The notes beneath the pieces were generated by a model that did not search any database, was not told the origin of the DNA, and saw nothing but the letters and a program-made list of their open reading frames with translations. Below are positions 1 to 64,000 of a stretch of 64,000 nt of DNA, piece by piece. Both the position numbers and the translations under genes were made by a program. The stretch spans positions 1 to 64,000 of IMG/VR virus record IMGVR_UViG_3300011116_000796, one strand, 5' to 3'. Within the stretch, counting starts at the first letter, position 1. Each line of letters opens with the position of its first letter. The stretch comes from a virus.

Positions 1-1
1 T

Positions 2-3000
2 CGCAGAGGATTGAGTCTGAAAGAGGACTTTGGGCTTTTATCAGAAGCACCCAAGACAGACGATGTTACCATTCTTGCTCTCACATCCTCCGAAAAGGAT
101 TTAAGTGACACCATAGAAAAGACTGAAGCGATCTGTAAGAGGCGCAAGATTGAATTCTATCCTGTGAAGACATCGAAAGCACAGGTGGAAATATCGAATG
201 TTGCTTCAAAAAAGATCACTATAAAGAATTACGATGGAGAAGGTAAAGATGTAACCATCATTCCAGAGAACACAGTCGCAATCGTTCGTGGTGGCGTGAT
301 GAACACCGAAATCGGTGTAGCCATCATGACTATTCTACAGAATAATGGCGTGTTCATGGTCAATGAAAGAGCGGGTATGGAACTGTGTGCCAACAAGTTG
401 GAGACAGCCATCGCTCTCAAGAAGCATGGCCTTCCTCACCCACGCACAGCATTCGTTGCTAACGAAGAGAACATCGAATCGGCTGTCAAGGAAGTTGGTG
501 GTAAGTTTCCAATCATCTGCAAGACACTTACAGGAGCAGAGGGTATCGGGGTATCTAAGATTGAGAGCATGGAAAGTCTTAAGTCTGTACTTCAGACTCT
601 ATGGAAATATGGTGCAGAGATTATCATTCAGGAGTTCCTACCTGAATTCAAGAATGATGTTCGCAGCATCGTCCTCAACGGAAAGATATTTGCATGTGCA
701 AAACGAGACAAGGCACCTAAAGATTTCCGTACCAACATCGCCCGTGGATCAAAGGGCGGATCACATCAGTTATCTGAGGATGAAGTCAAACTAGTTGAGC
801 AAGCCGCACGGGTCAGTAAATGCTTTTATGTTGGCATCGACCATGTTATTAATGATGGCAAGCCCTACATCATTGAAATGAATGCAAGTCCTGGAAGTGG
901 TAACATTTATTACCGCTATTACGAAGATGGTAAGGGTAAAGACAATGTCAAAGGCGAAGAACTTGTAGAGGACTTCGTAGAGTACATTCTCAACAAGGCG
1001 AACTGGAAACTCTTCTCCAATCTAGCCGTCCGTGAAACTGTCAAGGTTGATGGTATCGAATACACGGCAAAGATCGACACAGGCAACAGTGGTTACAATA
1101 TGATTCATGCTGAAGACATCAAGGATAATGGAGACCACACAGTTTCATTCAAGACCATGGATGGCAAGAAGGTCACCAAGAAGATCATCAGTCGAATCAA
1201 GGTCAAGAGCGGTATCGGTGAGAAGGAAAGAATCGTTGTGTTCATGGACATTGAGTTTCATGGTAAGAGATACCCAAACATCAAGTTCAGTCTCGGTGAT
1301 CGAAGCCACATGTCAACCAAGATTCTTCTTGGATTACGATTCCTTGAGAAGACAGGATATGTAGTCGATCCTGCAAATGCAATATACCCACAACCTGATT
1401 CGAAGAAGAATTCAGTTGGAGAAGAGGAAGAAGAAGAGGAATTGCTAGAGGCTATAATTAAGGGGAAATCAAATGTTGCTGGTGCGGTCTTTCGGGTGAT
1501 GCGTAACCCCGAGACAGCAAAGAAGATAGTCGAACTCTCTAAACTCTGGAAATCAGGTTCAAGTGAGTTTAGCAAGAAGTTTCAAGATCTGAAGCAGGAG
1601 ATCGTTGTTGACTACCACAAATCTTTGAACGCAGGGGCATCAGTTGCTTTGTTCATTGACCGATTCAAGTTACAGAAGGTCATTGAGAAAATCATGTACA
1701 AAATGCTTGAAGTTGGTGGTGACTTGGGGGCATATTCGGGAAAGTTGGCTTCCGTTCTTGGTTCGCAATTGACTATGGGCGATTCGGTCGATGGGGATTC
1801 TCTGCATGAAGCCGATGTCACTAAGGGAAAGAAGTTCCACACAAAGAGCGGGAAAATTAAGCCATCACCAAAAGACAAGAAGACAGGACTCCCAAAGAAG
1901 TATGTCTCTGGATTGTCGAAGCGAGAAGCAGAACTACGAAAGAAGCGGCTTGCAAAAAGAAAAGGAATGTCCGATGATGATCCTAAGACTTGGGAGTTTG
2001 TGAACCCTAAAGAAAAGAAGATCAAGACCAAGCCTTCGAAGTACACGACCGCTTTCAAGAAACTAGCCAAGAAAGGTAAGTTGAAGGCACTCAAGAATGA
2101 ATATGAAGTGAATGAGGCAATTGCAGCAATTGAAGCCTTCGAAAATCTTGACTACAGAACTCGCATGGATAGAGCAATCATGCTTGAACAGAAGTCAATT
2201 GAGAAAGGTAAAAAGGATGCTGCATCTGTTTATCGTTCTTTCATAGAGTATGAGAAGCAAATACAATACAGTAAGTATGACATACAAACTGACATGCAGG
2301 AGGAGATCGAATACTTACTGTACGAAGTAAGTCCACCGTCTGGCCCTGCTCGTCGCTTCTCAAAGAAGGAGAAGATCAAGAAGGAATTCCAAAAGCGTTA
2401 CGGTAAGCGGTGGAAAGAAGTGTTCTATGCAACTGCATGGAAGATGCACAACGACTCCTTTGATCCAGAGGTCAATATGGTCGAAGCCGCAATTGATAGA
2501 CTCTATCTCTCGCTAGAGGAAGGTGCATGGGATTGGACTGCAAAAGAAAAGCGTGGCCCTCTGAGTGTTGGTACAGACGAGATAGTCAAGACATACCGTA
2601 AAGATACTCCAGGTGAGAGAGAGCGATTGGGTGAGGAGAAGAGTGACGAGGAAAAGGATGCTCTCTATAAGGAGTGGCAAAAACTCGTAAACATGTCGGG
2701 CAAAGAGATTCAGTCTTTCCTCGACTCTGATGAAGGTAAAGAAGCGGGGCTTTCCCGTAAAGAAGCAGGCAAGGCAGGATCCGGTGGCGGAAAGATCACC
2801 AGTGGAAGAGATTCTGCCCGTGCTATCATTCGTATGCTTGACACACCAAAGGAAAAGTGGACGGCAAACGATTGGAAATGGGCTGGCAAGCAAGTCAGTT
2901 TCATCAGTCGTATGAAGGGGGCTAAGGGACCGACTAGGGACGATAAGGGTCGGCCCACTCGCAAACTGCTCGCCCTCAAAGTTTGGGGCTACAATCCGGA

Positions 3001-3013
3001 GAAGAAATCATGA
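2..3013 (+). CDS. RimK-like ATP-grasp / retropepsin-like multidomain protein (5' truncated)
   Basis: The frame is open from base 2 and the first possible start (TTG at 11) has no spaced ribosome site, so the gene probably begins outside the window. Numbering from the TTG, about residues 125-330 form an ATP-grasp fold of the RimK/glutathione-synthetase type, with a phosphate-binding stretch near 168-180 and metal ligands in EMNASPGSG (E289, N291). Residues 340-465 resemble the retropepsin-like 'ATP-dependent zinc protease' domain that accompanies RimK, with the Asp motif DTGNSGY at 356. An acidic Glu run (about 470-478) follows, then Lys/Arg-rich segments (610-700), a helical FQKRYGKRWKEVFYATAW region and a basic C-terminal domain. 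ATP-grasp ligases add amino acids to proteins or peptides; the substrate is unknown. The fusion of ligase, protease-like and basic domains is unusual. It ends in an ATGA overlap with the next gene. Confidence 0.75.
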   Translation, partial: RRGLSLKEDFGLLSEAPKTDDVTILALTSSEKDLSDTIEKTEAICKRRKIEFYPVKTSKAQVEISNVASKKITIKNYDGEGKDVTIIPENTVAIVRGGVMNTEIGVAIMTILQNNGVFMVNERAGMELCANKLETAIALKKHGLPHPRTAFVANEENIESAVKEVGGKFPIICKTLTGAEGIGVSKIESMESLKSVLQTLWKYGAEIIIQEFLPEFKNDVRSIVLNGKIFACAKRDKAPKDFRTNIARGSKGGSHQLSEDEVKLVEQAARVSKCFYVGIDHVINDGKPYIIEMNASPGSGNIYYRYYEDGKGKDNVKGEELVEDFVEYILNKANWKLFSNLAVRETVKVDGIEYTAKIDTGNSGYNMIHAEDIKDNGDHTVSFKTMDGKKVTKKIISRIKVKSGIGEKERIVVFMDIEFHGKRYPNIKFSLGDRSHMSTKILLGLRFLEKTGYVVDPANAIYPQPDSKKNSVGEEEEEEELLEAIIKGKSNVAGAVFRVMRNPETAKKIVELSKLWKSGSSEFSKKFQDLKQEIVVDYHKSLNAGASVALFIDRFKLQKVIEKIMYKMLEVGGDLGAYSGKLASVLGSQLTMGDSVDGDSLHEADVTKGKKFHTKSGKIKPSPKDKKTGLPKKYVSGLSKREAELRKKRLAKRKGMSDDDPKTWEFVNPKEKKIKTKPSKYTTAFKKLAKKGKLKALKNEYEVNEAIAAIEAFENLDYRTRMDRAIMLEQKSIEKGKKDAASVYRSFIEYEKQIQYSKYDIQTDMQEEIEYLLYEVSPPSGPARRFSKKEKIKKEFQKRYGKRWKEVFYATAWKMHNDSFDPEVNMVEAAIDRLYLSLEEGAWDWTAKEKRGPLSVGTDEIVKTYRKDTPGERERLGEEKSDEEKDALYKEWQKLVNMSGKEIQSFLDSDEGKEAGLSRKEAGKAGSGGGKITSGRDSARAIIRMLDTPKEKWTANDWKWAGKQVSFISRMKGAKGPTRDDKGRPTRKLLALKVWGYNPEKKS

Positions 3014-3270
3014 AAGAATATAACGATCTAATTCAGAACATCACGGAGGCTCGTATTGCGGCTTTAGAAAAGAAAGCAAAGCAAAGCGGAATCTCGTATG
3101 GAATTCTAAAACAAGTTTATGATAGGGGTATGGCTGCTTGGAAAGGTGGTCACAGACCCGGTGCAACAAGTCATCAATGGGCCTTTGCCCGTGTAAATTC
3201 CTTCATTGTCGGCGGAAAGACCAGAAGAACTGCTGACAAGGATTTGTGGAAGAAAGCAAAGGGCAGTTAA
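3010..3270 (+). CDS. Small conserved phage protein, function unknown
   Basis: 86 residues, basic. The start is the ATG at 3010, which overlaps the stop of the preceding gene as ATGA, so the two are translationally coupled; the longer open frame beginning at 2983 lies wholly inside the upstream gene and is less likely. The central motif GILKQVYDRGMAAWKGGHRP followed by QWAFARVNSFI is a pattern I recall from small unnamed phage and large-DNA-virus proteins (possibly the DUF5824 group). No catalytic residues are evident. Coupling to the ATP-grasp fusion suggests a joint role, which is inference. Confidence 0.7.
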   Translation: MKEYNDLIQNITEARIAALEKKAKQSGISYGILKQVYDRGMAAWKGGHRPGATSHQWAFARVNSFIVGGKTRRTADKDLWKKAKGS

Positions 3271-3271
3271 C

Positions 3272-3279
3272 ACTAAATA
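3272..3279 (+). promoter_or_regulatory. Late promoter box ACTAAATA
   Basis: Matches T4-type late promoter TATAAATA at TAAATA. It lies 43 nt before the ATG at 3323, and AAGGGA lies just upstream of that ATG. Confidence 0.6.
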
Positions 3280-3322
3280 GACCGTAGGTGTAAAGACACA
3301 CGCATAAGAAAAGGGAAATTCT

Positions 3323-6300
3323 ATGTCACAAACAGAACCAGCGAATATTTATCTTTGGGTCGGTGGATACACAGGACATACTGGACAACATAGCGGTTGG
3401 ACTAACGGTGGAATTGCATCGTCAAATGGCTATTGGATAAACTGGGCAGATGGATCTACTACCGATAAAGGAGACTTTTCTTATAGCCCTTATTGCTGGA
3501 ATTTTCCAGAAAACTGGGTGCTTTATCACCCACCTGTAATATCAAGTGACCAAGGTAATGATATCAATACGACACAGACTCCAGGTATCTTTCCTGGATT
3601 CTCTCGGGCCTCCTCAATTCCAGGTGCTAGAGATAGAGCAATTTTTGACGCTAATGTTTCAGGAGTAATTAAAGATATTACTCTCTATGCTGATACTAGA
3701 ACAGGAATTCGTCCTGATATAGCACAAGCATGGAAAAATAAATTCCGTGCTGCCGGTTGGTATGCTTTCGCTACTACACCAGTAAATTTTTCAAATCAAC
3801 CAAATAGTGCCTCTCCAGGAGGGCTTTTTGTCCCATATGCATTCCCTTATAGAATTTCTTGTTTGTTCGGTGGATTGTCTGGCGATGGATATACTCATGG
3901 AACAAATCCGAATCCCGAACACTATCAGAGACAGTTAAACCCAACTGCACTTGCAAAAACTCTTGGACTTTATGGTCAAGAAGGCCATGATGACATGAAC
4001 GTATTTTATGAAGGTGTACACAGTAATGTTAATATGGGTGATCCTACATCCTCGGAATCTAGATATCACTGGTTCCCAGAAACTCCAGGAAATCCGGCAC
4101 CCGCAGGAGCAGATTCAAGATTTGATGGAAGAGGAAATAAAAATACATACTACGCACCTTTAGAATCCATCAGAATTGGATATGCATACCGAAAAAATGG
4201 TATCGGTGCTGGATCGAATGTTTATTATGCCCCCGGCACACCCGTTAGTTTAGTCCCACATATGGTGGTTCCTCTACCAAAATCTGGATGGGCTGGAATT
4301 GGTGTTGCTAGTCCTATGTCCTGGCCTTCAGTATTCAATCGAACGGACTGCGCTACATACTATAATGGAAACCAAGCCTTTCCTCCGAACTGGCCTGGTT
4401 TTCAGGGAAGTTCTATTAGTTCCCCCATCCCACCAAATCTTCCGGCATCGTCATCATGTGGTCCTAAGACCTACAGTAAAGGAATTCCTGGTTGGCATAT
4501 GCCTGGAGCAACACTCGGATCGGGAAGTGATTTGCTACAGTTTGTAACCCCTGACCTACCAAAACACCCACTTGGATTCCGTCAGGGAGAAATCGGTGTA
4601 CCACTTCCAACAGAATACAAAAAAGATTGGAACATGTCTAGTGGATGGCAATCCCTGAATATTACTGGTGGCGATATTGATGGCAACAGCGGCGTAGTAT
4701 TCGAAGGATCAACAGCAGCATTCTATCGAAATTCACAATCTTGGTTCAAAACACACATACCTGGAATTGGATTGCGAGTGAGAGCGGACGAAATTATTGT
4801 TAATGATCATGCATGGAGAAATGGTTATACTGCAAATTCTCTAAACGATGGAGCAAATATCAATATTCATGCTGTGCCATTTGACAGTAGATACCTCGGG
4901 GGAACTGCTGGCCTTCAATCGACAAATTGGAATACAACAAATGTTCTTGGAACCAGATTCCTTTCTACATCAAATTTCCAAACTGCTGTTAGATTGCCAG
5001 TTTGGTGGCAGTGGACATCATGGGGAATGCTGGGTGGCGATGGCCCTTATGGATCTGGATTTCAGGCACCTCCAGAGGGTAGAGCGGCGGACTGGTATTC
5101 TCTCCGACAACTCTTTGCACCACAAACCAGTGGGACCACTTATCTCAATACAAATAAGTGCGATGTTCTTCCGCCATTAGGACAGAACGGGGGACCGACT
5201 GGACCATGGCTCTCATCAGGATCGCATCAAATGCTATTGAGCGGATATTGGGGAACTATCACTAGTAAATCGGGATATTTGTCTGTGATTGGAGCAACTG
5301 CTTCCGTTGCAACAGGAGTAACTTCGTCGTATATTAAAAATTATGAGTGTGGAATAAATATTAACAATGAGCAATTTATGGATAATTTAGGGGCTGCGGA
5401 CCCCGCCAATTTTAGTGATTATGCACGCATTTGGAATGGAAGTAACACTGAATGGTGGGCTAAGAAGCATTTGTTCTTCTACTATCCATACACTAATCTA
5501 GGAACAACAGGTTCATTGTCAGAACCAACTAATTCCGCTGGAACACCAATTTTGTCGCATCTCAGTTTCCCTGCAAATTGCGTTGGTGCATTTATATCAA
5601 ATACAAATTTCGGCCATTTAAATATTGGTGTTAATGATGCAAAGTTCGATAGTTCAATTCGTCAAACCTTTAGATCGAAAACACATCTAATCAGGAGTGG
5701 CGTAAAAGTTTTAGATGGAGCCAGAACGCTATTTGCAAATGAAGACGGAAAATTTGTACGGGATCTAGTTTCAAGCGATGGAATTCAAGTATCTGGTTGG
5801 GAGACAATGTCTCCTTCGAACTGCCTGATGATTGGCACATTCGATAATAATTATGGTAATAAACCAGTTTATGCAAAGAATTTTACTACGCTAGAAGCAC
5901 ATTTGAACATGACAGCACAGAGTGAAGGTGTTGGAGTTGATGAAAACATCTCTCTGAACATGAAATACAACATGGGACCGATTGTTCGTATGGGTGGGAA
6001 TTTATATGTGAACGAAATTCGTGCAAATGGTGGGTACGTTGGAGTGCATCCAAATGCATCAGGACCAATTTCTATACTAGATGGTTATGTTGAAGGACCG
6101 ACTCTTCTTGATTTGAACTATAAATCCAATAGTTCTGGATTTGGATTGACATCTAATCAGAATGCTTTGATACTTGGTAACAGCAATGAAGGATCAGGAA
6201 TTAAGGTAATCAACACTAACATTCCAAGTAATTGGTCGGGAACTACTGGTGCGCCGGTCATGTATAGCGCAGATGAAAATGTTTCTATCTACGGATACGG

Positions 6301-6433
6301 TTCAATTATCTGCGATAGTGTTAGATTAGCAGAAGGAAAGGTCAGAATTATTCCTGATAGTTACAATGCATATAGAATTCGTGATGAAATAAAGGGTGCG
6401 ACGGCATCAGCCCACTATAGTAGTCCAATCTAA
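3323..6433 (+). CDS. Giant putative virion adhesin A (WVGGYTGHTG N-terminus)
   Basis: 1036 residues, rich in Gly, Asn, Ser, Thr and aromatics, with almost no charged helices and no signal peptide. The N-terminus YLWVGGYTGHTG recalls the 'YWVGGTGNW' opening of bacterial beta-helix adhesins and is shared with the next gene, as are a following SPYCWNFPENW-type motif and SCLFGGLSGDGYT near residue 180. The family is therefore a paralogous pair. The long middle and C-terminal parts have short beta-strand/turn spacing (NxG, GxN) typical of beta-solenoids. A late promoter precedes it and AAGGGA is the ribosome site. I infer a structural adhesin or capsid/tail appendage; no enzymatic motif is seen. 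Confidence 0.7.
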   Translation: MSQTEPANIYLWVGGYTGHTGQHSGWTNGGIASSNGYWINWADGSTTDKGDFSYSPYCWNFPENWVLYHPPVISSDQGNDINTTQTPGIFPGFSRASSIPGARDRAIFDANVSGVIKDITLYADTRTGIRPDIAQAWKNKFRAAGWYAFATTPVNFSNQPNSASPGGLFVPYAFPYRISCLFGGLSGDGYTHGTNPNPEHYQRQLNPTALAKTLGLYGQEGHDDMNVFYEGVHSNVNMGDPTSSESRYHWFPETPGNPAPAGADSRFDGRGNKNTYYAPLESIRIGYAYRKNGIGAGSNVYYAPGTPVSLVPHMVVPLPKSGWAGIGVASPMSWPSVFNRTDCATYYNGNQAFPPNWPGFQGSSISSPIPPNLPASSSCGPKTYSKGIPGWHMPGATLGSGSDLLQFVTPDLPKHPLGFRQGEIGVPLPTEYKKDWNMSSGWQSLNITGGDIDGNSGVVFEGSTAAFYRNSQSWFKTHIPGIGLRVRADEIIVNDHAWRNGYTANSLNDGANINIHAVPFDSRYLGGTAGLQSTNWNTTNVLGTRFLSTSNFQTAVRLPVWWQWTSWGMLGGDGPYGSGFQAPPEGRAADWYSLRQLFAPQTSGTTYLNTNKCDVLPPLGQNGGPTGPWLSSGSHQMLLSGYWGTITSKSGYLSVIGATASVATGVTSSYIKNYECGININNEQFMDNLGAADPANFSDYARIWNGSNTEWWAKKHLFFYYPYTNLGTTGSLSEPTNSAGTPILSHLSFPANCVGAFISNTNFGHLNIGVNDAKFDSSIRQTFRSKTHLIRSGVKVLDGARTLFANEDGKFVRDLVSSDGIQVSGWETMSPSNCLMIGTFDNNYGNKPVYAKNFTTLEAHLNMTAQSEGVGVDENISLNMKYNMGPIVRMGGNLYVNEIRANGGYVGVHPNASGPISILDGYVEGPTLLDLNYKSNSSGFGLTSNQNALILGNSNEGSGIKVINTNIPSNWSGTTGAPVMYSADENVSIYGYGSIICDSVRLAEGKVRIIPDSYNAYRIRDEIKGATASAHYSSPI

Positions 6434-6436
6434 ATA
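6429..6436 (+). promoter_or_regulatory. Late promoter box TCTAAATA overlapping a stop codon
   Basis: The TAA stop of the preceding gene (6431-6433) is inside the box. The next ATG (6470) is 33 nt downstream with AAAGGA before it. Confidence 0.65.
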
Positions 6437-6469
6437 CTTAAGTAACTCAGAAAGATAAAGGAAATAAAA

Positions 6470-8971
6470 ATGGCAACATTTTACTGGATAGGCGGATTCA
6501 CCGGACACACAGGCTCCAATAGTGGATATGACGTTGGTCGTAAAATTTGGACTAACTGGATGACTGGAGCAGAAAATACAGAGGGTGATTATGTCTATGG
6601 TCCATATGCATGGGACATCAAAGAAAACTGGCTTGAACTTGATGAATTTGAAACTAGATTGCAAGCAGACGAATATGATGGTCAGAATCCAAGCCCTACT
6701 CTTTCTGTAGTAGAAGCAACGAGATTTCCAGGACAGAATTTGACTGGTGGGAATGATGTCGCTGTTTTCGGAAGATTCCATGGAAGAATGTGGAGATATA
6801 GATTGGATCCCGTCACAGGAAAACCGACATCTGTTGCTGAGGGGAAGGATTGGTATTGGCATGATATTGGAAACAACATTTCTTGTTTATTCGGGGGAAT
6901 ACAAGGAGATGGATTTACCGCTAGTGGTTTAACAGCCACAAGAGCAGGGCAAACATCAGGAATTTCTCTTATTGTGGAGAGAAACTGGATTAATGGTGCA
7001 GATATTCTTCATCCAACTATAATTGGACAGCAGTTGTCATCCTCAGATATTGCGTGTGCGGAAAGACAAGATCACTCCTGGGCAAATCCCATGAGATTCA
7101 TCCCGACTGATGTGGAAGGTAAACTTGCTGACTTTGTGCCAATCGTTAGTGCGGGTTGTGTCAAAGGACGCCTTGACGAGCGTCCTCCTCTGTTTGGAGT
7201 AGTTGATGGTAGTCACTATAGAGCGAATAACTGGACTGCTATTTACGGAAATCATGCCAATCAGTTCAGAACTGGCGAAATTGGTTTAATTAAAGATAAG
7301 AAGTATAGCGTAAGACCAGACAGTATCAATACTGCGGGAGCAACCGGAGCAACATCTAATTCAACATGGTTACACAAATTTGGTCACGTTCTGAAAGGTA
7401 CTCAACTGAATCTTCGGTGTGCAAATATCACATCAATCGATAAACCTGGCAGAGCCGCATGGCCGATGGCATTTGAATCGTTCTCAATTTTCAACGATAG
7501 TCCTGGTGGAGCCGGAACGTCAAGTACTATGCGTTATGGTAAAGTGGGTGGAGTTCCATATCAAAGAGGATATAATACCTCTGGTGTGCCAGGAAGAGTG
7601 ATCTGGGCATATGGAACAAACACGATTCAGAAGCCGAATCCAGTCGATCCAAACACCACATCCGATCTAAACGGTGTCTTCTGGAAAGAAGGTTATAAGG
7701 TTTCCAATAATTTTGTCATGGAAGAGTTTATCTGTATCAATAATGTGATGAACACGAATGAATTCACATTTGCCGATAACTTACCTTATACACAATCGTC
7801 AGGATTTGTGAAGATTATTAGAGAAGACGAAAGCGAATCACCAGCAAAATTTGCTTCTTTGCCCAATCCGAATGAGGGAGTACCATCAGCACATACCGAG
7901 GGTCCATACTCATCAACGCATGTTTCTGGCGACCCTGTAAAATACTACACATTTGCATGGCCTACCAATTATAATGCGTGGCAAAGAAAGTATTCAGGAA
8001 GATTTGTTCAACTGTCCGGAGAATGGGGATCCAGCACAGAAATTTCGTCAGCAAAAACAGAATTGCTGAATTTTAGTACCGAAAATTTGAAGATTCAAAA
8101 TGCTAGATCACATGGTGTATTTGTCGATAAAAATTCTAGTATGGCGAGTATAAAGATTGAGAAGAATAGGTACATGATAAACGGAGTTGAAATTGAAGGT
8201 AATGTTGGATCTCCACACACTCTGCAAAGTATAGAAATTAATGGTGGGTGGGAAAACCAAAGTCGCAAATATGATATCGGAACAATACCCGTTTCAAGTT
8301 CCGGTGGCTTGAATTTTAATAAGAAACCATATTGGACGGAAGCAAACAACAATGTTGACAACTGTGTAAAGATCGGACAAATCTATCAGACCACAGGAGA
8401 CAACATCATGCCTATCCCATCTTTGATCGTGAAAAGTGACAAAACATTTGCAGAGGAGTTGGGAAATCCAAATCAAACTTGGACTGATGAACGACTTTGG
8501 TTCAAACCGGGATTCAATCAGTCATTCACTCCAAATATTGTTGGGGCACCTATAGTTCGACTTGGATTTGTTCAGATAGATGATCTACAACTTCTAGGTG
8601 GAAATGTAAATGTTAGAACGGATAAGGTTCAATATCCGCCATCAGATTCAACTGCGGTAGATTGTGTGATTAGAAATGGAAATATCGCAGGACAGGGTGT
8701 TGCATTCATGATGGGTGATGTGAGAAGATCGAACGATTCAGTGAGTTCATCAGGAGCGGGGGCAAAGGGCGGCGGCGGCAGTGGAAGACAGGGAGTCAGA
8801 CAATTACTTGTTGGATTCTCACCTGAGGACAAAGGCATTGTGTTTGAACCTTCTCAAAGAGATTTCTGTGGGGGGGATTTCTTATTCGTGGCACCTTCAA
8901 ACCACACACTAAGAAATTCAGAAAGATATGCTTATATTACCAATAGTGGTTTAACTGCAACTGGAACCTAA
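6470..8971 (+). CDS. Giant putative virion adhesin B, paralogue of adhesin A
   Basis: 833 residues. The N-terminus FYWIGGFTGHTGSNSGY, then YGPYAWDIKENWL and SCLFGGIQGDGFT, line up with the 1036-residue upstream protein, so the pair arose by duplication and then diverged strongly in the remainder. Composition is again Gly/Asn/Ser/Thr rich. Near residues 755-775 there is a flexible glycine-rich linker, followed by a short globular C-terminus. A late box and a clear AAAGGA site precede it. It is probably a virion surface protein; the attachment site is unknown. No known catalytic signature was noticed. Confidence 0.7.
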   Translation: MATFYWIGGFTGHTGSNSGYDVGRKIWTNWMTGAENTEGDYVYGPYAWDIKENWLELDEFETRLQADEYDGQNPSPTLSVVEATRFPGQNLTGGNDVAVFGRFHGRMWRYRLDPVTGKPTSVAEGKDWYWHDIGNNISCLFGGIQGDGFTASGLTATRAGQTSGISLIVERNWINGADILHPTIIGQQLSSSDIACAERQDHSWANPMRFIPTDVEGKLADFVPIVSAGCVKGRLDERPPLFGVVDGSHYRANNWTAIYGNHANQFRTGEIGLIKDKKYSVRPDSINTAGATGATSNSTWLHKFGHVLKGTQLNLRCANITSIDKPGRAAWPMAFESFSIFNDSPGGAGTSSTMRYGKVGGVPYQRGYNTSGVPGRVIWAYGTNTIQKPNPVDPNTTSDLNGVFWKEGYKVSNNFVMEEFICINNVMNTNEFTFADNLPYTQSSGFVKIIREDESESPAKFASLPNPNEGVPSAHTEGPYSSTHVSGDPVKYYTFAWPTNYNAWQRKYSGRFVQLSGEWGSSTEISSAKTELLNFSTENLKIQNARSHGVFVDKNSSMASIKIEKNRYMINGVEIEGNVGSPHTLQSIEINGGWENQSRKYDIGTIPVSSSGGLNFNKKPYWTEANNNVDNCVKIGQIYQTTGDNIMPIPSLIVKSDKTFAEELGNPNQTWTDERLWFKPGFNQSFTPNIVGAPIVRLGFVQIDDLQLLGGNVNVRTDKVQYPPSDSTAVDCVIRNGNIAGQGVAFMMGDVRRSNDSVSSSGAGAKGGGGSGRQGVRQLLVGFSPEDKGIVFEPSQRDFCGGDFLFVAPSNHTLRNSERYAYITNSGLTATGT

Positions 8972-9001
8972 TACATACTACAGAAGAGTAAGGAAAATAA
9001 A

Positions 9002-9625
9002 ATGTTTACAGACCCTCACAATAAAAGTTTGATCATTGATGTTATGCGTGTTCTTAGTGGAGAGACCACTGAGACTCCGATCAAGCCAGTTCCACAATGG
9101 ATAACGGAGGCAGCAGAGGTTGCCGCAAGTGACATTCGATCTGTGCTTTCGGAGGGAGGTGTGGTGACAAGCGAAACTCGTCGTGACATTCTCCGCAAGC
9201 ACCTCTCAAGTGCAATTGAAGAGTGCAACTGCTCTGTAAATGGTGAAACTCCACTTCAGTTTGAAGAAGAAGTTCGCAAGATGGAGCGTAAAGGCGTTGA
9301 AATCACCGAGAAAGCGTTCGCCAACAATAACCTGTTGGATGAGGTGGAGATCGAAGAAGCCCGTATAGGTATGGGTCGCAAAAATGAGCCGCTGTCTAGA
9401 ACCTTGAAGAGAGCAGCAAAGGCGATGAAGATTACAGGGAAGGCTCCCCCCAAACCAGCCACTCCACCCGAAAAGAAGGAAGAAGTCGAGGACGGTGAGG
9501 TGGATAGCGTTCAGGAAGAAACTGAAAGAATCAACGAGATCGTTGATGGTCTTCGTGAATTTGTGTCAAAACTGTCTGAAGAAGAAGTATCGGTACTTCG
9601 TACCATTATCAACGAAAACAACTGA
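9002..9625 (+). CDS. Unknown soluble protein with charged linker
   Basis: 207 residues, predicted mostly helical. Residues 1-135 are mixed helix; 140-170 form a basic, proline-rich linker (TGKAPPKPATPPEKKEE); the C-terminal 40 residues are an acidic amphipathic helix. AAGGA precedes the ATG. It lies between virion genes and has no TAAATA box of its own, so it is probably co-transcribed with adhesin B. The basic/proline linker and acidic tail would suit a scaffold, chaperone or assembly factor, but I recognise no family. Confidence 0.6.
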   Translation: MFTDPHNKSLIIDVMRVLSGETTETPIKPVPQWITEAAEVAASDIRSVLSEGGVVTSETRRDILRKHLSSAIEECNCSVNGETPLQFEEEVRKMERKGVEITEKAFANNNLLDEVEIEEARIGMGRKNEPLSRTLKRAAKAMKITGKAPPKPATPPEKKEEVEDGEVDSVQEETERINEIVDGLREFVSKLSEEEVSVLRTIINENN

Positions 9626-9643
9626 GTCAACTAGGAGAAACAA

Positions 9644-10816
9644 ATGCCGACTTGGAGAAATAACGACAGAGAAGAATCGAAGCCATCGTGGCTGAACCCC
9701 GCACAGAAGATCAACTGTGTTAGAACAGTTCGTGGATGGGAAATTCCACAACACGGAAGCAGCCTCGGATCCAACTTCGATGGTTCAAAAGGGTACACTA
9801 GTGTATTTTATGGATCAACTGGTGGTACAGCATCACCAAAGACAGAATTAATTGTGTGTATTCCTAATGATCCAGTCTACAATCCTCAGGTTGTCATAAC
9901 GGTTACAGGAGTGGGACAAGAATTTACTCAAGGCATTTCTGGATTCTCTCTGACAGCAGGGGCATCTGTATTCTTTGGAACCCTCCCATATACAGGAACT
10001 GCCAACGCACTTTCAGTTGGAACTATTATTGCATCAACTGGAGGAGTATCATCTTTCACAATACAATTGAACTCATTTAATTTACTAAATGGTGGTGGTG
10101 CAGGCGGTTACGGTTCTGTTGTTGTAGGTGGAATTGCTCAGTCAATCGGACCTGGTGGAACAACAGGAACAACTGCTCAGATTCAAACTGTATCTCGTAT
10201 AATGGATACATTCTCGTCAAGCGGATTCTATACGTCAAGACAAGTAGCAACCGGTGGTCATACTTTCGGCGGGGACACTCCAAATTATAGACCATATATC
10301 ACCGTTCCATTTAATGGCGATGGTGCAACATCTGGTGGATTAGATGGAACTGGACTATCTTTCGGAACCACAGGTGCACATGCAGGATTTACTGGAGTTG
10401 CTGTGGTAGGATCAACTGGTTTTGGATTCTATGCTGTAAATCAATACGGAGCAGGAACTCTAAATTTCCCAGGAGCGACTGCATATATCAAGGTAGTTGC
10501 GAACGATTCAAACTTCACACAGCAAATTGCAATGTCTTTACCGGCAGAAAGCGGACAGCAATTTGGAAATCCAGGTGCAGTTTTGATTCAGGGCAATAAT
10601 CTTATCAATGGAACTGTTCCGATTTCAGTTTACGAAGCATTCTTTGGTCCGACTGCAAGTGTAAATAACAACATCGGAGTAATCCAAATTCGTAGGGGTG
10701 GTGCTACAGCAAATCAAAATTACAAGATGGTGATCCGTGCAACAGACAATGGTGCTGGAGGACTCACATCTGATTCTGCTGTATTTGTGAAATTCGGTGC
10801 CGCTGCCAACGGATAA
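9644..10816 (+). CDS. Putative virion structural / decoration protein
   Basis: 390 residues. The N-terminus MPTWRNNDREESKPSWLNPA followed by RTVRGWE resembles the opening of structural proteins I recall from T4-like phages of aquatic bacteria. The rest is a Gly/Thr/Ser/Val-rich all-beta sequence without charged helices, as in beta-sandwich decoration or fibre proteins. A good AGGAG site precedes the ATG, 18 nt after the preceding stop. The gene is followed closely by three conserved small genes. The exact location in the virion is unknown. Confidence 0.6.
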   Translation: MPTWRNNDREESKPSWLNPAQKINCVRTVRGWEIPQHGSSLGSNFDGSKGYTSVFYGSTGGTASPKTELIVCIPNDPVYNPQVVITVTGVGQEFTQGISGFSLTAGASVFFGTLPYTGTANALSVGTIIASTGGVSSFTIQLNSFNLLNGGGAGGYGSVVVGGIAQSIGPGGTTGTTAQIQTVSRIMDTFSSSGFYTSRQVATGGHTFGGDTPNYRPYITVPFNGDGATSGGLDGTGLSFGTTGAHAGFTGVAVVGSTGFGFYAVNQYGAGTLNFPGATAYIKVVANDSNFTQQIAMSLPAESGQQFGNPGAVLIQGNNLINGTVPISVYEAFFGPTASVNNNIGVIQIRRGGATANQNYKMVIRATDNGAGGLTSDSAVFVKFGAAANG

Positions 10817-10825
10817 GAAAGGTAC

Positions 10826-11299
10826 ATGATGCGAAAATTCAAAGAGTTGAGGAAAATAACTGAAGATGCAAGCGATTTTTCCGGATTTATTCGGAAAAGA
10901 GTTGGTCCTCAAGATGGTGACAATTCAGTTGATTTCAACGCAAACCTTGCTAACCTGAATCCTTCTGAGGTTGATAGAATTAATACTTTCTTGGGTGCAA
11001 TGTCTGCAAAACCATATATTGATCCTAATCAGGCTATCAAAGAAGCACAAGGGAAACTTCTTACAGTTGGACTGCAATTTACTTTAAATAATGGTGATGA
11101 CTTGCGAAGAGGTGGAGAAAGAGTTTATCCTCTGAGCCTATTTGGTGGGTCATTTGGCGCAGATGGATCGACCTATGGCTACAAGACAGCAGATGATAAT
11201 ATCGAAAGAAGACTTGGTCATAAACTTGGATTGATGGTTTCTTCACAGCCGACATCTACGGGAATGACATCATTAAGGGCAGAAATTGTCCCTATGTAA
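10826..11299 (+). CDS. Conserved T4-like phage protein, function unknown
   Basis: 157 residues. After a charged helix (residues 1-30) comes a segment around NLNPSEVDRINTFLGAMSA with an Asn/Pro/Tyr motif (PYIDPNQAI), then a beta-rich part with LFGGSFG. I recall this arrangement in small uncharacterised proteins of aquatic T4-like phages but cannot name a role. AAAGG is upstream. Two consecutive ATGs (10826 and 10829) are possible starts. It belongs to the same run as the structural protein upstream. Confidence 0.6.
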   Translation: MMRKFKELRKITEDASDFSGFIRKRVGPQDGDNSVDFNANLANLNPSEVDRINTFLGAMSAKPYIDPNQAIKEAQGKLLTVGLQFTLNNGDDLRRGGERVYPLSLFGGSFGADGSTYGYKTADDNIERRLGHKLGLMVSSQPTSTGMTSLRAEIVPM

Positions 11300-11314
11300 C
11301 ATAAACACTTTGTA

Positions 11315-11701
11315 ATGATAGATGATACATTAACAGAGAAGAACTACATTCACTATGCTATGAAGAACTACGATAACCCATCGGGGGGGATCGAAGAGTT
11401 TGAAGAGGACATGGCGAGGATAGTCTATCTCAAAAGGTTGTTCCGCAAGTATCATAACTCTGGTATACTCCGTGAAAGATTGGTTTTAAATCACATTATA
11501 ACATTTTATAATGTGTTTGGAGTCGAGGTTGCTACTCGACTCCTTTTCTTTAGAATAGAAAGTGAACTTCACTACATACTAAAGACATTTCTAATTTACC
11601 TAAATTATCTTCCAGAGGGAAATCCTAAGTTCAAAATAGGATTTAATGTAGTTGAGATTAGTCTAGATCCCAATATTATCAAAATACTGAGGAAAATCTG
11701 A
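11315..11701 (+). CDS. Conserved T4-like phage protein, function unknown
   Basis: 128 residues, helical. The pattern KNYIHYAMKNYDNP ... DMARIVYLKRLFRKY ... LRERLVLNHIITFYNVFG is a conserved signature of a small protein found in many T4-like phages of aquatic bacteria, without a known function. No Shine-Dalgarno sequence lies before the ATG, and no promoter is seen, so translation may depend on the upstream gene. The stop TGA overlaps the next ATG by one base (TGATG), so the two genes are coupled. Confidence 0.7.
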   Translation: MIDDTLTEKNYIHYAMKNYDNPSGGIEEFEEDMARIVYLKRLFRKYHNSGILRERLVLNHIITFYNVFGVEVATRLLFFRIESELHYILKTFLIYLNYLPEGNPKFKIGFNVVEISLDPNIIKILRKI

Positions 11702-12402
11702 TGTCCATAGGAAGTACGATACTCGACACATTCATTGCATATAAGTTTGTCAAGATCATTTCTACTCCCTGGAAAGATACTGATGCATACAAACTTGGTA
11801 TTGTTGATGAGAATGGGAAGATACTAAAGAAACGCAGCACTCTGAAAACAAAAGAAGAGAAGTCGGCGTATCCAAGTATCTTCTATACTTTGTGTTGGAA
11901 TCTAAAGAAATTGATGGATAGAGTGCCTGTGCTTAATCTTAAGAGCAAACCAGGTGCATTAGTAGCATCTGTCATGCTTCTTCGTGAAGTATGTGCTAAA
12001 GATGTAAGTGATCCTTCTATCATCGATGATCTAGTCAAAGAAGAACTCTCAAGAAGAGGGATGCATATCAGTATGATCTCTGAGTCTGCTTCTAATCCTA
12101 AAGCAATTCCTTCGGGAACCTATTCAGTTCGTGGACGAATGATTAGCATCGACTCTGACCTTCTTCCTATTGACGAATGCTTTGGTCATCCAGTATACAA
12201 ATCGAATGGTATGTTCTTCATTCTATCTGAAGTCAAGAGAGTCAAGGAGGAAGCCCCTGTTAACAATGTTGGTGGTGGTGCTATCGCAGGGGCATCGCCG
12301 GGTCAGGAGCCTCCGGGTCCAAAGGGTGGGTTCAAGGGACTAAAGAAGTTACGAAAGAGAAAGCCACCACAGATTCCGCCTATGGATGGTGGATCACGAT
12401 AA
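11701..12402 (+). CDS. Conserved T4-like phage protein, function unknown
   Basis: 233 residues. The N-terminal block IGSTILDTFIAYKFVKIIST with DAYKLGIVDENGKILKK is a recurrent neighbour of the preceding family in T4-like phages. Residues about 100-180 include a helical part and a short beta segment (SGTYSVRG). The C-terminus (about 190-233) is a disordered Gly/Pro/Lys/Arg tail. Start and stop are coupled to the upstream gene by TGATG. The function is unknown; the strict pairing suggests the two products act together. Confidence 0.7.
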   Translation: MSIGSTILDTFIAYKFVKIISTPWKDTDAYKLGIVDENGKILKKRSTLKTKEEKSAYPSIFYTLCWNLKKLMDRVPVLNLKSKPGALVASVMLLREVCAKDVSDPSIIDDLVKEELSRRGMHISMISESASNPKAIPSGTYSVRGRMISIDSDLLPIDECFGHPVYKSNGMFFILSEVKRVKEEAPVNNVGGGAIAGASPGQEPPGPKGGFKGLKKLRKRKPPQIPPMDGGSR

Positions 12403-12421
12403 TTGCTATGTATTGATGCTT

Positions 12422-12429
12422 TATAAATA
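12422..12429 (+). promoter_or_regulatory. Perfect T4 late consensus TATAAATA
   Basis: Exact match to the T4 late promoter. It is 119 nt upstream of the primase ATG, so it may give a late transcript reading into primase and the following genes, or it may be fortuitous. Confidence 0.45.
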
Positions 12430-12513
12430 TAGCAAACAAAGTCAAGAACTTTCTTAAGAAATTCTACTGACTTATAAGACCAATGCTATATTATTAGACT
12501 TTCGTAAAAGTAC

Positions 12514-12541
12514 TTGACATTGGCAGTTTATGGGATACAAT
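12514..12541 (+). promoter_or_regulatory. Sigma70-type promoter of primase, leaderless layout
   Basis: TTGACA (12514-12519), 16-nt spacer, TACAAT (12536-12541), then 7 nt to the ATG at 12549. The expected transcription start falls on or next to the start codon. The same layout recurs at uvsY and rnh. Confidence 0.75.
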
Positions 12542-12548
12542 CTCGCCA

Positions 12549-13580
12549 ATGGCTCAGTTCATAGACACAAAGTATATCAATCTGCTGTCTCCAAGGCTTG
12601 AGCGATTTCAATGGAAGAAGTCCAACCTAGCAGCCTGTCGCTGCCCCATCTGCGGTGACTCATCAAAAAGTAAACGGAAGGTTAGGTTCTACTTCTACGA
12701 GAAGAGTGGTAACTTCTTTGTGCGGTGTCATAACTGTGACTACAGCACGACGCTCGGCAGTCTTATTCGCCATATGGATGGTAATCTCTATCGGCAGTAT
12801 TGCTTTGAAAATCTGAAAGACAAAAACGACAATGGCATCTTTGTTCGGAAAGAACAATCGGAACCAAAGAAGCCTACACTTCCTGAAAACGCTGTTCTTG
12901 ATGAAATACCTAAGTTATCGGAACTGTCCTCATCTCACCCCGCTGTGGAGTGGGCGAGAAGCAGAAAGATTCCGAAAGCAAAGTTAGACTTGCTTCACTA
13001 TGCGGAGAACTTTGCCGATTGGGTGTCTCTCATAGATCCTGATGCGAATGTCGGTGATGATCAAAGAGTGGTCATACCTATCTTCTCCCGCACGGGTGCG
13101 CTCACGGGCGCACAGGGGCGCATGCTCGGGCAGGCGCAGGCGCACGGGCGTGAGGTGAGGTACATCACAATCAAGGCAGACAAGGATGGTGGTAGGCTCT
13201 GGTATGGTCTTGAGCGAACAGATCCCGACAGACCTTTGGTTGTTGTTGAGGGGCCAATTGACAGCCTGTTCTTAACCAACGGCGTTGCGATGCTAGGTTT
13301 GGCCGACCCATTAAACATTCCCGTTGGTGTTCCCACAGACAAAATTGTCTATGCTTTGGACAACGAACCTAGAAATAAGCAAGTTGTAGAGGCGATGGAA
13401 ACTTTGATTGAAGCGGGGCGATCTGTGTGCATTTGGAGTCCCCGTGTAAATGGAATCAAAGACATAAATGACATGATTCTTAAGGGTATTCATTCAGCAG
13501 AGATTGAGTCCATCATTCGTGAATGTACATTGTCTGGTCTTTCTGCCAAACTTGCTATGAAGAGTTGGAAGCGAGTCTAA
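12549..13580 (+). CDS. gp61: DNA primase, T4 gp61-like
   Basis: 343 residues, close to T4 gp61 in size. An N-terminal zinc-binding domain shows CRCPICGDS and VRCHNC (two Cys pairs, about residues 31-62). The middle and C-terminal parts form a TOPRIM-type catalytic domain, with VVVEGPIDSLFL (conserved Glu), then ALDNEPRN and DINDMI-like acidic motifs for metal binding. It makes RNA primers for lagging-strand synthesis and works with the replicative helicase, which is not in this window. The ATG has no Shine-Dalgarno sequence and lies 7 nt after a sigma70 -10 element. No other start is plausible because the conserved sequence begins within a few residues. Confidence 0.9.
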   Translation: MAQFIDTKYINLLSPRLERFQWKKSNLAACRCPICGDSSKSKRKVRFYFYEKSGNFFVRCHNCDYSTTLGSLIRHMDGNLYRQYCFENLKDKNDNGIFVRKEQSEPKKPTLPENAVLDEIPKLSELSSSHPAVEWARSRKIPKAKLDLLHYAENFADWVSLIDPDANVGDDQRVVIPIFSRTGALTGAQGRMLGQAQAHGREVRYITIKADKDGGRLWYGLERTDPDRPLVVVEGPIDSLFLTNGVAMLGLADPLNIPVGVPTDKIVYALDNEPRNKQVVEAMETLIEAGRSVCIWSPRVNGIKDINDMILKGIHSAEIESIIRECTLSGLSAKLAMKSWKRV

Positions 13581-13583
13581 ATA
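13576..13583 (+). promoter_or_regulatory. Late promoter box TCTAAATA overlapping the primase stop
   Basis: The primase TAA (13578-13580) is inside the box. It is 18 nt before the ATG at 13602, with GGGAG between. Confidence 0.65.
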
Positions 13584-13601
13584 GAATTGTGGGAGCGATT
13601 T

Positions 13602-13871
13602 ATGGCAGACAATGATAACATCAACGAGAGTATCGATGAAAACGAGGAAACTGAAGAGATTGGCTTTGAGGATTCGGAGAATTCTCCTTTGTCAGATTCA
13701 GACATTGAGGAAAGTGAACATGCGACTACTGACATTCCTCCAGCGGACCTCATTGACTTAATCTCAAATCAGAAGGCAAGTGAAGCACGGTCTGAAATTT
13801 TCCGTGCCCTCTACAACAAGGTTGGAGAGAAAATCGAAGATATGAAGTTAGGAATTCGCAAAAGCGAGTAA
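13602..13871 (+). CDS. Small acidic protein, prohead-core-like C-terminus
   Basis: 89 residues from the ATG at 13602, chosen because GGGAG lies at the right distance; an upstream TTG at 13587 would place the start too close to the promoter box. Residues 1-50 are strongly acidic and disordered (Asp/Glu/Asn/Ser). The C-terminal 40 residues have the pattern LISNQKASEARSEIFRALYN followed by KVGEKIEDMK, resembling the short helical domain of small prohead core or scaffold proteins of T4-like phages (inference from pattern only). Late expression agrees with a role in head assembly. Confidence 0.55.
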   Translation: MADNDNINESIDENEETEEIGFEDSENSPLSDSDIEESEHATTDIPPADLIDLISNQKASEARSEIFRALYNKVGEKIEDMKLGIRKSE

Positions 13872-13889
13872 CAACTAGGAGTCTTTATT

Positions 13890-14609
13890 ATGAGTGGGAA
13901 GAGCGATATCGTTCCCGTACTTGATGCGGGATATGTTCAATATGTGGATCACATGGGGGATGACTTGACTGTAGTCAACGCTGCCCGTGTCTCTTTCAAC
14001 AAAGAAAGTGATTGGGATGGAGAGCAGCAATGGACAGGTGCAATCAAGGGCAAGACACTCACCGATAAAGATCGGAAGTTGATTGATTACCTTGCAAAGC
14101 ACAAACATTGGACTCCGTTCGCACACCCACAAATCACATTACGAATCAGCGCACCTATTTCAATTCGAACACAACTGTTTAAGCATAAGCAGGGATTTGT
14201 TGAGAACGAGGTGTCTCGTCGTTATGTCACAGAAGACCCGATGTTTTACACTCCTAAGTGGAGATCAAAACCTACAAATGGAGCAAAGCAAGGGAGTGAG
14301 GAGTTCATCGATGATAAGCAGCGTACTGACCACTTTAATGAACTGTATCTTCAGGTTGTATCGAAGGCTCATGGTTACTATGAGTACCTTATTCAGCAGG
14401 GAGTAGCCCCCGAACAAGCACGGTTCATCTTGCCACAGGGAGCCTACACTGAATGGTGGTGGACGGGTAGTCTGGCTGCATATGCTAGAGTATATGCTCT
14501 TCGGTCAGATCCCCATGCTCAATGGGAAGTTAGATCTTATGCACAGGCCATTTCCAAGATTATAGAACCTCTATATCCTATCTCTTGGAACGCTCTAACC
14601 TGTCAATAA
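13890..14609 (+). CDS. thyX: Flavin-dependent thymidylate synthase ThyX
   Basis: 239 residues. The ThyX signature is read as KHKQGFVENEVSRRYV at residues 98-113, in place of the usual RHR-x7-S: both Arg flanking the central His are Lys and the gap is one residue longer. The C-terminal ALRSDPHAQWEVRSYAQAI matches the conserved substrate/FAD-binding helix (Arg, Asp, Ala-Gln-x-Glu-x-Arg). ThyX methylates dUMP to dTMP using methylene-tetrahydrofolate, FAD and NADPH, and is active as a tetramer. Together with NrdJ it supplies deoxynucleotides. TAGGAG precedes the ATG. The stop codon lies in the loop of an ACCTGT/ACAGGT hairpin. Confidence 0.9.
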   Translation: MSGKSDIVPVLDAGYVQYVDHMGDDLTVVNAARVSFNKESDWDGEQQWTGAIKGKTLTDKDRKLIDYLAKHKHWTPFAHPQITLRISAPISIRTQLFKHKQGFVENEVSRRYVTEDPMFYTPKWRSKPTNGAKQGSEEFIDDKQRTDHFNELYLQVVSKAHGYYEYLIQQGVAPEQARFILPQGAYTEWWWTGSLAAYARVYALRSDPHAQWEVRSYAQAISKIIEPLYPISWNALTCQ

Positions 14610-14617
14610 ATACAGGT
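14598..14617 (+). other. Hairpin around the thyX stop and a late promoter box
   Basis: ACCTGT (14598-14603) and ACAGGT (14612-14617) are perfect inverted arms with an 8-nt loop CAATAAAT holding the TAA stop and most of a late box. No U tract follows, so it is not a standard terminator. Confidence 0.5.
14605..14612 (+). promoter_or_regulatory. Late promoter box AATAAATA
   Basis: 16 nt upstream of the collagen-like fibre ATG (14629). It lies within the hairpin described at 14598-14617. Confidence 0.6.
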
Positions 14618-14628
14618 TGGTGCGGTGA

Positions 14629-16905
<2,277 letters not shown>

Positions 16906-16915
16906 ATAAATTCCC

Positions 16916-17962
16916 ATGAGTAATGTAATTAAAATAAAACGTGGTGTGACCGGAGGAATAATACCCGTTGGGCTGACCTTCGGTGAATTAGCAGTCAACA
17001 TCGTTGATAAAAAATTATTCGTTGGTGGAATCACAGGAGAAACAATTGAACTTCTCGGTGGTGCATCTGAAATATCAGGTTCCGCATTTCCGATTGCATC
17101 AAACACAGTAACCGGTGCAGCATCGTTTGACCCAAGATTTTTCGCAGTCGGTTCAACAGGACACGTTGCATTTCTTGGTGCGACAACTGTAGAAATTTGG
17201 ACAAATGTAGATGCAGGATATGCAAATGGAATTGCGAGTGGAATTACGTTTAGTGTTGGGTCGAGTGCGATAGATGTATTAGAGCAGTTAATATACCCAT
17301 ACCAATCGGTTTCCTTCTCTGCTTTTACGGTTGGGTTGGCTAGTAATACGTTTGATCTTGGTCAGACATCTGCCGCTGGAAGTTATTCATCGACATGGAC
17401 TACGAGTGGTCCAGCGTCAAATTGGGTCGCTGGATCAGTAAACATATCAATTGTTTCTGGCTCAAATCTCGCAACAGGACTTAACTACAACTCATCACCA
17501 TATAGCATATCACACTCTCCTTATTTGTATTCAACTCCATCAACATTATCTTTCAGTTTAACTGGACAACAAATATCAGGAACTGAGATTGTTACTGCCA
17601 CACCAAAAACTTACAGTTGGTTGCACCGAATATATTTTGGAAAGAGTTCTTCCGCTGCCCCAACTTCAATATCGAATTTGACAACTGGTCAAACAAGTAG
17701 ATATACCAGTTCAACTAGTTCTTTAGGTAACTATACATATTCATTCATAGCATCAGGTAGTGCAGAATATTGTTATGTTGTAGTTCCGACTTCTCCAGGA
17801 AGTCCTGGATCATACACTACATGGCGAGATGCGAATAATCTTGTATTTACTCCCCAAGAAGGAACTTTCACAGAAACCAATTCACATGGAGTTTCCATTT
17901 CATGGAAATGGTATAGAGTAGCGAATCCAACGACCGGAACAATATCAGTTTCTGCATCATAA
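16916..17962 (+). CDS. Tail fibre protein with Mtd_N-type anchor (1)
   Basis: 348 residues. The N-terminus VIKIKRGVTGG...GLTFGELAVN...KLFVGG matches the major-tropism-determinant N-terminal type that docks phage fibres. GAASFDPRFFAVGSTGHVAF near residue 62 is the module repeated in the neighbouring fibres. The remainder (about 100-348) is Ser/Thr/Gly-rich beta structure ending in TGTISVSAS, probably the receptor-binding part. There is no ribosome site; the late box ends 7 nt before the ATG. It is one of four proteins in the cluster with this anchor. Confidence 0.75.
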   Translation: MSNVIKIKRGVTGGIIPVGLTFGELAVNIVDKKLFVGGITGETIELLGGASEISGSAFPIASNTVTGAASFDPRFFAVGSTGHVAFLGATTVEIWTNVDAGYANGIASGITFSVGSSAIDVLEQLIYPYQSVSFSAFTVGLASNTFDLGQTSAAGSYSSTWTTSGPASNWVAGSVNISIVSGSNLATGLNYNSSPYSISHSPYLYSTPSTLSFSLTGQQISGTEIVTATPKTYSWLHRIYFGKSSSAAPTSISNLTTGQTSRYTSSTSSLGNYTYSFIASGSAEYCYVVVPTSPGSPGSYTTWRDANNLVFTPQEGTFTETNSHGVSISWKWYRVANPTTGTISVSAS

Positions 17963-17968
17963 AACATT

Positions 17969-18703
17969 ATGCCAATTACTGGATACATCTCTATTGGACT
18001 TCCACTCGGACCAAACGACGAGACTGATCCTGTATTCATTACAGATCCAAAATATGGTCTTGGTGGTTTGCGTACATTAGGAACCACGGCAGAGAGAGAT
18101 TCTATAGTTGATGCTCGACGGCAACTGGGGATGGTTGTTTATGTGAGTGATGTGAACAAATATTACTCATTGTTGGGAGGCACTGGAAATGAACATTGGA
18201 CAATTTTTAATTCAGCGTCCTCATCGGGATTGACATCTTATATCTCCTCCTTCAATGGAAAAACTGGAGATGTTAGAATAACAAGCGGAAGAGGAATATT
18301 AGTCAAAACTCCTATTGTAATTGGTTTAACTAGTTACATAGAAATTGATAATACTTGGGGTGAATTAAGTGATGCTGCCGAAACACTAAAAACTCTTATT
18401 GTTACATCATTAAATGGTCTCACAGGAGATGTAACAATACCTTTAGCCACAACTGGAACATCTGCTGGAATTGCATCTTTTGATCCTGACTATTTCAATG
18501 TGAGTCTGACTGCACAAGTAACAGTAAAGACAGGAATAAAAGCAGGAAATTTAATAGTTCTAGGAGTAAGTTCTGTATTTGGTGCGGGGCAAACGGGATC
18601 ACTACCCGCACTTGACGGATCAAAATTGCTTGAAGTGAACGCAAAGTTGTTAGATGGAAAAACGAGAGAACAGATAACAGATGGCGGATATTTTGTTAGT
18701 TAA
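17969..18703 (+). CDS. Tail fibre protein with NG-TG shaft repeats
   Basis: 244 residues. The N-terminus (MPITGYISIGLPLG...TDPVFITDPKYGLGG) differs from the anchors of its neighbours; residues 40-75 (ERDSIVDARRQLGMVVYVSD) resemble short phage fibre domains. The shaft holds SFNGKTGDVRI and SLNGLTGDVTI, then GIASFDPDYFNVSL, the motif shared across the cluster. The start is 6 nt after the previous stop with no ribosome site, so it is probably translated by reinitiation. I infer a fibre subunit or connector. Confidence 0.7.
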   Translation: MPITGYISIGLPLGPNDETDPVFITDPKYGLGGLRTLGTTAERDSIVDARRQLGMVVYVSDVNKYYSLLGGTGNEHWTIFNSASSSGLTSYISSFNGKTGDVRITSGRGILVKTPIVIGLTSYIEIDNTWGELSDAAETLKTLIVTSLNGLTGDVTIPLATTGTSAGIASFDPDYFNVSLTAQVTVKTGIKAGNLIVLGVSSVFGAGQTGSLPALDGSKLLEVNAKLLDGKTREQITDGGYFVS

Positions 18704-18715
18704 GGCATTTATTAC

Positions 18716-18723
18716 GATAAATA
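18716..18723 (+). promoter_or_regulatory. Late promoter box GATAAATA
   Basis: 18 nt before the ATG at 18742, with AGGAG between. Confidence 0.65.
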
Positions 18724-18741
18724 ATTTATCAGGAGTTAGAT

Positions 18742-20289
18742 ATGGCAAGAGAAAGCACAATTAAAATTTACCGATCCGATTCGGTTGATAAACCAACAGG
18801 ACTTACATTTGGCGAACCCGCATTTGTAACAACCGATACTGCCGGAAATAGACTGTATATCGGAGGTACAGCAGGAAATTCAATTTGGATCGCCGCCGGA
18901 ATTACTGATTCTTTTGGTAAATTTACCCTTAATACGTCATCAGACAATCATGTAGTTACGCAAAAGGGGGTTGCTGACCACGTTTTGATAAACAGAACTC
19001 TGGTCAATGGTTATACAGGTTCTTGGACATTCTCAAATAATGGTGGGAGAGTTAAAGTTACTGCTACCTATAACCCCCCTTCAGGAAACTTCATAACCAT
19101 TAATGATGCCATGCCATTTGCCAGTGCTAGTATCACTGGTGTTGCCAAATTTAATGCCACATATTTTACGGTGGAGTCTGAGGGCGATGTAGTTTTAAAC
19201 ACACCCTATCGTGCAACAGGCAGCACCCTTTACAGCACTCAAACAATAACAGTTGTAAACGGTGCAACAGGAACGGCACTTGCTGTAAATCCGGCTGCTA
19301 TTCAAGGGATTGCTGGATCATTTACATTGAATGGTGCAACAGCGGAATCATCTTTAACTGCTCAGGGTGGAGCGATATTTTTAAATCAGCCTTTAGGTCA
19401 AAACAATGGTCCTGGTCCAAACATGGTCATTGGGGTTCGAATTGCTGACAACAGCCTAACCGGCGTTGCTGCGTTCAATTCAACTTATTACTCAGTTAGT
19501 GCTGCTGGCGTTGTAAGTCCTACTACTCCATTTCAATTCACAGGAGATACAGTATCTACCGTAGTAGGAAGTGGTATAACAGTAACAAAGAATTCGTCGG
19601 GAGCAGTAGTTTCTAATATTGGTGTCACGGGTTTCAATGGTCTTACTGGAAATGTGAGTTTAACTGGTTATATTGGTGGTGCAGTTCGTGTTGTGGAAAA
19701 CGATAAAGTCGATATTCGAATTGCTACTAGTTCTGTTACTGGTGTTGCTGCGTTCTCAACTGATAACTTTGCGGTGTCTCCACAGGGTGTTGTTACAGTT
19801 AAGGATAGTGGAATTGCTAATGCCGAACTTGTTAATTCTTCTATAACACTCAAAGCATCGGCTCCAGATAGTGGAAATTCAGTTTCTCTAGGACAGTCAT
19901 TCACACTAACGGGTGTGAATAATCAAATTCTCCTAGTAAGAGATGCTAGCACAGTCACAGTTGGATTTGCCGATGATGTTATTATTCCAGGAAATCTAAC
20001 TGTAAATGGAACTGTGGTTACTGCAAATGTAAGTTCATTCACTGTAGAAGATCCACTTATTGCTCTAGGATCGGGAAACGCAAATGATACAGTTGATCTT
20101 GGATTTTACTCAATTTATAATACATCAACAACTCCTGTTTATACTGGACTCTTTAGAGATCAGAATGACACCGGGAAATACAAACTATTCACTAATCTTA
20201 CTGAACAGCCAACAACTACAGTAAACACAAGTGCCGCATCTTATAGGCAAGCAGAACTTGTTGCTAGAATTGACGGCGGGACATTCTGA
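18742..20289 (+). CDS. Tail fibre protein with Mtd_N-type anchor (2)
   Basis: 515 residues. The anchor STIKIYRSDSV...GLTFGEPAFV...RLYIGG is followed by three copies of the GVA(A/K)F...(Y/F)F(T/S/A)V...G(D/V)V module (near residues 132, 238 and 333) and GFNGLTGNVSLTGY. The C-terminal segment with GIANAELVNSSITL, a beta-rich DDVIIPGNLTVNG region and a final ARIDGGTF is a pattern common in fibres of aquatic T4-like phages. DNA blocks at 19465-19755 are almost identical to blocks in the next gene. A good AGGAG site and a late box precede it. Confidence 0.8.
   Translation: MARESTIKIYRSDSVDKPTGLTFGEPAFVTTDTAGNRLYIGGTAGNSIWIAAGITDSFGKFTLNTSSDNHVVTQKGVADHVLINRTLVNGYTGSWTFSNNGGRVKVTATYNPPSGNFITINDAMPFASASITGVAKFNATYFTVESEGDVVLNTPYRATGSTLYSTQTITVVNGATGTALAVNPAAIQGIAGSFTLNGATAESSLTAQGGAIFLNQPLGQNNGPGPNMVIGVRIADNSLTGVAAFNSTYYSVSAAGVVSPTTPFQFTGDTVSTVVGSGITVTKNSSGAVVSNIGVTGFNGLTGNVSLTGYIGGAVRVVENDKVDIRIATSSVTGVAAFSTDNFAVSPQGVVTVKDSGIANAELVNSSITLKASAPDSGNSVSLGQSFTLTGVNNQILLVRDASTVTVGFADDVIIPGNLTVNGTVVTANVSSFTVEDPLIALGSGNANDTVDLGFYSIYNTSTTPVYTGLFRDQNDTGKYKLFTNLTEQPTTTVNTSAASYRQAELVARIDGGTF
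19465..19625 (+). repeat. Fibre repeat unit A, copy 1
   Basis: A roughly 161-base block (from GTTGCTGCGTTCAATTC to ATTGGTGT), nearly identical to 21257-21417 and, shortened, to 21878-21949 in the next fibre gene. Confidence 0.85.
19621..19755 (+). repeat. Fibre repeat unit B, copy 1
   Basis: A 135-base block encoding GVTGFNGLTGNVSLTG and onward. It is nearly identical to 21134-21268 and 21755-21889 in the next gene. Confidence 0.85.
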
Positions 20290-20304
20290 AATCAGAACCG
20301 CTCT

Positions 20305-20312
20305 GATAAATA
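20305..20312 (+). promoter_or_regulatory. Late promoter box GATAAATA
   Basis: 14 nt before the ATG at 20327, with at most a weak GTGAG between. Confidence 0.6.
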
Positions 20313-20326
20313 CTTCGTGAGTAATT

Positions 20327-22858
20327 ATGCCGCATGAAAGCACTATAAAAGTTTATAGGTCAAGTACAGTTGGTTCAATTCCAAATGGATTAACCGATGG
20401 TGAACTCGCAGCAAATTTGGCTGATGGCAAAATTTTTGTGGGTAATGGAAATGAAGTTATAAATTTTGAATCAAATCCACACAACAACGTCGGAGCATCA
20501 GGTTCAGGTATAGAGTTAGTCTCTGCTTACGCAGGAAGTATTCACCTTTCAGTTCCGAAAAGAACCAATCTAATTCTTTATAGTCACGATTTCGTTTCTT
20601 CTGGATTTCCAAATTCTTGGTCTTCGTTTTCCGGCAACGGATCTCCTCCATATCCAACTATTACCAATTTGGATAATGACTCAACTCAGGGTTGGCAGGG
20701 GAGTGCTACGGGAGGGTTCCAAATTGAATTCATTAACCCTGCTGATTCTAACAATGGGGTGTATCAGGAAATAAGAACTCCCCATTTGGTAACGGGAGAA
20801 TATTACACTCTATCATGCTGGGCAAGATCTAATTCGGGGGAGACAAAGTTTAGATTTAGTGACTACAACTACATTACAAATATAAGTAGATTCTCAGACA
20901 AATTTATTGCAACAACAGATCCACAAAGATTTCATTATGTATTTCGTCCCGAAGCAAGAACAAATATTAGTATATCAAACGGGGATGCCAATTCATCGGG
21001 AACCATTCGTGTTTGGGGTATTCAACTTGAAAGGGGAACATTCCCATCAAGTCCAATAAGATCAGATGGAACTGAAACAACGGCATCTGCTTCGATTATC
21101 TCATTTGCATCTTCATCCGCATCGTCTGTTGCTGGTGTCACGGGTTTCAATAGTCTTACTGGAAATGTGAGTTTAACTGGTCACACAGGTGGTGCAGTTC
21201 GTGTTGTAGAAAACAATAAAGTCGATATTCGAATTGCTACTAGTTCTGTTACTGGTGTTGCTGCGTTCAATTCAACTTATTACTCAGTTAGTGCTGCTGG
21301 CGTTGTAAGTCCTACTACTCCATTTCAATTCACAGGAGATACAGTATCTACTGTATCAGGAAGTGGTATAACAGTAACAAAGAATTCGTCGGGAGCAGTA
21401 GTTTCTAATATTGGTGTGACTGGAATTGGATTTAGTAATACCGATGTTGGATTGACTGGAAAAATCAATCTAACCGCAGGAACTGATATTTCCCTGATAC
21501 GATCAGGAAATACAATAACAATCAACTATACTGGAACTCCAAGTTCCGGTGGCGATACAGTATCGGCAGGAGATTCAATTCAAGTAGTTCGATCAGGAAC
21601 TAATGTAACTCTAAACAATGCTGGTGTTACTGGAATTGCATTTGGGAATACTGATCCTGGATTGACTGGAAGAATAGTTTTAACTGGAAATGCAGCATCA
21701 GGGATAATTCTCTCTAAACCAACCAACTCAAATATAATAACTCTAGTCAATATTGGTGTCACGGGTTTCAATGGTCTTACTGGAAATGTGAGTTTAACTG
21801 GTTATGTTAGTGGTGCAGTTCGTGTTGTAGAAAACAATAAAGTCGATATTCGAATTGCTACTAGTTCTGTTACTGGTGTTGCTGCGTTCAATTCAACTTA
21901 TTACTCAGTTAGTGCTGCTGGCGTTGTAAGTCCTACTACTCCATTTCAAACAACTGGAGATACAGTCAGAGCAAATTGGCCTATAAAACAAACAATTACC
22001 GGAAAAAGAGTAATATTAGATATAGATCAGCCAACATGTTGGGATCCATTTAATGTTTATCCAGATACTAATGGATACTATTATCCAGGAAATTCCCTCG
22101 GAACCGTTTCTTCTACTGAAAGACCTGGTGCCACATTTGGGCTGAGTGGTGCATCTCCTGGATTTTGGTATAAGCATTTTCTTTTAGCGAAAAGTGCAGA
22201 TGCCTATAATCCTGATATCTCTACAGATGAAACAGTCAATAGAACAGATTATTGTTTGTTTTTAAGAACGACATCTGGACCAGGTGGTTTGCTGCAAACC
22301 CCATTTGGTGCATCTGGATCAGGAATAGGTACGACTGGAACTACTAGCGGAATATTGAAGTATTTTTATCTAGACATAAACAATCTAGAAACTGCAACAA
22401 ATACATTATCGTCAAATGACAATATACTCATTTACGATGCAGCCGAAACCGGAGAGATCAAGACCAAAAAGGCTTCTGTAAGTAAGTTTTTTCTTGACAA
22501 TGACACAATATTTACAAGTTTGTCACCGGATCAACTAAAAAGAAACACAAAATCTTCTGCTATTGAATTTGAGGTAGTTCTAGGTGATGTTAGTAGTAAT
22601 AGCCTGGGACTCATAAATGGTGCATCAGCACATTCATATATCACTAAAAATACTGTAAAATCTATAAATGGTTGTACGGGACAAATTACAATCACCGGAA
22701 CAGTAAACGAGGTTGTTGTTACGAACAACTGCCCAACTATTGTAATCGGATTGCCCGACAATGTGATGGTTCCCTACATTAGCATATCGGGTGGAACTTT
22801 CACCGAAACCGTAAGTGCGAACCTATTCATAGGAAGTATCGCAGGGGGAACCTTCTAA
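20327..22858 (+). CDS. Tail fibre protein with Mtd_N-type anchor (3) and inserted carbohydrate-binding-like domain
   Basis: 843 residues. The anchor STIKVYRSSTV...GLTDGELAAN...KIFVGN is followed (about residues 75-245) by a beta-sandwich module opening NLILYSHDF and closing WGIQLERGTFPSSPI, a pattern of carbohydrate-binding-like domains found in many phage tip proteins. Then come shaft repeats: two copies of a GF-NGLTGNVSLTG block and two VTGI(G/A)F(S/G)NTD.GLTG blocks. The last 250 residues hold a separate globular region, SINGCTGQITITG, and end in SIAGGTF. The DNA repeats shared with the upstream gene suggest growth by recombination. The binding-like insert makes this the likeliest glycan-recognising fibre (inference). 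Confidence 0.8.
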   Translation: MPHESTIKVYRSSTVGSIPNGLTDGELAANLADGKIFVGNGNEVINFESNPHNNVGASGSGIELVSAYAGSIHLSVPKRTNLILYSHDFVSSGFPNSWSSFSGNGSPPYPTITNLDNDSTQGWQGSATGGFQIEFINPADSNNGVYQEIRTPHLVTGEYYTLSCWARSNSGETKFRFSDYNYITNISRFSDKFIATTDPQRFHYVFRPEARTNISISNGDANSSGTIRVWGIQLERGTFPSSPIRSDGTETTASASIISFASSSASSVAGVTGFNSLTGNVSLTGHTGGAVRVVENNKVDIRIATSSVTGVAAFNSTYYSVSAAGVVSPTTPFQFTGDTVSTVSGSGITVTKNSSGAVVSNIGVTGIGFSNTDVGLTGKINLTAGTDISLIRSGNTITINYTGTPSSGGDTVSAGDSIQVVRSGTNVTLNNAGVTGIAFGNTDPGLTGRIVLTGNAASGIILSKPTNSNIITLVNIGVTGFNGLTGNVSLTGYVSGAVRVVENNKVDIRIATSSVTGVAAFNSTYYSVSAAGVVSPTTPFQTTGDTVRANWPIKQTITGKRVILDIDQPTCWDPFNVYPDTNGYYYPGNSLGTVSSTERPGATFGLSGASPGFWYKHFLLAKSADAYNPDISTDETVNRTDYCLFLRTTSGPGGLLQTPFGASGSGIGTTGTTSGILKYFYLDINNLETATNTLSSNDNILIYDAAETGEIKTKKASVSKFFLDNDTIFTSLSPDQLKRNTKSSAIEFEVVLGDVSSNSLGLINGASAHSYITKNTVKSINGCTGQITITGTVNEVVVTNNCPTIVIGLPDNVMVPYISISGGTFTETVSANLFIGSIAGGTF
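21134..21268 (+). repeat. Fibre repeat unit B, copy 2
   Basis: 135 bases, nearly identical to 19621-19755. Confidence 0.85.
21257..21417 (+). repeat. Fibre repeat unit A, copy 2
   Basis: 161 bases, nearly identical to 19465-19625; the order here is B then A, the reverse of the first gene. Confidence 0.85.
21755..21889 (+). repeat. Fibre repeat unit B, copy 3
   Basis: 135 bases, nearly identical to the other two B copies. Confidence 0.85.
21878..21949 (+). repeat. Fibre repeat unit A, copy 3 (truncated)
   Basis: The first 72 bases of unit A are conserved, then the sequence diverges abruptly after CCATTTCAA, which marks a recombination boundary. Confidence 0.8.
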
Positions 22859-22861
22859 ATA
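22854..22861 (+). promoter_or_regulatory. Late promoter box TCTAAATA overlapping a stop codon
   Basis: The TAA of the preceding gene (22856-22858) is in the box. It is 10 nt before the ATG at 22872, with no strong ribosome site. Confidence 0.65.
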
Positions 22862-22871
22862 GGTATAGAAC

Positions 22872-24269
22872 ATGTCAAAGCAAAGCACAATTCAACACTA
22901 CTTCTCGCTCACGCCCGCAGGCGTACCCGCAGGCGCAGGAATGACTTATGGTGAAATCGCTATCAATGTTGCTGACGAGAAACTGTTCATTGAGAATGTG
23001 AATGGTGATGTTATTTCTCTCTCGCAGACAAAGGATCTATCGGGAGCATTTGCACACTCTGATCAGGTTGTAACTTCGGTGAATGGTGCTACTGGTGCAA
23101 TTATAAATGTCGCATTCACAAATACTGCACAGACCTTTACAGGATTGCAGACCTTTGCCAACGGTATTACCGCTGTGGGCGGAACCTTTGGAAATATCTC
23201 AGCAGCGGGAGCATCTTTCAGTTCTGACATATTTGTTCAGGGTATTAGAGTTGGTAGGGGTGGTGCGGGAGATGCGAACAGCGTTGCCGTTGGCGCAGAT
23301 GCACTACCGGCAGGAACATTCAATGTTGCTATCGGAAAAAGTGCGCTGCAAGCAGCAGTTAGTCCAAACAACAATGTTGCAATTGGTTGGCAGTCTCAAA
23401 TGTCGGGAGATTCTCCAATCAACAATGTTTCTGTTGGTGCAAACTCCCTTAGATTCAATCAATTTGGTCAGGGTAATGTTGCCATTGGGTACGAGGCACT
23501 CTACACCACAAATAATAATGCAAATACAGCCGTAGGTTCTATGGCACTTCGCCAAACAACAACTGGATTCAGAAATACTTCAATTGGTAATGAATCTCTT
23601 TACAACAATACTCTAGGTGTTGCTAATGTTGCAATTGGTCATCAGGCAGGAAGATATCGTGGAGAGTTCACTCTATTTGACTTCCCCAATGATTTAGACA
23701 ACGAAGATGTTTCTGCGCTAACAAGAACAACAGGAACAGGCGGCATCTACATTGGTCAATGGTCGAGAGCATCTGCAAACGGAACCGTAAAAGAAATCGT
23801 GATTGGTGCAGAGGCACTTGGTCTCGGTTCAAATACGGCGGTGATTGGTGCAACTTCACAGGTTTCCGCAACCATTTACGGAACTTTGAATCTGCCAGGT
23901 GGGTTGAGTGCTTCAAGTGGAGCAACATTTAGTGGAACAGTTTCGTCTGACACTGGGTATAGAATTACCTCAAGTGCGATCAACACACAGACCGGAACAT
24001 CCTATTCGATAACGGGAACTGACAACGGAGAAATACTAACATTTAACAATGTATCGGCAACGACTCTAACTGTCCCTTCGGGACTCCCTATTGGATTCAA
24101 CTGCACTGTTATACAACTCGGACTCGGACAAGTTGGGTTCACAGCGGCAGCCGGTGTTACTCTCAACAGTTATGGAAATCTCATCAAGATTGCAGGACAA
24201 CATGGTGCTGCTACTTTGGTGTCCTATCAAAGTAATGTATACAATATTGCAGGAACATTAAGTACATGA
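22872..24269 (+). CDS. Tail fibre protein with Mtd_N-type anchor (4) and YadA-like head repeats
   Basis: 465 residues. The anchor STIQHYFSLTPAG...MTYGEIAINVADEKLFI is followed by SVNGATGAI. About residues 137-260 contain five or more repeats of the NVAIGxxAL type (NVAIGKSAL, NVAIGWQSQ, NVSVGANSL, NVAIGYEAL, NTAVGSMAL, NVAIGHQAG), the signature of the left-handed beta-roll head of trimeric YadA-like adhesins. The C-terminus (NGEILTFNN...LTVPSGLPIGF...VIQLGLGQVGF) is a common end domain of phage fibres. The fibre is probably a trimer. Its stop overlaps the next start as ATGA. Confidence 0.8.
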   Translation: MSKQSTIQHYFSLTPAGVPAGAGMTYGEIAINVADEKLFIENVNGDVISLSQTKDLSGAFAHSDQVVTSVNGATGAIINVAFTNTAQTFTGLQTFANGITAVGGTFGNISAAGASFSSDIFVQGIRVGRGGAGDANSVAVGADALPAGTFNVAIGKSALQAAVSPNNNVAIGWQSQMSGDSPINNVSVGANSLRFNQFGQGNVAIGYEALYTTNNNANTAVGSMALRQTTTGFRNTSIGNESLYNNTLGVANVAIGHQAGRYRGEFTLFDFPNDLDNEDVSALTRTTGTGGIYIGQWSRASANGTVKEIVIGAEALGLGSNTAVIGATSQVSATIYGTLNLPGGLSASSGATFSGTVSSDTGYRITSSAINTQTGTSYSITGTDNGEILTFNNVSATTLTVPSGLPIGFNCTVIQLGLGQVGFTAAAGVTLNSYGNLIKIAGQHGAATLVSYQSNVYNIAGTLST

Positions 24270-25021
24270 TAATTCCGTCTTTCAAGGCGGGATATACTAG
24301 AGTACCCCGTCTTATTTCAACTACAAATATTACATCGACAGGAACACAAAATTATACTGTTCCTGCCGGGACAATTTATCTTGAGATAGAAATAGTTGGC
24401 GGTGGCGGTGGTGGTGGTGCAGGAAGAACACTAACTTCTGGAAGAAATACAAGATATCATGGTGGCGGTGGTGGAGGTGGCGGTGGTTATGTCAAATACA
24501 CATATCGTGGAAGTTTGCATGGCGGTTTCAAAGTAGGAGATACTTTGAGTTTTACTGTAGGAACCGCAGGAACTGCTGGTAGTGGAAGCAGTAGTGGAGG
24601 AAACGGCGGAAACAGCACACTTAACTCACATACGCAAAATTCCATCCCTCAATTGTTTCTAACTGTTCCTACTGGCGGTGGTGGTGGCGGTGGAGAAACA
24701 GAGTCAACATATAACACAACTGCTTCCGGTGGAGTAGCAGGAGTTGCTTCTAATGGAGATATCAATACAAATGGAAATGCTGGTTCTCCCGGATCTGCTC
24801 CTAGCGCATCTGCGAGTAACGGTGGCAATGGAGCATTGAATGGTGGTTCATCAACATTCGGTAACACTACTGTAGCATCAGGAGGAACATCGGGAAGTAC
24901 AGTAGGTGGAACAGGGACTCAGCCGGGTAATGGTGGTGGGGGTGGATATAGTTCATCTACATCGAATGCTAATGGTGGTGATGGTGGGGCGGGACAAGTT
25001 AGAATAAAGGCATATGGATGA
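24266..25021 (+). CDS. Glycine-rich fibre adhesin
   Basis: 251 residues. After a 40-residue beta start (NYTVPAGTIYLEIEIVGGG) there are four or more polyglycine blocks (7-9 Gly each) separated by short variable Ser/Thr/Asn segments. This is the type of glycine-rich domain seen in phage tip proteins and is reminiscent of the polyglycine packing of T-even gp38 adhesins, though I see no direct homology. It starts within an ATGA overlap with the YadA-like fibre and ends in an ATGA overlap with the methyltransferase-like gene, so all three are co-translated. It is likely a receptor-binding tip. Confidence 0.7.
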   Translation: MIIPSFKAGYTRVPRLISTTNITSTGTQNYTVPAGTIYLEIEIVGGGGGGGAGRTLTSGRNTRYHGGGGGGGGGYVKYTYRGSLHGGFKVGDTLSFTVGTAGTAGSGSSSGGNGGNSTLNSHTQNSIPQLFLTVPTGGGGGGGETESTYNTTASGGVAGVASNGDINTNGNAGSPGSAPSASASNGGNGALNGGSSTFGNTTVASGGTSGSTVGGTGTQPGNGGGGGYSSSTSNANGGDGGAGQVRIKAYG

Positions 25022-25575
25022 GTAGAATAAAAGTAAATCTTCCTATTGGATCGGATGGAGATTGGTCAGTCAAAAACGTGACTGGAGATTCCGAATCAAT
25101 ATACACAAATGTGATGGGTGTTTCTTGTGGTGGAAAAAGTGAGCCATTTGGAAACTATACCTTCTTATACAACAATCAATATGGGATAGTGATGTCGGAC
25201 ACATATAGTGAACATTTAGAACATCAGATTCTTTGGAATGGTGCGACTGGTGATGTTCTTGTGGCTGGACTTGGTCTCGGATATGTGAATGAGTTTCTTA
25301 TGAACAATCCGAACATAACATCAGTTACTATAATTGAAAAGAATCAAGAGGTCATAAATCTGGTGTGGCCGCATTGCCCCAAAAATCAAAAATTTACATT
25401 GATCAATGACGATATTGAAACTTGGTCACCACCAAACGGTTCACATTGGCATTTTGGGTGGTTTGATTCTTGGACATCTCAGTCAGCATTTACAGATTAT
25501 CAAAGTTATCAGCAGTTTATTCGAAACAAATATCAGACATACTGCGATTCGATTGAGTTTTGGGCTGGAGAGTAA
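25018..25575 (+). CDS. Putative class I SAM-dependent methyltransferase (spermidine-synthase-like)
   Basis: 185 residues. DVLVAGLGLGYVNEFLMNNP (about residues 77-96) is the glycine-rich motif I of Rossmann methyltransferases; VTIIEKNQEVINLV follows as the acidic strand-2 motif II; INDDIETW as motif III. The layout with a beta-rich N-terminal part resembles spermidine-synthase-like proteins. It is short for a complete enzyme, and the C-terminal strands look abbreviated, so activity is uncertain. The start overlaps the adhesin gene (ATGA). Its position at the end of the fibre operon suggests it acts on a fibre, a receptor glycan or during assembly, which is inference. Confidence 0.6.
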   Translation: MSRIKVNLPIGSDGDWSVKNVTGDSESIYTNVMGVSCGGKSEPFGNYTFLYNNQYGIVMSDTYSEHLEHQILWNGATGDVLVAGLGLGYVNEFLMNNPNITSVTIIEKNQEVINLVWPHCPKNQKFTLINDDIETWSPPNGSHWHFGWFDSWTSQSAFTDYQSYQQFIRNKYQTYCDSIEFWAGE

Positions 25576-25595
25576 TCTCTTTTATATGATACTTC

Positions 25596-25624
25596 TTGCT
25601 ATAAACTGAATGTCTCTGTACTAT
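25596..25624 (+). promoter_or_regulatory. Possible sigma70 promoter of nrdJ
   Basis: TTGCTA (25596-25601), 17-nt spacer, TACTAT (25619-25624). It is weaker than the other sigma70 sites here and lies just before a late box. Confidence 0.4.
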
Positions 25625-25626
25625 GG

Positions 25627-25634
25627 TCTAAATA
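25627..25634 (+). promoter_or_regulatory. Late promoter box TCTAAATA before nrdJ
   Basis: 25 nt before the ATG at 25660, with AAGGAG between. Late expression of a reductase would be unexpected. Confidence 0.5.
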
Positions 25635-25659
25635 CCCCGCACAACACAAGGAGTGAAGT

Positions 25660-27597
25660 ATGTCTGACGAGATTCGACTGCCGACTGAGTATCAACAATT
25701 CATTCACCTTTCACGCTACTCTCGGTGGCTTGAAACCGAAGGACGAAGAGAGACTTGGGAGGAGACAGTCAATCGTTACTTTAACTTCTTCGACAAGCAC
25801 CTAGCAAATCACACCAAAGGCAAGTTGACAAAGGCAGAGCGAGAGGAACTCCGTCAGGCGGTACTCAATCTTGAAGTGCTTCCTTCGATGCGTTGTCTTA
25901 TGACGGCAGGCGAAGCACTAGAACGAGACAACATCGCAGGGTACAACTGTGCTTATGTCCATATTAACCGTGTCCGTGCTTTCGATGAGATTCTATATGT
26001 GCTAATGTGCGGTACGGGAGTTGGATTCTCCGTCGAGCGACAGTTTGTTGAAAAGTTGCCTACTATTGCCGAAGAGTTTAGTGATAGTGATACTGTCATT
26101 AGTGTTGCTGACTCAAAGATGGGTTGGGCAAAGGCTTTCCGTGAATTGATCAGTCTTCTTATCGTTGGACAGATTCCGAAGTGGGATGTGTCCAAGGTTC
26201 GTCCTGCCGGATCACGACTCAAGACTTTCGGCGGTAGAGCATCTGGTCCTCGGCCACTTGAAGACCTGTTCAAGTTCAGCGTCGAGACATTCAGAAAGGC
26301 CGCAGGCCGTAAGTTAACATCGATTGAATGTCACGACATTGTCTGCAAGATTGCGGAGATTGTTGTTGTCGGCGGCGTTCGTCGTTCAGCACTTATTTCT
26401 TTATCGGAACTCGGTGACGAGCGCATGCGGAACGCCAAGAGTGGTGCGTGGTGGGAAGCCAATCCGCAACGGGCACTTGCAAACAATAGTGTTGCTTATA
26501 AGGAGAAGCCCGACATCGGGACATTCATGCAGGAGTGGCTGTCTCTTTACAATAGCAAGAGCGGCGAACGGGGTATCTTCAACCGTGCCGCAGCGCAGAA
26601 GACTGTTTCCAAGTTGGGTGATCGTCGTGATCCGAACCACGAATTCGGCACAAACCCATGCTCTGAAATCATCCTTCGTGACCGTGAATTCTGCAACCTT
26701 ACAGAAATCATTGTTCGTCCTACAGATACTGTAGAAGACTTGATGCGTAAGGGTCGCATCGCTGCTATTCTCGGTACGATGCAGGCATCACTTACGAATT
26801 TCCAATACATCTCTTCTGAATGGACAAAGAACTGCAAGGAAGAGGCTCTTCTTGGTGTTTCCATGACGGGTCAGTTGGACAACAAGATGATGCTTTCGAT
26901 TCTCACTTCACTCCCAAATATTCTTGAGACTGTTAAGAAAAAGACTATTCAGGTAAACGCAGAATGGGCGAAGAGACTCGGTATCAATGCCGCTGCTGCT
27001 ATTACATGCGTCAAACCGTCAGGAACAGTCTCGCAGTTGACTGATGCCGCTTCGGGGATGCATCCACGGCACAGTCAGTATTACATCAGAACCGTCCGTG
27101 CAGACATTAAGGATCCTCTATGTCAGATGATGCAAGAGGCGGGATTCCCTTCCGAGCCTTGTGTGATGCGCCCTGACCACACTAGAGTTTTCTCGTTCCC
27201 TATGAAGTCTCCCGATGGATGCTTGACCCGTAATGACCTTACGGCAATTGAACATCTGAGTCTTTGGTTGACCTATCAGAGATATTGGTGCGAACACAAG
27301 CCATCCATTACGATCACAGTCCGTGAGCATGAGTGGATGGATGTGGGTGCGTGGGTTTATAACCATTTTGATGAGGTATCAGGAATTTCATTCCTGCCTC
27401 ATAGCGACCACTCTTACAAGCAGGCACCTTATCAGGATTGCACAGAAGAAGAGTACGAAACTCTACTGTCTCAAATGCCAAAGAATGTTAACTGGTCCGA
27501 TCTTTCGAAGTACGAGAAGGAAGATAGAACTGCCGGTTCACAAACTTATGCATGTTCAGGAGATAAATGTGAGTTGGTTGACTTGACTTCCACATAA
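25660..27597 (+). CDS. nrdJ: Adenosylcobalamin-dependent ribonucleoside-triphosphate reductase (class II)
   Basis: 645 residues, about 90 shorter than the Lactobacillus leichmannii enzyme. It reduces ribonucleotides to deoxyribonucleotides using a B12-generated thiyl radical and needs no separate small subunit. Seen: the redox Cys in GYNCAY (C97), the radical-site loop NPCSEIILRDREFCNLTE with C334 (thiyl radical), E336 and C345, and a C-terminal shuttle pair CSGDKC (C632, C637) spaced like the known C731/C736. GVGFSVERQF and KPSGTVSQL are further family motifs. The phage depends on host or environmental cobalamin. ThyX nearby completes dTMP supply. AAGGAG is the ribosome site; sigma70-like and late boxes both lie upstream. 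Confidence 0.92.
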   Translation: MSDEIRLPTEYQQFIHLSRYSRWLETEGRRETWEETVNRYFNFFDKHLANHTKGKLTKAEREELRQAVLNLEVLPSMRCLMTAGEALERDNIAGYNCAYVHINRVRAFDEILYVLMCGTGVGFSVERQFVEKLPTIAEEFSDSDTVISVADSKMGWAKAFRELISLLIVGQIPKWDVSKVRPAGSRLKTFGGRASGPRPLEDLFKFSVETFRKAAGRKLTSIECHDIVCKIAEIVVVGGVRRSALISLSELGDERMRNAKSGAWWEANPQRALANNSVAYKEKPDIGTFMQEWLSLYNSKSGERGIFNRAAAQKTVSKLGDRRDPNHEFGTNPCSEIILRDREFCNLTEIIVRPTDTVEDLMRKGRIAAILGTMQASLTNFQYISSEWTKNCKEEALLGVSMTGQLDNKMMLSILTSLPNILETVKKKTIQVNAEWAKRLGINAAAAITCVKPSGTVSQLTDAASGMHPRHSQYYIRTVRADIKDPLCQMMQEAGFPSEPCVMRPDHTRVFSFPMKSPDGCLTRNDLTAIEHLSLWLTYQRYWCEHKPSITITVREHEWMDVGAWVYNHFDEVSGISFLPHSDHSYKQAPYQDCTEEEYETLLSQMPKNVNWSDLSKYEKEDRTAGSQTYACSGDKCELVDLTST

Positions 27598-27602
27598 AGC
27601 CG

Positions 27603-27610
27603 TATAAATA
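27603..27610 (+). promoter_or_regulatory. Late promoter, exact TATAAATA
   Basis: Perfect T4 late consensus, 14 nt before the ATG at 27625. Confidence 0.7.
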
Positions 27611-27624
27611 TCTTCGGGTATATC

Positions 27625-27981
27625 ATGGAAACTACTGCGCTGCAAACGCTTTGGTTGGGACTTATGCTGTATGTTCTTTACGAAACATCAGCAGTCTATT
27701 CATACATTTCGTCCCGACCTATGAGGCTATTTAAGTGGTGGACAAAGATTCACTTATATGATTCTAGAGATGGGCTTTCGTACTCTGATTGGTTAACATC
27801 GAAATACCCAAAATCATTCTTATACAAACTACTGTCATGCAGATACTGTTTTGGTCTTTGGTTAGCGTTCGGTATCTGCATGACAACGAATTCTCCTGAA
27901 GAAACTCCTATAGTGTACTTCTTAGGACAATCTATTTGTTCACTGTTTAACTTAAGCGAAAGGATGATGAGAGATGCATGA
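27625..27981 (+). CDS. Small inner-membrane protein with CxYC motif
   Basis: 118 residues. A hydrophobic N-terminal helix (about 6-28) and a second segment (KLLSCRYCFGLWLAFGICM, about 68-87) predict two or three membrane passes. The C-R-Y-C-F-G motif at the membrane boundary resembles the DUF1360-type phage/Bacillus membrane proteins (CPYCxG). A hydrophobic stretch PIVYFLGQSICSLF follows. The role is unknown; a membrane or lysis-timing function is only a guess. It overlaps the next gene by 8 bases. Confidence 0.6.
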   Translation: METTALQTLWLGLMLYVLYETSAVYSYISSRPMRLFKWWTKIHLYDSRDGLSYSDWLTSKYPKSFLYKLLSCRYCFGLWLAFGICMTTNSPEETPIVYFLGQSICSLFNLSERMMRDA

Positions 27982-28282
27982 GATTTCATTTAATGGACCT
28001 GAACCCTTTTATGACAGAATCGATTCTAGTGGAATTCAAATTGATCCCGAAGTTCATAGTTCTATCAATACATTCTATAGAATGATGAAATCCTACAGAG
28101 ATCCTAACACTTGTTCCTGCAAGAAGGGGAGAGCCGCCTATCAGAATATTGTGCAGGAATATGTAAACATTCCCATTAAACTTAGAACTGATCCTAACAT
28201 TGGTGGGATTAAGCAGATCTTGGGAGCCGAGGGGGTAATAATTTTTACCTTGAATGGGGAAGAATTTTCAAGGATTGATTGA
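27974..28282 (+). CDS. Unknown small protein
   Basis: 102 residues, soluble. The start overlaps the membrane protein gene by 8 bases, with AGGA upstream. It contains FYRMMKSYRDPNTCSCKKG and ends in a short beta segment GAEGVIIFTLNGEEFSRID. I recall similar short proteins next to DUF1360-type genes but cannot give a function. The stop overlaps the next ATG (TGATG). Confidence 0.55.
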   Translation: MHEISFNGPEPFYDRIDSSGIQIDPEVHSSINTFYRMMKSYRDPNTCSCKKGRAAYQNIVQEYVNIPIKLRTDPNIGGIKQILGAEGVIIFTLNGEEFSRID

Positions 28283-28878
28283 TGAACAAATCAGACAAAG
28301 CCTTTGTTGCCTTTGTCCGAAAAAGTATCGGTAATTTCGGTCTTAAGTTAAATTTGCGAAAAACGAAATTCGTCAAGGCCGATGGCTTTATGTGCTATGG
28401 CTTTTTCGATGAAAATCAAATCTGTGTGGCGAAGAAAAATCCTAAATGGATTGAGGTTCTTGCACATGAATATTCACACTTCATTCAGTGGAAAAGAGGA
28501 ACGGAATTATACAGGAAGTGTTTCGGTCCAACCAACAATTATGCTGATATTGTCGAAGAGTGGGTAACATCGACCAAACACATAGAGAGAAGAAAACTGA
28601 AGAGAGCATTTCAGACATATCGGGCTATGGAAAGAGAATGTGAGATGCTTACCATAGGTGTGATGCAAAAGCATGGTGTCAATTTTGATCCTGAGGCTTA
28701 TGCACAGGAAGCGAACTGCTACATCTACATGTATCACTACATGGAAAAACGAAGAATTAAAAAGTTCAAAAAGGAACCGGATTGGAGGGTATTCCGAAAA
28801 ATGCCCTCGTCTATGCGGGTGCACTCACACAGAAAAACTAGTAAAGATATAGAGATGATACTAGATTGTCTTTTATAA
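28282..28878 (+). CDS. Putative zinc metallopeptidase (HExxH)
   Basis: 198 residues from the ATG at 28282, chosen over the TTG one codon upstream because of the TGATG coupling. WIEVLAHEYSHFIQW carries the HEYSH zinc-binding motif (about residues 53-57) with bulky hydrophobics around it, as in minimal gluzincin-like phage peptidases. A downstream Glu for the third ligand is plausible (EEWVTS) but not proven. The C-terminal half is basic (KKRRIKKF-type). The substrate is unknown; it could be a host protein or a virion precursor. It sits between the membrane-protein pair and the Cys-rich virion protein. Confidence 0.6.
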   Translation: MNKSDKAFVAFVRKSIGNFGLKLNLRKTKFVKADGFMCYGFFDENQICVAKKNPKWIEVLAHEYSHFIQWKRGTELYRKCFGPTNNYADIVEEWVTSTKHIERRKLKRAFQTYRAMERECEMLTIGVMQKHGVNFDPEAYAQEANCYIYMYHYMEKRRIKKFKKEPDWRVFRKMPSSMRVHSHRKTSKDIEMILDCLL

Positions 28879-28883
28879 ACCCC

Positions 28884-28891
28884 GATAAATA
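28884..28891 (+). promoter_or_regulatory. Late promoter box GATAAATA, leaderless layout
   Basis: 8 nt before the ATG at 28900, with no ribosome site in the gap. Confidence 0.6.
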
Positions 28892-28899
28892 GTAGTCCT

Positions 28900-31713
28900 A
28901 TGCCAATTGAAACATCACATTTTAGAGTATTTAACTGCTATCCATCATTTACCAATGTTTATTTTCATTCGGGTAAAACTGGAACAAATCCAATTCCCAA
29001 TTATGGCAGCATGGGTTTTCATCTGAAGGACTATTTCGAAAATAGAATGTCTGAAACTCCTGTATCGGGATGCGATTATCTGGTCGCATTTTTGGCATCA
29101 AGTAAAAGTTTGACAGGAATTATGCAAAATGACCTAACAGGTATGGCAAATTCTGCCTCGGTCGATTTTGGCATTACACATTCAACTGAGGGATTTGGTC
29201 TTCTAGACTTCAGAGGTGATTCTTGGAAGCATCTTGTTGGTGACGGAATAATTGGACAAAGTAGTACAACAAACTATCAAGCATACACAGATACAGTATC
29301 TGCTGCTGTGAACATTTTAGATCACTTTAGTAGTAAATATCCCATGATTAAGTGGGCATATGCAGGACTACCTTCATTACCGAAATACACATGTTTTGCT
29401 CCAACTGCTGGATCATCTTTCGCATGGTCACAAGGATTGACAAATACACCCGGTGCAACAAATAATCACTGGGATGCAGCACATCCGACAGGTGCATCTT
29501 ATGGTGAACAGATCTTTGAGTGGTCTAGGTCTCCAAGCAAACTAACGACATACTTCAATACAAATTCGATTGATAGATGCAGAACCGTTCTTGAAAATTC
29601 TGGTTGGGCTTGTCCTGACATTAATCCTGTTGCCACAAATAACACAGAATTCGGTGTCAACATTCACTCTGTGGTTGATCATCACAGGTACACAAGAGAT
29701 CTTGTTAAAATTGCAAATGATTTTGCAACAACGCAGCATGCACTTGAAAGAGACTTTAAGGTTATGCCTCTCGTTAATAGCATGTTGAGATCCAGAGAAA
29801 TTCATGTATTTGATGATCCTAATGGTCAATTCACTAACACTTACGGGATGGCATTTGGGGCTAGTGGGGAAATTGTTAATTTCTATTCTGGTTTTACAGG
29901 GGCATCTGGAATGGGAGCATCCGGTGCAGCAGATTCAGATGTGAGCACAGAGTTTTTGAGGGCTGGTATGCTTGAGCCTGCTGCCTTTGCGGGTGCAGTT
30001 GGATTTGTATATCAGGACAATATTCCTCTTTTAGTTGAGTTGGCTTGTACTGGATCCACTTCTATTTCAGGAGATGATGCAGAAGCAACAATCAGAGCGA
30101 GAAATTACATAGCCAAAAAGGTGTATAATACATCAAACACAAGCCTAATTCCTTGGAATAGTGTTAGAAATGAAGTTCTTATTGATTTGTCTTTAAATGT
30201 AACAGCAATTCAACTCAGAACTTTCCCTGAGAGTATTCCGATTGGAAATGGATGGGCTTTAAGAAGTACCTCTCAAACAAGAGAACAATTTCCATCAGAA
30301 AGTTTAAATGTCGAGCAATACAGAAGTGTTAGATGGAAACAATGTGGATCGAATTGTTCAACTCCAGCAAACGAGGGAGAAAATCCGGAATATATGCCAT
30401 TTAGAGATGGCAGTGATATTGAATGTGATTGTGGTGGTGGTGGATGTCCAAAAGGAGTTTGTTGTGTTTCGGTTGGGGGAATTGGATACTGCTCTGACAG
30501 TTATCAGGGATCTGCACCAGGATCCGGAATATGTGAAAACGCCTGCAATCTGAATGGTGTTGGTGGAAGATTCATCGCATTTAGTGATCCGTTGTTTGGT
30601 GCAGGAATTCCGAAAACTTGTGCTTCTCTTATTCCTGGTGGCCCATTAGCAGCACAAGGTTCAGGATTTGGATGTTGGACACAAATTGGTCCACATGATC
30701 CCGATTATGTAAACTACTGCAATAATCAGGGATTGATTGTACCAAACGAAAACCGACCATGTATACAAATTAAGTTCTGCGAATATCCATGTTCGAATTG
30801 TGATGCTGGATATCTGCCTGATTCACAGGGGGGGTGTAATAATAGATGTCCAGATTTTCCGGGAGTTCCCGACACATATCCTTTCTCAGTGTATCAACGT
30901 AAATGCAGAGAATACAGAAATGATCCAGAAGTTTGTTGTTGCGTAGATGTTGATAGTGATGGTGACTCAGATGCTAGACCTTCGCAATGTTTTGCTGGTA
31001 GTGCTGGTGGAGGTGCAGCAGGAACACCGAGTGGAGGTGGACCATTTAATGGTTCGGGTTTGTATGGTGCTGCAAATTGTGACAGAGATTTACAAGACTG
31101 GCAGCAGGCTGGAAATCCACCGGGATCAGAAATTATCCCTGATGGTCCGTGTACTAGATCATTTCAAAGTGGAGGGCAAGGCGGAACTGATGTGTTTAAC
31201 TGTATTCACCCATGTGCAGACTCCGTTCAAATTGATTCATCGCTTTGTCAGTGTTGTGGGCTGAAGAGAACCGATTACAGTGGTCAGGAAGAATCGTGCT
31301 GCTCCAGAAAAAGTCCTGGTGGTGCTCATTGTGCGGGCTTACAGCAACTTTGTAATTGTGGTGGTGCAGGATTTGGGGATTGGAAACCCATTAACTATCA
31401 ATTCTTCACAGATTCGTCCATATCAGATAGTATGAAGAAACTAGTAATAAGTGATCTTTACGGTCTTCTAGAACCCGAAAGCACGGTATACAAGTTCTAC
31501 GATAATATATTCAGAAAATTCCCCGAATTCTCTAATATGAGAACACCTGGTACCGTTGGAAACTCATTACCATATTTCGGAAGTATACTCAAAGACTCCA
31601 AAAATACAAATAAATCTCTGTATTATAATTACACACCATCAATACAGACAATAAACAGAATTAAGTCAGAATTTGCTTTTGATAGACTAATCAAACCAAT
31701 TTCTTATACATAA
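28900..31713 (+). CDS. Large putative virion protein with cysteine-rich C-terminal half
   Basis: 937 residues. Residues 1-480 are a Gly/Ser/Asn-rich mixed fold without cysteine clustering. From C482 to C820 there are 36 cysteines in about 340 residues, including GCPKGVCC, EVCCCVDVDSDGDSDA (a Ca-binding-like acidic loop), LCQCCG and ESCC, a density typical of disulfide- or metal-stabilised domains. The last 110 residues are again normal, with a helical end. No signal peptide is visible. The late promoter suggests a virion role. I recognise no family; a metal-binding or oxidised extracellular appendage is inferred. Confidence 0.65.
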   Translation: MPIETSHFRVFNCYPSFTNVYFHSGKTGTNPIPNYGSMGFHLKDYFENRMSETPVSGCDYLVAFLASSKSLTGIMQNDLTGMANSASVDFGITHSTEGFGLLDFRGDSWKHLVGDGIIGQSSTTNYQAYTDTVSAAVNILDHFSSKYPMIKWAYAGLPSLPKYTCFAPTAGSSFAWSQGLTNTPGATNNHWDAAHPTGASYGEQIFEWSRSPSKLTTYFNTNSIDRCRTVLENSGWACPDINPVATNNTEFGVNIHSVVDHHRYTRDLVKIANDFATTQHALERDFKVMPLVNSMLRSREIHVFDDPNGQFTNTYGMAFGASGEIVNFYSGFTGASGMGASGAADSDVSTEFLRAGMLEPAAFAGAVGFVYQDNIPLLVELACTGSTSISGDDAEATIRARNYIAKKVYNTSNTSLIPWNSVRNEVLIDLSLNVTAIQLRTFPESIPIGNGWALRSTSQTREQFPSESLNVEQYRSVRWKQCGSNCSTPANEGENPEYMPFRDGSDIECDCGGGGCPKGVCCVSVGGIGYCSDSYQGSAPGSGICENACNLNGVGGRFIAFSDPLFGAGIPKTCASLIPGGPLAAQGSGFGCWTQIGPHDPDYVNYCNNQGLIVPNENRPCIQIKFCEYPCSNCDAGYLPDSQGGCNNRCPDFPGVPDTYPFSVYQRKCREYRNDPEVCCCVDVDSDGDSDARPSQCFAGSAGGGAAGTPSGGGPFNGSGLYGAANCDRDLQDWQQAGNPPGSEIIPDGPCTRSFQSGGQGGTDVFNCIHPCADSVQIDSSLCQCCGLKRTDYSGQEESCCSRKSPGGAHCAGLQQLCNCGGAGFGDWKPINYQFFTDSSISDSMKKLVISDLYGLLEPESTVYKFYDNIFRKFPEFSNMRTPGTVGNSLPYFGSILKDSKNTNKSLYYNYTPSIQTINRIKSEFAFDRLIKPISYT

Positions 31714-31734
31714 CCGAGCAGAAAGGAGAACGCC

Positions 31735-31848
31735 ATGTCAGAATTTCTAGGTACAACTTGGTGGAGTGTATTGATGTTTGTTGCTGGTGCTTTGATCGGC
31801 GCACCGCTGTGGAAGTGGGTTTCGACAAAACTTCCATGGAATAAGTAA
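31735..31848 (+). CDS. 37-residue single-pass membrane miniprotein
   Basis: Encodes MSEFLGTTWWSV, then a hydrophobic helix (LMFVAGALIGAPL) and a basic end (KWVSTKLPWNK). The ribosome site is nearly perfect (AAAGGAG, 31722-31728, 6 nt from the ATG), which supports a real gene. A strong terminator follows. Similar tiny TM proteins are known in T4-like phages of aquatic bacteria; the function is unknown (membrane association, possibly lysis or superinfection). Confidence 0.7.
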   Translation: MSEFLGTTWWSVLMFVAGALIGAPLWKWVSTKLPWNK

Positions 31849-31873
31849 ATTGCGAATATTGTTCGTAAAAACG

Positions 31874-31903
31874 ACGGGGGGAGAAATCCCCCCGTTTTCT
31901 TTT
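31874..31903 (+). terminator. Rho-independent terminator
   Basis: An 8-bp stem ACGGGGGG (31874-31881) / CCCCCCGT (31888-31895), a 6-nt loop and a TTTTCTTTT tract. Confidence 0.9.
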
Positions 31904-31918
31904 CAGATTGGGTTGTCT

Positions 31919-31926
31919 GCTAAATA
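31919..31926 (+). promoter_or_regulatory. Late promoter box GCTAAATA, leaderless layout
   Basis: 7 nt before the ATG at 31934, with no ribosome site. It lies just after a terminator, so this promoter starts a new unit. Confidence 0.65.
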
Positions 31927-31933
31927 TAAGTAA

Positions 31934-32146
31934 ATGCCCAAAAATTATCTAGATTTAATCCGATCTTTAGAGGAATGGTCTGCTCCCACCTCTCATACCG
32001 CTAGAGTCACCTCTAGATTAAGCACTCGTACAGACTTGTCTAGGAAGGCTAAGAAGCCAAGCGTAGTACAACCAACGCAGATACCGTTCAGCAAGAAAGA
32101 GAAGGCAGTCAGGGGCATCCATGGCTTTCAGATAGGGGAGAAGTAA
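31934..32146 (+). CDS. Small basic protein, unknown
   Basis: 70 residues, very basic and Ser/Thr rich (TSRLSTRTDLSRKAKKPSVV). After an N-terminal amphipathic helix (YLDLIRSLEEW) it looks disordered. The stop overlaps the next ATG as TAATG, so it is coupled to the 1157-residue protein and might be its chaperone or partner. Supported by the promoter and coupling more than by homology. Confidence 0.6.
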   Translation: MPKNYLDLIRSLEEWSAPTSHTARVTSRLSTRTDLSRKAKKPSVVQPTQIPFSKKEKAVRGIHGFQIGEK

Positions 32147-35100
32147 TGGCTATTAGTGGAGAGGGAACATTTGGGTTTAATATATCGACATCAATTCCAC
32201 AAGTACAAACTGATGGTGATGATCGATACACAAGACCTTTCAAGAAGAATGAGGGGATAATCATAAGATTACCTCTAAATTCAGATATTATGGCGGATTC
32301 GGAGGGAATTTATAAGGGAATCCCTTTTACTTTGTCTGCAAATGAAAGAGAAATTAAAGCAAATCTTCTTCCTTATGGAGGAAGTCCTGGTGCTATAGAG
32401 CAATGGCCTCTTCCTACAGATTTAGCCTATGCAAAACATGATCCTGATATTTGTATCACAACTGATGGATTAATTTATGATTGTCAGAGTATTGTATTTG
32501 CTAATGAAAATGATGGGAAAATCTATCTCAATAGATTTGTAGATGTGAATGTAGAATACATTGATACTTTTGTTGGGTCTAAACTTTCGCACATCCCTCA
32601 AAATTTAAATGCGGTGAATATATCTCTTGAACAAAGGTATTCCTCCGGATATGGGGTCACTCCATATCTTTGGGGATCGGTAATTGAAGGAGTTAGAAGT
32701 GGAGCAAGAAGATTCATAATTGGACCCACTAGTTTGTACACATCAAATCCTTCTTTCGGGAACTATTGCGACACCAACATCGATTCAATGAGCACTTATG
32801 GTGACATGGCATGTTCGGGAACTGGACCTTATAATCCTGGTACGTTGAAATACATAATGCCCTTCTACAGAAAAGATGGGCTTGAGATCAGAAATAATCT
32901 ATTCAATTATCAAGTAGATTCGAAAGTAGATTTATCAAATCCTATTAACAATGAGTTTTTAAAATCTACTCCATTCGCACATCAAAATCTAGATTATAGC
33001 GGATTTAGATTGAAGAACAGAAAAAGTCTCCCTGTTCCATATTCAGAATACGACCAATCTACTGTGGATTTAGGAGCATCATCAGGTGTAGGAGTTTTAC
33101 CTGAAGATGATGTGTTTTTTGGAGCAAATAAAATATTTCCCTGGGTTTCAGTTGCAACATCTAGATCAAAAGGATATGCAATAACAAAACGCCATGTCTT
33201 GGGTACTCTAAATCCATTTCACTCTTATGCATATTATAAGGGAGAACCTTCAGCCATCAATCCTATTGGATATGCAAATTCAATTACAGGTCAATCACCA
33301 TTCACAGATACAAATTTTCCAAAGAAGATTCACTTTTGGGATAAAATCAACAGAACTATCATCGAAAGAGAAATTGTTGCGAGTAAACCGATTGATGTAA
33401 AAACCATACATGAAACAATTAGGGAAATGCTAAAAGGCAATCTACTTGAATTAGATTCTTACTTCTCATGTAGCACCTCTAATCCTTTGGGGCAAACCCC
33501 AATCACACAAGATCCCTGTGAAGATTGTGAAGGATGTTTTGTACAAACCAAAGGGTTTGACTGGTATGATTTTATTCATTTGAATGATGTTCTGATCAAC
33601 GATGTTCAAAATCCAGTAGGAAAATGTAAAAAGAAAGTGCAGTCTACATCTAAAGGAAGTAGAAAGTCTTATCCCATAGGATTTAAAAATCAAGAAGTGA
33701 AGAAATCGAACAAATTGATTTCATCAGACATACCGCCATTAGACGAAGATTCTTCTCTACCAAATAACACATTAGAAGGTGCTTTGAATGGAGTTCCCTC
33801 TGCTGCGATTAATGCTATTTCAGAGTTTTTCCCGCACGGTCTCAACAATATTTTCTATGGGTATTTCAATACAAATGATGACACAAAAAATTCATGCACA
33901 TGGCAATATATCGTTAGTCACTTCAAAGCAATTCTTGATGCTAAGTGTGTAATACATTTATTGGATCAGGATCTTCCTGATGGGGTAGTTCCGATTGCAT
34001 TTCTCGACACAAGAAGATCAGAAACTCACAAGTTTTCAATGTTTTTAGACAATTCTGATCGTGGATTTATTTTAAACAGGTGCAATCCTAAACCTAGTGT
34101 GTTTGCACACAATGTATCGCAATATGGTCCATATGCGGTAGAGGCTTCAATTAGCACTTACCAAAATCCGCTGAAGTCCTCTATGATAACTTTCAATATG
34201 ACAAGAATTGGAAATTGTGATAATGTGTATCCGGATGGATTTTTAGATTCTTGTGATGAGCCAAATGGATCAACTTCGGGACCAAAATGCAGATGGAGAG
34301 TATATGGTATAAATTGCGGTGCTGCTCCACTCAAGCCAGGAATCAGAAGTGGTTTAGATACTAACAATAATTACGAACCGCATGGTATATTCGATGCGGA
34401 GACCACAAAAAGAAATCCTTGTTTTGTTTGCGATGGAGAAACAGTTAATAACACAACAAGTAAAATTCCTGATGGTTCTCTACGGGACGATATCTTACTA
34501 GATTTTTCACTCGGAAATGATTACAATCTTTCAAAGGGATTAGGACAATCTTTCAGACCAAAAGGATCGTCAGATATTCCTGCTCCGCTATTCACATACA
34601 ATGAAAGTGGTATTCCAATAATGTCTGACATGATAATGAACTCCAAATTTACTTCGGCATTAAAGACGAGCAATGGAACTTGTGCATTAACTTGCCTAGT
34701 GACAGGACACAATGAGGATTTTGAATGGAGTAGAGGGACAGAAGTGTGGCAAAATTTTGATGGTACAATTGGGGGTGGAGATTCTTGGGCAATTCCTCAA
34801 CCTAAATGGAAAGTCTATAAGCACTCAAAAGATAATGGTGTGCTTACTCTGTATGCGCCTAGAGAAACTCCGGGAAATTTAATACTACCAACTGAAGTTC
34901 TTGTTGGGGGAAATTCTTGTAACAATACGATATTTGGATTTTATGGTGGTACAGGATATATTAAGACTGTACTTGAAAGTTTAGCCAATCCATGCTCAAA
35001 CCCAACAACTTACGGTGTTAGACATCAGATTGGTGGTAAAAAAGGATATATCTATGATTCTTCGGGAAAATATCTTGAGGTTATTCGTGGTGGATCAAGA

Positions 35101-35619
35101 TTCTTTACGGGAATTTCTTACTTATTACAGAGAAATGTTTCACGGGTTATCGAAGAAACCTCCGAACTTCCTTTTGCAAGAAATTTAGATTGCAGTTCCA
35201 CAAAGGCAATTTCAAGTTTGTTCACACATGAATTGAGTGAGGGGTTTGATCAAAATTTAGGAGAACATTGGGAACAGAGTTATAAGTATCACAATATTGG
35301 GTCTTTCCTATCTGATCAGAAAATTTACTATAGGGCAAATCCATCTGATCAAATCAATAAATATTACTATTTTGGAACTCCCTCCGATATATTCTATCGT
35401 ATATTGGATAAATTTGGTTTGGAAAATGGAGTCACTCAAACATATAGATGTAACAAACAAGTGATCAAGAACTCTCCAAATTTTGGAGAATTCCAAAACC
35501 CAAATCCCAAGTATACTAGTACAGAATCCCCCGTCCCACCCGCAACATCAAGCGGATTGAAATTTAAAGCAAAAAGTGGACCAGGACCGCATATTGATGA
35601 AAAAGAATTCCTAAAGTGA
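32146..35619 (+). CDS. Very large putative virion protein, unknown family
   Basis: 1157 residues, Asn/Ser/Gly/Lys rich with frequent aromatic turns, no signal peptide. A short Cys cluster DPCEDCEGC lies near residue 460, and scattered CxxC pairs occur later (PCFVCDGET near 760). Its composition is like the neighbouring Cys-rich 937-residue protein, but the sequences do not obviously align. It ends in a flexible Pro/Gly/Lys tail. It is translated by TAATG coupling from the small basic gene. Late transcription and size suggest a virion appendage; no known domain was recognised. Confidence 0.6.
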   Translation: MAISGEGTFGFNISTSIPQVQTDGDDRYTRPFKKNEGIIIRLPLNSDIMADSEGIYKGIPFTLSANEREIKANLLPYGGSPGAIEQWPLPTDLAYAKHDPDICITTDGLIYDCQSIVFANENDGKIYLNRFVDVNVEYIDTFVGSKLSHIPQNLNAVNISLEQRYSSGYGVTPYLWGSVIEGVRSGARRFIIGPTSLYTSNPSFGNYCDTNIDSMSTYGDMACSGTGPYNPGTLKYIMPFYRKDGLEIRNNLFNYQVDSKVDLSNPINNEFLKSTPFAHQNLDYSGFRLKNRKSLPVPYSEYDQSTVDLGASSGVGVLPEDDVFFGANKIFPWVSVATSRSKGYAITKRHVLGTLNPFHSYAYYKGEPSAINPIGYANSITGQSPFTDTNFPKKIHFWDKINRTIIEREIVASKPIDVKTIHETIREMLKGNLLELDSYFSCSTSNPLGQTPITQDPCEDCEGCFVQTKGFDWYDFIHLNDVLINDVQNPVGKCKKKVQSTSKGSRKSYPIGFKNQEVKKSNKLISSDIPPLDEDSSLPNNTLEGALNGVPSAAINAISEFFPHGLNNIFYGYFNTNDDTKNSCTWQYIVSHFKAILDAKCVIHLLDQDLPDGVVPIAFLDTRRSETHKFSMFLDNSDRGFILNRCNPKPSVFAHNVSQYGPYAVEASISTYQNPLKSSMITFNMTRIGNCDNVYPDGFLDSCDEPNGSTSGPKCRWRVYGINCGAAPLKPGIRSGLDTNNNYEPHGIFDAETTKRNPCFVCDGETVNNTTSKIPDGSLRDDILLDFSLGNDYNLSKGLGQSFRPKGSSDIPAPLFTYNESGIPIMSDMIMNSKFTSALKTSNGTCALTCLVTGHNEDFEWSRGTEVWQNFDGTIGGGDSWAIPQPKWKVYKHSKDNGVLTLYAPRETPGNLILPTEVLVGGNSCNNTIFGFYGGTGYIKTVLESLANPCSNPTTYGVRHQIGGKKGYIYDSSGKYLEVIRGGSRFFTGISYLLQRNVSRVIEETSELPFARNLDCSSTKAISSLFTHELSEGFDQNLGEHWEQSYKYHNIGSFLSDQKIYYRANPSDQINKYYYFGTPSDIFYRILDKFGLENGVTQTYRCNKQVIKNSPNFGEFQNPNPKYTSTESPVPPATSSGLKFKAKSGPGPHIDEKEFLK

Positions 35620-35620
35620 T

Positions 35621-35628
35621 ACTAAATA
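35621..35628 (+). promoter_or_regulatory. Late promoter box ACTAAATA
   Basis: 21 nt before the ATG at 35650 (after the upstream stop), with AAAGGAG between. Confidence 0.65.
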
Positions 35629-35649
35629 GACTCAAAGGAGCGTATTGCT

Positions 35650-35958
35650 ATGAGTAATATCAAACTGATCAGAATGGTTTCGGGTGAAGAAGTGATTGCA
35701 AAGATTCTTGATGAAACCCAAGATGGTGGTCTCATCCTAAAGAATCCCTGTATTCTGCTTCCTGCTGGACAAGGAAGACTTGCACTGGTGCCTTGGATGC
35801 CATACACTGAAACTGAAAATATGGAAATTCCATCAAAGGTAGTCGCATTTCAGGTAACTCCGAAATCAGAACTAATCAACGAATATAATACGATGAATAG
35901 CGGACTGATTGTTCCTGATAATAGTGTTGCATCACCAAAACTAACTTTGGTCGAATAA
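35650..35958 (+). CDS. LSm/Hfq-like small phage protein
   Basis: 102 residues. The pattern IKLIRMVSGEEVIAKIL ... ILKNPCILLP ... LALVPWMPY ... NEYNTMNSGLIV matches the small 'Sm-fold' proteins common in T4-like phages (five-strand barrel with GEE turn and PW motif). Such proteins may bind RNA or act as oligomeric adaptors, but their role is not established. A second, more acidic member is encoded on the minus strand (39616-39984). AAAGGAG precedes the start. It is followed by a bidirectional terminator. Confidence 0.7.
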   Translation: MSNIKLIRMVSGEEVIAKILDETQDGGLILKNPCILLPAGQGRLALVPWMPYTETENMEIPSKVVAFQVTPKSELINEYNTMNSGLIVPDNSVASPKLTLVE

Positions 35959-36003
35959 TCTGACCTTCTAATACGGCCAGATTTCGCAGAATCTAGCCTT
36001 CTG

Positions 36004-36033
36004 AAAAGGACACCTGTCGGAGGGTGTCCTTTT
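36004..36033. terminator. Bidirectional terminator between convergent genes
   Basis: Perfect 11-bp stem AAAAGGACACC (36004-36014) / GGTGTCCTTTT (36023-36033), loop 8 nt. The A-start and T-end give a U tract in both directions. It separates the LSm-like gene from gp46. Confidence 0.9.
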
Positions 36034-36038
36034 CTATT

Positions 36039-37745
36039 TCACAATATCTTACTATAGTTGCCTTTTTTGGTCATCTGTACATGTCGTTCGAACTTATCCT
36101 GAAGAACTTCTTTCGACTTGTGACTGATGACAAATACATTCACCCCTTGCCCACGCATACCATTCACGATTTCCAAGAACGCTTCTGTTGATGTATCGTC
36201 CAATGATCCATCTAGAACTTCATCTAGAATGAGTAGATTGGTCGAGAGTGAGTTCTTGATCTCTGCCATGGCTCTCCAAGCAAACAGCAGAGCCAAGTCG
36301 ATCTTTCTCTTCTCTCCTTCGCTGAAAGATGCATAGGTGAATACATCACGATGTCGAGATTTAATAGTTTCGTTGAACTCATCATCAAGATGGAAGTTGA
36401 CGAAGAAGTTCATCATGCTCAAATACTTATTGATGGTTCGATTGATGACGGGAATGTAGTGCTTGATGATCTTCTTTTTGATGCCACCATCTTTCAGTAG
36501 AACAGAGGCAAGGTTCAGGTAGTGGTTGTCTTCTACAAGTTCCTTCTTTGAGTCCAATACTTCTGATTCTTCGGTTTCAAGACGAGAAAGTTCAGTCTCT
36601 TCTTGAGTCAACTTCGTGACATCTCCCCCACGCCCACGAACCTTTCCGATGTACTCATTTAGAGAGTCGATATCTGAAGTCTTCTTGTGAATCAAAGACT
36701 GTAGTGAGGATATCTCAAGCAAAACATCTGTGATTGTGTTTAGTCTGTCATCTACCTCTTTGTACTTGACCATCAGTTCGGACAGGCCACCACTCAAATC
36801 GTCAGACTTCTTTCGCTTCGAATCAATAGTTGACTTCTTGAACTCTTCATTGATGGGCTGTGTGCATGTTGGGCACTTGTTATTGCTTTCATAGAACTGT
36901 ACCTCTCTCTTGAGAGAAGTAATCTTCTTCTCAATGGTATTTCTCAAAGCCACACACTCTTCACGCTTCTTACTGATTGAGTCCTTATCTGATATACTTT
37001 CAAACATGGCTTCGATATTTCTAGCCACCATTTCGATTTCTTTTCGATGCTTTTCAATCTCTTCGTTAGTGCGATTCACCTCTTGGGTTTCCCACTCTTT
37101 ATCCGATAAGGTTCGTTTACGCTCGTCCTCAAGGATCTTGCGTTGATTCTTGACTCTCTCCTTTGCAATAGCCAACTGAGTATCAATCTGAGCCGCCTCC
37201 TCCTTGATCTGGCTGGCTCTTTCCTTGAGGAGGGTGTTCATCACGGAGAAGACTCCGATGTCTAGGATCGACTCTACGACCGATCTACGCTCTGCTGCTG
37301 GCAGGCGCATGAAGGGAATGTAGTTTGCCGAACCCAAAATGACCACCTGACAGAAAGATTTGTAGGACATACGGAGGATTTGTTCTTCAAGGATCCGCTG
37401 CCCATCCCTTGCCTTTGCTTCTTGGTCAAGTAGTTTGCCATCACGCCAAATCTCAAACACTTTAGGCGATTGACCCCGAATGATCTTGTATTCATTCTTT
37501 TCATCGGAGAATTCCAATTCTACAACGCAGTCTTTTTCATTGACTGAGTTTGTCAATTGCGGTAGGTTGATGTTTCTATATGGCTTGTTGAACAATGCAA
37601 ATGTGAGTGCATCAAGTAAAGTACTCTTACCTGATCCATTCTCACCACTAATCAGCGTTGTTGATGTGTCTGTTAGTGACAGTTCCGTGAAGTTGTTTCC
37701 TGTACTCAGAAAGTTCTTCCATCGGATAGTCTTGAAAGTAATCAT
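36039..37745 (-). CDS. gp46: Recombination endonuclease subunit gp46 (SbcC/Rad50-like ATPase)
   Basis: 568 residues, similar to T4 gp46. The Walker A motif GENGSGKST is near residue 34, a central coiled coil carries the Rad50-type zinc hook CPTC (C291, C294), and the C-terminus contains FSEGEKRKIDLALLF (ABC signature) and LLILDEVLDGSLD (Walker B). With gp47 it resects DNA ends to feed recombination-dependent replication and probably helps degrade host DNA. The start overlaps the end of gp47 by 4 bases. Confidence 0.95.
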   Translation of the reverse strand: MITFKTIRWKNFLSTGNNFTELSLTDTSTTLISGENGSGKSTLLDALTFALFNKPYRNINLPQLTNSVNEKDCVVELEFSDEKNEYKIIRGQSPKVFEIWRDGKLLDQEAKARDGQRILEEQILRMSYKSFCQVVILGSANYIPFMRLPAAERRSVVESILDIGVFSVMNTLLKERASQIKEEAAQIDTQLAIAKERVKNQRKILEDERKRTLSDKEWETQEVNRTNEEIEKHRKEIEMVARNIEAMFESISDKDSISKKREECVALRNTIEKKITSLKREVQFYESNNKCPTCTQPINEEFKKSTIDSKRKKSDDLSGGLSELMVKYKEVDDRLNTITDVLLEISSLQSLIHKKTSDIDSLNEYIGKVRGRGGDVTKLTQEETELSRLETEESEVLDSKKELVEDNHYLNLASVLLKDGGIKKKIIKHYIPVINRTINKYLSMMNFFVNFHLDDEFNETIKSRHRDVFTYASFSEGEKRKIDLALLFAWRAMAEIKNSLSTNLLILDEVLDGSLDDTSTEAFLEIVNGMRGQGVNVFVISHKSKEVLQDKFERHVQMTKKGNYSKIL

Positions 37746-38812
37746 ACAGACTGCGCCTCCATGTACAGTTCACGAATGATGTTCTTAAGTCTAGTTGGGT
37801 CTTCTATTCCCTCTGTTCTATCAATTTCCTCACAGATCAAACTCAATGTGTCTTTCGATAGATCGACTTTCTCTTCAACTTTGTTTACCTTATTTGCTTG
37901 AGTTTGATCAACGATTGAAACTGAGTGTGAGCCTTCCTCATTCAGTTTGTCAATAACCCGATCAAGCATGAATGGGTTCGTCTTCTTTTCAACCAGCAAC
38001 CGAACAAAGGTCTTCTTGAAATAGTTCCAATCGATTGATCCATCGAAGAAGTCTTGATGCTCTTCATCGTTGTAAGAAAACTGCGTGAAGAGTCTCATTG
38101 GGTTCTGAATGTATTCTACCTCACCTGTGTCGGTATCGATCACATGAAATCCTTTAGGTTCATGTAAGTCTCCAAATGTGATCTGATACTGTGTACCAAG
38201 ATAGTGGACATTTCCTTTACTGTGCTTGCAATGAAAGTGACCGCTGTAGACTGCTTCGTATCCTGATAGTAGACCAGGATCCATACCGTCATGATGCTCA
38301 ACTCCACGAAGAACTTCATACCCAGAGAGTTCAAAATGTCCCATGAGAATCGAAGCCTCTTTCTTCGCTATGAAGTCTAGGCATTCTTTCTCATTTGCTT
38401 TGGTGATCCAAGGAACCATTCCAATTCGAAGCCCTTTGATTTCAACCACTCTTGGTTCAAAATAGAAGTTCCAGTTGTGACAAAGCCCCGAATGATAGAA
38501 CAACTCTTGAATAGAATTGACTTCATTGGTGTTCTTGTAGAATACATCATGATTACCAGGAATGATGTCGAGGGTAATTCCTAGTTCAAGTAAGGGAGTG
38601 ATAAATCTTTTCTGTACCACACTAAGGGTGTTGAAGTTAACATACTTACGACGATCCATAAGATCACCCAAGTGTATGACATTCCGTATGTCATGCATAC
38701 GCATGTACGGGAAGAACACCTTCTCAAAGAACTGCATGAAGTGTTCTAGAAAAATCGGATTGTCATTACGGGCACCGAAGTGCGTATCATTGATGATTGC
38801 TATTTTGCCCAT
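37742..38812 (-). CDS. gp47: Recombination nuclease subunit gp47 (SbcD/Mre11-like)
   Basis: 356 residues. It shows the calcineurin-type phosphoesterase motifs in order: NDTHFGARND, HLGDLMDRR, IPGNHDVFY, MGHFELSG and YSGHFHCKH, which bind two Mn ions. It forms the nuclease half of the gp46/gp47 complex. The start is 1 base downstream of the gp55 stop, so gp55-gp47-gp46 are one transcription unit read leftwards. Confidence 0.95.
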   Translation of the reverse strand: MGKIAIINDTHFGARNDNPIFLEHFMQFFEKVFFPYMRMHDIRNVIHLGDLMDRRKYVNFNTLSVVQKRFITPLLELGITLDIIPGNHDVFYKNTNEVNSIQELFYHSGLCHNWNFYFEPRVVEIKGLRIGMVPWITKANEKECLDFIAKKEASILMGHFELSGYEVLRGVEHHDGMDPGLLSGYEAVYSGHFHCKHSKGNVHYLGTQYQITFGDLHEPKGFHVIDTDTGEVEYIQNPMRLFTQFSYNDEEHQDFFDGSIDWNYFKKTFVRLLVEKKTNPFMLDRVIDKLNEEGSHSVSIVDQTQANKVNKVEEKVDLSKDTLSLICEEIDRTEGIEDPTRLKNIIRELYMEAQSV

Positions 38813-38813
38813 T

Positions 38814-39401
38814 TCACTCCATCAAGTCTTCTAGATTTTGTTTGGTAGACTTGCGCTTTCTGCGCTTTTTCTTGATAATCTTACTCTCGGATGTACCTTC
38901 GAAATTCTTCACATCGTTATCACTCAACGAGAAGTAATCTGCATATGGATTTTCACTTCTCGGCTCTGAATCGGAGAACTTGCTGTCCTCAACCATACGA
39001 TTTCTGAACTTACCAGTTTTGTCGGAGTTTTCAAAGCACTTCATCTTCACAAAGAGTTGCTTCTTCTCTTTAGTAATTCGTCTGAGAAATGCGTAGTAGA
39101 TAATCTGTGTGAAGAATGCGAAAGGATTTCTAGACTTCTTCTCATCAAAATTGGCGGTATACATGATGCAGTTCTCTATACCGTCAGAGATCATTTCTTC
39201 CTTGAAGATGTAGTTGGCAAAGTTGGGCTTCTTTGCTAGATTATTGGCAATGTCGAGAAAGCATTGACCAATGTAGTTAGAAACACCTGGTGGTTTCTCG
39301 CCTACCTTTTTGGCTTTCTGATGGGCTTTCTTGTACTCAATAAGTTCCTCAAGGAACCTTTGGTTATCGATATAGTGGTTTTCTTTTTTGCGTTTAGCCA
39401 T
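38814..39401 (-). CDS. gp55: Late sigma factor gp55
   Basis: 195 residues (T4: 185). The segment YIFKEEMISDGIENCIMYTA, then FDEKKSRNPFAFFTQIIYYA and FLRRITKEKKQ, aligns with the T4 gp55 core region that recognises late -10 boxes. The C-terminus NLEDLME resembles T4 SLDFLYE, the sliding-clamp-binding end. It recruits host core RNA polymerase to TAAATA promoters, which are abundant in this window, and works with gp33 and the clamp. No late box or clear sigma70 promoter lies immediately before its ATG. Confidence 0.9.
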   Translation of the reverse strand: MAKRKKENHYIDNQRFLEELIEYKKAHQKAKKVGEKPPGVSNYIGQCFLDIANNLAKKPNFANYIFKEEMISDGIENCIMYTANFDEKKSRNPFAFFTQIIYYAFLRRITKEKKQLFVKMKCFENSDKTGKFRNRMVEDSKFSDSEPRSENPYADYFSLSDNDVKNFEGTSESKIIKKKRRKRKSTKQNLEDLME

Positions 39402-39615
39402 AATGTTATTGGTGGTAGTTTAACCCCAAAATCCACTTTGTAAAGGGTGTAGTTTCAATGTTGAGAAAAATCTTTGGTAATTCATTGACTAGAACATAAA
39501 CTACCGTTTACCACTACTACATATCCTTGGGTAACAAGGAACCAGAGTACTTAAGTTACTAGAGTACTATATTACCCTATTGAGTAAGATATAGAGTACT
39601 AGAGTACTTATAGTA
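39402..39615. other. Intergenic region with AGAGTACT repeats
   Basis: 214 bases without a gene. It includes an inverted pair GGTAGTTTA (39414-39422) / TAAACTACC (39497-39505) and a repeat cluster described separately. No convincing terminator, tRNA or sigma70 promoter for gp55 was found; a weak TTTACA element is present on the minus strand. Confidence 0.5.
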
Positions 39616-39617
39616 CT
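39544..39617. repeat. AGAGTACT repeat cluster
   Basis: Four copies of AGAGTACT (39544, 39561, 39593, 39601) plus TAGTACT at 39611. Each core AGTACT is itself palindromic. It lies downstream of the LSm-like gene and upstream of gp55 on the minus strand, so it could be a protein-binding array or a decaying structural repeat. Confidence 0.7.
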
Positions 39618-39984
39618 AGGCGAGTTCTTCGCCATCATCTTCCTCATCATCAAAGAAATCATCTTTCGCATCCTCAAGGTCTTCGTTGGCGTTGAAAAGG
39701 TCAAACTTGATCTTGGCATCATTGTAGTCCTTGAGAATATCGTTGTACGGATTGGAAACACAGACCACCACACTTTCGGGAACGATAAACATCTCGTCCT
39801 TTGAAAATTCGATCCAAGGTCTGAGAAACATCATAGGTTCACCTGGTTTGCCAGTTTTCGACATGGGTGCAACAAATGAGATCGACATAGGTCTTTCAAA
39901 TTGATACACAGAACCTGTCTTTGCGATTCCGCAAATGATAGTTTCATTGCTTGCAAGACGGACTACCCTGATGGGATACATCAT
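39616..39984 (-). CDS. LSm-like protein with acidic tail
   Basis: 122 residues. The first 80 residues (YPIRVVRLASNETIICGIA ... FLRPWIEF ... VPESVVV) follow the same plan as the 102-residue LSm-like protein at 35650-35958, so they look like paralogues. The C-terminal 35 residues are extremely acidic (DDFFDDEEDDGEEL), a possible mimic of nucleic acid or a binding tail. It overlaps the uvsW stop by 4 bases, so it is co-translated with uvsW. The function is unknown. Confidence 0.65.
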   Translation of the reverse strand: MMYPIRVVRLASNETIICGIAKTGSVYQFERPMSISFVAPMSKTGKPGEPMMFLRPWIEFSKDEMFIVPESVVVCVSNPYNDILKDYNDAKIKFDLFNANEDLEDAKDDFFDDEEDDGEELA

Positions 39985-41504
39985 GTCTTTACCTTCCCGT
40001 AAACAGGTAACTTGACAATCTTGTATGGGAATCCTTCTTCGTCATACAACTTCATTCGTGATAGAAAGTGCTTGAATGTGTAGTTGACTTCATCTTCCCA
40101 ATGCAGATCATCTGCTATGTCATACAACTTTGCGATGTCTTTATTTTCCGACTTTCGAAGTTGTCTGCCAATGCTTTGTAGAATACGGATTCTGCTTTTC
40201 GAAGGGCTAGCAAAGATTAGGTTCTTCAGAGACTTGATGTTAATGCCTGTAGAGAATGTTCCATATGAAGCGACGATGATTGCATTATCTTCCTTCTCCA
40301 CAATGTGCCGAATTTCTTCACGGTCATCCACATCCGTTTCCCCTGCTACAAAGAACACTTTACGGTTCTCTATCTCAGTTGGTGCCATCTTGCGAATCAT
40401 CTCATACAAGGGTTTACCGTGCTTCTCAACATACTGAAACAGAACAAGAGTGTTTCCTTTAACTGATGTTGCTAGTTGAGAGATCATGAAATTGCGTTTC
40501 TCGCAGTTGACGATCCAATCGATTTCGTGCTGATAGTCAAGACCTCGTAAGGCTTCACGAATCTCCTGTGGATACTTGAACAATATGCATTCGATCTTTA
40601 GTGCTGTCAGCAATTCTCTTTCCATGAGTTGCTTCGTGGATACGACTTTGTTGACAGGTCCAAACAGACCTTCAATGCACAACTTGTGGATCTTTGTACC
40701 ATCAAGTGTTCCTGTGAGAGCAATTCGATATGGGCAATCCACTAACTTATTCATGATAGTTGTCAGAGACTGTGACTTGAACAAATGTGCTTCGTCGCCT
40801 ATCACTACTTCGAAATTATCAAACCAAGCCCGTGGCATTTTATGGATCGACTGCCATGTGGAAATCACTATCTGACGATCTGTGAGTTTAGTTGTGCCAC
40901 CATGAATTTTGTGGCAGTTTTTGTGAGTTACCCACCCTGAGTTCTTTGAGTAGTCATCAAAGTCCGCATACATCTGTGCAACAAGCGAGATAGTCGGAAC
41001 AACGATCAGCATCTTCCTTGAGGGATTGATTACATTTTGGTAGTACCGACATAGACTGTAAATGATCAGACTCTTTCCACTTGCAGTTGGTGATAGTAGA
41101 ACACAACGAGACTTATTGATAGCGTGGCAAAATGCGTCTACTTGGTGATCATGCGGATCAAGAGGTTGACCGCCTGCGGTAGGTTTGAGACTCTTGATGA
41201 AGTCTTTCGCCTTATCGCAGTTGATTTTGATTTCGGGACTTTCTAATAGCGAGTCCACTTCCATTGTGTATCCACGCTGCTGTGAAAACGCAGAAAGATA
41301 CTCGACCAAACCCGCAGGAAGAAGTCCCGAGTATGCATTGAAAAGACGGATTTTGCCGTCCCAGTATTTGTTTTTGAATGCGGGGGTAAACTTGGCACCC
41401 GGAACATCATAAGTGAAATAGTCTTGCAACTCATATGCGATTCCGTTGTCTGCAAGGACACGGATAAACGCAGAGTTTACATGACGAACACCTATCACAT
41501 TCAT
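39981..41504 (-). CDS. uvsW: Recombination DNA/RNA helicase UvsW
   Basis: 507 residues (T4: 503). A DEAD/H superfamily 2 helicase with Walker A SPTASGKSLI, IGDEAHLF (DEAH), LTGT (motif III) and QSIGRQLRK (motif VI). In T4 UvsW unwinds branched DNA and R-loops, suppressing origin-dependent replication when recombination-dependent replication starts, and is a late gene. A late box ends 7 nt before the ATG here, in agreement. No ribosome site lies before the ATG. Confidence 0.93.
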   Translation of the reverse strand: MNVIGVRHVNSAFIRVLADNGIAYELQDYFTYDVPGAKFTPAFKNKYWDGKIRLFNAYSGLLPAGLVEYLSAFSQQRGYTMEVDSLLESPEIKINCDKAKDFIKSLKPTAGGQPLDPHDHQVDAFCHAINKSRCVLLSPTASGKSLIIYSLCRYYQNVINPSRKMLIVVPTISLVAQMYADFDDYSKNSGWVTHKNCHKIHGGTTKLTDRQIVISTWQSIHKMPRAWFDNFEVVIGDEAHLFKSQSLTTIMNKLVDCPYRIALTGTLDGTKIHKLCIEGLFGPVNKVVSTKQLMERELLTALKIECILFKYPQEIREALRGLDYQHEIDWIVNCEKRNFMISQLATSVKGNTLVLFQYVEKHGKPLYEMIRKMAPTEIENRKVFFVAGETDVDDREEIRHIVEKEDNAIIVASYGTFSTGINIKSLKNLIFASPSKSRIRILQSIGRQLRKSENKDIAKLYDIADDLHWEDEVNYTFKHFLSRMKLYDEEGFPYKIVKLPVYGKVKT

Positions 41505-41511
41505 TCATTCG

Positions 41512-41519
41512 TATTTAGG
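41512..41519 (-). promoter_or_regulatory. Late promoter box CCTAAATA for uvsW, overlapping the uvsY stop
   Basis: Minus-strand box containing the uvsY stop (41517-41515). It ends 7 nt before the uvsW ATG at 41504, so the mRNA would be leaderless or nearly so. T4 uvsW is likewise late. Confidence 0.7.
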
Positions 41520-41952
41520 TCACGCCAGACATGAACTTTCGCCATTCGATAGCATTACGAATGACCCATTGGCGATTGTTGATTCCCTTGAGAATAGAGT
41601 CTAGGTAATCAACTTTCTGTCTTTGCATGTCTAGTTTCGTTTGAATCTTCAGAAGGTCAACATCAGACTCAAGGTAGACATCCATATCTTGCCGAAGAAT
41701 CCTGTGATCAAACTGCTCCCAACCTAAAGCATTGAGTTCTTCTTTGGACATCTTACCTGAGTAATACTCCCACTTCTGCCGTCTAAGTACCTTGTAATCT
41801 GCTTCATACTTTCGAAGTACTAGAGACTCATCGTGGAAGATATTAAGGTACTTTCCGTGCAGTTGAGGTATTCTAACAGACTCATCTGCAAGTTCGGTGC
41901 CGTCCATTTTCAGGTCGGTTTCTGCCATTTCACGAATTCTTTCGATGTTCAT
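41515..41952 (-). CDS. uvsY: Recombination mediator UvsY
   Basis: 145 residues (T4: 137). The central DYKVLRRQKWEYYSGKMS matches the T4 KARLDYYSG region, followed by a long helix (VDLLKIQTKLDMQRQKVDYL) and a terminal AIEWRKFMSG that parallels T4 DMRAFEAG. UvsY loads the UvsX recombinase on gp32-coated DNA. Its ATG lies 7 nt after a TTGACA-N16-TACAAT promoter, so transcription is predicted to start at the ATG. UvsX itself is not in this window. Confidence 0.88.
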   Translation of the reverse strand: MNIERIREMAETDLKMDGTELADESVRIPQLHGKYLNIFHDESLVLRKYEADYKVLRRQKWEYYSGKMSKEELNALGWEQFDHRILRQDMDVYLESDVDLLKIQTKLDMQRQKVDYLDSILKGINNRQWVIRNAIEWRKFMSGVT

Positions 41953-41959
41953 TGCGTAG

Positions 41960-41987
41960 ATTGTATCTCCAAATCTTGAATTGTCAA
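41960..41987 (-). promoter_or_regulatory. Sigma70-type promoter of uvsY, leaderless layout
   Basis: TTGACA (41987-41982), 16-nt spacer, TACAAT (41965-41960), then CTACGCA (7 nt) and the ATG at 41952. Spacer and gap are identical to those of primase. Confidence 0.8.
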
Positions 41988-41998
41988 TACATAATGAT

Positions 41999-42568
41999 AT
42001 GAGAGTTTTGAGAGCCTATGGTATCGACTACTCAATGACATGTCCTGCTGTTGCACTTTATGACGGCGAGGAGTGGCACATTAGGTATCTGACCTATGTA
42101 AACAAGCATAGTAAATTCTACAAGTTCGAAACATCAATTGGAAGAATGGAAGTTGCTGGAGATTTGATCAAAGAGTATGTGACTCAACAAGAAAGATTCG
42201 ATTACATATCCGAATGGGCAATGTCGTGTATCGATGATCCTGATGCAAAGATAATGATCGAAGATTACGCAATGGGTGCCAAGGGGAAAGTATTTCACAT
42301 AGCCGAAAACTGTGGACTTCTGAAACATAAGTTGTGGCAAGAGGGATTTCAATTTGATGTGCTTGCACCAACTGCACTCAAAAAGTTTGCCACAGGTAAA
42401 GGCAACTCTGACAAAGATGCCATGCACACACAGTTCATTAAAGACACAGGGGTCGATCTCATGAAAGAGATGACCCCTAGTATCAAGAACTGCTCTAGTC
42501 CTGTTTCGGATGTTGTCGATGCATTCTATCTCGCTAGATATGCATGGAGTAAACTCTCAGCGAGTTAG
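41999..42568 (+). CDS. RuvC-like Holliday junction resolvase
   Basis: 189 residues from the ATG at 41999; the TTG at 41981 would add six weak residues and lies in the promoter. The RNase-H-fold pattern is seen as AYGIDYS (first Asp), MIEDYAMG (Glu), SPVSDVVDAF (final Asp pair). This is the RuvC/poxvirus-resolvase type; T4 itself uses endonuclease VII (gp49), so this is a different resolvase acting on recombination intermediates and packaging substrates. It is divergent from uvsY (46 bases) and its 3' end overlaps the next minus-strand gene by 12 bases. No clear promoter was found for it. Confidence 0.75.
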   Translation: MRVLRAYGIDYSMTCPAVALYDGEEWHIRYLTYVNKHSKFYKFETSIGRMEVAGDLIKEYVTQQERFDYISEWAMSCIDDPDAKIMIEDYAMGAKGKVFHIAENCGLLKHKLWQEGFQFDVLAPTALKKFATGKGNSDKDAMHTQFIKDTGVDLMKEMTPSIKNCSSPVSDVVDAFYLARYAWSKLSAS

Positions 42569-42994
42569 CGTCTGTGGGCGAAACAGATTTGGATAGGCTT
42601 TTTCGATCATTTCCTTGTCGATTCCGTAAGAGTATTTGAAAGATCCATCAAACATCGAACGGATCATATCAATTTCTTTCTTGCTGACGGATTCAAGGAT
42701 CTGAATGAGAATTTCGTCCTTTCGTTTCGAAGAAAGGTTGTACTCTTCCTTGAAGATATAGAGTCGCTTTGTCTCAGACCACAAAGACGAAGGTGCTAGG
42801 CCATCAGGACTACCATCTTCCGTGAAGTTAGGTAAAGTTTTTCGATACCAAGTCTGCCCATCAAATGCGTAACGCAACAATTCTTTGATTGCGACGGTAT
42901 TGTTTTGCTGTAGACCCCGAATCATGTCTTCAGGGTTCTTGGCCTTGGTCTTGATGTCAATTAGGATCTCTGGAATGGTAAAATTCGCTGGCAT
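42557..42994 (-). CDS. Conserved T4-like phage protein, function unknown
   Basis: 145 residues, helical. It contains EILIDIKTKAKNPEDMIRGL, KRKDEILIQILESVSKKE and a closing YSYGIDKEMIEKAYPNLF, a pattern I recall as a widely conserved unnamed family in T4-like phages (possibly DUF6433). It lies 3 bases after the rnh stop, so it is in the rnh operon, and its end overlaps the resolvase gene tail-to-tail by 12 bases. A replication-associated role is suggested only by context. Confidence 0.65.
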   Translation of the reverse strand: MPANFTIPEILIDIKTKAKNPEDMIRGLQQNNTVAIKELLRYAFDGQTWYRKTLPNFTEDGSPDGLAPSSLWSETKRLYIFKEEYNLSSKRKDEILIQILESVSKKEIDMIRSMFDGSFKYSYGIDKEMIEKAYPNLFRPQTLTR

Positions 42995-42997
42995 GGT

Positions 42998-43837
42998 TTA
43001 AAACTCCTGTAAGTGTTCAATAAGAAGCCGCATGTTGTTTTCCATCATGTACGGCAATATCTTTGCACGGGAACCGACAATTGGCTGATCGTATTCTTGC
43101 ATTATTGCAGATTGAATACGCTCGGGAATGCGAGAGAAATCGATCATGGTCTTGTTTCGCTCATAGTTACGAATCATATCATCTGTGCAGAATGTATTTA
43201 GCGGAACCCGAATCCAATCAACAAGTTTTTTCTCGTAAAGAGGCTTTTGTCGCTTACCGTCAATAAAAACGGAGTCATCTGAAAGGAAGTTGGGAACACC
43301 ATCTCCACTATCACCTTTCATGATGTGGCGCACAAGTTCTTCTCTAGGGTTCTCACAGACGATAAATTCTTTCGTTCGGGGACACCATTGCTTGATATTC
43401 GGACAAGTTTGTAGTTGGAAAAAGTCATGATCTGACGAGACAATCAAATGCTTCCCTTCAAGGTTCTTTGAAAGTACTGCAATAATATCATCGCCCTCGC
43501 ACGAATCTACCTCCATCAGTTTGTATGGAAAGATCTCCTTCATCTCTTTTTTGATCTGACGAAGAATGTCCCATAACTGATCCCAATTAATATCAGACTC
43601 TTCTCTGATCTTCTTTCGGTTGGCTTTGTACTGCGGGAAGATCTCCTTACGCCAAGCCCGTACACGGGAGTCATAACATAAGACAGGCTCACCGAATTCG
43701 TGTGAGAAACGAAGCCTGATCAACCGAATTGAGTTGACTACCATATGGCGGATTAGACCGATATCCATGCTCGGCTTGCCCTTGGATTCCGCCATCAGGT
43801 TGGCTATCGTGATTTGGTTCATGTCTAGCAAGATCAT
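42998..43837 (-). CDS. rnh: RNase H / 5'-3' exonuclease (T4 Rnh-like)
   Basis: 279 residues from the ATG at 43837. A longer frame starts at 43867, but that ATG overlaps a -35 element and has no ribosome site, while the ATG at 43837 lies exactly 7 nt after TATACT. It belongs to the FEN family: MILLDMNQITI (first metal Asp), EVDSCEGDDIIAVL (acidic helix), VSSDHDFFQL and GDSGDGVPNF match T4 Rnh. It removes RNA primers and adjacent DNA from lagging-strand fragments. The C-terminus SRAKILPYM resembles the T4 end. The mRNA is predicted to be leaderless. Confidence 0.88.
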   Translation of the reverse strand: MILLDMNQITIANLMAESKGKPSMDIGLIRHMVVNSIRLIRLRFSHEFGEPVLCYDSRVRAWRKEIFPQYKANRKKIREESDINWDQLWDILRQIKKEMKEIFPYKLMEVDSCEGDDIIAVLSKNLEGKHLIVSSDHDFFQLQTCPNIKQWCPRTKEFIVCENPREELVRHIMKGDSGDGVPNFLSDDSVFIDGKRQKPLYEKKLVDWIRVPLNTFCTDDMIRNYERNKTMIDFSRIPERIQSAIMQEYDQPIVGSRAKILPYMMENNMRLLIEHLQEF

Positions 43838-43844
43838 ACCGTCG

Positions 43845-43872
43845 AGTATACAGTCAAATTTTTTCATGTCAA
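43845..43872 (-). promoter_or_regulatory. Sigma70-type promoter of rnh, leaderless layout
   Basis: TTGACA (43872-43867), 16-nt spacer, TATACT (43850-43845), then CGACGGT and the ATG at 43837. Its -35 element lies in a 15-bp palindrome. Confidence 0.75.
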
Positions 43873-43881
43873 GACTTGACA
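43867..43881. promoter_or_regulatory. 15-bp palindrome holding two divergent -35 elements
   Basis: TGTCAAGACTTGACA is a perfect inverted repeat (7+1+7). It supplies TTGACA on each strand, one for rnh and one for the small gene at 43959, so it could also be an operator. Confidence 0.65.
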
Positions 43882-43904
43882 GAACATAAAGGTAATGGTA
43901 TTAT
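43876..43904 (+). promoter_or_regulatory. Strong sigma70 promoter of the 43959 gene
   Basis: TTGACA (43876-43881), 17-nt spacer, TATTAT (43899-43904). Downstream in the leader, GCCCAA (43914-43919) and TTGGGC (43928-43933) form a 6-bp hairpin. Confidence 0.75.
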
Positions 43905-43958
43905 TGACGCAACGCCCAATTTGGATGTTGGGCTATTCGCATAGTTAGAGGCAGAAAA

Positions 43959-44189
43959 ATGAGCAAGAATACGCATGAAGGCGTTGAGCCGATGAAGGTG
44001 TACATCACTTCGATGGACAAGATGGCGACAGTTCGTAAGGTCGAGAATGACCCCATTTGGGGACCGCAGTACTTTGTTAGTACCTATTCCCGTGATTGGG
44101 GACCGGAGTTCTTTTGGGTCAAGGGTGACGATGCAACGGTCGTTGTGCGACCTGGACCTAACGAGAAAGGGCATTTGAGCGGTCTCTGA
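43959..44189 (+). CDS. Small early-type protein, unknown
   Basis: 76 residues. The core MKVYITSMDKMATVRKVE and QYFVSTYSRDWGPEFFW read as a small beta-barrel-like fold; the end is Gly/Pro rich. AGAGG precedes the ATG, and it has the strongest sigma70 promoter seen in the window, with a 54-nt leader containing a hairpin. Early expression would suit a host-takeover or regulatory role, which is inference. I recognise no family. Its stop lies in a 9-bp hairpin. Confidence 0.6.
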   Translation: MSKNTHEGVEPMKVYITSMDKMATVRKVENDPIWGPQYFVSTYSRDWGPEFFWVKGDDATVVVRPGPNEKGHLSGL

Positions 44190-44205
44190 ATATTTTTATT
44201 CAGAG
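44184..44205 (+). terminator. Stop-codon hairpin, possible terminator
   Basis: CTCTGAATA (44184-44192), loop TTTT, TATTCAGAG (44197-44205): a perfect 9-bp stem that contains the TGA stop. No U tract follows, so termination would be weak or Rho-assisted. Confidence 0.5.
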
Positions 44206-44208
44206 GCA

Positions 44209-44216
44209 ACTAAATA
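44209..44216 (+). promoter_or_regulatory. Late promoter box ACTAAATA, short-leader layout
   Basis: 8 nt before the ATG at 44225, with only AGAG in the gap. Confidence 0.6.
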
Positions 44217-44224
44217 GAGACACC

Positions 44225-44482
44225 ATGCCATTCTATGATTACATCTGTAGGGCTTGCAATCATGAGTTTGAGGAGATGCATCGCATCGCTGATCGCAAGA
44301 AGCCAACCAAGAAACCCTGTCCCAAGTGTAGTCAGAAGAAGGTAGAGCAAATCATCAAAGAGGCTCCATCTGCCTGCGACCCTATTCGGGTTGGCAGCGT
44401 AGGCAAGGTGGACAATGGATTCAGAGAAGTGATATCCAAAATCAAGAAAGCACACCCACGCCACAAAATGCGTGACTATTAA
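44225..44482 (+). CDS. FmdB-type zinc-ribbon protein
   Basis: 85 residues. MPFYDYICRACNHEFE (C8, C11) and PCPKCSQ (C32, C35) form a four-Cys zinc ribbon of the FmdB regulatory type; a basic C-terminal tail follows. Proteins of this kind are probable transcription or replication accessory factors, but the function in phages is unknown. The stop TAA is directly followed by the next ATG, so it forms an operon with the PD-(D/E)XK nuclease, gp33 and possibly gp32. Confidence 0.75.
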   Translation: MPFYDYICRACNHEFEEMHRIADRKKPTKKPCPKCSQKKVEQIIKEAPSACDPIRVGSVGKVDNGFREVISKIKKAHPRHKMRDY

Positions 44483-45166
44483 ATGAAGTTAAACTCTGTC
44501 GAATTAGAGGGTAAAGGTAGGTATTACCAATCCCCAAAAACACTTCGTTGGTATCCATCGGTTACCACCGTTGTTAATCATGAGATGGAGGACTTCTGGC
44601 GTGAGTGGAGAAAGAATCCACAGAACCTCGCTATTTCAAAGAAAGCACTAGCAAGAGGAAACAGATTACATCAGGTAATGGAAGACTATCTTGGTGACGA
44701 GAAAGTCATTCCAACTGATCCATTTGATCGAATGAAGTTTGATTTACTGAAACCTTGCTTGGACAAGATTGGCAAGATTCGTGCAATTGAAACTCCTATG
44801 TGGTCGGACAAGATCCTTCTTGCGGGAAGAGTGGACTGCATCGCAGAATACGACGGTAAGTTATCTGTTGTTGATTTCAAAACAGCAGGAAAAGACAAGA
44901 CCAAAGATCAGATTCTTAACTACTTTCATCAGACCACAGCATATTCATACATGTGGAATGAGACACATTCGAAAGAGGATACGATTGAAAGAGTTGTCAT
45001 TTTGATCGTGACTGATGATGGAACGATGCAGGAGTTTGTTGAAGATCCATCTGATTATCGAAAGTCAATGTTCAATGTCATCAAGACTTACTGGAATAAA
45101 TACTCGTTCAAAGATGTACAGGAGATAGCAAATGAAATTCATCAAGAAATTGTTCGGTCATCCTGA
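44483..45166 (+). CDS. PD-(D/E)XK exonuclease (RecB/Cas4-like)
   Basis: 227 residues. The N-terminal RGNRLHQVMEDYL resembles the helix that supports the RecB-like active site, then AGRVDCIAEYDGK (D118) and VVDFKTAGK (D131-x-K133) give the catalytic D...(D/E)xK; QTTAYSYMW is the usual conserved Gln/Tyr motif. It is a Mg-dependent DNA nuclease, probably with a role in recombination or end processing. It starts directly at the FmdB stop and overlaps the next gene by 35 bases. Confidence 0.8.
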   Translation: MKLNSVELEGKGRYYQSPKTLRWYPSVTTVVNHEMEDFWREWRKNPQNLAISKKALARGNRLHQVMEDYLGDEKVIPTDPFDRMKFDLLKPCLDKIGKIRAIETPMWSDKILLAGRVDCIAEYDGKLSVVDFKTAGKDKTKDQILNYFHQTTAYSYMWNETHSKEDTIERVVILIVTDDGTMQEFVEDPSDYRKSMFNVIKTYWNKYSFKDVQEIANEIHQEIVRSS

Positions 45167-45347
45167 ACCCCCTCCACCTCCTGCAAGGCTTGAAAAATAT
45201 CATTGTGTTCGTTTTATGACCGAGAAAGGTGAGCAACTTGGTCTATTACTGACACACGAAGAGTTTGAAAGAGCGGTTTTCCGTTGGGTTCAGAATATCG
45301 ACACTATGCCAATACAGGAAGATCCACAAGAGGAAGGAGGAATTTGA
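45132..45347 (+). CDS. Small protein with proline-rich N-terminus, unknown
   Basis: 71 residues. It starts within the nuclease gene (35-base overlap), with AGGAG 8-12 nt before its ATG, and its stop abuts the gp33 ATG. The N-terminus MKFIKKLFGHPEPPPPPA is basic, then proline-rich; the rest reads as a small beta/alpha unit (VRFMTEKGEQLGLLL ... EFERAVFRW). I recognise no family. The good ribosome site and tight spacing support it as real. Confidence 0.6.
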   Translation: MKFIKKLFGHPEPPPPPARLEKYHCVRFMTEKGEQLGLLLTHEEFERAVFRWVQNIDTMPIQEDPQEEGGI

Positions 45348-45587
45348 ATGGGATCAATTATGAATATTGACCATGACTTCTCAAAAGAAGTTGAGGAACT
45401 TACCCGATCAAGAAAAAGCGGAAAGTACATGGAATCGATCATCGATCTATGCGAGAAGTATGGTATTGAACCCGAGTCGGCTGCAAAGTTGCTATCGAAG
45501 CCGATTCGTGAGAAACTCAAGAGTGAGTTTGAAACATTGAATATGGTTCGTGGTAAACGAAAAACCACGAAGTTACCTCTTGACTGA
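45348..45587 (+). CDS. gp33: Late transcription coactivator gp33-like
   Basis: 79 residues. The helical part SGKYMESIIDLCEKYGIEPE, then AAKLLSKPIREKLKSEFETL follows the pattern of gp33 in T4 and related phages (T4: MVEEFGMSYLEATTAFLEEN ... IEKIQSEA). In T4 gp33 binds the RNA polymerase beta-flap and, through its C-terminus, the sliding clamp; here the end is TKLPLD. It links replication to late transcription together with gp55. AGGAGG lies before the ATG. The position just upstream of gp32 matches the order in T4 (33-59-32). Confidence 0.75.
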   Translation: MGSIMNIDHDFSKEVEELTRSRKSGKYMESIIDLCEKYGIEPESAAKLLSKPIREKLKSEFETLNMVRGKRKTTKLPLD

Positions 45588-45607
45588 TAGCAGATCGTCG
45601 TTACAAT
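45580..45607 (+). promoter_or_regulatory. Sigma70-type promoter of gp32
   Basis: TTGACT (45580-45585), 16-nt spacer, TACAAT (45602-45607). It gives a roughly 32-nt leader ending in AAGGAG before the ATG at 45646. Confidence 0.75.
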
Positions 45608-45645
45608 TCACACACATCAACACACTTCAAATACAAGGAGATACA

Positions 45646-46566
45646 ATGTCATTTGCAAACCTAAAGAAAAACGCACAGAATGGCCTTGATCGGCTACAGA
45701 AGGAAATGGAGAAGCAGGGCGGCAAGGAAGGTGGATACCAAAAGGACGAACGCCTTTGGTCGCTTGAGCGTGATAAGAGCGGAAATGGAATGGCTGTGAT
45801 TCGCTTCCTTCCCGCCCCCGAGGGTGAGGACATTCCGATGGTTCGGGTGTTCAGCCACGGATTCCAAGGTAAAAGCGGTTGGTTCATTGAGAACTGCCCG
45901 ACTACCCTTGGTCGTAAGTGTCCTGTCTGCGAGGCCAACAACGAGTTGTGGAACAGCGGTATTGAAGACAACAAGAAGATTGCCCGTGACCGCAAGCGCA
46001 AGTTGTCGTATATCAGCAACATTCTTGTTGTTTCTGACCCCGCAAACCGAGACAACGAAGGAAAGGTCTTCCTCTTTAAGTACGGGAAGAAGATCTTTGA
46101 TAAGTTGCAGGAGGCCATGAATCCTTCTGATCCTGATGAGCCGAAGTTCAACCCATTTGACTTCTGGAAGGGGGCCAACTTCAAGTTGAAGGCTCACATG
46201 GATTCGGGTTATGTTTCCTATGAGAAGAGTGGTTTCTCTGCTCCTGCCCCTCTCTTCGAAGGCGACGATGCTAAGTTGGAATCATTGTGGAAGAAGGAAT
46301 ATGCCCTGAAGGAATTCGTGGCAGAGGATCAGTTCAAGTCATACGAAGAACTCTCGACTCGTTTCTCACAGGTCATGAAGATGTCTTCAGCGGCATCTGT
46401 GAAGGCTGAGGATGCCGAGCCTGAGGACTTCCGTACCAAGATGGGGAAGGCCAATCAGGTTGCCGAATCGGCTTCCAAGAAGGCTCCTGTGAAGAAGATT
46501 GTTGATGATGACGATGAGTCTGAGGCACTTTCCTACTTCCGCAAGTTAGCGGAAGACGATGAGTGA
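45646..46566 (+). CDS. gp32: Single-stranded DNA-binding protein gp32
   Basis: 306 residues (T4: 301) from the ATG at 45646, which has AAGGAG; the open frame extends upstream but lacks a ribosome site there. N-terminal basic self-association region SFANLKKNAQNGLDRLQK (T4 KRKST-like). The zinc site is seen as H71, C84, C92, C95 (H and first Cys 13 apart and last pair 3 apart, as in T4 H64, C77, C87, C90). The core ends near residue 250; the C-terminus is acidic (KKIVDDDDESEAL), the protein-interaction tail. It coats ssDNA and organises replication, recombination and repair. The stop lies in a hairpin, the first of four. Confidence 0.93.
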   Translation: MSFANLKKNAQNGLDRLQKEMEKQGGKEGGYQKDERLWSLERDKSGNGMAVIRFLPAPEGEDIPMVRVFSHGFQGKSGWFIENCPTTLGRKCPVCEANNELWNSGIEDNKKIARDRKRKLSYISNILVVSDPANRDNEGKVFLFKYGKKIFDKLQEAMNPSDPDEPKFNPFDFWKGANFKLKAHMDSGYVSYEKSGFSAPAPLFEGDDAKLESLWKKEYALKEFVAEDQFKSYEELSTRFSQVMKMSSAASVKAEDAEPEDFRTKMGKANQVAESASKKAPVKKIVDDDDESEALSYFRKLAEDDE

Positions 46567-46628
46567 GTGTGATTCACTCATTATAACACCTAAATAGGTG
46601 TAACCCCACCAGAGATAGCATCTCCGGT
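46559..46628 (+). other. Three tandem hairpins after gp32 (possible small RNA)
   Basis: Hairpin 1: ATGAGTGA/TCACTCAT (46559-46581), overlapping the gp32 stop. Hairpin 2: ACACCT/AGGTGT with AAAT loop (46586-46601), containing a CTAAATAG late-like box. Hairpin 3: ACC-GAGAT/ATCTC-GGT (46608-46628). A terminator follows immediately. Confidence 0.55.
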
Positions 46629-46631
46629 CCG

Positions 46632-46660
46632 ACAACCCCCGAAAGGGGGTTGTTTCTTTT
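46632..46660 (+). terminator. Rho-independent terminator of gp32
   Basis: Perfect 9-bp stem ACAACCCCC (46632-46640) / GGGGGTTGT (46645-46653), GAAA tetraloop, then TTCTTTTT. Confidence 0.92.
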
Positions 46661-49161
46661 TAGAATGCAGGTTGTGCACTATACTGCATAATTCGTATAG
46701 TTGGTTCTGTGTTTCTTGAAGACTGTGGTGCAATTATAGTTGGTTCTTGTTTCTGTTGTTGTCCCGAACTCACATTATTCGTTGTATTTGTATTGATTAT
46801 ACTTGTCGGTTGTGCAGCAGTCTTATTAATGTCGTTTTGTGCGTTCTGTAGATTTTTCGACATTTCTCCCATCATGGTCGATTGATCTTCGGTTTTTTCT
46901 ATATTGCTTTCTTGGTTTTGTTTCATTTTAGCAAGAAGTGCAGTTACTTCGGGGTCAGGCGGAAGACTTATTGGGCCATCCTCAATCCCAAGCATAGAAC
47001 CTACTACATTTTGTGCAGTTTTCTTTGCAATCCAAGCAGTTTCACCTTCACCAGTTTTTTGTGCCTCGGCCAAGGTCTCAGTATCTGTCCCTAATGCATC
47101 AGAAACGGGATCGTCACTCGACCAATCAACTCCAGTGATCCATTCAAGAACACCGTAAGCCAAATCCTTCAGTCCATCGAATATCATTCCCATGAACTCA
47201 GCGACTTGGTCCAATATTTTATCAATATTCAAGATTTCAGAGGCTTTATCGGCTAAGTACCGCATTGCTTTGTATAGCAACGTAATTGGGTTATACTCAA
47301 GATAAAAGTCCCAAAGTGTTTGAATCCCACTCCAAATTGCAGACCCCACACTTTTTAGAAAATCAAATACAGTTTTGACGATATAAACATTAAAATCTCT
47401 CCACATAATAAACAAATCGTACAAAAAAGATCCAATTTTTATAATAAGATTCGCAACCATCCGTGGGATATTCAGAAAGAAATTTCCTATTGCAATTAAG
47501 TGTTTTTTCAGTGTTCCGCCGAAGTCATTTACCCAACTCATAAGATAGTTGTATACATCATCAAACGATATACCGAATATACCTGTGATTCCTGATATGA
47601 TTCCTGATACAATACCTACAATCATTCCTTTAATACCATCACGACTAAACCCCTTGATTGCACCAACGACTGCATCAATTATAGTGATGATTATTGTGAG
47701 CGGAAGTAATATCTTCGATCCTATGAACTTCAAAAATTTTAGAACAGGGGATATAAATCCCATTACTTTTCCGAACATCGATCCAACTCTTCCAAAGAAA
47801 CTTCCTACTCTTGACATAAACGAAGCAGCGGGAGAGAATGACTCAATAATTCGTGTAACAAACCCAAATATGTCTGTGATCTTACCCCGTAAAAATCTAC
47901 CCACAGGTGTGAAAAGACCTTCAAAAAAATCTGAAACTACCTCCACAATTCCACTTACCATTTCACTATCAGTAAAAAGACCCGTAATAGAACCTATGAT
48001 TGATTTGACTATTTCTGGTGGATTAATGATCTTTAACAAAGCACGAATCTTTCTACCAGTATTTGCTAAAAACTCTCCAATACTTACAATAGCACCACCT
48101 ATAAAACCATCTTCGGAAAATAATCCTTTCACATATTGAATAAATTGGTCCTTAGCATACTCAAGCCCTTTGGTGAGTATTGCATACAAAATACCCCCAA
48201 CAGTGGCAAGTGCTAATACAGTTGCAACAATAGTCTTAATGATAAATCCAAGATTTGAGGGTTTAGTGTTTTCTTGAATATCTTCAAGGCTTTCACTCAT
48301 AGTTTCGATTTCAGGGTCAACTTCTTTGAACCATGTAGGTAATGGTTCTGTTTCACCCTCAGATTCAAGTCTTCTTCGAACATCATCTTCTATGACATCA
48401 TTTTGCTCCACCAATTTTGACTCAATATTTTTGAATACTCCAACCTGATCTTCAGATTGTCCTTCACCGTGCAAAATATCAGCGATTCTCCCAAAGAAAT
48501 CTTTATCTACTAGTTTTTCTTGTTTGAATTTGTCTTTCGCTGAATCGTCATTGATGTCTATACCTCTTGCTGCCATCTCATCAAGCATGGCCCTATTAAT
48601 TACAACTAAACTATCAAGACTTAGATTAGTTTTTTCCATCACATCAGCAAGGCGTTCACTTCCAATACCCTCAAAGTTTTCAGTTAGAGCAGCAGAAAGA
48701 ATTTCGTTGTTTAGTTCTTTTTGAGCATCATTCTGCCGTTTCAATTCCCTAAAATTTGAGTTAAAGGATGAACTGAATCTTCTAAACTCGGATGAAGGAT
48801 CTTTAGGAGCAGGAGTCTCTTGAGTTTGAAATGATGATATTGACTTTGAAACATAGCCTTGAGACTCAATAATTCTATTTTCTGTCTCTGATATACGAGC
48901 AAAACTTTCCGATTGAAATCGGTTTTGTTCTGCCTCTAACCTTGCTATAGTTTCTGCCGATTCGTTGGCTTTAGATAGAGCATCCTCTGTCGATCTTTGA
49001 TTTGACATCAGTTGATCGGATATTCTTCGAAGAAGATCAGTCTGCTCTTCTTGTAACTGTAATTGTTTGTTTAATGCAGTTGGATCAAATTGAGATCTTT
49101 CCGAGGAATCACTTCCTGGTGCTATTCTGTTGTTTGGATTGAATTCACCTGGGTCGGGCAT
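46660..49161 (-). CDS. Putative tail tape-measure / hub-length protein (gp29-like)
   Basis: 833 residues. About 20-130 is coiled coil (Gln/Glu/Arg-rich), 300-340 is a strongly hydrophobic helix pair (GFIIKTIVATVLALATVGG), further hydrophobic repeats lie at 380-560, and the C-terminus is a Gln/Asn-rich disordered tail. This coiled-coil plus membrane-active profile, the size and its position after the gp26/gp51-like hub genes suggest the tape measure that sets tail length and enters the host membrane at infection. I could not align it to T4 gp29, so the assignment is by architecture and context. Confidence 0.6.
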   Translation of the reverse strand: MPDPGEFNPNNRIAPGSDSSERSQFDPTALNKQLQLQEEQTDLLRRISDQLMSNQRSTEDALSKANESAETIARLEAEQNRFQSESFARISETENRIIESQGYVSKSISSFQTQETPAPKDPSSEFRRFSSSFNSNFRELKRQNDAQKELNNEILSAALTENFEGIGSERLADVMEKTNLSLDSLVVINRAMLDEMAARGIDINDDSAKDKFKQEKLVDKDFFGRIADILHGEGQSEDQVGVFKNIESKLVEQNDVIEDDVRRRLESEGETEPLPTWFKEVDPEIETMSESLEDIQENTKPSNLGFIIKTIVATVLALATVGGILYAILTKGLEYAKDQFIQYVKGLFSEDGFIGGAIVSIGEFLANTGRKIRALLKIINPPEIVKSIIGSITGLFTDSEMVSGIVEVVSDFFEGLFTPVGRFLRGKITDIFGFVTRIIESFSPAASFMSRVGSFFGRVGSMFGKVMGFISPVLKFLKFIGSKILLPLTIIITIIDAVVGAIKGFSRDGIKGMIVGIVSGIISGITGIFGISFDDVYNYLMSWVNDFGGTLKKHLIAIGNFFLNIPRMVANLIIKIGSFLYDLFIMWRDFNVYIVKTVFDFLKSVGSAIWSGIQTLWDFYLEYNPITLLYKAMRYLADKASEILNIDKILDQVAEFMGMIFDGLKDLAYGVLEWITGVDWSSDDPVSDALGTDTETLAEAQKTGEGETAWIAKKTAQNVVGSMLGIEDGPISLPPDPEVTALLAKMKQNQESNIEKTEDQSTMMGEMSKNLQNAQNDINKTAAQPTSIINTNTTNNVSSGQQQKQEPTIIAPQSSRNTEPTIRIMQYSAQPAF

Positions 49162-49170
49162 CTGTTACCT

Positions 49171-49365
49171 TTACTGTTGTCTACTCATCTTTTCGGATTC
49201 CATTCTCTCTTTTTCATCTTTTAGATGCTGTATCAGAAGTTCAATGTATATTCGACGCTCCCACGGAATCATATTTTCAATTTCAGTCAAAGAGTACTTA
49301 TGATGCTGCATCATTGCAAAGTTGGTCTCAAAGTAGTTCAGAAGACTGTCATGAGAGGTCGTTAT
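49171..49365 (-). CDS. Small baseplate-hub protein (gp51-like), AUA start inferred
   Basis: 64 residues if it starts at AUA 49365, which overlaps the gp26 stop in the geometry of ATGA (here ATAA) with AGGA 9 nt before it; the first canonical ATG is at 49314 and gives 47 residues. The sequence HHKYSLTEIENMIPWERRIY, then IELLIQHLKDEKERMESEK, resembles the small hub-assembly protein that follows gp26 in T4-like phages of aquatic bacteria (annotated gp51 there). It was not obvious as an open frame with a normal start. It is followed by the tape-measure gene after 9 bases, with AAAGG. Confidence 0.55.
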   Translation of the reverse strand: MTTSHDSLLNYFETNFAMMQHHKYSLTEIENMIPWERRIYIELLIQHLKDEKERMESEKMSRQQ

Positions 49366-50075
49366 GAGAAAAAATCCTGAATACCTCTTAGATGAATGGA
49401 TTCTTCACTTCCACAATGCTTGCATGTATAATCGATGTTTTTTGAAATTTGAGGCATAGTTTCAAAGAATTTTGATAGAGTTTTAAATTGTGCTTGAGTT
49501 AAGTTGTCGATGAAATCAACAACCTCTTTGAGACTAAGTTCTTTTGTGTTAAATGTATTGTCAGGTGTGTGTATTTTATCAATACACAATGCCATCATGT
49601 TAACAAGTTTCTCTGTGTCAGATTCGATTTTTTGTATAACTTCTACGTCCGAAAATTTGGGATACCGTAATTCAATTATCACACCTTTAGATATCTCAAC
49701 TTTTTTACTGTGAGTTTTATCACTTGTTGGGTCAATACTATCGATCTTGATTTCAATGGTGTTTAGTTTACTGCACTTTTTGCACTTTAGAGTTGGTTTT
49801 GCGCTCTCTCCAATTGATTTACTTCGTATCTTCAGAAAAAGATACTCAATGTCAACCATCGGAGCAGATGACATGTCGATTTTTCCAAACGTACACGCCG
49901 ACACTACATCTTGAACCGCTCGTAGAATTTCTTTTTCGTTTTTTGATTCCGAAGCAATTAATAATACCTTTTCCTCTTTTACTAGAAACGGTCTGTATTC
50001 AATTTTGTCGCCGTTACTAGGTAAGGTTAATTCGTATGATGGTGTTGTTGGTATCAGATTTGATAATGTGCCCAT
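49362..50075 (-). CDS. gp26: Baseplate hub subunit gp26
   Basis: 237 residues (T4: 208). It has the T4 baseplate-protein pattern YRPFLVKEEKVLLIASESK (about 29-47), two CxxC pairs (CKKC near 124 and CKHCGS near 220) that may bind zinc, and IELRYPKFSDVEVI and ALCIDKI motifs. It helps assemble the central hub. AGGAG precedes the ATG. It lies between the tube-initiator-like gene and the small gp51-like gene. Confidence 0.75.
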   Translation of the reverse strand: MGTLSNLIPTTPSYELTLPSNGDKIEYRPFLVKEEKVLLIASESKNEKEILRAVQDVVSACTFGKIDMSSAPMVDIEYLFLKIRSKSIGESAKPTLKCKKCSKLNTIEIKIDSIDPTSDKTHSKKVEISKGVIIELRYPKFSDVEVIQKIESDTEKLVNMMALCIDKIHTPDNTFNTKELSLKEVVDFIDNLTQAQFKTLSKFFETMPQISKNIDYTCKHCGSEESIHLRGIQDFFS

Positions 50076-50092
50076 GTTAATCTCCTAATTTT

Positions 50093-50989
50093 TCACAGAT
50101 CCCCTAACATTCCTTGTGCTTGTGATATGAAAGTCACACCTCTTTGTAGTATCGACCTTTCAAGTTGCATTTGCGCCTGTCTTCTTTGGTTCTCAGCAAA
50201 ATCTCTTTGTGCTTCTTCAAGTGTGGCACGAACAACATCGCTTCTTGTGTATACATTTTCTGCTTGCCGAAGTAATTGTGATCTTGCAAGAATGTCTTCT
50301 GCTGTTGGTCTAACTTGTTGAATTGTGAAATTGCCATTGTCATCAACAAGACGAACTCCGCTATTAATATCAGATGGTTTTGGTTCCTTTATGAGAGTGA
50401 TTTCACGGAACATGAAATCCACTTTTACCTTAAGGGGTTCGGTTGCCGATGCATAGTTTTGCGACCCACCATTTACTGTAAAATTGTATGGATATATTTC
50501 AGACAACTTTATTCCAGCAATTTGTTCTAACTCAACCATAGCCTTGAGGCCACCTTCAAACGAAGAGACAATGTTAGGCATCTGTGCGATGATTATAGAA
50601 GAACCTTTAGCATAATCATCATAATATGATTGTTGCTTCGTGGTTGGATCGATTATGATGTTTTGCCACATCTGAAACATGTTCTTTTCAAACATATCTC
50701 CTAACACATAAAACTCAACCGAAACACCAGCAGAGTTGTTGGTGTTGATTCCATACGGAATGAGTCTAACTGGTTGGGTCACAGACATTTCATGTGTCGT
50801 GAATGATTTGGATGGTTGTGATACAGAGGCGCATGTCATTGCGAGTCTCTGTGTTATACTATTTGCGGGTATCCCAATTTGGGATGCAACATATGGGTTG
50901 GGCTGAATTAAAACAAGATAGCGGTTTGCCTTCGCAAATCCCTTATCTCGCATGTTTGCGATGAAACTATCTACAAATTTGATCGTCAT
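50093..50989 (-). CDS. gp54: Baseplate tail-tube initiator / tube-fold protein (gp54-like)
   Basis: 298 residues. The N-terminus FIANMRDKGFAKANRYLVLI is the standard tube-fold entry (T4 gp19/gp54 family), followed by a beta-strand core (SVEFYVLGDMFEKNMF...W) and YYDDYAKGSSIIIAQM; LSEIYPYNFTVNGG and KVKVDFMFREI are the late strands. Residues 220-298 form a helical Gln/Arg-rich extension. Its position with hub genes and the length favour gp54 over the tube protein gp19. A late box lies 13 nt before the ATG, inside the end of the preceding gene. Confidence 0.6.
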   Translation of the reverse strand: MTIKFVDSFIANMRDKGFAKANRYLVLIQPNPYVASQIGIPANSITQRLAMTCASVSQPSKSFTTHEMSVTQPVRLIPYGINTNNSAGVSVEFYVLGDMFEKNMFQMWQNIIIDPTTKQQSYYDDYAKGSSIIIAQMPNIVSSFEGGLKAMVELEQIAGIKLSEIYPYNFTVNGGSQNYASATEPLKVKVDFMFREITLIKEPKPSDINSGVRLVDDNGNFTIQQVRPTAEDILARSQLLRQAENVYTRSDVVRATLEEAQRDFAENQRRQAQMQLERSILQRGVTFISQAQGMLGDL

Positions 50990-50992
50990 GGT

Positions 50993-51595
50993 TTACTTAC
51001 TATATTTATTAGCCCATGTCCAAACTTCTTCACGGGTAGCACCCTGAAATTTCTCAAGGGGCATGAATGTGGTGTACTTCCATTCGTTTGATGGAACCAC
51101 ATTGATTTTGGTAACTACAGAACTAACTAGGTACCTTTTAATCGCAGCCCTGAACGGCTTTAGTTTAGGTAAACTCTGCAACATCGGGTATGTTACTTCA
51201 AAAAGTGCTTTGGGGGTCTTTGTGTAGTTTGGATTATCTACAAACCTAAGCAAGGAATTCAGGAAATTTGCTCTGATGTCAGGTCTTAAATAGTGTAAGT
51301 TCAGCCCTAGAAACGAGTCTGTTTCTTTATGAAGCATTATCACTAATGGGAAACTATCCCAAAATTTCAAGTTTTCGGTCTTGGGGTCGTAACCAAAAAA
51401 TAGCATTGCCCCCTCTTTGATTTTATTTGGGGATGTAATTTGAGAGGGGTGTTGGCGATTATAATGATCAGACTTGATTTGCGTCTTGATCTTTGAAAGG
51501 TTCGTAGCCAGCCACCTAGTGGACTCATTTGAGAACAGATCCTTTCCAGACCTGTCAAATTCAGTTAATATTCGGTTTACTTCTTTTTTACTCAT
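50993..51595 (-). CDS. Conserved T4-like phage protein next to gp4, function unassigned
   Basis: 200 residues. The core LKFWDSFPLVIML, then FLGLNLHYLRPDIRANFLNS and FRAAIKRYLVSSVVTKI, is a conserved pattern (WDxFPLV...GLNLHYL) of a small protein accompanying head-completion genes in aquatic T4-like phages. I cannot assign it firmly; a DNA-end or head-to-tail function (as for gp2 in T4) is a possibility by position. The start overlaps the gp4-like stop (ATGA), and its 3' end contains the late promoter for the next gene. Confidence 0.6.
   Translation of the reverse strand: MSKKEVNRILTEFDRSGKDLFSNESTRWLATNLSKIKTQIKSDHYNRQHPSQITSPNKIKEGAMLFFGYDPKTENLKFWDSFPLVIMLHKETDSFLGLNLHYLRPDIRANFLNSLLRFVDNPNYTKTPKALFEVTYPMLQSLPKLKPFRAAIKRYLVSSVVTKINVVPSNEWKYTTFMPLEKFQGATREEVWTWANKYSK
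51003..51010 (-). promoter_or_regulatory. Late promoter box AATAAATA for the gp54-like gene
   Basis: Minus-strand box, 13 nt before the ATG at 50989, inside the 3' end of the preceding gene. Confidence 0.55.
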
Positions 51596-52062
51596 TGATT
51601 ACCTGTTTTTGAGAATAAAACATCCTCTGTGATAATTTTGAACTCCCATCCTCGGTCCTCACAAACTTGTTTCGCCGCTGACCATTTAGCGTTATTGACG
51701 AGCCAATTTCGCATCTCTCTTATCTTAGACCTAGATGTTCTCTTATTTTTTGGAGGATCAGGTTTCTTGGTTTGTGCTTTTGGTTTTACTTCGATCAGAT
51801 ACTCTTTGTTTTCTCCGTCTTTGGTCTTAACTCTCACCCAAAAATCAACGAAGTATCTGTGTGCTTTTCCATCTATAGGAGAGATGTATTTGATTACAAT
51901 TTCTTCGGAAGACCATTCCAATATAGAGGAGTTCTCGTCGCAGAATATCATAAATTTCCGCTCCCACAAAGACCGATAGAAGCAGTTAGTCGGATTGCCC
52001 CTGTACTTCTCTGTGTTTTTGGGGCGATATTTACCTTTGTAACTTTCGTTGGATCTTTTGAT
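51592..52062 (-). CDS. gp4: Head completion protein gp4-like (TnsA-type nuclease fold), AUC start inferred
   Basis: 156 residues if it starts at AUC 52062 (T4 gp4: 150). Homology to T4 gp4 begins at SYKGKYRPKN...KYRGNPTN and runs through LWERKFMIFCDEN, EWSSEE, RYFVDFWV and YLIEVKPKAQ (nuclease-like E...D...ExK), ending KWSAAKQVCEDRGWEFKIIT. The first canonical start (TTG 51969) would remove the first 31 conserved residues. Between an in-frame stop (52092-52090) and the conserved region no ATG, GTG, TTG or CTG exists; AGGAGGG (52074-52068) lies 5 nt before AUC. A late box is upstream. Confidence 0.75.
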   Translation of the reverse strand: MKRSNESYKGKYRPKNTEKYRGNPTNCFYRSLWERKFMIFCDENSSILEWSSEEIVIKYISPIDGKAHRYFVDFWVRVKTKDGENKEYLIEVKPKAQTKKPDPPKNKRTSRSKIREMRNWLVNNAKWSAAKQVCEDRGWEFKIITEDVLFSKTGNQ

Positions 52063-52076
52063 ATGAACCCTCCTGT

Positions 52077-52084
52077 TATTTATC
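52077..52084 (-). promoter_or_regulatory. Late promoter box GATAAATA for the gp4-like gene
   Basis: Minus-strand box 14 nt before the inferred AUC start. It forms a divergent pair with the box at 52096. Confidence 0.65.
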
Positions 52085-52095
52085 GAAACTTATCT

Positions 52096-52103
52096 ACTAA
52101 ATA
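52096..52103 (+). promoter_or_regulatory. Late promoter box ACTAAATA for gp48
   Basis: Ends 5 nt before the first ATG (52109). An alternative in-frame ATG with GAGGG lies at 52154. Confidence 0.65.
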
Positions 52104-52108
52104 GTTCT

Positions 52109-53287
52109 ATGCTAGAAAATCTAAACTTATCTTCATTGATACCAGAGGGCGGAATGCCATCTCTCTCCTCACTTTATCCTGAGGGAGCAGTCAATTGGAC
52201 TTTAGAACAAGCCCGAGAAATCGCAAGATATGGAAAAGAGTCTTATAGCGAGTTATTTCAAGAGAAACTAACTGAACAGCCTAAGTCTGCTCCACCGATA
52301 CTTGTTTACCCTGCCGATCTTGGAAATTCTCAAGAGTATCAGTTTTCGGTTCGTTTTGATATCTACGAGACCGGTGGTTTGAATCTACGAAGACAGAGGT
52401 TTATTCAGGATAAGTTTGCACAACTTACGATAGAGTCTATTAGAGATGCAGGAGGAAGCCTGAGTGCAAAACAATTTCTGTCGCTGGCGGGTTCAGCGGT
52501 TTCCCCTGCTCTGGAGGCACTGACTATTCCTGAGTTACTCAATCCAGGAGTGAATTCAAATTCAGGCAGAGACACATTCGTAGAGGAACAAGTTGGATTG
52601 AATGATCTTACTGAACATGTTGCTACTGTATATTTGTATCTTCCAGGTGCATTAAACTTCGGTTATAAAATGGATTATCAAGATGCAGACAAGTCCGGTC
52701 TTGAAATCGGAAAATTACTGAGAAGTCTAACAGAGACACAAACTGAGGAGGGCGGGGCTATGCAAGCAGAAATTGCAAGGAAACTTGGATTTGCTGCTGT
52801 ACGAGCGGCGGATTCTGTGACTGAGTTGTTGGGTGGTAAGGATGCACTTTTAGCGGACATGCAATTAAAAAACAGACAGATTGAAAATCCGTTTAATGTT
52901 CACTTGTTCAGGGGAGTTGGGAGAAGATCTTTTAAGTTCTCTTTCAACATGATTCCGAGATCATATACTGAAGCAGTTGCAATAGATAACATCACAAGAA
53001 TTTTTAAACAGTATGCACACCCAAAAAGATCTGCTGGTGGAAGATTTTTGGATTTTCCCGCTGAGTTCGGGATTTCTTTCTTGTATCAGAACAAAGAGAA
53101 TATTCGTTTACCAAAAATTAGAAAGTGTGCGCTCACTGGAATAAATTTGGTCTACGGAGAAAACACATTTACAGCAACAAAACCTGATGCTATGGGTGTT
53201 GTTAGTCCAACTAAGGTAACTTTAGAACTTGAATTCAGTGAACTTGAAATTCTGACACAACAGAGTATCACAGAACAAGGAGCATAA
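52109..53287 (+). CDS. gp48: Baseplate tail-tube cap gp48
   Basis: 392 residues (T4: 364). It has the family plan: an N-terminal beta domain (PPILVYPADL...QYSVRF-like), a central variable helical stretch and a C-terminal tube-like domain (NPFNVHLFRGVGRRSFKFSF, then FLDFPAEFGISFLY, TGINLVYGENTF). gp48 caps the baseplate and starts the tail tube with gp54. The first ATG is at 52109, 5 nt from the late box and with no ribosome site; an in-frame ATG at 52154 has GAGGG and is the alternative start (MPSLSSLYPEGAV). Confidence 0.75.
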   Translation: MLENLNLSSLIPEGGMPSLSSLYPEGAVNWTLEQAREIARYGKESYSELFQEKLTEQPKSAPPILVYPADLGNSQEYQFSVRFDIYETGGLNLRRQRFIQDKFAQLTIESIRDAGGSLSAKQFLSLAGSAVSPALEALTIPELLNPGVNSNSGRDTFVEEQVGLNDLTEHVATVYLYLPGALNFGYKMDYQDADKSGLEIGKLLRSLTETQTEEGGAMQAEIARKLGFAAVRAADSVTELLGGKDALLADMQLKNRQIENPFNVHLFRGVGRRSFKFSFNMIPRSYTEAVAIDNITRIFKQYAHPKRSAGGRFLDFPAEFGISFLYQNKENIRLPKIRKCALTGINLVYGENTFTATKPDAMGVVSPTKVTLELEFSELEILTQQSITEQGA

Positions 53288-53288
53288 G

Positions 53289-54182
53289 ATGCCGTATTTC
53301 TCCGAGATGCCCACCTTTGACTATCCGGACATAGTTAAAGGAAAGTACAAGTTTGTAAATGCACGAAACATATTAGTTCGTGCTAAAATTATTGACTATA
53401 TCAAAAACACACAGTCCGCATATATCAATTACACAATAAAGGACGGAGAAAGACCAGAACATATTGCTTATAGGGTCTACGGACAATCAGACTTGCATTG
53501 GGTTATTCTTCTGTTTAACGAAATAATAGATCCATTGTTTGAATGGCCGATTTCAAGTAGTGATTTAGAGTCATCTGTTTTAAGGAGATATGATGGTAAA
53601 ACTTTATTTGTGAACCTGAGAAAAACTCAGTACTCAAAAAATGGAGTTTTGCAAATAGCAAATCAATCGTATAAAGACATATGGTATGAGATCGGCGGCA
53701 AAGTCACCCAAGGAAATGCAACAGCAACTGTTTTGGATTGGGATCCTGATTTGTACAAGTTGGTAATCAGACAAGATAGCGCAGCGTCATTCAGAGTTAC
53801 TCCTGGAATACTAGATCCATTAAGTCAGAATAGAGATCTTGTTCATGTTAGAAGTGATGGAATTGCTTTGTATTCTCCAGTTGGAAGGGTGGTTGATCAG
53901 AACAGATACTCCGTTCACCACTTTGAGGACGCAGACAGTGGCGAAATACAAGATCATCACTCCCTCCTAATCAACAACAACGAAGCAGTCAATGCAAGTA
54001 TTCTCGACTATTACGCCACATATAACACAGAACTGATTAGATTGCCGGGTAAAGATGTTATATCAGTTTCTAACTATCAGCACGAAATCAATAAAAATGA
54101 CAAGAAACGAAACATAAAGATGATGCGTCCGGATTTGATCGATGTCATAATTAAAGACATGAGAAGGATATTCGATGGCTGA
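53289..54182 (+). CDS. gp53: Baseplate wedge subunit gp53
   Basis: 297 residues (T4: 196), with an additional C-terminal part. The first 100 residues (MPYFSEMPTFDYPDI ... NYTIKDGERPEHIAYRVYGQ ... HWVILLFNEIIDP) match the gp53 pattern, including a LysM-like fold segment. It joins baseplate wedges to the hub. It overlaps gp27 by 8 bases. Confidence 0.85.
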   Translation: MPYFSEMPTFDYPDIVKGKYKFVNARNILVRAKIIDYIKNTQSAYINYTIKDGERPEHIAYRVYGQSDLHWVILLFNEIIDPLFEWPISSSDLESSVLRRYDGKTLFVNLRKTQYSKNGVLQIANQSYKDIWYEIGGKVTQGNATATVLDWDPDLYKLVIRQDSAASFRVTPGILDPLSQNRDLVHVRSDGIALYSPVGRVVDQNRYSVHHFEDADSGEIQDHHSLLINNNEAVNASILDYYATYNTELIRLPGKDVISVSNYQHEINKNDKKRNIKMMRPDLIDVIIKDMRRIFDG

Positions 54183-55494
54183 ATTTAGATCAGATAGAAT
54201 TTATCGTGCGGGTGATGTGATTGTTGATGATGTCACGATAATTTCTTACTCAGGATTTAGACTCGACCTTCGTAAGATGGTGAGTGACTTTTCGATATAC
54301 GAGGACATATATTCAAATTGCTTGTCAGGATCTCTCGTCTTTTCAGATTCGATGAACTTAGTTAAAAACACACCCATAGTTGGTGATGAAGATTTGTTTA
54401 TCACATTTTATACTCCAGGTGTAGACAGTATTCCGAGAAAAGTTCGATTCAAGATTTTCAAGATCTCTACTTATGTTCGTGGTGCTTCACCAAACGCAAT
54501 TGCAGTGAGATTGGAATTTGTATCACACATGTCGGAGATTTCGATCAGAACAAAACTCAATAGAGTAATGAAAAACCTTACATTTGCAGAGATGGCTACT
54601 GCGGTTCATAATCAGTTCAGAGAAGCACCCTTAAGAGATGAAACTGAAAAAGTAAAAGAACTGAAGACCGAAGAGACATTTGGAAAATCTACGGTTATTA
54701 TTCCAAATTGGTCTCCTTTGTATGCAATTAATTGGTTTGCACATAGAGCAGTTTCTTTACAAAACACATCAATAGCCGACTATCTTTATTACGAGACTCT
54801 TGATGGGTTTCGTTTTAGGTCAATGTCTTCTTTGAAGTTAGAAAATCCAGTGTGCACATATAAATCTGCACCTGGTGGATTTAGATCCATTGGTGGAGAT
54901 AGGATGATTGAATCCGAATTGAGAAATATCACAAGTTATTCTGTTCGTGATTTAGGTGATAAGTTAAAAGAAACTTCTATGGGTGTCTATGCATCTAACA
55001 TGCTTGTGCATCAAATGACTAGTAAATCATACTACTCTCAATTATACTCATATAAATCTGAATTCAATCAAACACCTCATTTGAACAAAGGGAGGATGGT
55101 CGTATATGATAATCCTGTCCAAGATAAATTTCTGGCGCACACGAAATACTACTCAAAAAACTATTTTCAGTTTGATGATTTACAAGACACCAGTTTCATT
55201 GATATTGCACAGAGCAGACAATCATTATTGAATCAGATGAATGCTATGACACTAGTGATTGATGTTTATGGTGATTCGACTATTCGTGTAGGTAATATCA
55301 TTAATGTGGAATTCTTCTCTCAGGAATACACTAAAGACAAAAATGATTTTTTGGACTCATACTTGTCAGGAAAATACATGATCACATCGATATTACACAA
55401 CATTGTTGATGGTGTTCATACTATGAGAATGACGATTGCTAGAGACTCTTATTATGAATACTTGCCAGATAAGAAGGCGCAGGAATTGAAATGA
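54175..55494 (+). CDS. gp27: Baseplate central hub gp27
   Basis: 439 residues (T4: 391). The N-terminal beta-barrel pattern (FRLDLRKMVSDFSIYEDIYS, then GSLVFSDSMNLVKNTPIVGD) and the later strands with LVIDVYGDSTIRVGNIINV match the gp27/phage-hub fold; DFLDSYLSGKYMITSILHNI is near the end. The trimeric gp27 connects the tail tube to the gp5 spike. It overlaps gp5 by 4 bases (ATGA). Confidence 0.88.
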   Translation: MAEFRSDRIYRAGDVIVDDVTIISYSGFRLDLRKMVSDFSIYEDIYSNCLSGSLVFSDSMNLVKNTPIVGDEDLFITFYTPGVDSIPRKVRFKIFKISTYVRGASPNAIAVRLEFVSHMSEISIRTKLNRVMKNLTFAEMATAVHNQFREAPLRDETEKVKELKTEETFGKSTVIIPNWSPLYAINWFAHRAVSLQNTSIADYLYYETLDGFRFRSMSSLKLENPVCTYKSAPGGFRSIGGDRMIESELRNITSYSVRDLGDKLKETSMGVYASNMLVHQMTSKSYYSQLYSYKSEFNQTPHLNKGRMVVYDNPVQDKFLAHTKYYSKNYFQFDDLQDTSFIDIAQSRQSLLNQMNAMTLVIDVYGDSTIRVGNIINVEFFSQEYTKDKNDFLDSYLSGKYMITSILHNIVDGVHTMRMTIARDSYYEYLPDKKAQELK

Positions 55495-56579
55495 ATGGAT
55501 CTGAAAGAGCAGATTATGTTGGTTTAGACCATTTTTTGTGGTGGCACGGTGTTGTTGAAGATATAAACGATCCAATGAAACTTGGTCGAGTTCGTGTTCG
55601 TGTTTTAGGATGGCACACAGACAACAAAACTAGTTCAGGAATACCGACAGGAGATTTGCCTTGGGCACCTGTAATGCAACCTATTACTAGTGCTGCGATG
55701 TCGGGTATAGGCAGTTCACCGACAGGATTATTGCAAGGATCTTGGGTAGTTGGCTTTTTCTTGGATGGAAGAAATGCACAACAACCGTTTGTGATAGGAT
55801 CATATAGTGGAATTCAAAAACCAGACAAGGTAAACGCTAATTCATCTTTACCATATAATGATTTCGGTAAACCCGCAAAGAAAAATGAGTTCATGAACTA
55901 TCAGTTTGGGTTCAGAGACCCTGATGGGATTTATCCTGTAGAAGGAAGAATGGGAGAACCGGATACAAATAGACTAGTTAGGAACGAGAATACTGACTGG
56001 ACTGTTGTTAAAAAGAAGAAGGACGAAGTGGTAAGTTGTGATACTGCATTGTATGGCTCTTGGGAGGAACCAAAGACCCCATATTCTGCAAAATATCCTT
56101 ACAATCATGTTACGGAAACCAAGTCGGGACACATATTTGAGGTCGATGATACACCTGGAGCGGAAAGAATTCATAGGTATCATAAATCTGGAACATTTGA
56201 AGAGATTCATCCAAATGGGAGTGAAGTGCACAAAGTGGTTGGTAATGAGTGGAACATAACACTCAACGATAGGTTGATTTTGGTGAAGGGAAATACTACA
56301 TGGAATACAGATAAACTGATGAAAATTCGTGTGGGCAAAGATTTGGAAATTGAAACTGAAGGAAACATGCGTGTACTCGTAAAAGGTAATACCGTCATGG
56401 AGACACAGGGTAATTTCTTGCATAAGGTCAATGGCAAATTCACTTGTGCGAGTGATGGAAATATGTTGTTTGTTGCTCCAAGAATCGATTTCAACCCAAA
56501 TGGATCATCATCTAGAAAGATTCAGACTCTGTTGTCTAAATTGAGATCAACTGTCAGGAAGATATTCAGTAGGAACTGA
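55491..56579 (+). CDS. gp5: Baseplate hub spike gp5, without a lysozyme domain
   Basis: 362 residues (T4: 575). The N-terminal OB-fold is seen as DPMKLGRVRVRVLGWHTD (about 25-42) and PWAPVMQP, SWVVGFFLDGRNAQQPFVIG. No T4-lysozyme-like catalytic motif follows; instead there is a conserved FRDPDGIYPVEGR segment and a long C-terminal beta-helix (repeats around VVGNEWNITLNDRLILVKGN, then KIRVGKDLEIETEGNMRVLV). The spike pierces the outer membrane, but cell-wall digestion must come from another protein. It follows gp27 by ATGA coupling. Confidence 0.85.
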   Translation: MNGSERADYVGLDHFLWWHGVVEDINDPMKLGRVRVRVLGWHTDNKTSSGIPTGDLPWAPVMQPITSAAMSGIGSSPTGLLQGSWVVGFFLDGRNAQQPFVIGSYSGIQKPDKVNANSSLPYNDFGKPAKKNEFMNYQFGFRDPDGIYPVEGRMGEPDTNRLVRNENTDWTVVKKKKDEVVSCDTALYGSWEEPKTPYSAKYPYNHVTETKSGHIFEVDDTPGAERIHRYHKSGTFEEIHPNGSEVHKVVGNEWNITLNDRLILVKGNTTWNTDKLMKIRVGKDLEIETEGNMRVLVKGNTVMETQGNFLHKVNGKFTCASDGNMLFVAPRIDFNPNGSSSRKIQTLLSKLRSTVRKIFSRN

Positions 56580-56580
56580 T

Positions 56581-57183
56581 ATGATTGGACCAAGCCCATA
56601 CAAAGGTAACTTCCCAAATGTCAAGGACACAACAGTCGATCCGACATCTGTCGGAGGAGTTTTAGTTCCTGATAAAAGTATCAGGCAAGAGTTCATAGGT
56701 TTGTCGGAAGTTCCGACAATAGAGGTTCCATCAACATATGATGATGCATTACTCAATGACGAGTTATTAAATAATTTGGAGGTTGTTGAGGAGAATTTAG
56801 AGGAGGTGTTTCCTCAGTCACCCCCTAAAGAGGTGGTAGCATTTGGGATTCCTGTAGCCGATGATGTATCTCCTTTGGCATTTGGGGGTGGATTTGGAAC
56901 TAAGAAAGAATCAGAACCGATTAAATTAGGAAGTTCATTATCTTTAGATGAAACGAGAGTGCTACTTAAAAACTCTGTGATTTCAATCGGGATTAGTGGT
57001 GGAGTAGGAGGCGACTATGAATTGGGAACCAAACTGATTTACAGTTTGGAACAGCAGAAAAAACTCAACCAGATTCTTTCTACACAGTATGTTCCGGAGA
57101 ATTTGGACACTCAGATTGTCCCCGATGCTCCTTTATTTGTGGTTGGAGATCCTCCCACCGTTGTTGATGGGGGAGATTTCTAA
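56581..57183 (+). CDS. Unknown protein between gp5 and the PAAR tip (1)
   Basis: 200 residues. Low complexity of Pro/Val/Leu/Asp; the C-terminus NQILSTQYVPENLDTQIVPD and VVDGGDF looks like a peptide for docking. No family was recognised. It starts 1 base after the gp5 stop and ends as TAATG with the next gene, so it is co-translated with hub and tip genes and likely belongs to the baseplate. Confidence 0.6.
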   Translation: MIGPSPYKGNFPNVKDTTVDPTSVGGVLVPDKSIRQEFIGLSEVPTIEVPSTYDDALLNDELLNNLEVVEENLEEVFPQSPPKEVVAFGIPVADDVSPLAFGGGFGTKKESEPIKLGSSLSLDETRVLLKNSVISIGISGGVGGDYELGTKLIYSLEQQKKLNQILSTQYVPENLDTQIVPDAPLFVVGDPPTVVDGGDF

Positions 57184-57860
57184 TGCCAATGACAAGTGAC
57201 CAATATCCGATTGAGTACTACTACCCAGGAGGTTTTGGTGCAACATCGCAGAATTGTATGTTCACTTGGAAAGCGACCGATGAGACTTTTGGAAGAACTC
57301 CCATATATGAGAATCAGAGAGTTTGCGGTAATGGTTGTAATAATTTGAGAATAACGGCAAATTATACGAGGTGTTCAGCAGCAGCCAAAAATGGAACATA
57401 TATTCCACCAAATGTGGGTGATAGGTTTACTCTTTCCGAGTGCTGTGGTCCGGGTGATGGTCCCATCAAATACGCACTTTTAGGCGGTGAATTTCCGCCC
57501 AGTTTATATTTGAATATTGACACAGGAAAATTGTGCGGATTTATAGATGGAATTGAAAAAATTGCGCCGAAACGTCTTAGTGTTCCCCCAAATTTCAGAT
57601 TCAATGAGTCTAACTATTTGTCTTTTGCAGTTGGCGGTCTTGCTGCTAGGTTTTTAGTTAGAGCATTTGATTCGGGAAATACAGGACACTATGACGATAG
57701 GTATTTAACGATGAATATCAGAACAGATTGGAGTGCTAGGCGTGATAGGTTTGTCCTAAATATCGATAATCAGTTTTACATAGATGGAAGACCAGTATCA
57801 AACAAAGAATATCTTTTGGGAATGAAAAGAAAAGGTTACTATCCAGGACCAGGATGTTGA
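57183..57860 (+). CDS. Unknown protein between gp5 and the PAAR tip (2)
   Basis: 225 residues, beta-rich, with paired cysteines (RVCGNGCNN near residue 45, LSECCGPGDG near 87) that could form disulfides or a metal site. IDTGKLCGFIDGIE and a C-terminal KRKGYYPGPGC segment follow. Ig-like or tip-associated folds would fit, but I recognise no family. Coupled to its neighbour by TAATG, six bases before the PAAR gene. Confidence 0.6.
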   Translation: MPMTSDQYPIEYYYPGGFGATSQNCMFTWKATDETFGRTPIYENQRVCGNGCNNLRITANYTRCSAAAKNGTYIPPNVGDRFTLSECCGPGDGPIKYALLGGEFPPSLYLNIDTGKLCGFIDGIEKIAPKRLSVPPNFRFNESNYLSFAVGGLAARFLVRAFDSGNTGHYDDRYLTMNIRTDWSARRDRFVLNIDNQFYIDGRPVSNKEYLLGMKRKGYYPGPGC

Positions 57861-57866
57861 GGAAAA

Positions 57867-58154
57867 ATGCCAGCAGTACATAGACTAAGGGATATCTGCA
57901 CGGGACACGGATGTTTTCCTCCGAGACCAAATATATCAGCATCATCAAATGTGATCGTTAATAGTAGAGGGTGGCACAGAAGAAATGATGGGTGGAAAAA
58001 GCATTGTTGCGGTAAATCTTGTCACGCAAGCACCACTGCACAAGGATCAACAAGTGTGTTCGTTAATAGTAGACAGGCAGTAAGAATAGGTGATCCAGTT
58101 AAATGTGGGTCAGCAGCAGGAACAGGTTCTCCAAATGTGTTTTGTGGCGGATGA
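57867..58154 (+). CDS. PAAR-motif tail spike tip protein
   Basis: 95 residues, very rich in Gly/Ser/His/Cys. It has the PAAR repeat pattern: MPAVHRLRDICTGHGCFPPR, a beta turn with SSNVIVNSRGWHR, and STSVFVNSRQAVRIGDPVKC, then GSPNVFCGG. His and Cys residues probably bind a metal at the apex. Such proteins sharpen the gp5 spike (gp5.4 in T4). AGGA precedes the ATG. Confidence 0.8.
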   Translation: MPAVHRLRDICTGHGCFPPRPNISASSNVIVNSRGWHRRNDGWKKHCCGKSCHASTTAQGSTSVFVNSRQAVRIGDPVKCGSAAGTGSPNVFCGG

Positions 58155-58170
58155 TTGAGGGAAATTACAA

Positions 58171-58563
58171 ATGGCATCATTTAACGGAAATTCAGCAGAT
58201 CTAGACATCAACTTCGAAAGAAACTTGTTTACAAATGATGTTTCTGTGAAGTCAGGAGAAGAGGCCATCCGTAGGGCAGTCAAGAATCTAATTCTTCTAA
58301 AGACAAACGAGAAACCTTTTCACCCAGAGATAAATTCAGGGGTTTCCGATATTCTGTTTGAGAATGTTGATCCGATTATCATGGAAGAACTCAAGAGAAG
58401 AATCAAACAGATTATTGCACGTTATGAGCCGAGAGTATCTAAGAGCATCATCAACCTAGAATACAACATAGACCGAAACACAGTTACCGTTAAGATTCTT
58501 TACACAATAAAGAATGTTCCAACTGTATTCACGGCTGATTTAACACTACAGAGGACACGCTAA
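58171..58563 (+). CDS. gp25: Baseplate wedge subunit gp25
   Basis: 130 residues (T4: 132). The pattern SGEEAIRRAVKNLILLKTNE, then KPFHPEINSGVSDILFENVD and LKRRIKQIIARYEPRV, matches gp25 (lysozyme-like wedge/inner-baseplate family, also in contractile systems). It links wedges and sheath start. The stop overlaps the gp6 ATG (TAATG). Confidence 0.92.
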   Translation: MASFNGNSADLDINFERNLFTNDVSVKSGEEAIRRAVKNLILLKTNEKPFHPEINSGVSDILFENVDPIIMEELKRRIKQIIARYEPRVSKSIINLEYNIDRNTVTVKILYTIKNVPTVFTADLTLQRTR

Positions 58564-60494
58564 TGTCTAATACCCCTATCCGTGAACTTGACTTTGATCA
58601 GATAAAGCAAAGCCTTAAAGATTATTTGCGTGGTCAAGATAAGTTCAAAGACTACGACTTCGAAGGGTCTACACTCAACATTCTATTGGATTTGCTTGCA
58701 TATAATACGCATTACCAGGCGTTTTATGCAAACATGGTCGCAAATGAAGCCTTTCTTGATTCGGCTGTTGTGAGAAACTCTGTCGTTTCTTTGGCAAAAC
58801 ATCTTAACTATAGACCAAGATCGAAGAAGTCCGCACGAATTGCAGTAAATGTTGAGTTATCACCGATCACATCAGGAAGATCGCAGCCTGCTGGAGTGAC
58901 TGTCGCATCTGGTAAAGAATATGTAAATGCAGGGACTACATTTTTTGCAAGAAATTCACAGGGGCAAAATGTATCGTTTGTGACTCTAGACAATTTTAGA
59001 GTTCGGGTTTTTGGAGGGAGATTTGTTGCTTCTGATGTCATCCTACATGAGGGGGTTCTTAAGACATCTTCGTACATAGTTAATGCAAAGGATACACTAC
59101 AGAGATTTGTGATTGAGGATCAAAACATTGATATAGATACGCTTTCTGTCAGAGTACAGAGGTCGGTGACAGACACAGAGGGGTTTGATGAAATCTGGGC
59201 GAGATCGACAGACATCAATACTCTTAATGGGAGTTCAAGGGTCTTCTTTGTACAAGAGGCAGAGAACGGTAAGTGGGAAATATATTTCGGTGATGGTATA
59301 GTAGGAAAGGCATTGGAAAACGGAAATTTAATTCAAATGGTGTATCTCTCCACAAATGGAGAAAGTGGAAATGGAATCGGATCTACAGACTCTACCTCTT
59401 CAAGAGTTTTCACATCAAACAATCCTGAGTTTTTGGTGGAAGTGATCAAGGACTCAAGGGGAATTCCACAGCCATCTTACGGTGGAGCAGAACCCGAGAG
59501 TACAGAATCTATTAAGTTTCATGCTCCTAAAAACTATCAGGCACAAGACCGAGCGGTAACATCAGAAGATTATCTCTCCATTCTCGCAAGAGAGTATTCC
59601 ATCAGATCAGAATCTTTCTTGGTTTGGGGAGGAGAGGAAAACGACCCACCACAATACGGAAAGGTCTTCATCTCAATCAAACCCAAAAATGCGGGTCGGC
59701 TTACTATTACAGAAAAGCAAGCAATTTCTAGGACTGTTTTAGGTCAAAGGAACTTGGTTACTGTCACCCCCGAAATAGTAGATCCAGATTTGACATATAT
59801 CAATACTGATGTATCGGTATTTTATGATCCACAGTTGACAACAGCAACTCCAGACGTTTTGATATCGGGGATCTCCTCTAAAATTGTTGAATATGGAGAT
59901 ACATTCTTAGATCAGTTTGGAAAGAATTTCAGGCAATCTAAGTTCAGTTCTTTCATAGACGCTCTCGACCCGTCCATCAATAGTAGCAATGTCAAGTTGA
60001 AATTGGAAAAGCGTATAGAGCCACAATTTGAAAGGACTTTGCCCTACACAGTTAAGTTTGATAATGCAGTCTTTCATCCGGTTGATGGATACCCTCCCGT
60101 ACTTAGTTCATCATCATTCTATTACAGAGATTTAACATCGACTGCTGTAAATAAACCAACTGTTATTGCATATTTGGATGATGATGGATATGGTAATATT
60201 CGAATCTACAAAAAGGTGGGCGAGGAGAGAATTTATCTAGTTAGTAGAGCAGGAACAATTAACTATACAAATGGCCTGATTCAACTCAAATCTTTCTCTC
60301 CTTTGGGTATTCCTGATCCAGATGGTTCAGTGGAGATCAAAATTATCATTGTTCCTGATCGGGGAGATGTTTTGGTTCGTAGAAATCAAGTTTTGTTAAT
60401 CAACGACAGAGAAATAAATGTTGTTGTCGTGCCTGAAAAAACAGTTATTGATAGAAATGCAAGCGATAGTGGATTCCCATTTAGGACAAACTAA
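58563..60494 (+). CDS. gp6: Baseplate wedge subunit gp6
   Basis: 643 residues (T4: 660). The N-terminus with FDQIKQSLKDYLRGQDKFKD, YDFEGSTLNILLDLLAYNT and AFYANMVANEAFLDSAVVRN is the conserved gp6/J-like head of the wedge ring; NGKWEIYFGDGIVGKALENG follows near 235. gp6 forms the core ring of the baseplate. TAATG couples it to gp25. Confidence 0.92.
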   Translation: MSNTPIRELDFDQIKQSLKDYLRGQDKFKDYDFEGSTLNILLDLLAYNTHYQAFYANMVANEAFLDSAVVRNSVVSLAKHLNYRPRSKKSARIAVNVELSPITSGRSQPAGVTVASGKEYVNAGTTFFARNSQGQNVSFVTLDNFRVRVFGGRFVASDVILHEGVLKTSSYIVNAKDTLQRFVIEDQNIDIDTLSVRVQRSVTDTEGFDEIWARSTDINTLNGSSRVFFVQEAENGKWEIYFGDGIVGKALENGNLIQMVYLSTNGESGNGIGSTDSTSSRVFTSNNPEFLVEVIKDSRGIPQPSYGGAEPESTESIKFHAPKNYQAQDRAVTSEDYLSILAREYSIRSESFLVWGGEENDPPQYGKVFISIKPKNAGRLTITEKQAISRTVLGQRNLVTVTPEIVDPDLTYINTDVSVFYDPQLTTATPDVLISGISSKIVEYGDTFLDQFGKNFRQSKFSSFIDALDPSINSSNVKLKLEKRIEPQFERTLPYTVKFDNAVFHPVDGYPPVLSSSSFYYRDLTSTAVNKPTVIAYLDDDGYGNIRIYKKVGEERIYLVSRAGTINYTNGLIQLKSFSPLGIPDPDGSVEIKIIIVPDRGDVLVRRNQVLLINDREINVVVVPEKTVIDRNASDSGFPFRTN

Positions 60495-62603
60495 ATGACA
60501 AGCAAACCACTCAATGATATTAGTGATTTGGTGTCAGGAAGACTTCCTGAATTTATCAGAGTTGATCACCCAACACTTGTTGCATTTTTGGATGCCTATT
60601 ATGAGTGGCTACAGAACAAAGACAGATCAGGCAAAATTCTAAGCCCTATGGTTCTACAAGATGTGATTGATGTTGATGATACTTTGAATGATTTTGTCAA
60701 GCAATTCAAAAATCAGTATCTCTACAATTTTCCCGAAAAATTAGCCACATCTAAAGATGGAACTCCTTTAGATATTCGAAAATTGATGAAGCACATCAAA
60801 GCCTTTTATCGTTCAAAGGGCACGGAAAAGTCATATGAGTTTTTGTTTAGAATATTGTATGATGCTTCCGTTGAAATTTATTATCCAAAACAAGATATTC
60901 TCAGAGTCTCAGATGCAAAATGGTATCAGAAAACTTCAATAAAGTCATCAAACTCACTCGGTGACCGAATCTTTGATTCTATCGGCAGAATCATCTATCA
61001 GAAAAACATTGAGGGAAAAATAACGTCATCGGCAAAAGTCATAGATGTTAATTTGTATCAACAAGATCAATATGAAGTTGCCGAACTTGTTTTGACAGGG
61101 AAAAATGGATCGTTTTCTCCTGGAAGTAGAGGTTTTTCATTTGAAGTTGATAATCAAGTTCTTCGTGAACTTAAGATATACGATGTAGTCACATCAGTAA
61201 CCGTAAGTAATGGTGGATCAGGATATACTGTTGGAGACAGAGTCATATTTACTGCTGTTGCTGGTGATAGTGGAATTGCTGCAAGAGGTCAGGTTTCAGT
61301 TGTTAGTGCAACAGGATCGATAAAAAGAATCAAGATGGATGACTTTGGACTCAATTATGGTGTGAGTCCTTCTATAACAGTTCAATCAATAAATGGATCT
61401 GGATTTTCTGGTGTTGCAAATTTGGGAGCATTGTGTGAGTCAGAAGGCTACTATGTAAATACAGATGGCAGATTGAGTAGCAAGAAAGTCATCCAAGACA
61501 ACCATTACTACCAAGACTTCTCATATGTTCTAAAAACAGAGTTAGTCATTGATGAGTATCGTGAAGCAGTTCGTAGATTGATACACCCTGCGGGAACTGC
61601 CATGTTTGGTCAAGTTTTAATCAAGAGATGCGCTAAGGAAGATTTGACAAACGCCTCTACGCTTATGCGGTTTGAGCGTCCCATAATTGGTCATTACTGC
61701 CCATACACATTTAACACATACAACAATTTACAAGAATGGTTCTCAATTCCAGGTACCGGGGATTCGTTGGGTACGAATATCCCATCTGGATATAACCCAA
61801 ATAAGCATGACTCGCTAATTCAATATGGCGGCAAAGCCGGTACACCCGATCAACTCACCACTATCGGAAATCCAATAACAAATTTGATCCCATTTGTTGA
61901 AGCAACCGGACCTTCGTTTTCGCCTCTCGGTCTTAGCGGATATCAAAATGCAGATCCTTTCTGGATCATTTACGAGCATCCAAATAGAAAAATTAGTGGA
62001 CCGACCATAGCACAAATTTGGAGAAATCAACTGTCCGATTTTGTGAATACATGGCCTGAGTGGTGTTCAGTTACAGGTGGTGGCCCACCAAACGGATGGA
62101 CAGCGGATTTCCAAGACCCATCTTTTGAGAAGAAATATGCCTTCTTGAAATACAACGACACATCATCGTTCAGAAAGATAACAGCAAGAGCATTTTTTGA
62201 AATGCCAATCGGTGAGGAATTTGACTGTAAGGTTGAGTCTAGAGAAGCATTCGCTAGGCCAGTTATGAACATATTGCAGCCTTTGAATGGGCAGGAGGTA
62301 AACTCTAAAATAGAGTCTTGTCCAATCACAATCAGATTTGATATACAAAACAGTCAGAATTTACCTAGAGTTTCAGGTTTCGATCAGGATAGTAAGATCA
62401 GAATCTCTATGTCTCCAAATACTGTTCCTTCTCTTAAAAAACCAGTTTATCTCGACATCAATGAAAGAGAATTTCATGCAAATTCTGTGCCCGAAGGCAT
62501 TTATTCTGTTCGTGTGGATGTTGTTGATAGATTATTCAGGCCCATACAGAGATTGTCTGACAGCGTAGTCTTTGAATATACATGCTTACCACCAAATCCG
62601 TGA
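60495..62603 (+). CDS. Putative baseplate wedge protein in the gp7 position
   Basis: 702 residues, directly after the gp6 stop (TAA ATG). Around residue 100 the conserved FYRSKGTEKSYEFLFRILYD and VEIYYPKQDILRVSD motifs define a large baseplate protein that follows gp6 in many aquatic T4-like phages. The middle (about 220-320) has a Gly-rich beta domain (VTVSNGGSGYTVGD), and the C-terminus (about 580-702) is an Ig-like domain ending in CLPPNP. T4 gp7 is much larger (1032 residues) and I do not see alignment, so the equivalence is by position. Confidence 0.65.
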   Translation: MTSKPLNDISDLVSGRLPEFIRVDHPTLVAFLDAYYEWLQNKDRSGKILSPMVLQDVIDVDDTLNDFVKQFKNQYLYNFPEKLATSKDGTPLDIRKLMKHIKAFYRSKGTEKSYEFLFRILYDASVEIYYPKQDILRVSDAKWYQKTSIKSSNSLGDRIFDSIGRIIYQKNIEGKITSSAKVIDVNLYQQDQYEVAELVLTGKNGSFSPGSRGFSFEVDNQVLRELKIYDVVTSVTVSNGGSGYTVGDRVIFTAVAGDSGIAARGQVSVVSATGSIKRIKMDDFGLNYGVSPSITVQSINGSGFSGVANLGALCESEGYYVNTDGRLSSKKVIQDNHYYQDFSYVLKTELVIDEYREAVRRLIHPAGTAMFGQVLIKRCAKEDLTNASTLMRFERPIIGHYCPYTFNTYNNLQEWFSIPGTGDSLGTNIPSGYNPNKHDSLIQYGGKAGTPDQLTTIGNPITNLIPFVEATGPSFSPLGLSGYQNADPFWIIYEHPNRKISGPTIAQIWRNQLSDFVNTWPEWCSVTGGGPPNGWTADFQDPSFEKKYAFLKYNDTSSFRKITARAFFEMPIGEEFDCKVESREAFARPVMNILQPLNGQEVNSKIESCPITIRFDIQNSQNLPRVSGFDQDSKIRISMSPNTVPSLKKPVYLDINEREFHANSVPEGIYSVRVDVVDRLFRPIQRLSDSVVFEYTCLPPNP

Positions 62604-62605
62604 GG

Positions 62606-62613
62606 TCTAAATA
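62606..62613 (+). promoter_or_regulatory. Late promoter box TCTAAATA, leaderless layout
   Basis: 7 nt before the gp8 ATG at 62621, with no ribosome site. Confidence 0.65.
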
Positions 62614-62620
62614 AACAGCC

Positions 62621-64000
62621 ATGTCAAGTTGCGACCCATTTCGTCAAAATCACAAAAGATTCATAGTTGATACGCTTGTAAATCAATACAGCGATATCTC
62701 AGATGATAATCTGTACCTTAGTATAGGTAAAATTACTCCTTGGGGAGCAACTCAAGGTAGTGATATACCTGTAAGATCTTTGGATTCTGTGGAAGATGAT
62801 ACTAATTTTTGGCGGGGCATGATCGCAGCCAAAAGGATCAATAGATCAGATGTTTCGTTCGTCATTCGTAGGGTAGATTGGACATCGGGAACAGTTTATA
62901 CGGCCTACAGAAATAATGTCGATCTATTTGACGATCTGAGTCCAGCAGACTTTTATGCACTTGTTGATGAGGAAAGAGTTTATATCTGTATAGACAACAA
63001 TTTAGGCTCACAGTCTTTAATTCCACCCACTCACACAGATTCGATTGTTAGAAAATTGAGTGATGGGTATCGGTGGAAGTTTCTTTACCAAATTCCCGAA
63101 AGTAAACGAAAGTTCCTGACAAAGAGTAAAGTTGGTTCTATTGGGTACATGCCTGTTGAATTTGTTGAGTCTATTCGTGAAAACGATGATAGAGTGTTGC
63201 AATGGAATGTTCAGCAAGCAGCAGTAAATGGAAAAATAGAGTTTGCTTACATGGATGAACCCGCAAAAGCATATTGGGTTTCAAGTCCATCGTGTGTTCT
63301 TCCATCAAATGCAAATATAGTCGTTGACAATGTTGCATCTGGAGGGACTACAGTACAAATATCATCTCCTGAACTATCACCCAATTCAGACTTCTACACA
63401 AACATGATCATATCATTTGATGCTGGTCCTGGTCAGGGGCAGCGTAGAACCATCAAGGAGTATAATTGGCTTGGTGTTACGGCAAGAGTGGTCGTAGATC
63501 CACTTGTTCTTGGTATATCGGGATCATCAAATCCAAACACACAAACCTTCTTTAGTATTCAGCCTAAAGTCACAGTGAATGGTGATGGGTTTGCTAATAG
63601 TAACACATACAATCCAACAAATAGAACCGCAGATTTTCAGGTTAAGTTTGGTGAAACAGCAGGGGTATCAGCCGATTGTAGTAATATTTTGTCTCGGTAC
63701 GTCAAAAGTATCGAAATTGTAGATGGTGGCAAAGATTATACATTTATCGAACTCGACATTCCAAAGGGACTGACAACAGTATTTTCAAACACACCAAGAG
63801 AATATCTTGATCTGAAAAAGGTTCTTCATGGTGTCATCCCCCCTCCCGGAGGCCACGGTGCAAATCCATTCAAAGAACTTGGGTGTGCTGCATATATGAT
63901 TGTAAAGGATTTTGATGGGGATGAATTGGTTCAGGGAAATTGTGCTGAGGGGTGTACCGAAACAAGTAAATTGGATACGGACAATGATTTTAGACAATTC
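62621..64000 (+). CDS. gp8: Baseplate wedge subunit gp8 (3' truncated by the window end)
   Basis: The frame is open for 460 codons to the last base, so the 3' end is missing. The product is already longer than T4 gp8 (334). It shows the gp8 plan: YSDISDDNLYLSIGKITPWG near the start (T4 NTIFITFGRSEPW), FVIRRVDWTSGTVYTAYRNN, ERVYICIDNN and DGYRWKFLYQIPES. Later, inserted beta-rich parts (about 210-340) and CAEGCTE give extra domains. gp8 is a dimeric wedge protein joining gp7 and gp6. The mRNA is predicted to be leaderless. Confidence 0.85.
   Translation, partial: MSSCDPFRQNHKRFIVDTLVNQYSDISDDNLYLSIGKITPWGATQGSDIPVRSLDSVEDDTNFWRGMIAAKRINRSDVSFVIRRVDWTSGTVYTAYRNNVDLFDDLSPADFYALVDEERVYICIDNNLGSQSLIPPTHTDSIVRKLSDGYRWKFLYQIPESKRKFLTKSKVGSIGYMPVEFVESIRENDDRVLQWNVQQAAVNGKIEFAYMDEPAKAYWVSSPSCVLPSNANIVVDNVASGGTTVQISSPELSPNSDFYTNMIISFDAGPGQGQRRTIKEYNWLGVTARVVVDPLVLGISGSSNPNTQTFFSIQPKVTVNGDGFANSNTYNPTNRTADFQVKFGETAGVSADCSNILSRYVKSIEIVDGGKDYTFIELDIPKGLTTVFSNTPREYLDLKKVLHGVIPPPGGHGANPFKELGCAAYMIVKDFDGDELVQGNCAEGCTETSKLDTDNDFRQF

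Follow-up and report, generated by a model that had tools for sequence, protein, structure and literature searches.

Late transcription in phage T4 is a textbook system. Its promoters (gp55/gp33/gp45) share with those described here the TAAATA core, a gp55-type sigma factor and a set of late and structural genes that includes baseplate genes. They differ in the position of the box: none of 235 T4 genes carries a box 4-8 nt before its start, and the late genes of T4 are leadered, mostly with a Shine-Dalgarno sequence (SD). In T4 the late box extends from -13 to -6, and consensus variants closely related to TAAATA occur in other T4-type phages (PMC2988020). The marine Synechococcus phages S-PM2 and Syn9 share TAAATA boxes and (as checked in Syn9) a gp55 homologue, but their boxes lie at least 15 nt upstream of the start (mode ~20-25 nt) and form no short-gap class. 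A phage that likewise translates leaderless mRNAs is the Thermus phage phiYS40, during whose infection IF2 is reported to go up and IF3 down; it differs in its thermophile host, and the corresponding passage of the review (PMC3594737) mentions neither a gp55-type sigma factor nor a TAAATA box. In the literature searched, with most subscription journals outside reach, no report of leaderless transcription in T4-like phages was found.

The window analyzed here (64,000 nucleotides) opens a 119,654-base IMG/VR virus record, which, judging by PHROGs and Pfam matches, is a T4-like myovirus. T4-like genes for a gp48-like tube cap, baseplate wedge, tail tube and tape measure are present, and further matches (PHROGs/Pfam) include UvsW, UvsY, recombination exonucleases and a DNA end protector. 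A gp55-type late sigma factor is encoded at 38814..39401 (-) (phrog_234, E about 1e-54), and gp55 was present in all eight records tested. The gp45-slide_C Pfam model gave zero matches in the 119.7-kb record (possibly a fragment) and in its fragmentary relatives. A GDP-mannose dehydratase gene had matches at 41-61% identity across many phyla and indicated no host. The window's clade is represented here by metagenome contigs alone, and the record may be incomplete; genes come from a simple ORF caller, whose output was compared with the annotation for parts of the Pelagibacter phage HTVC008M.

The core of the box is TAAATA, usually preceded by C or A, which corresponds to the TATAAATA-type -10 box of T4-type late promoters. 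Treating starts as mutually independent, TAAATA at a gap of 5-8 nt was found before 8 of 112 starts versus 0.13 expected (p about 1e-12), and at a gap of 14-25 nt before 9 starts versus 0.39 expected (p about 3e-10). All eight short-gap starts are ATG. Seven of them had been listed in the first-pass annotation, correctly, as having gaps of 5-8 nt (7 nt at 16916, 8 at 28900, 7 at 31934, 7 at 41504(-), 8 at 44225, 5 at 52109 and 7 at 62621); the eighth (102534, gap 6) lies beyond the window. A test free of gene calling gave 7, 3, 7 and 5 matches at gaps 5-8 in the freshwater set, versus 0.72 expected each, and 23 versus 1.9 expected at a gap of exactly 5 in the pelagiphage-type set. The short-gap boxes could still be no promoter class at all, just a mixture of chance AT-rich hexamers, stop-codon overlaps and misplaced starts. 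Indeed, the total count of TAAATA in the window is no higher than chance (43 versus 42.8 expected), and two boxes overlap stop codons. The positional enrichment, strong in several phages, nevertheless refutes chance as an explanation of the class; moreover, the box is conserved against diverged flanks, and annotated HTVC008M starts coincide. Stop-codon overlap as the sole cause is also out, with only 16903 and 41512 among the seven overlapping a stop. We therefore consider this explanation very improbable.

The first-pass annotation had also divided the boxes into two spacing classes and had proposed a comparison of gap with anti-SD pairing energy. This comparison separated the extremes clearly: the median energy was about 0 (0.1) kcal/mol in the short-gap class, which thus has no SD, as expected of leaderless mRNA, versus -6.5 kcal/mol in the long-gap class, with 79% of the latter at or below -5. 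The part of the claim that holds is that short gaps lack an SD and long gaps mostly have one; the sharp divide does not, being blurred by gaps of 10-14 nt. Boxes at intermediate gaps of 10 (22872), 13 (50989, minus strand) and 14 nt (20327, 27625) have no clear SD either. The better divide, which is real, is between leaders shorter than ~9 nt without an SD and longer leaders with one. In part the absence of an SD from the short class is forced, because the box itself occupies the SD position.

The numbering of the T4 box implies that, with gaps of 5-8 nt, transcription starts on the A of ATG or 1-3 nt upstream of it; at a gap of exactly 5, the T4 +1 falls on the A of AUG. The best reading of the sequence is that the short-gap genes give leaderless or near-leaderless late, and in some cases early, mRNAs. 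The joint explanation that we favor, at a probability of roughly 85%, has four parts. The short-gap boxes would be true late promoters of the T4 type, recognized by the gp55-type sigma factor that the phage encodes, and transcription would begin on the A of AUG or up to ~3 bases before it. Ribosomes would recognize the 5'-terminal AUG instead of pairing with an SD. The remaining late promoters, further upstream, would yield leaders of the usual kind, most of them carrying a strong SD. Finally, uvsY, the primase gene and two further early genes would use sigma70-type promoters at an equivalent leaderless spacing. The earlier proposal of leaderless late mRNA thus gains support from the box numbering, from the conserved spacing and from the divergent or post-terminator positions of several sites, as detailed below. 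The late gene content (baseplate, uvsW) would fit a late, replication-linked activity.

In IMG/VR orthologues the box near the ATG is kept while the remaining upstream sequence diverges (relatives are tallied here as distinct sequences, not as independent events). The most extensive series is that of the gp48-like baseplate tube cap gene, whose box (52098..52103, +) lies 5 nt before ATG 52109, divergent to a gp4-like gene and with no sigma70-like promoter nearby. Across 26 distinct sequences the gp48 gap was 5 (10 sequences), 6 (4), 7 (5), 8 (4) or 9 (3), none falling outside 5-9 in a search that permitted 4-11; among the gap-9 cases, L400 and L422 are distant loci where the identity of the divergent ORF as gp48 is assumed. 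The FmdB-like Zn-ribbon gene at 44225 has its box at 44211..44216 (+), 8 nt before the ATG, and is divergent to the gene 43869-44174(-); a box at gap 5-11 recurs before this gene in L015, L026-L028, L031, L089, G003 and HTVC008M. Upstream of the box, on the side of the divergent start 44174(-), lies an 11-bp hairpin (44182..44207, +; -15.4 kcal/mol, z -5.9). At 31921..31926 (+) the box is 7 nt before ATG 31934 of a 70-aa ORF and was found at gaps 6-7 in L094, L024, G002 and G003. A predicted intrinsic terminator (31873..31896, +; -20.5 kcal/mol, z -3.3), expected to halt upstream transcripts, ends 24 nt before this box; between the gene 28900-31713 and the terminator there is also a ~37-codon ORF with an SD (31735-31848, +), too small to have entered the ORF list. 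Further along the record, a hairpin (102479-102508) with a T-rich tract behind it follows the gp23-like gene just upstream of the 102534 box. Strong hairpins thus stand directly 5' of three short-gap boxes (31873-31896, 44182-44207 and 102479-102508), and in two cases a T-rich tract comes after the hairpin.

Other short-gap sites are operon-internal. The box at 28886..28891 (+), 8 nt before ATG 28900 of a 937-aa ORF, is at gap 8 in L094, whose protein is 76% identical, and in G003 (34% aa identity), and at gap 7, with a displaced start, in G002. The one at 62608..62613 (+), 7 nt before ATG 62621 of a 788-aa gene that follows the baseplate genes, is kept at gap 7-10 in L012, L097, L102, L103 and L104. 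For uvsW (39981-41504, minus strand) the box at 41512..41517 (-), whose TAA is the uvsY stop codon, lies 7 nt before ATG 41504; gap 7 is preserved in L015-L028, L093 and G003 (69908), and more distant uvsW genes (<=52% identity) are without the box. The intermediate box at 22856..22861 (+), 10 nt before ATG 22872 of a virion structural protein gene with no SD, is at gap 10 also in G002. The site that had anchored the original observation, a box at 16903..16908 (+) 7 nt before ATG 16916 of a 348-aa unassigned ORF, is the weakest of all and could be due to chance: its TAA doubles as the stop codon of the preceding gene, and the box of the G003 orthologue is 20 nt away. Overall, gaps across the window's freshwater clade range over 5-11 with no single value, and a few leaders could therefore reach ~6 nt.

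Gene order bears on another possibility, that the boxes do act as late promoters but translation of the short-gap genes comes mainly from longer polycistronic mRNA by re-initiation or coupling after the upstream stop codon, any leaderless RNA being incidental. Such a mode would suit 16916, 41504, 62621, 22872 and 28900, which sit ~10-22 nt behind a co-directional gene, in particular 16916 and 41504, where the TAA of the box is the stop of the upstream gene. On the other hand, inherited leaders are unlikely for 44225 and 52109, both of them divergent first genes, and for 31934 and 102534, each immediately preceded by a strong terminator-like hairpin. A divergent pair of HTVC008M genes whose ATGs are 26 bp apart (see below) likewise argues against re-initiation. 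Furthermore, coupling predicts neither the 5-8 nt box spacing nor its absence from T4, Syn9 and S-PM2. We judge it improbable as the main route, although longer read-through mRNAs and re-initiation may also supply the operon-internal genes 16916, 28900, 62621 and 41504.

The proposed leaderless architecture would extend to early promoters, as the first-pass annotation had suggested. Strong sigma70-type matches near starts number eight in the genome versus 0.6 in shuffles, and four of the eight are 7-8 nt before an ATG: 12549 (primase), 41952 (uvsY), 106171(-) and 113357(-). The primase element (TTGACA-N16-TACAAT, 12514..12541, +) and the uvsY element (TTGACA-N16-TACAAT, 41960..41987, -) both end 7 nt before the ATG and are apparent leaderless early promoters. 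The uvsY promoter-ATG distance is kept in L015-L028 and G003, where the sequence between the hexamers diverges; this clade-wide conservation, together with the four matches, supports the early claim. No strong sigma70-type match fell in the 7-8 nt bin in T4, Syn9 or S-PM2. HTVC008M has 13 strong matches of this type, 6 of them placed 10-14 nt ahead of an ATG, a spacing that would leave leaders of a few bases.

To place the window among known phages, genes with a box at gap 4-8 were counted with one gene caller throughout (expected numbers in brackets). None was found in T4 (0.78), Syn9 (0.29), S-PM2 (0.36) or AG-345-L05 (0.46). There was one in pf16 (0.10) and two in Melnitz-2 (0.36), and the Prochlorococcus phages P-HM2 and P-SSM4 had two (0.30) and three (0.36), respectively. 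The Pelagibacter phages HTVC008M and Mosig had 16 (0.55) and 7 (0.74), and G005 had 4 (0.38). Within the window's clade we counted 6 in the window's record (G000), 3 in G001, 3 in G002, 4 in G003 and 3 in G009 (0.07-0.16); the value for G000 is 6, not 8, as this caller is stricter than the gene list, and 31934 and 44225 were missed or called otherwise.

HTVC008M and Mosig appear to have the same leaderless late architecture in a stricter form, with a gap of mostly exactly 5. In HTVC008M it is found partly on orthologous genes: the gp48 and FmdB-like regulator orthologues have gap 5 at 25-27% protein identity. In the divergent pair mentioned above, the annotated gp2 and head-closure genes of this phage (NC_020484.1, 18914-18945), the 26 bp from one ATG to the other are taken up by two TAAATA boxes standing back to back, both at a gap of 5 nt. 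Late-promoter prediction in pelagimyophages by cyanophage methods has been reported as unsuccessful (PMC7029224). In HTVC008M, Mosig and G005 together, 25 of the 27 short-gap genes have a pyrimidine directly before the AUG, versus 196 of 414 others (p = 1.6e-6); the corresponding figure in the freshwater set (10/16) was not significant (p = 0.13). A pyrimidine at -1 is the usual -1/+1 initiator preference. These data also bear on a further alternative, in which real short-gap promoters start several bases further upstream than those of T4 and leave a 4-8 nt leader without an SD. Gaps of 5-11 in the freshwater clade would be compatible with it, and our numbering assumes that the gp55 of this phage has the start-site offset of T4; however, HTVC008M, Mosig and G005 favor a gap of exactly 5, with a pyrimidine at -1, which argues against it, and we give this alternative little credence.

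If transcription indeed starts at or near the AUG, as we favor, the question is how such mRNAs are translated, and the neighbor of gp48 may offer a lead. The gp4-like head-closure gene (51592..52062, -; phrog_218, E = 2e-59) has its own late box at 52077-52082 (-) and an apparent ATC start at 52060-52062 (-) preceded by a strong SD (AGGAGG). No ATG, GTG or TTG occurs between the upstream in-frame stop and the conserved N-terminus. A canonical start is absent there in 22 of 54 distinct gp4-like homologues, and in 20 of these an SD-like match precedes an ATC, ATT or ATA at spacing 4-10. Other homologues have ATG, which in one lineage (L349/G009) follows the box at a gap of 5. The gene thus appears to start with AUC, AUU or AUA in about 20 lineages. 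IF3 normally disfavors both leaderless mRNAs and AUC/AUU/AUA starts. A common cause of the leaderless genes and of the non-canonical gp4 start is a lead rather than a demonstration. One tentative and on balance unlikely form of it is that the late program of this clade is adapted to IF3-poor initiation (leaderless AUG genes plus AUH-start gp4), where either the phage lowers IF3 or the host is relaxed, to the advantage of the phage.

More generally, the host may have relaxed initiation, or the phage may alter initiation factors as reported for phiYS40. Translation of leaderless mRNA is spared by kasugamycin (PMC5230787). Ribosomal protein bS21 is encoded by HTVC008M (91237), Mosig (9983) and G005 (49254), where the 5-nt spacing is strictest, and by Melnitz-2 (35461), and was not found in T4, the tested cyanophages, the window's record or its fragmentary relatives. 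HTVC008M and Mosig differ from the window's record in this respect, and the absence from the record and its relatives removes phage bS21 as a general enabler, leaving it part of the story at most. Neither is it obvious that the leaderless habit was copied from a Pelagibacteraceae-type host: two Pelagibacteraceae genomes yielded no match to a strict TTGAC-TATAAT-N5-8-ATG pattern, and the TAAATA signal was no more than weak in 240 kb of one of them.

If this reading is true, abundant phages make late structural genes from leaderless mRNA. In the uncultured freshwater relatives, as in marine Pelagibacter phages but unlike in T4, the promoter would sit on the start codon itself. In pelagimyophages, where published prediction was unsuccessful, TAAATA-N5-ATG would serve as a late-promoter rule, and the leaderless translation strategy would become testable in a cultured pair, HTVC008M and Pelagibacter HTCC1062.
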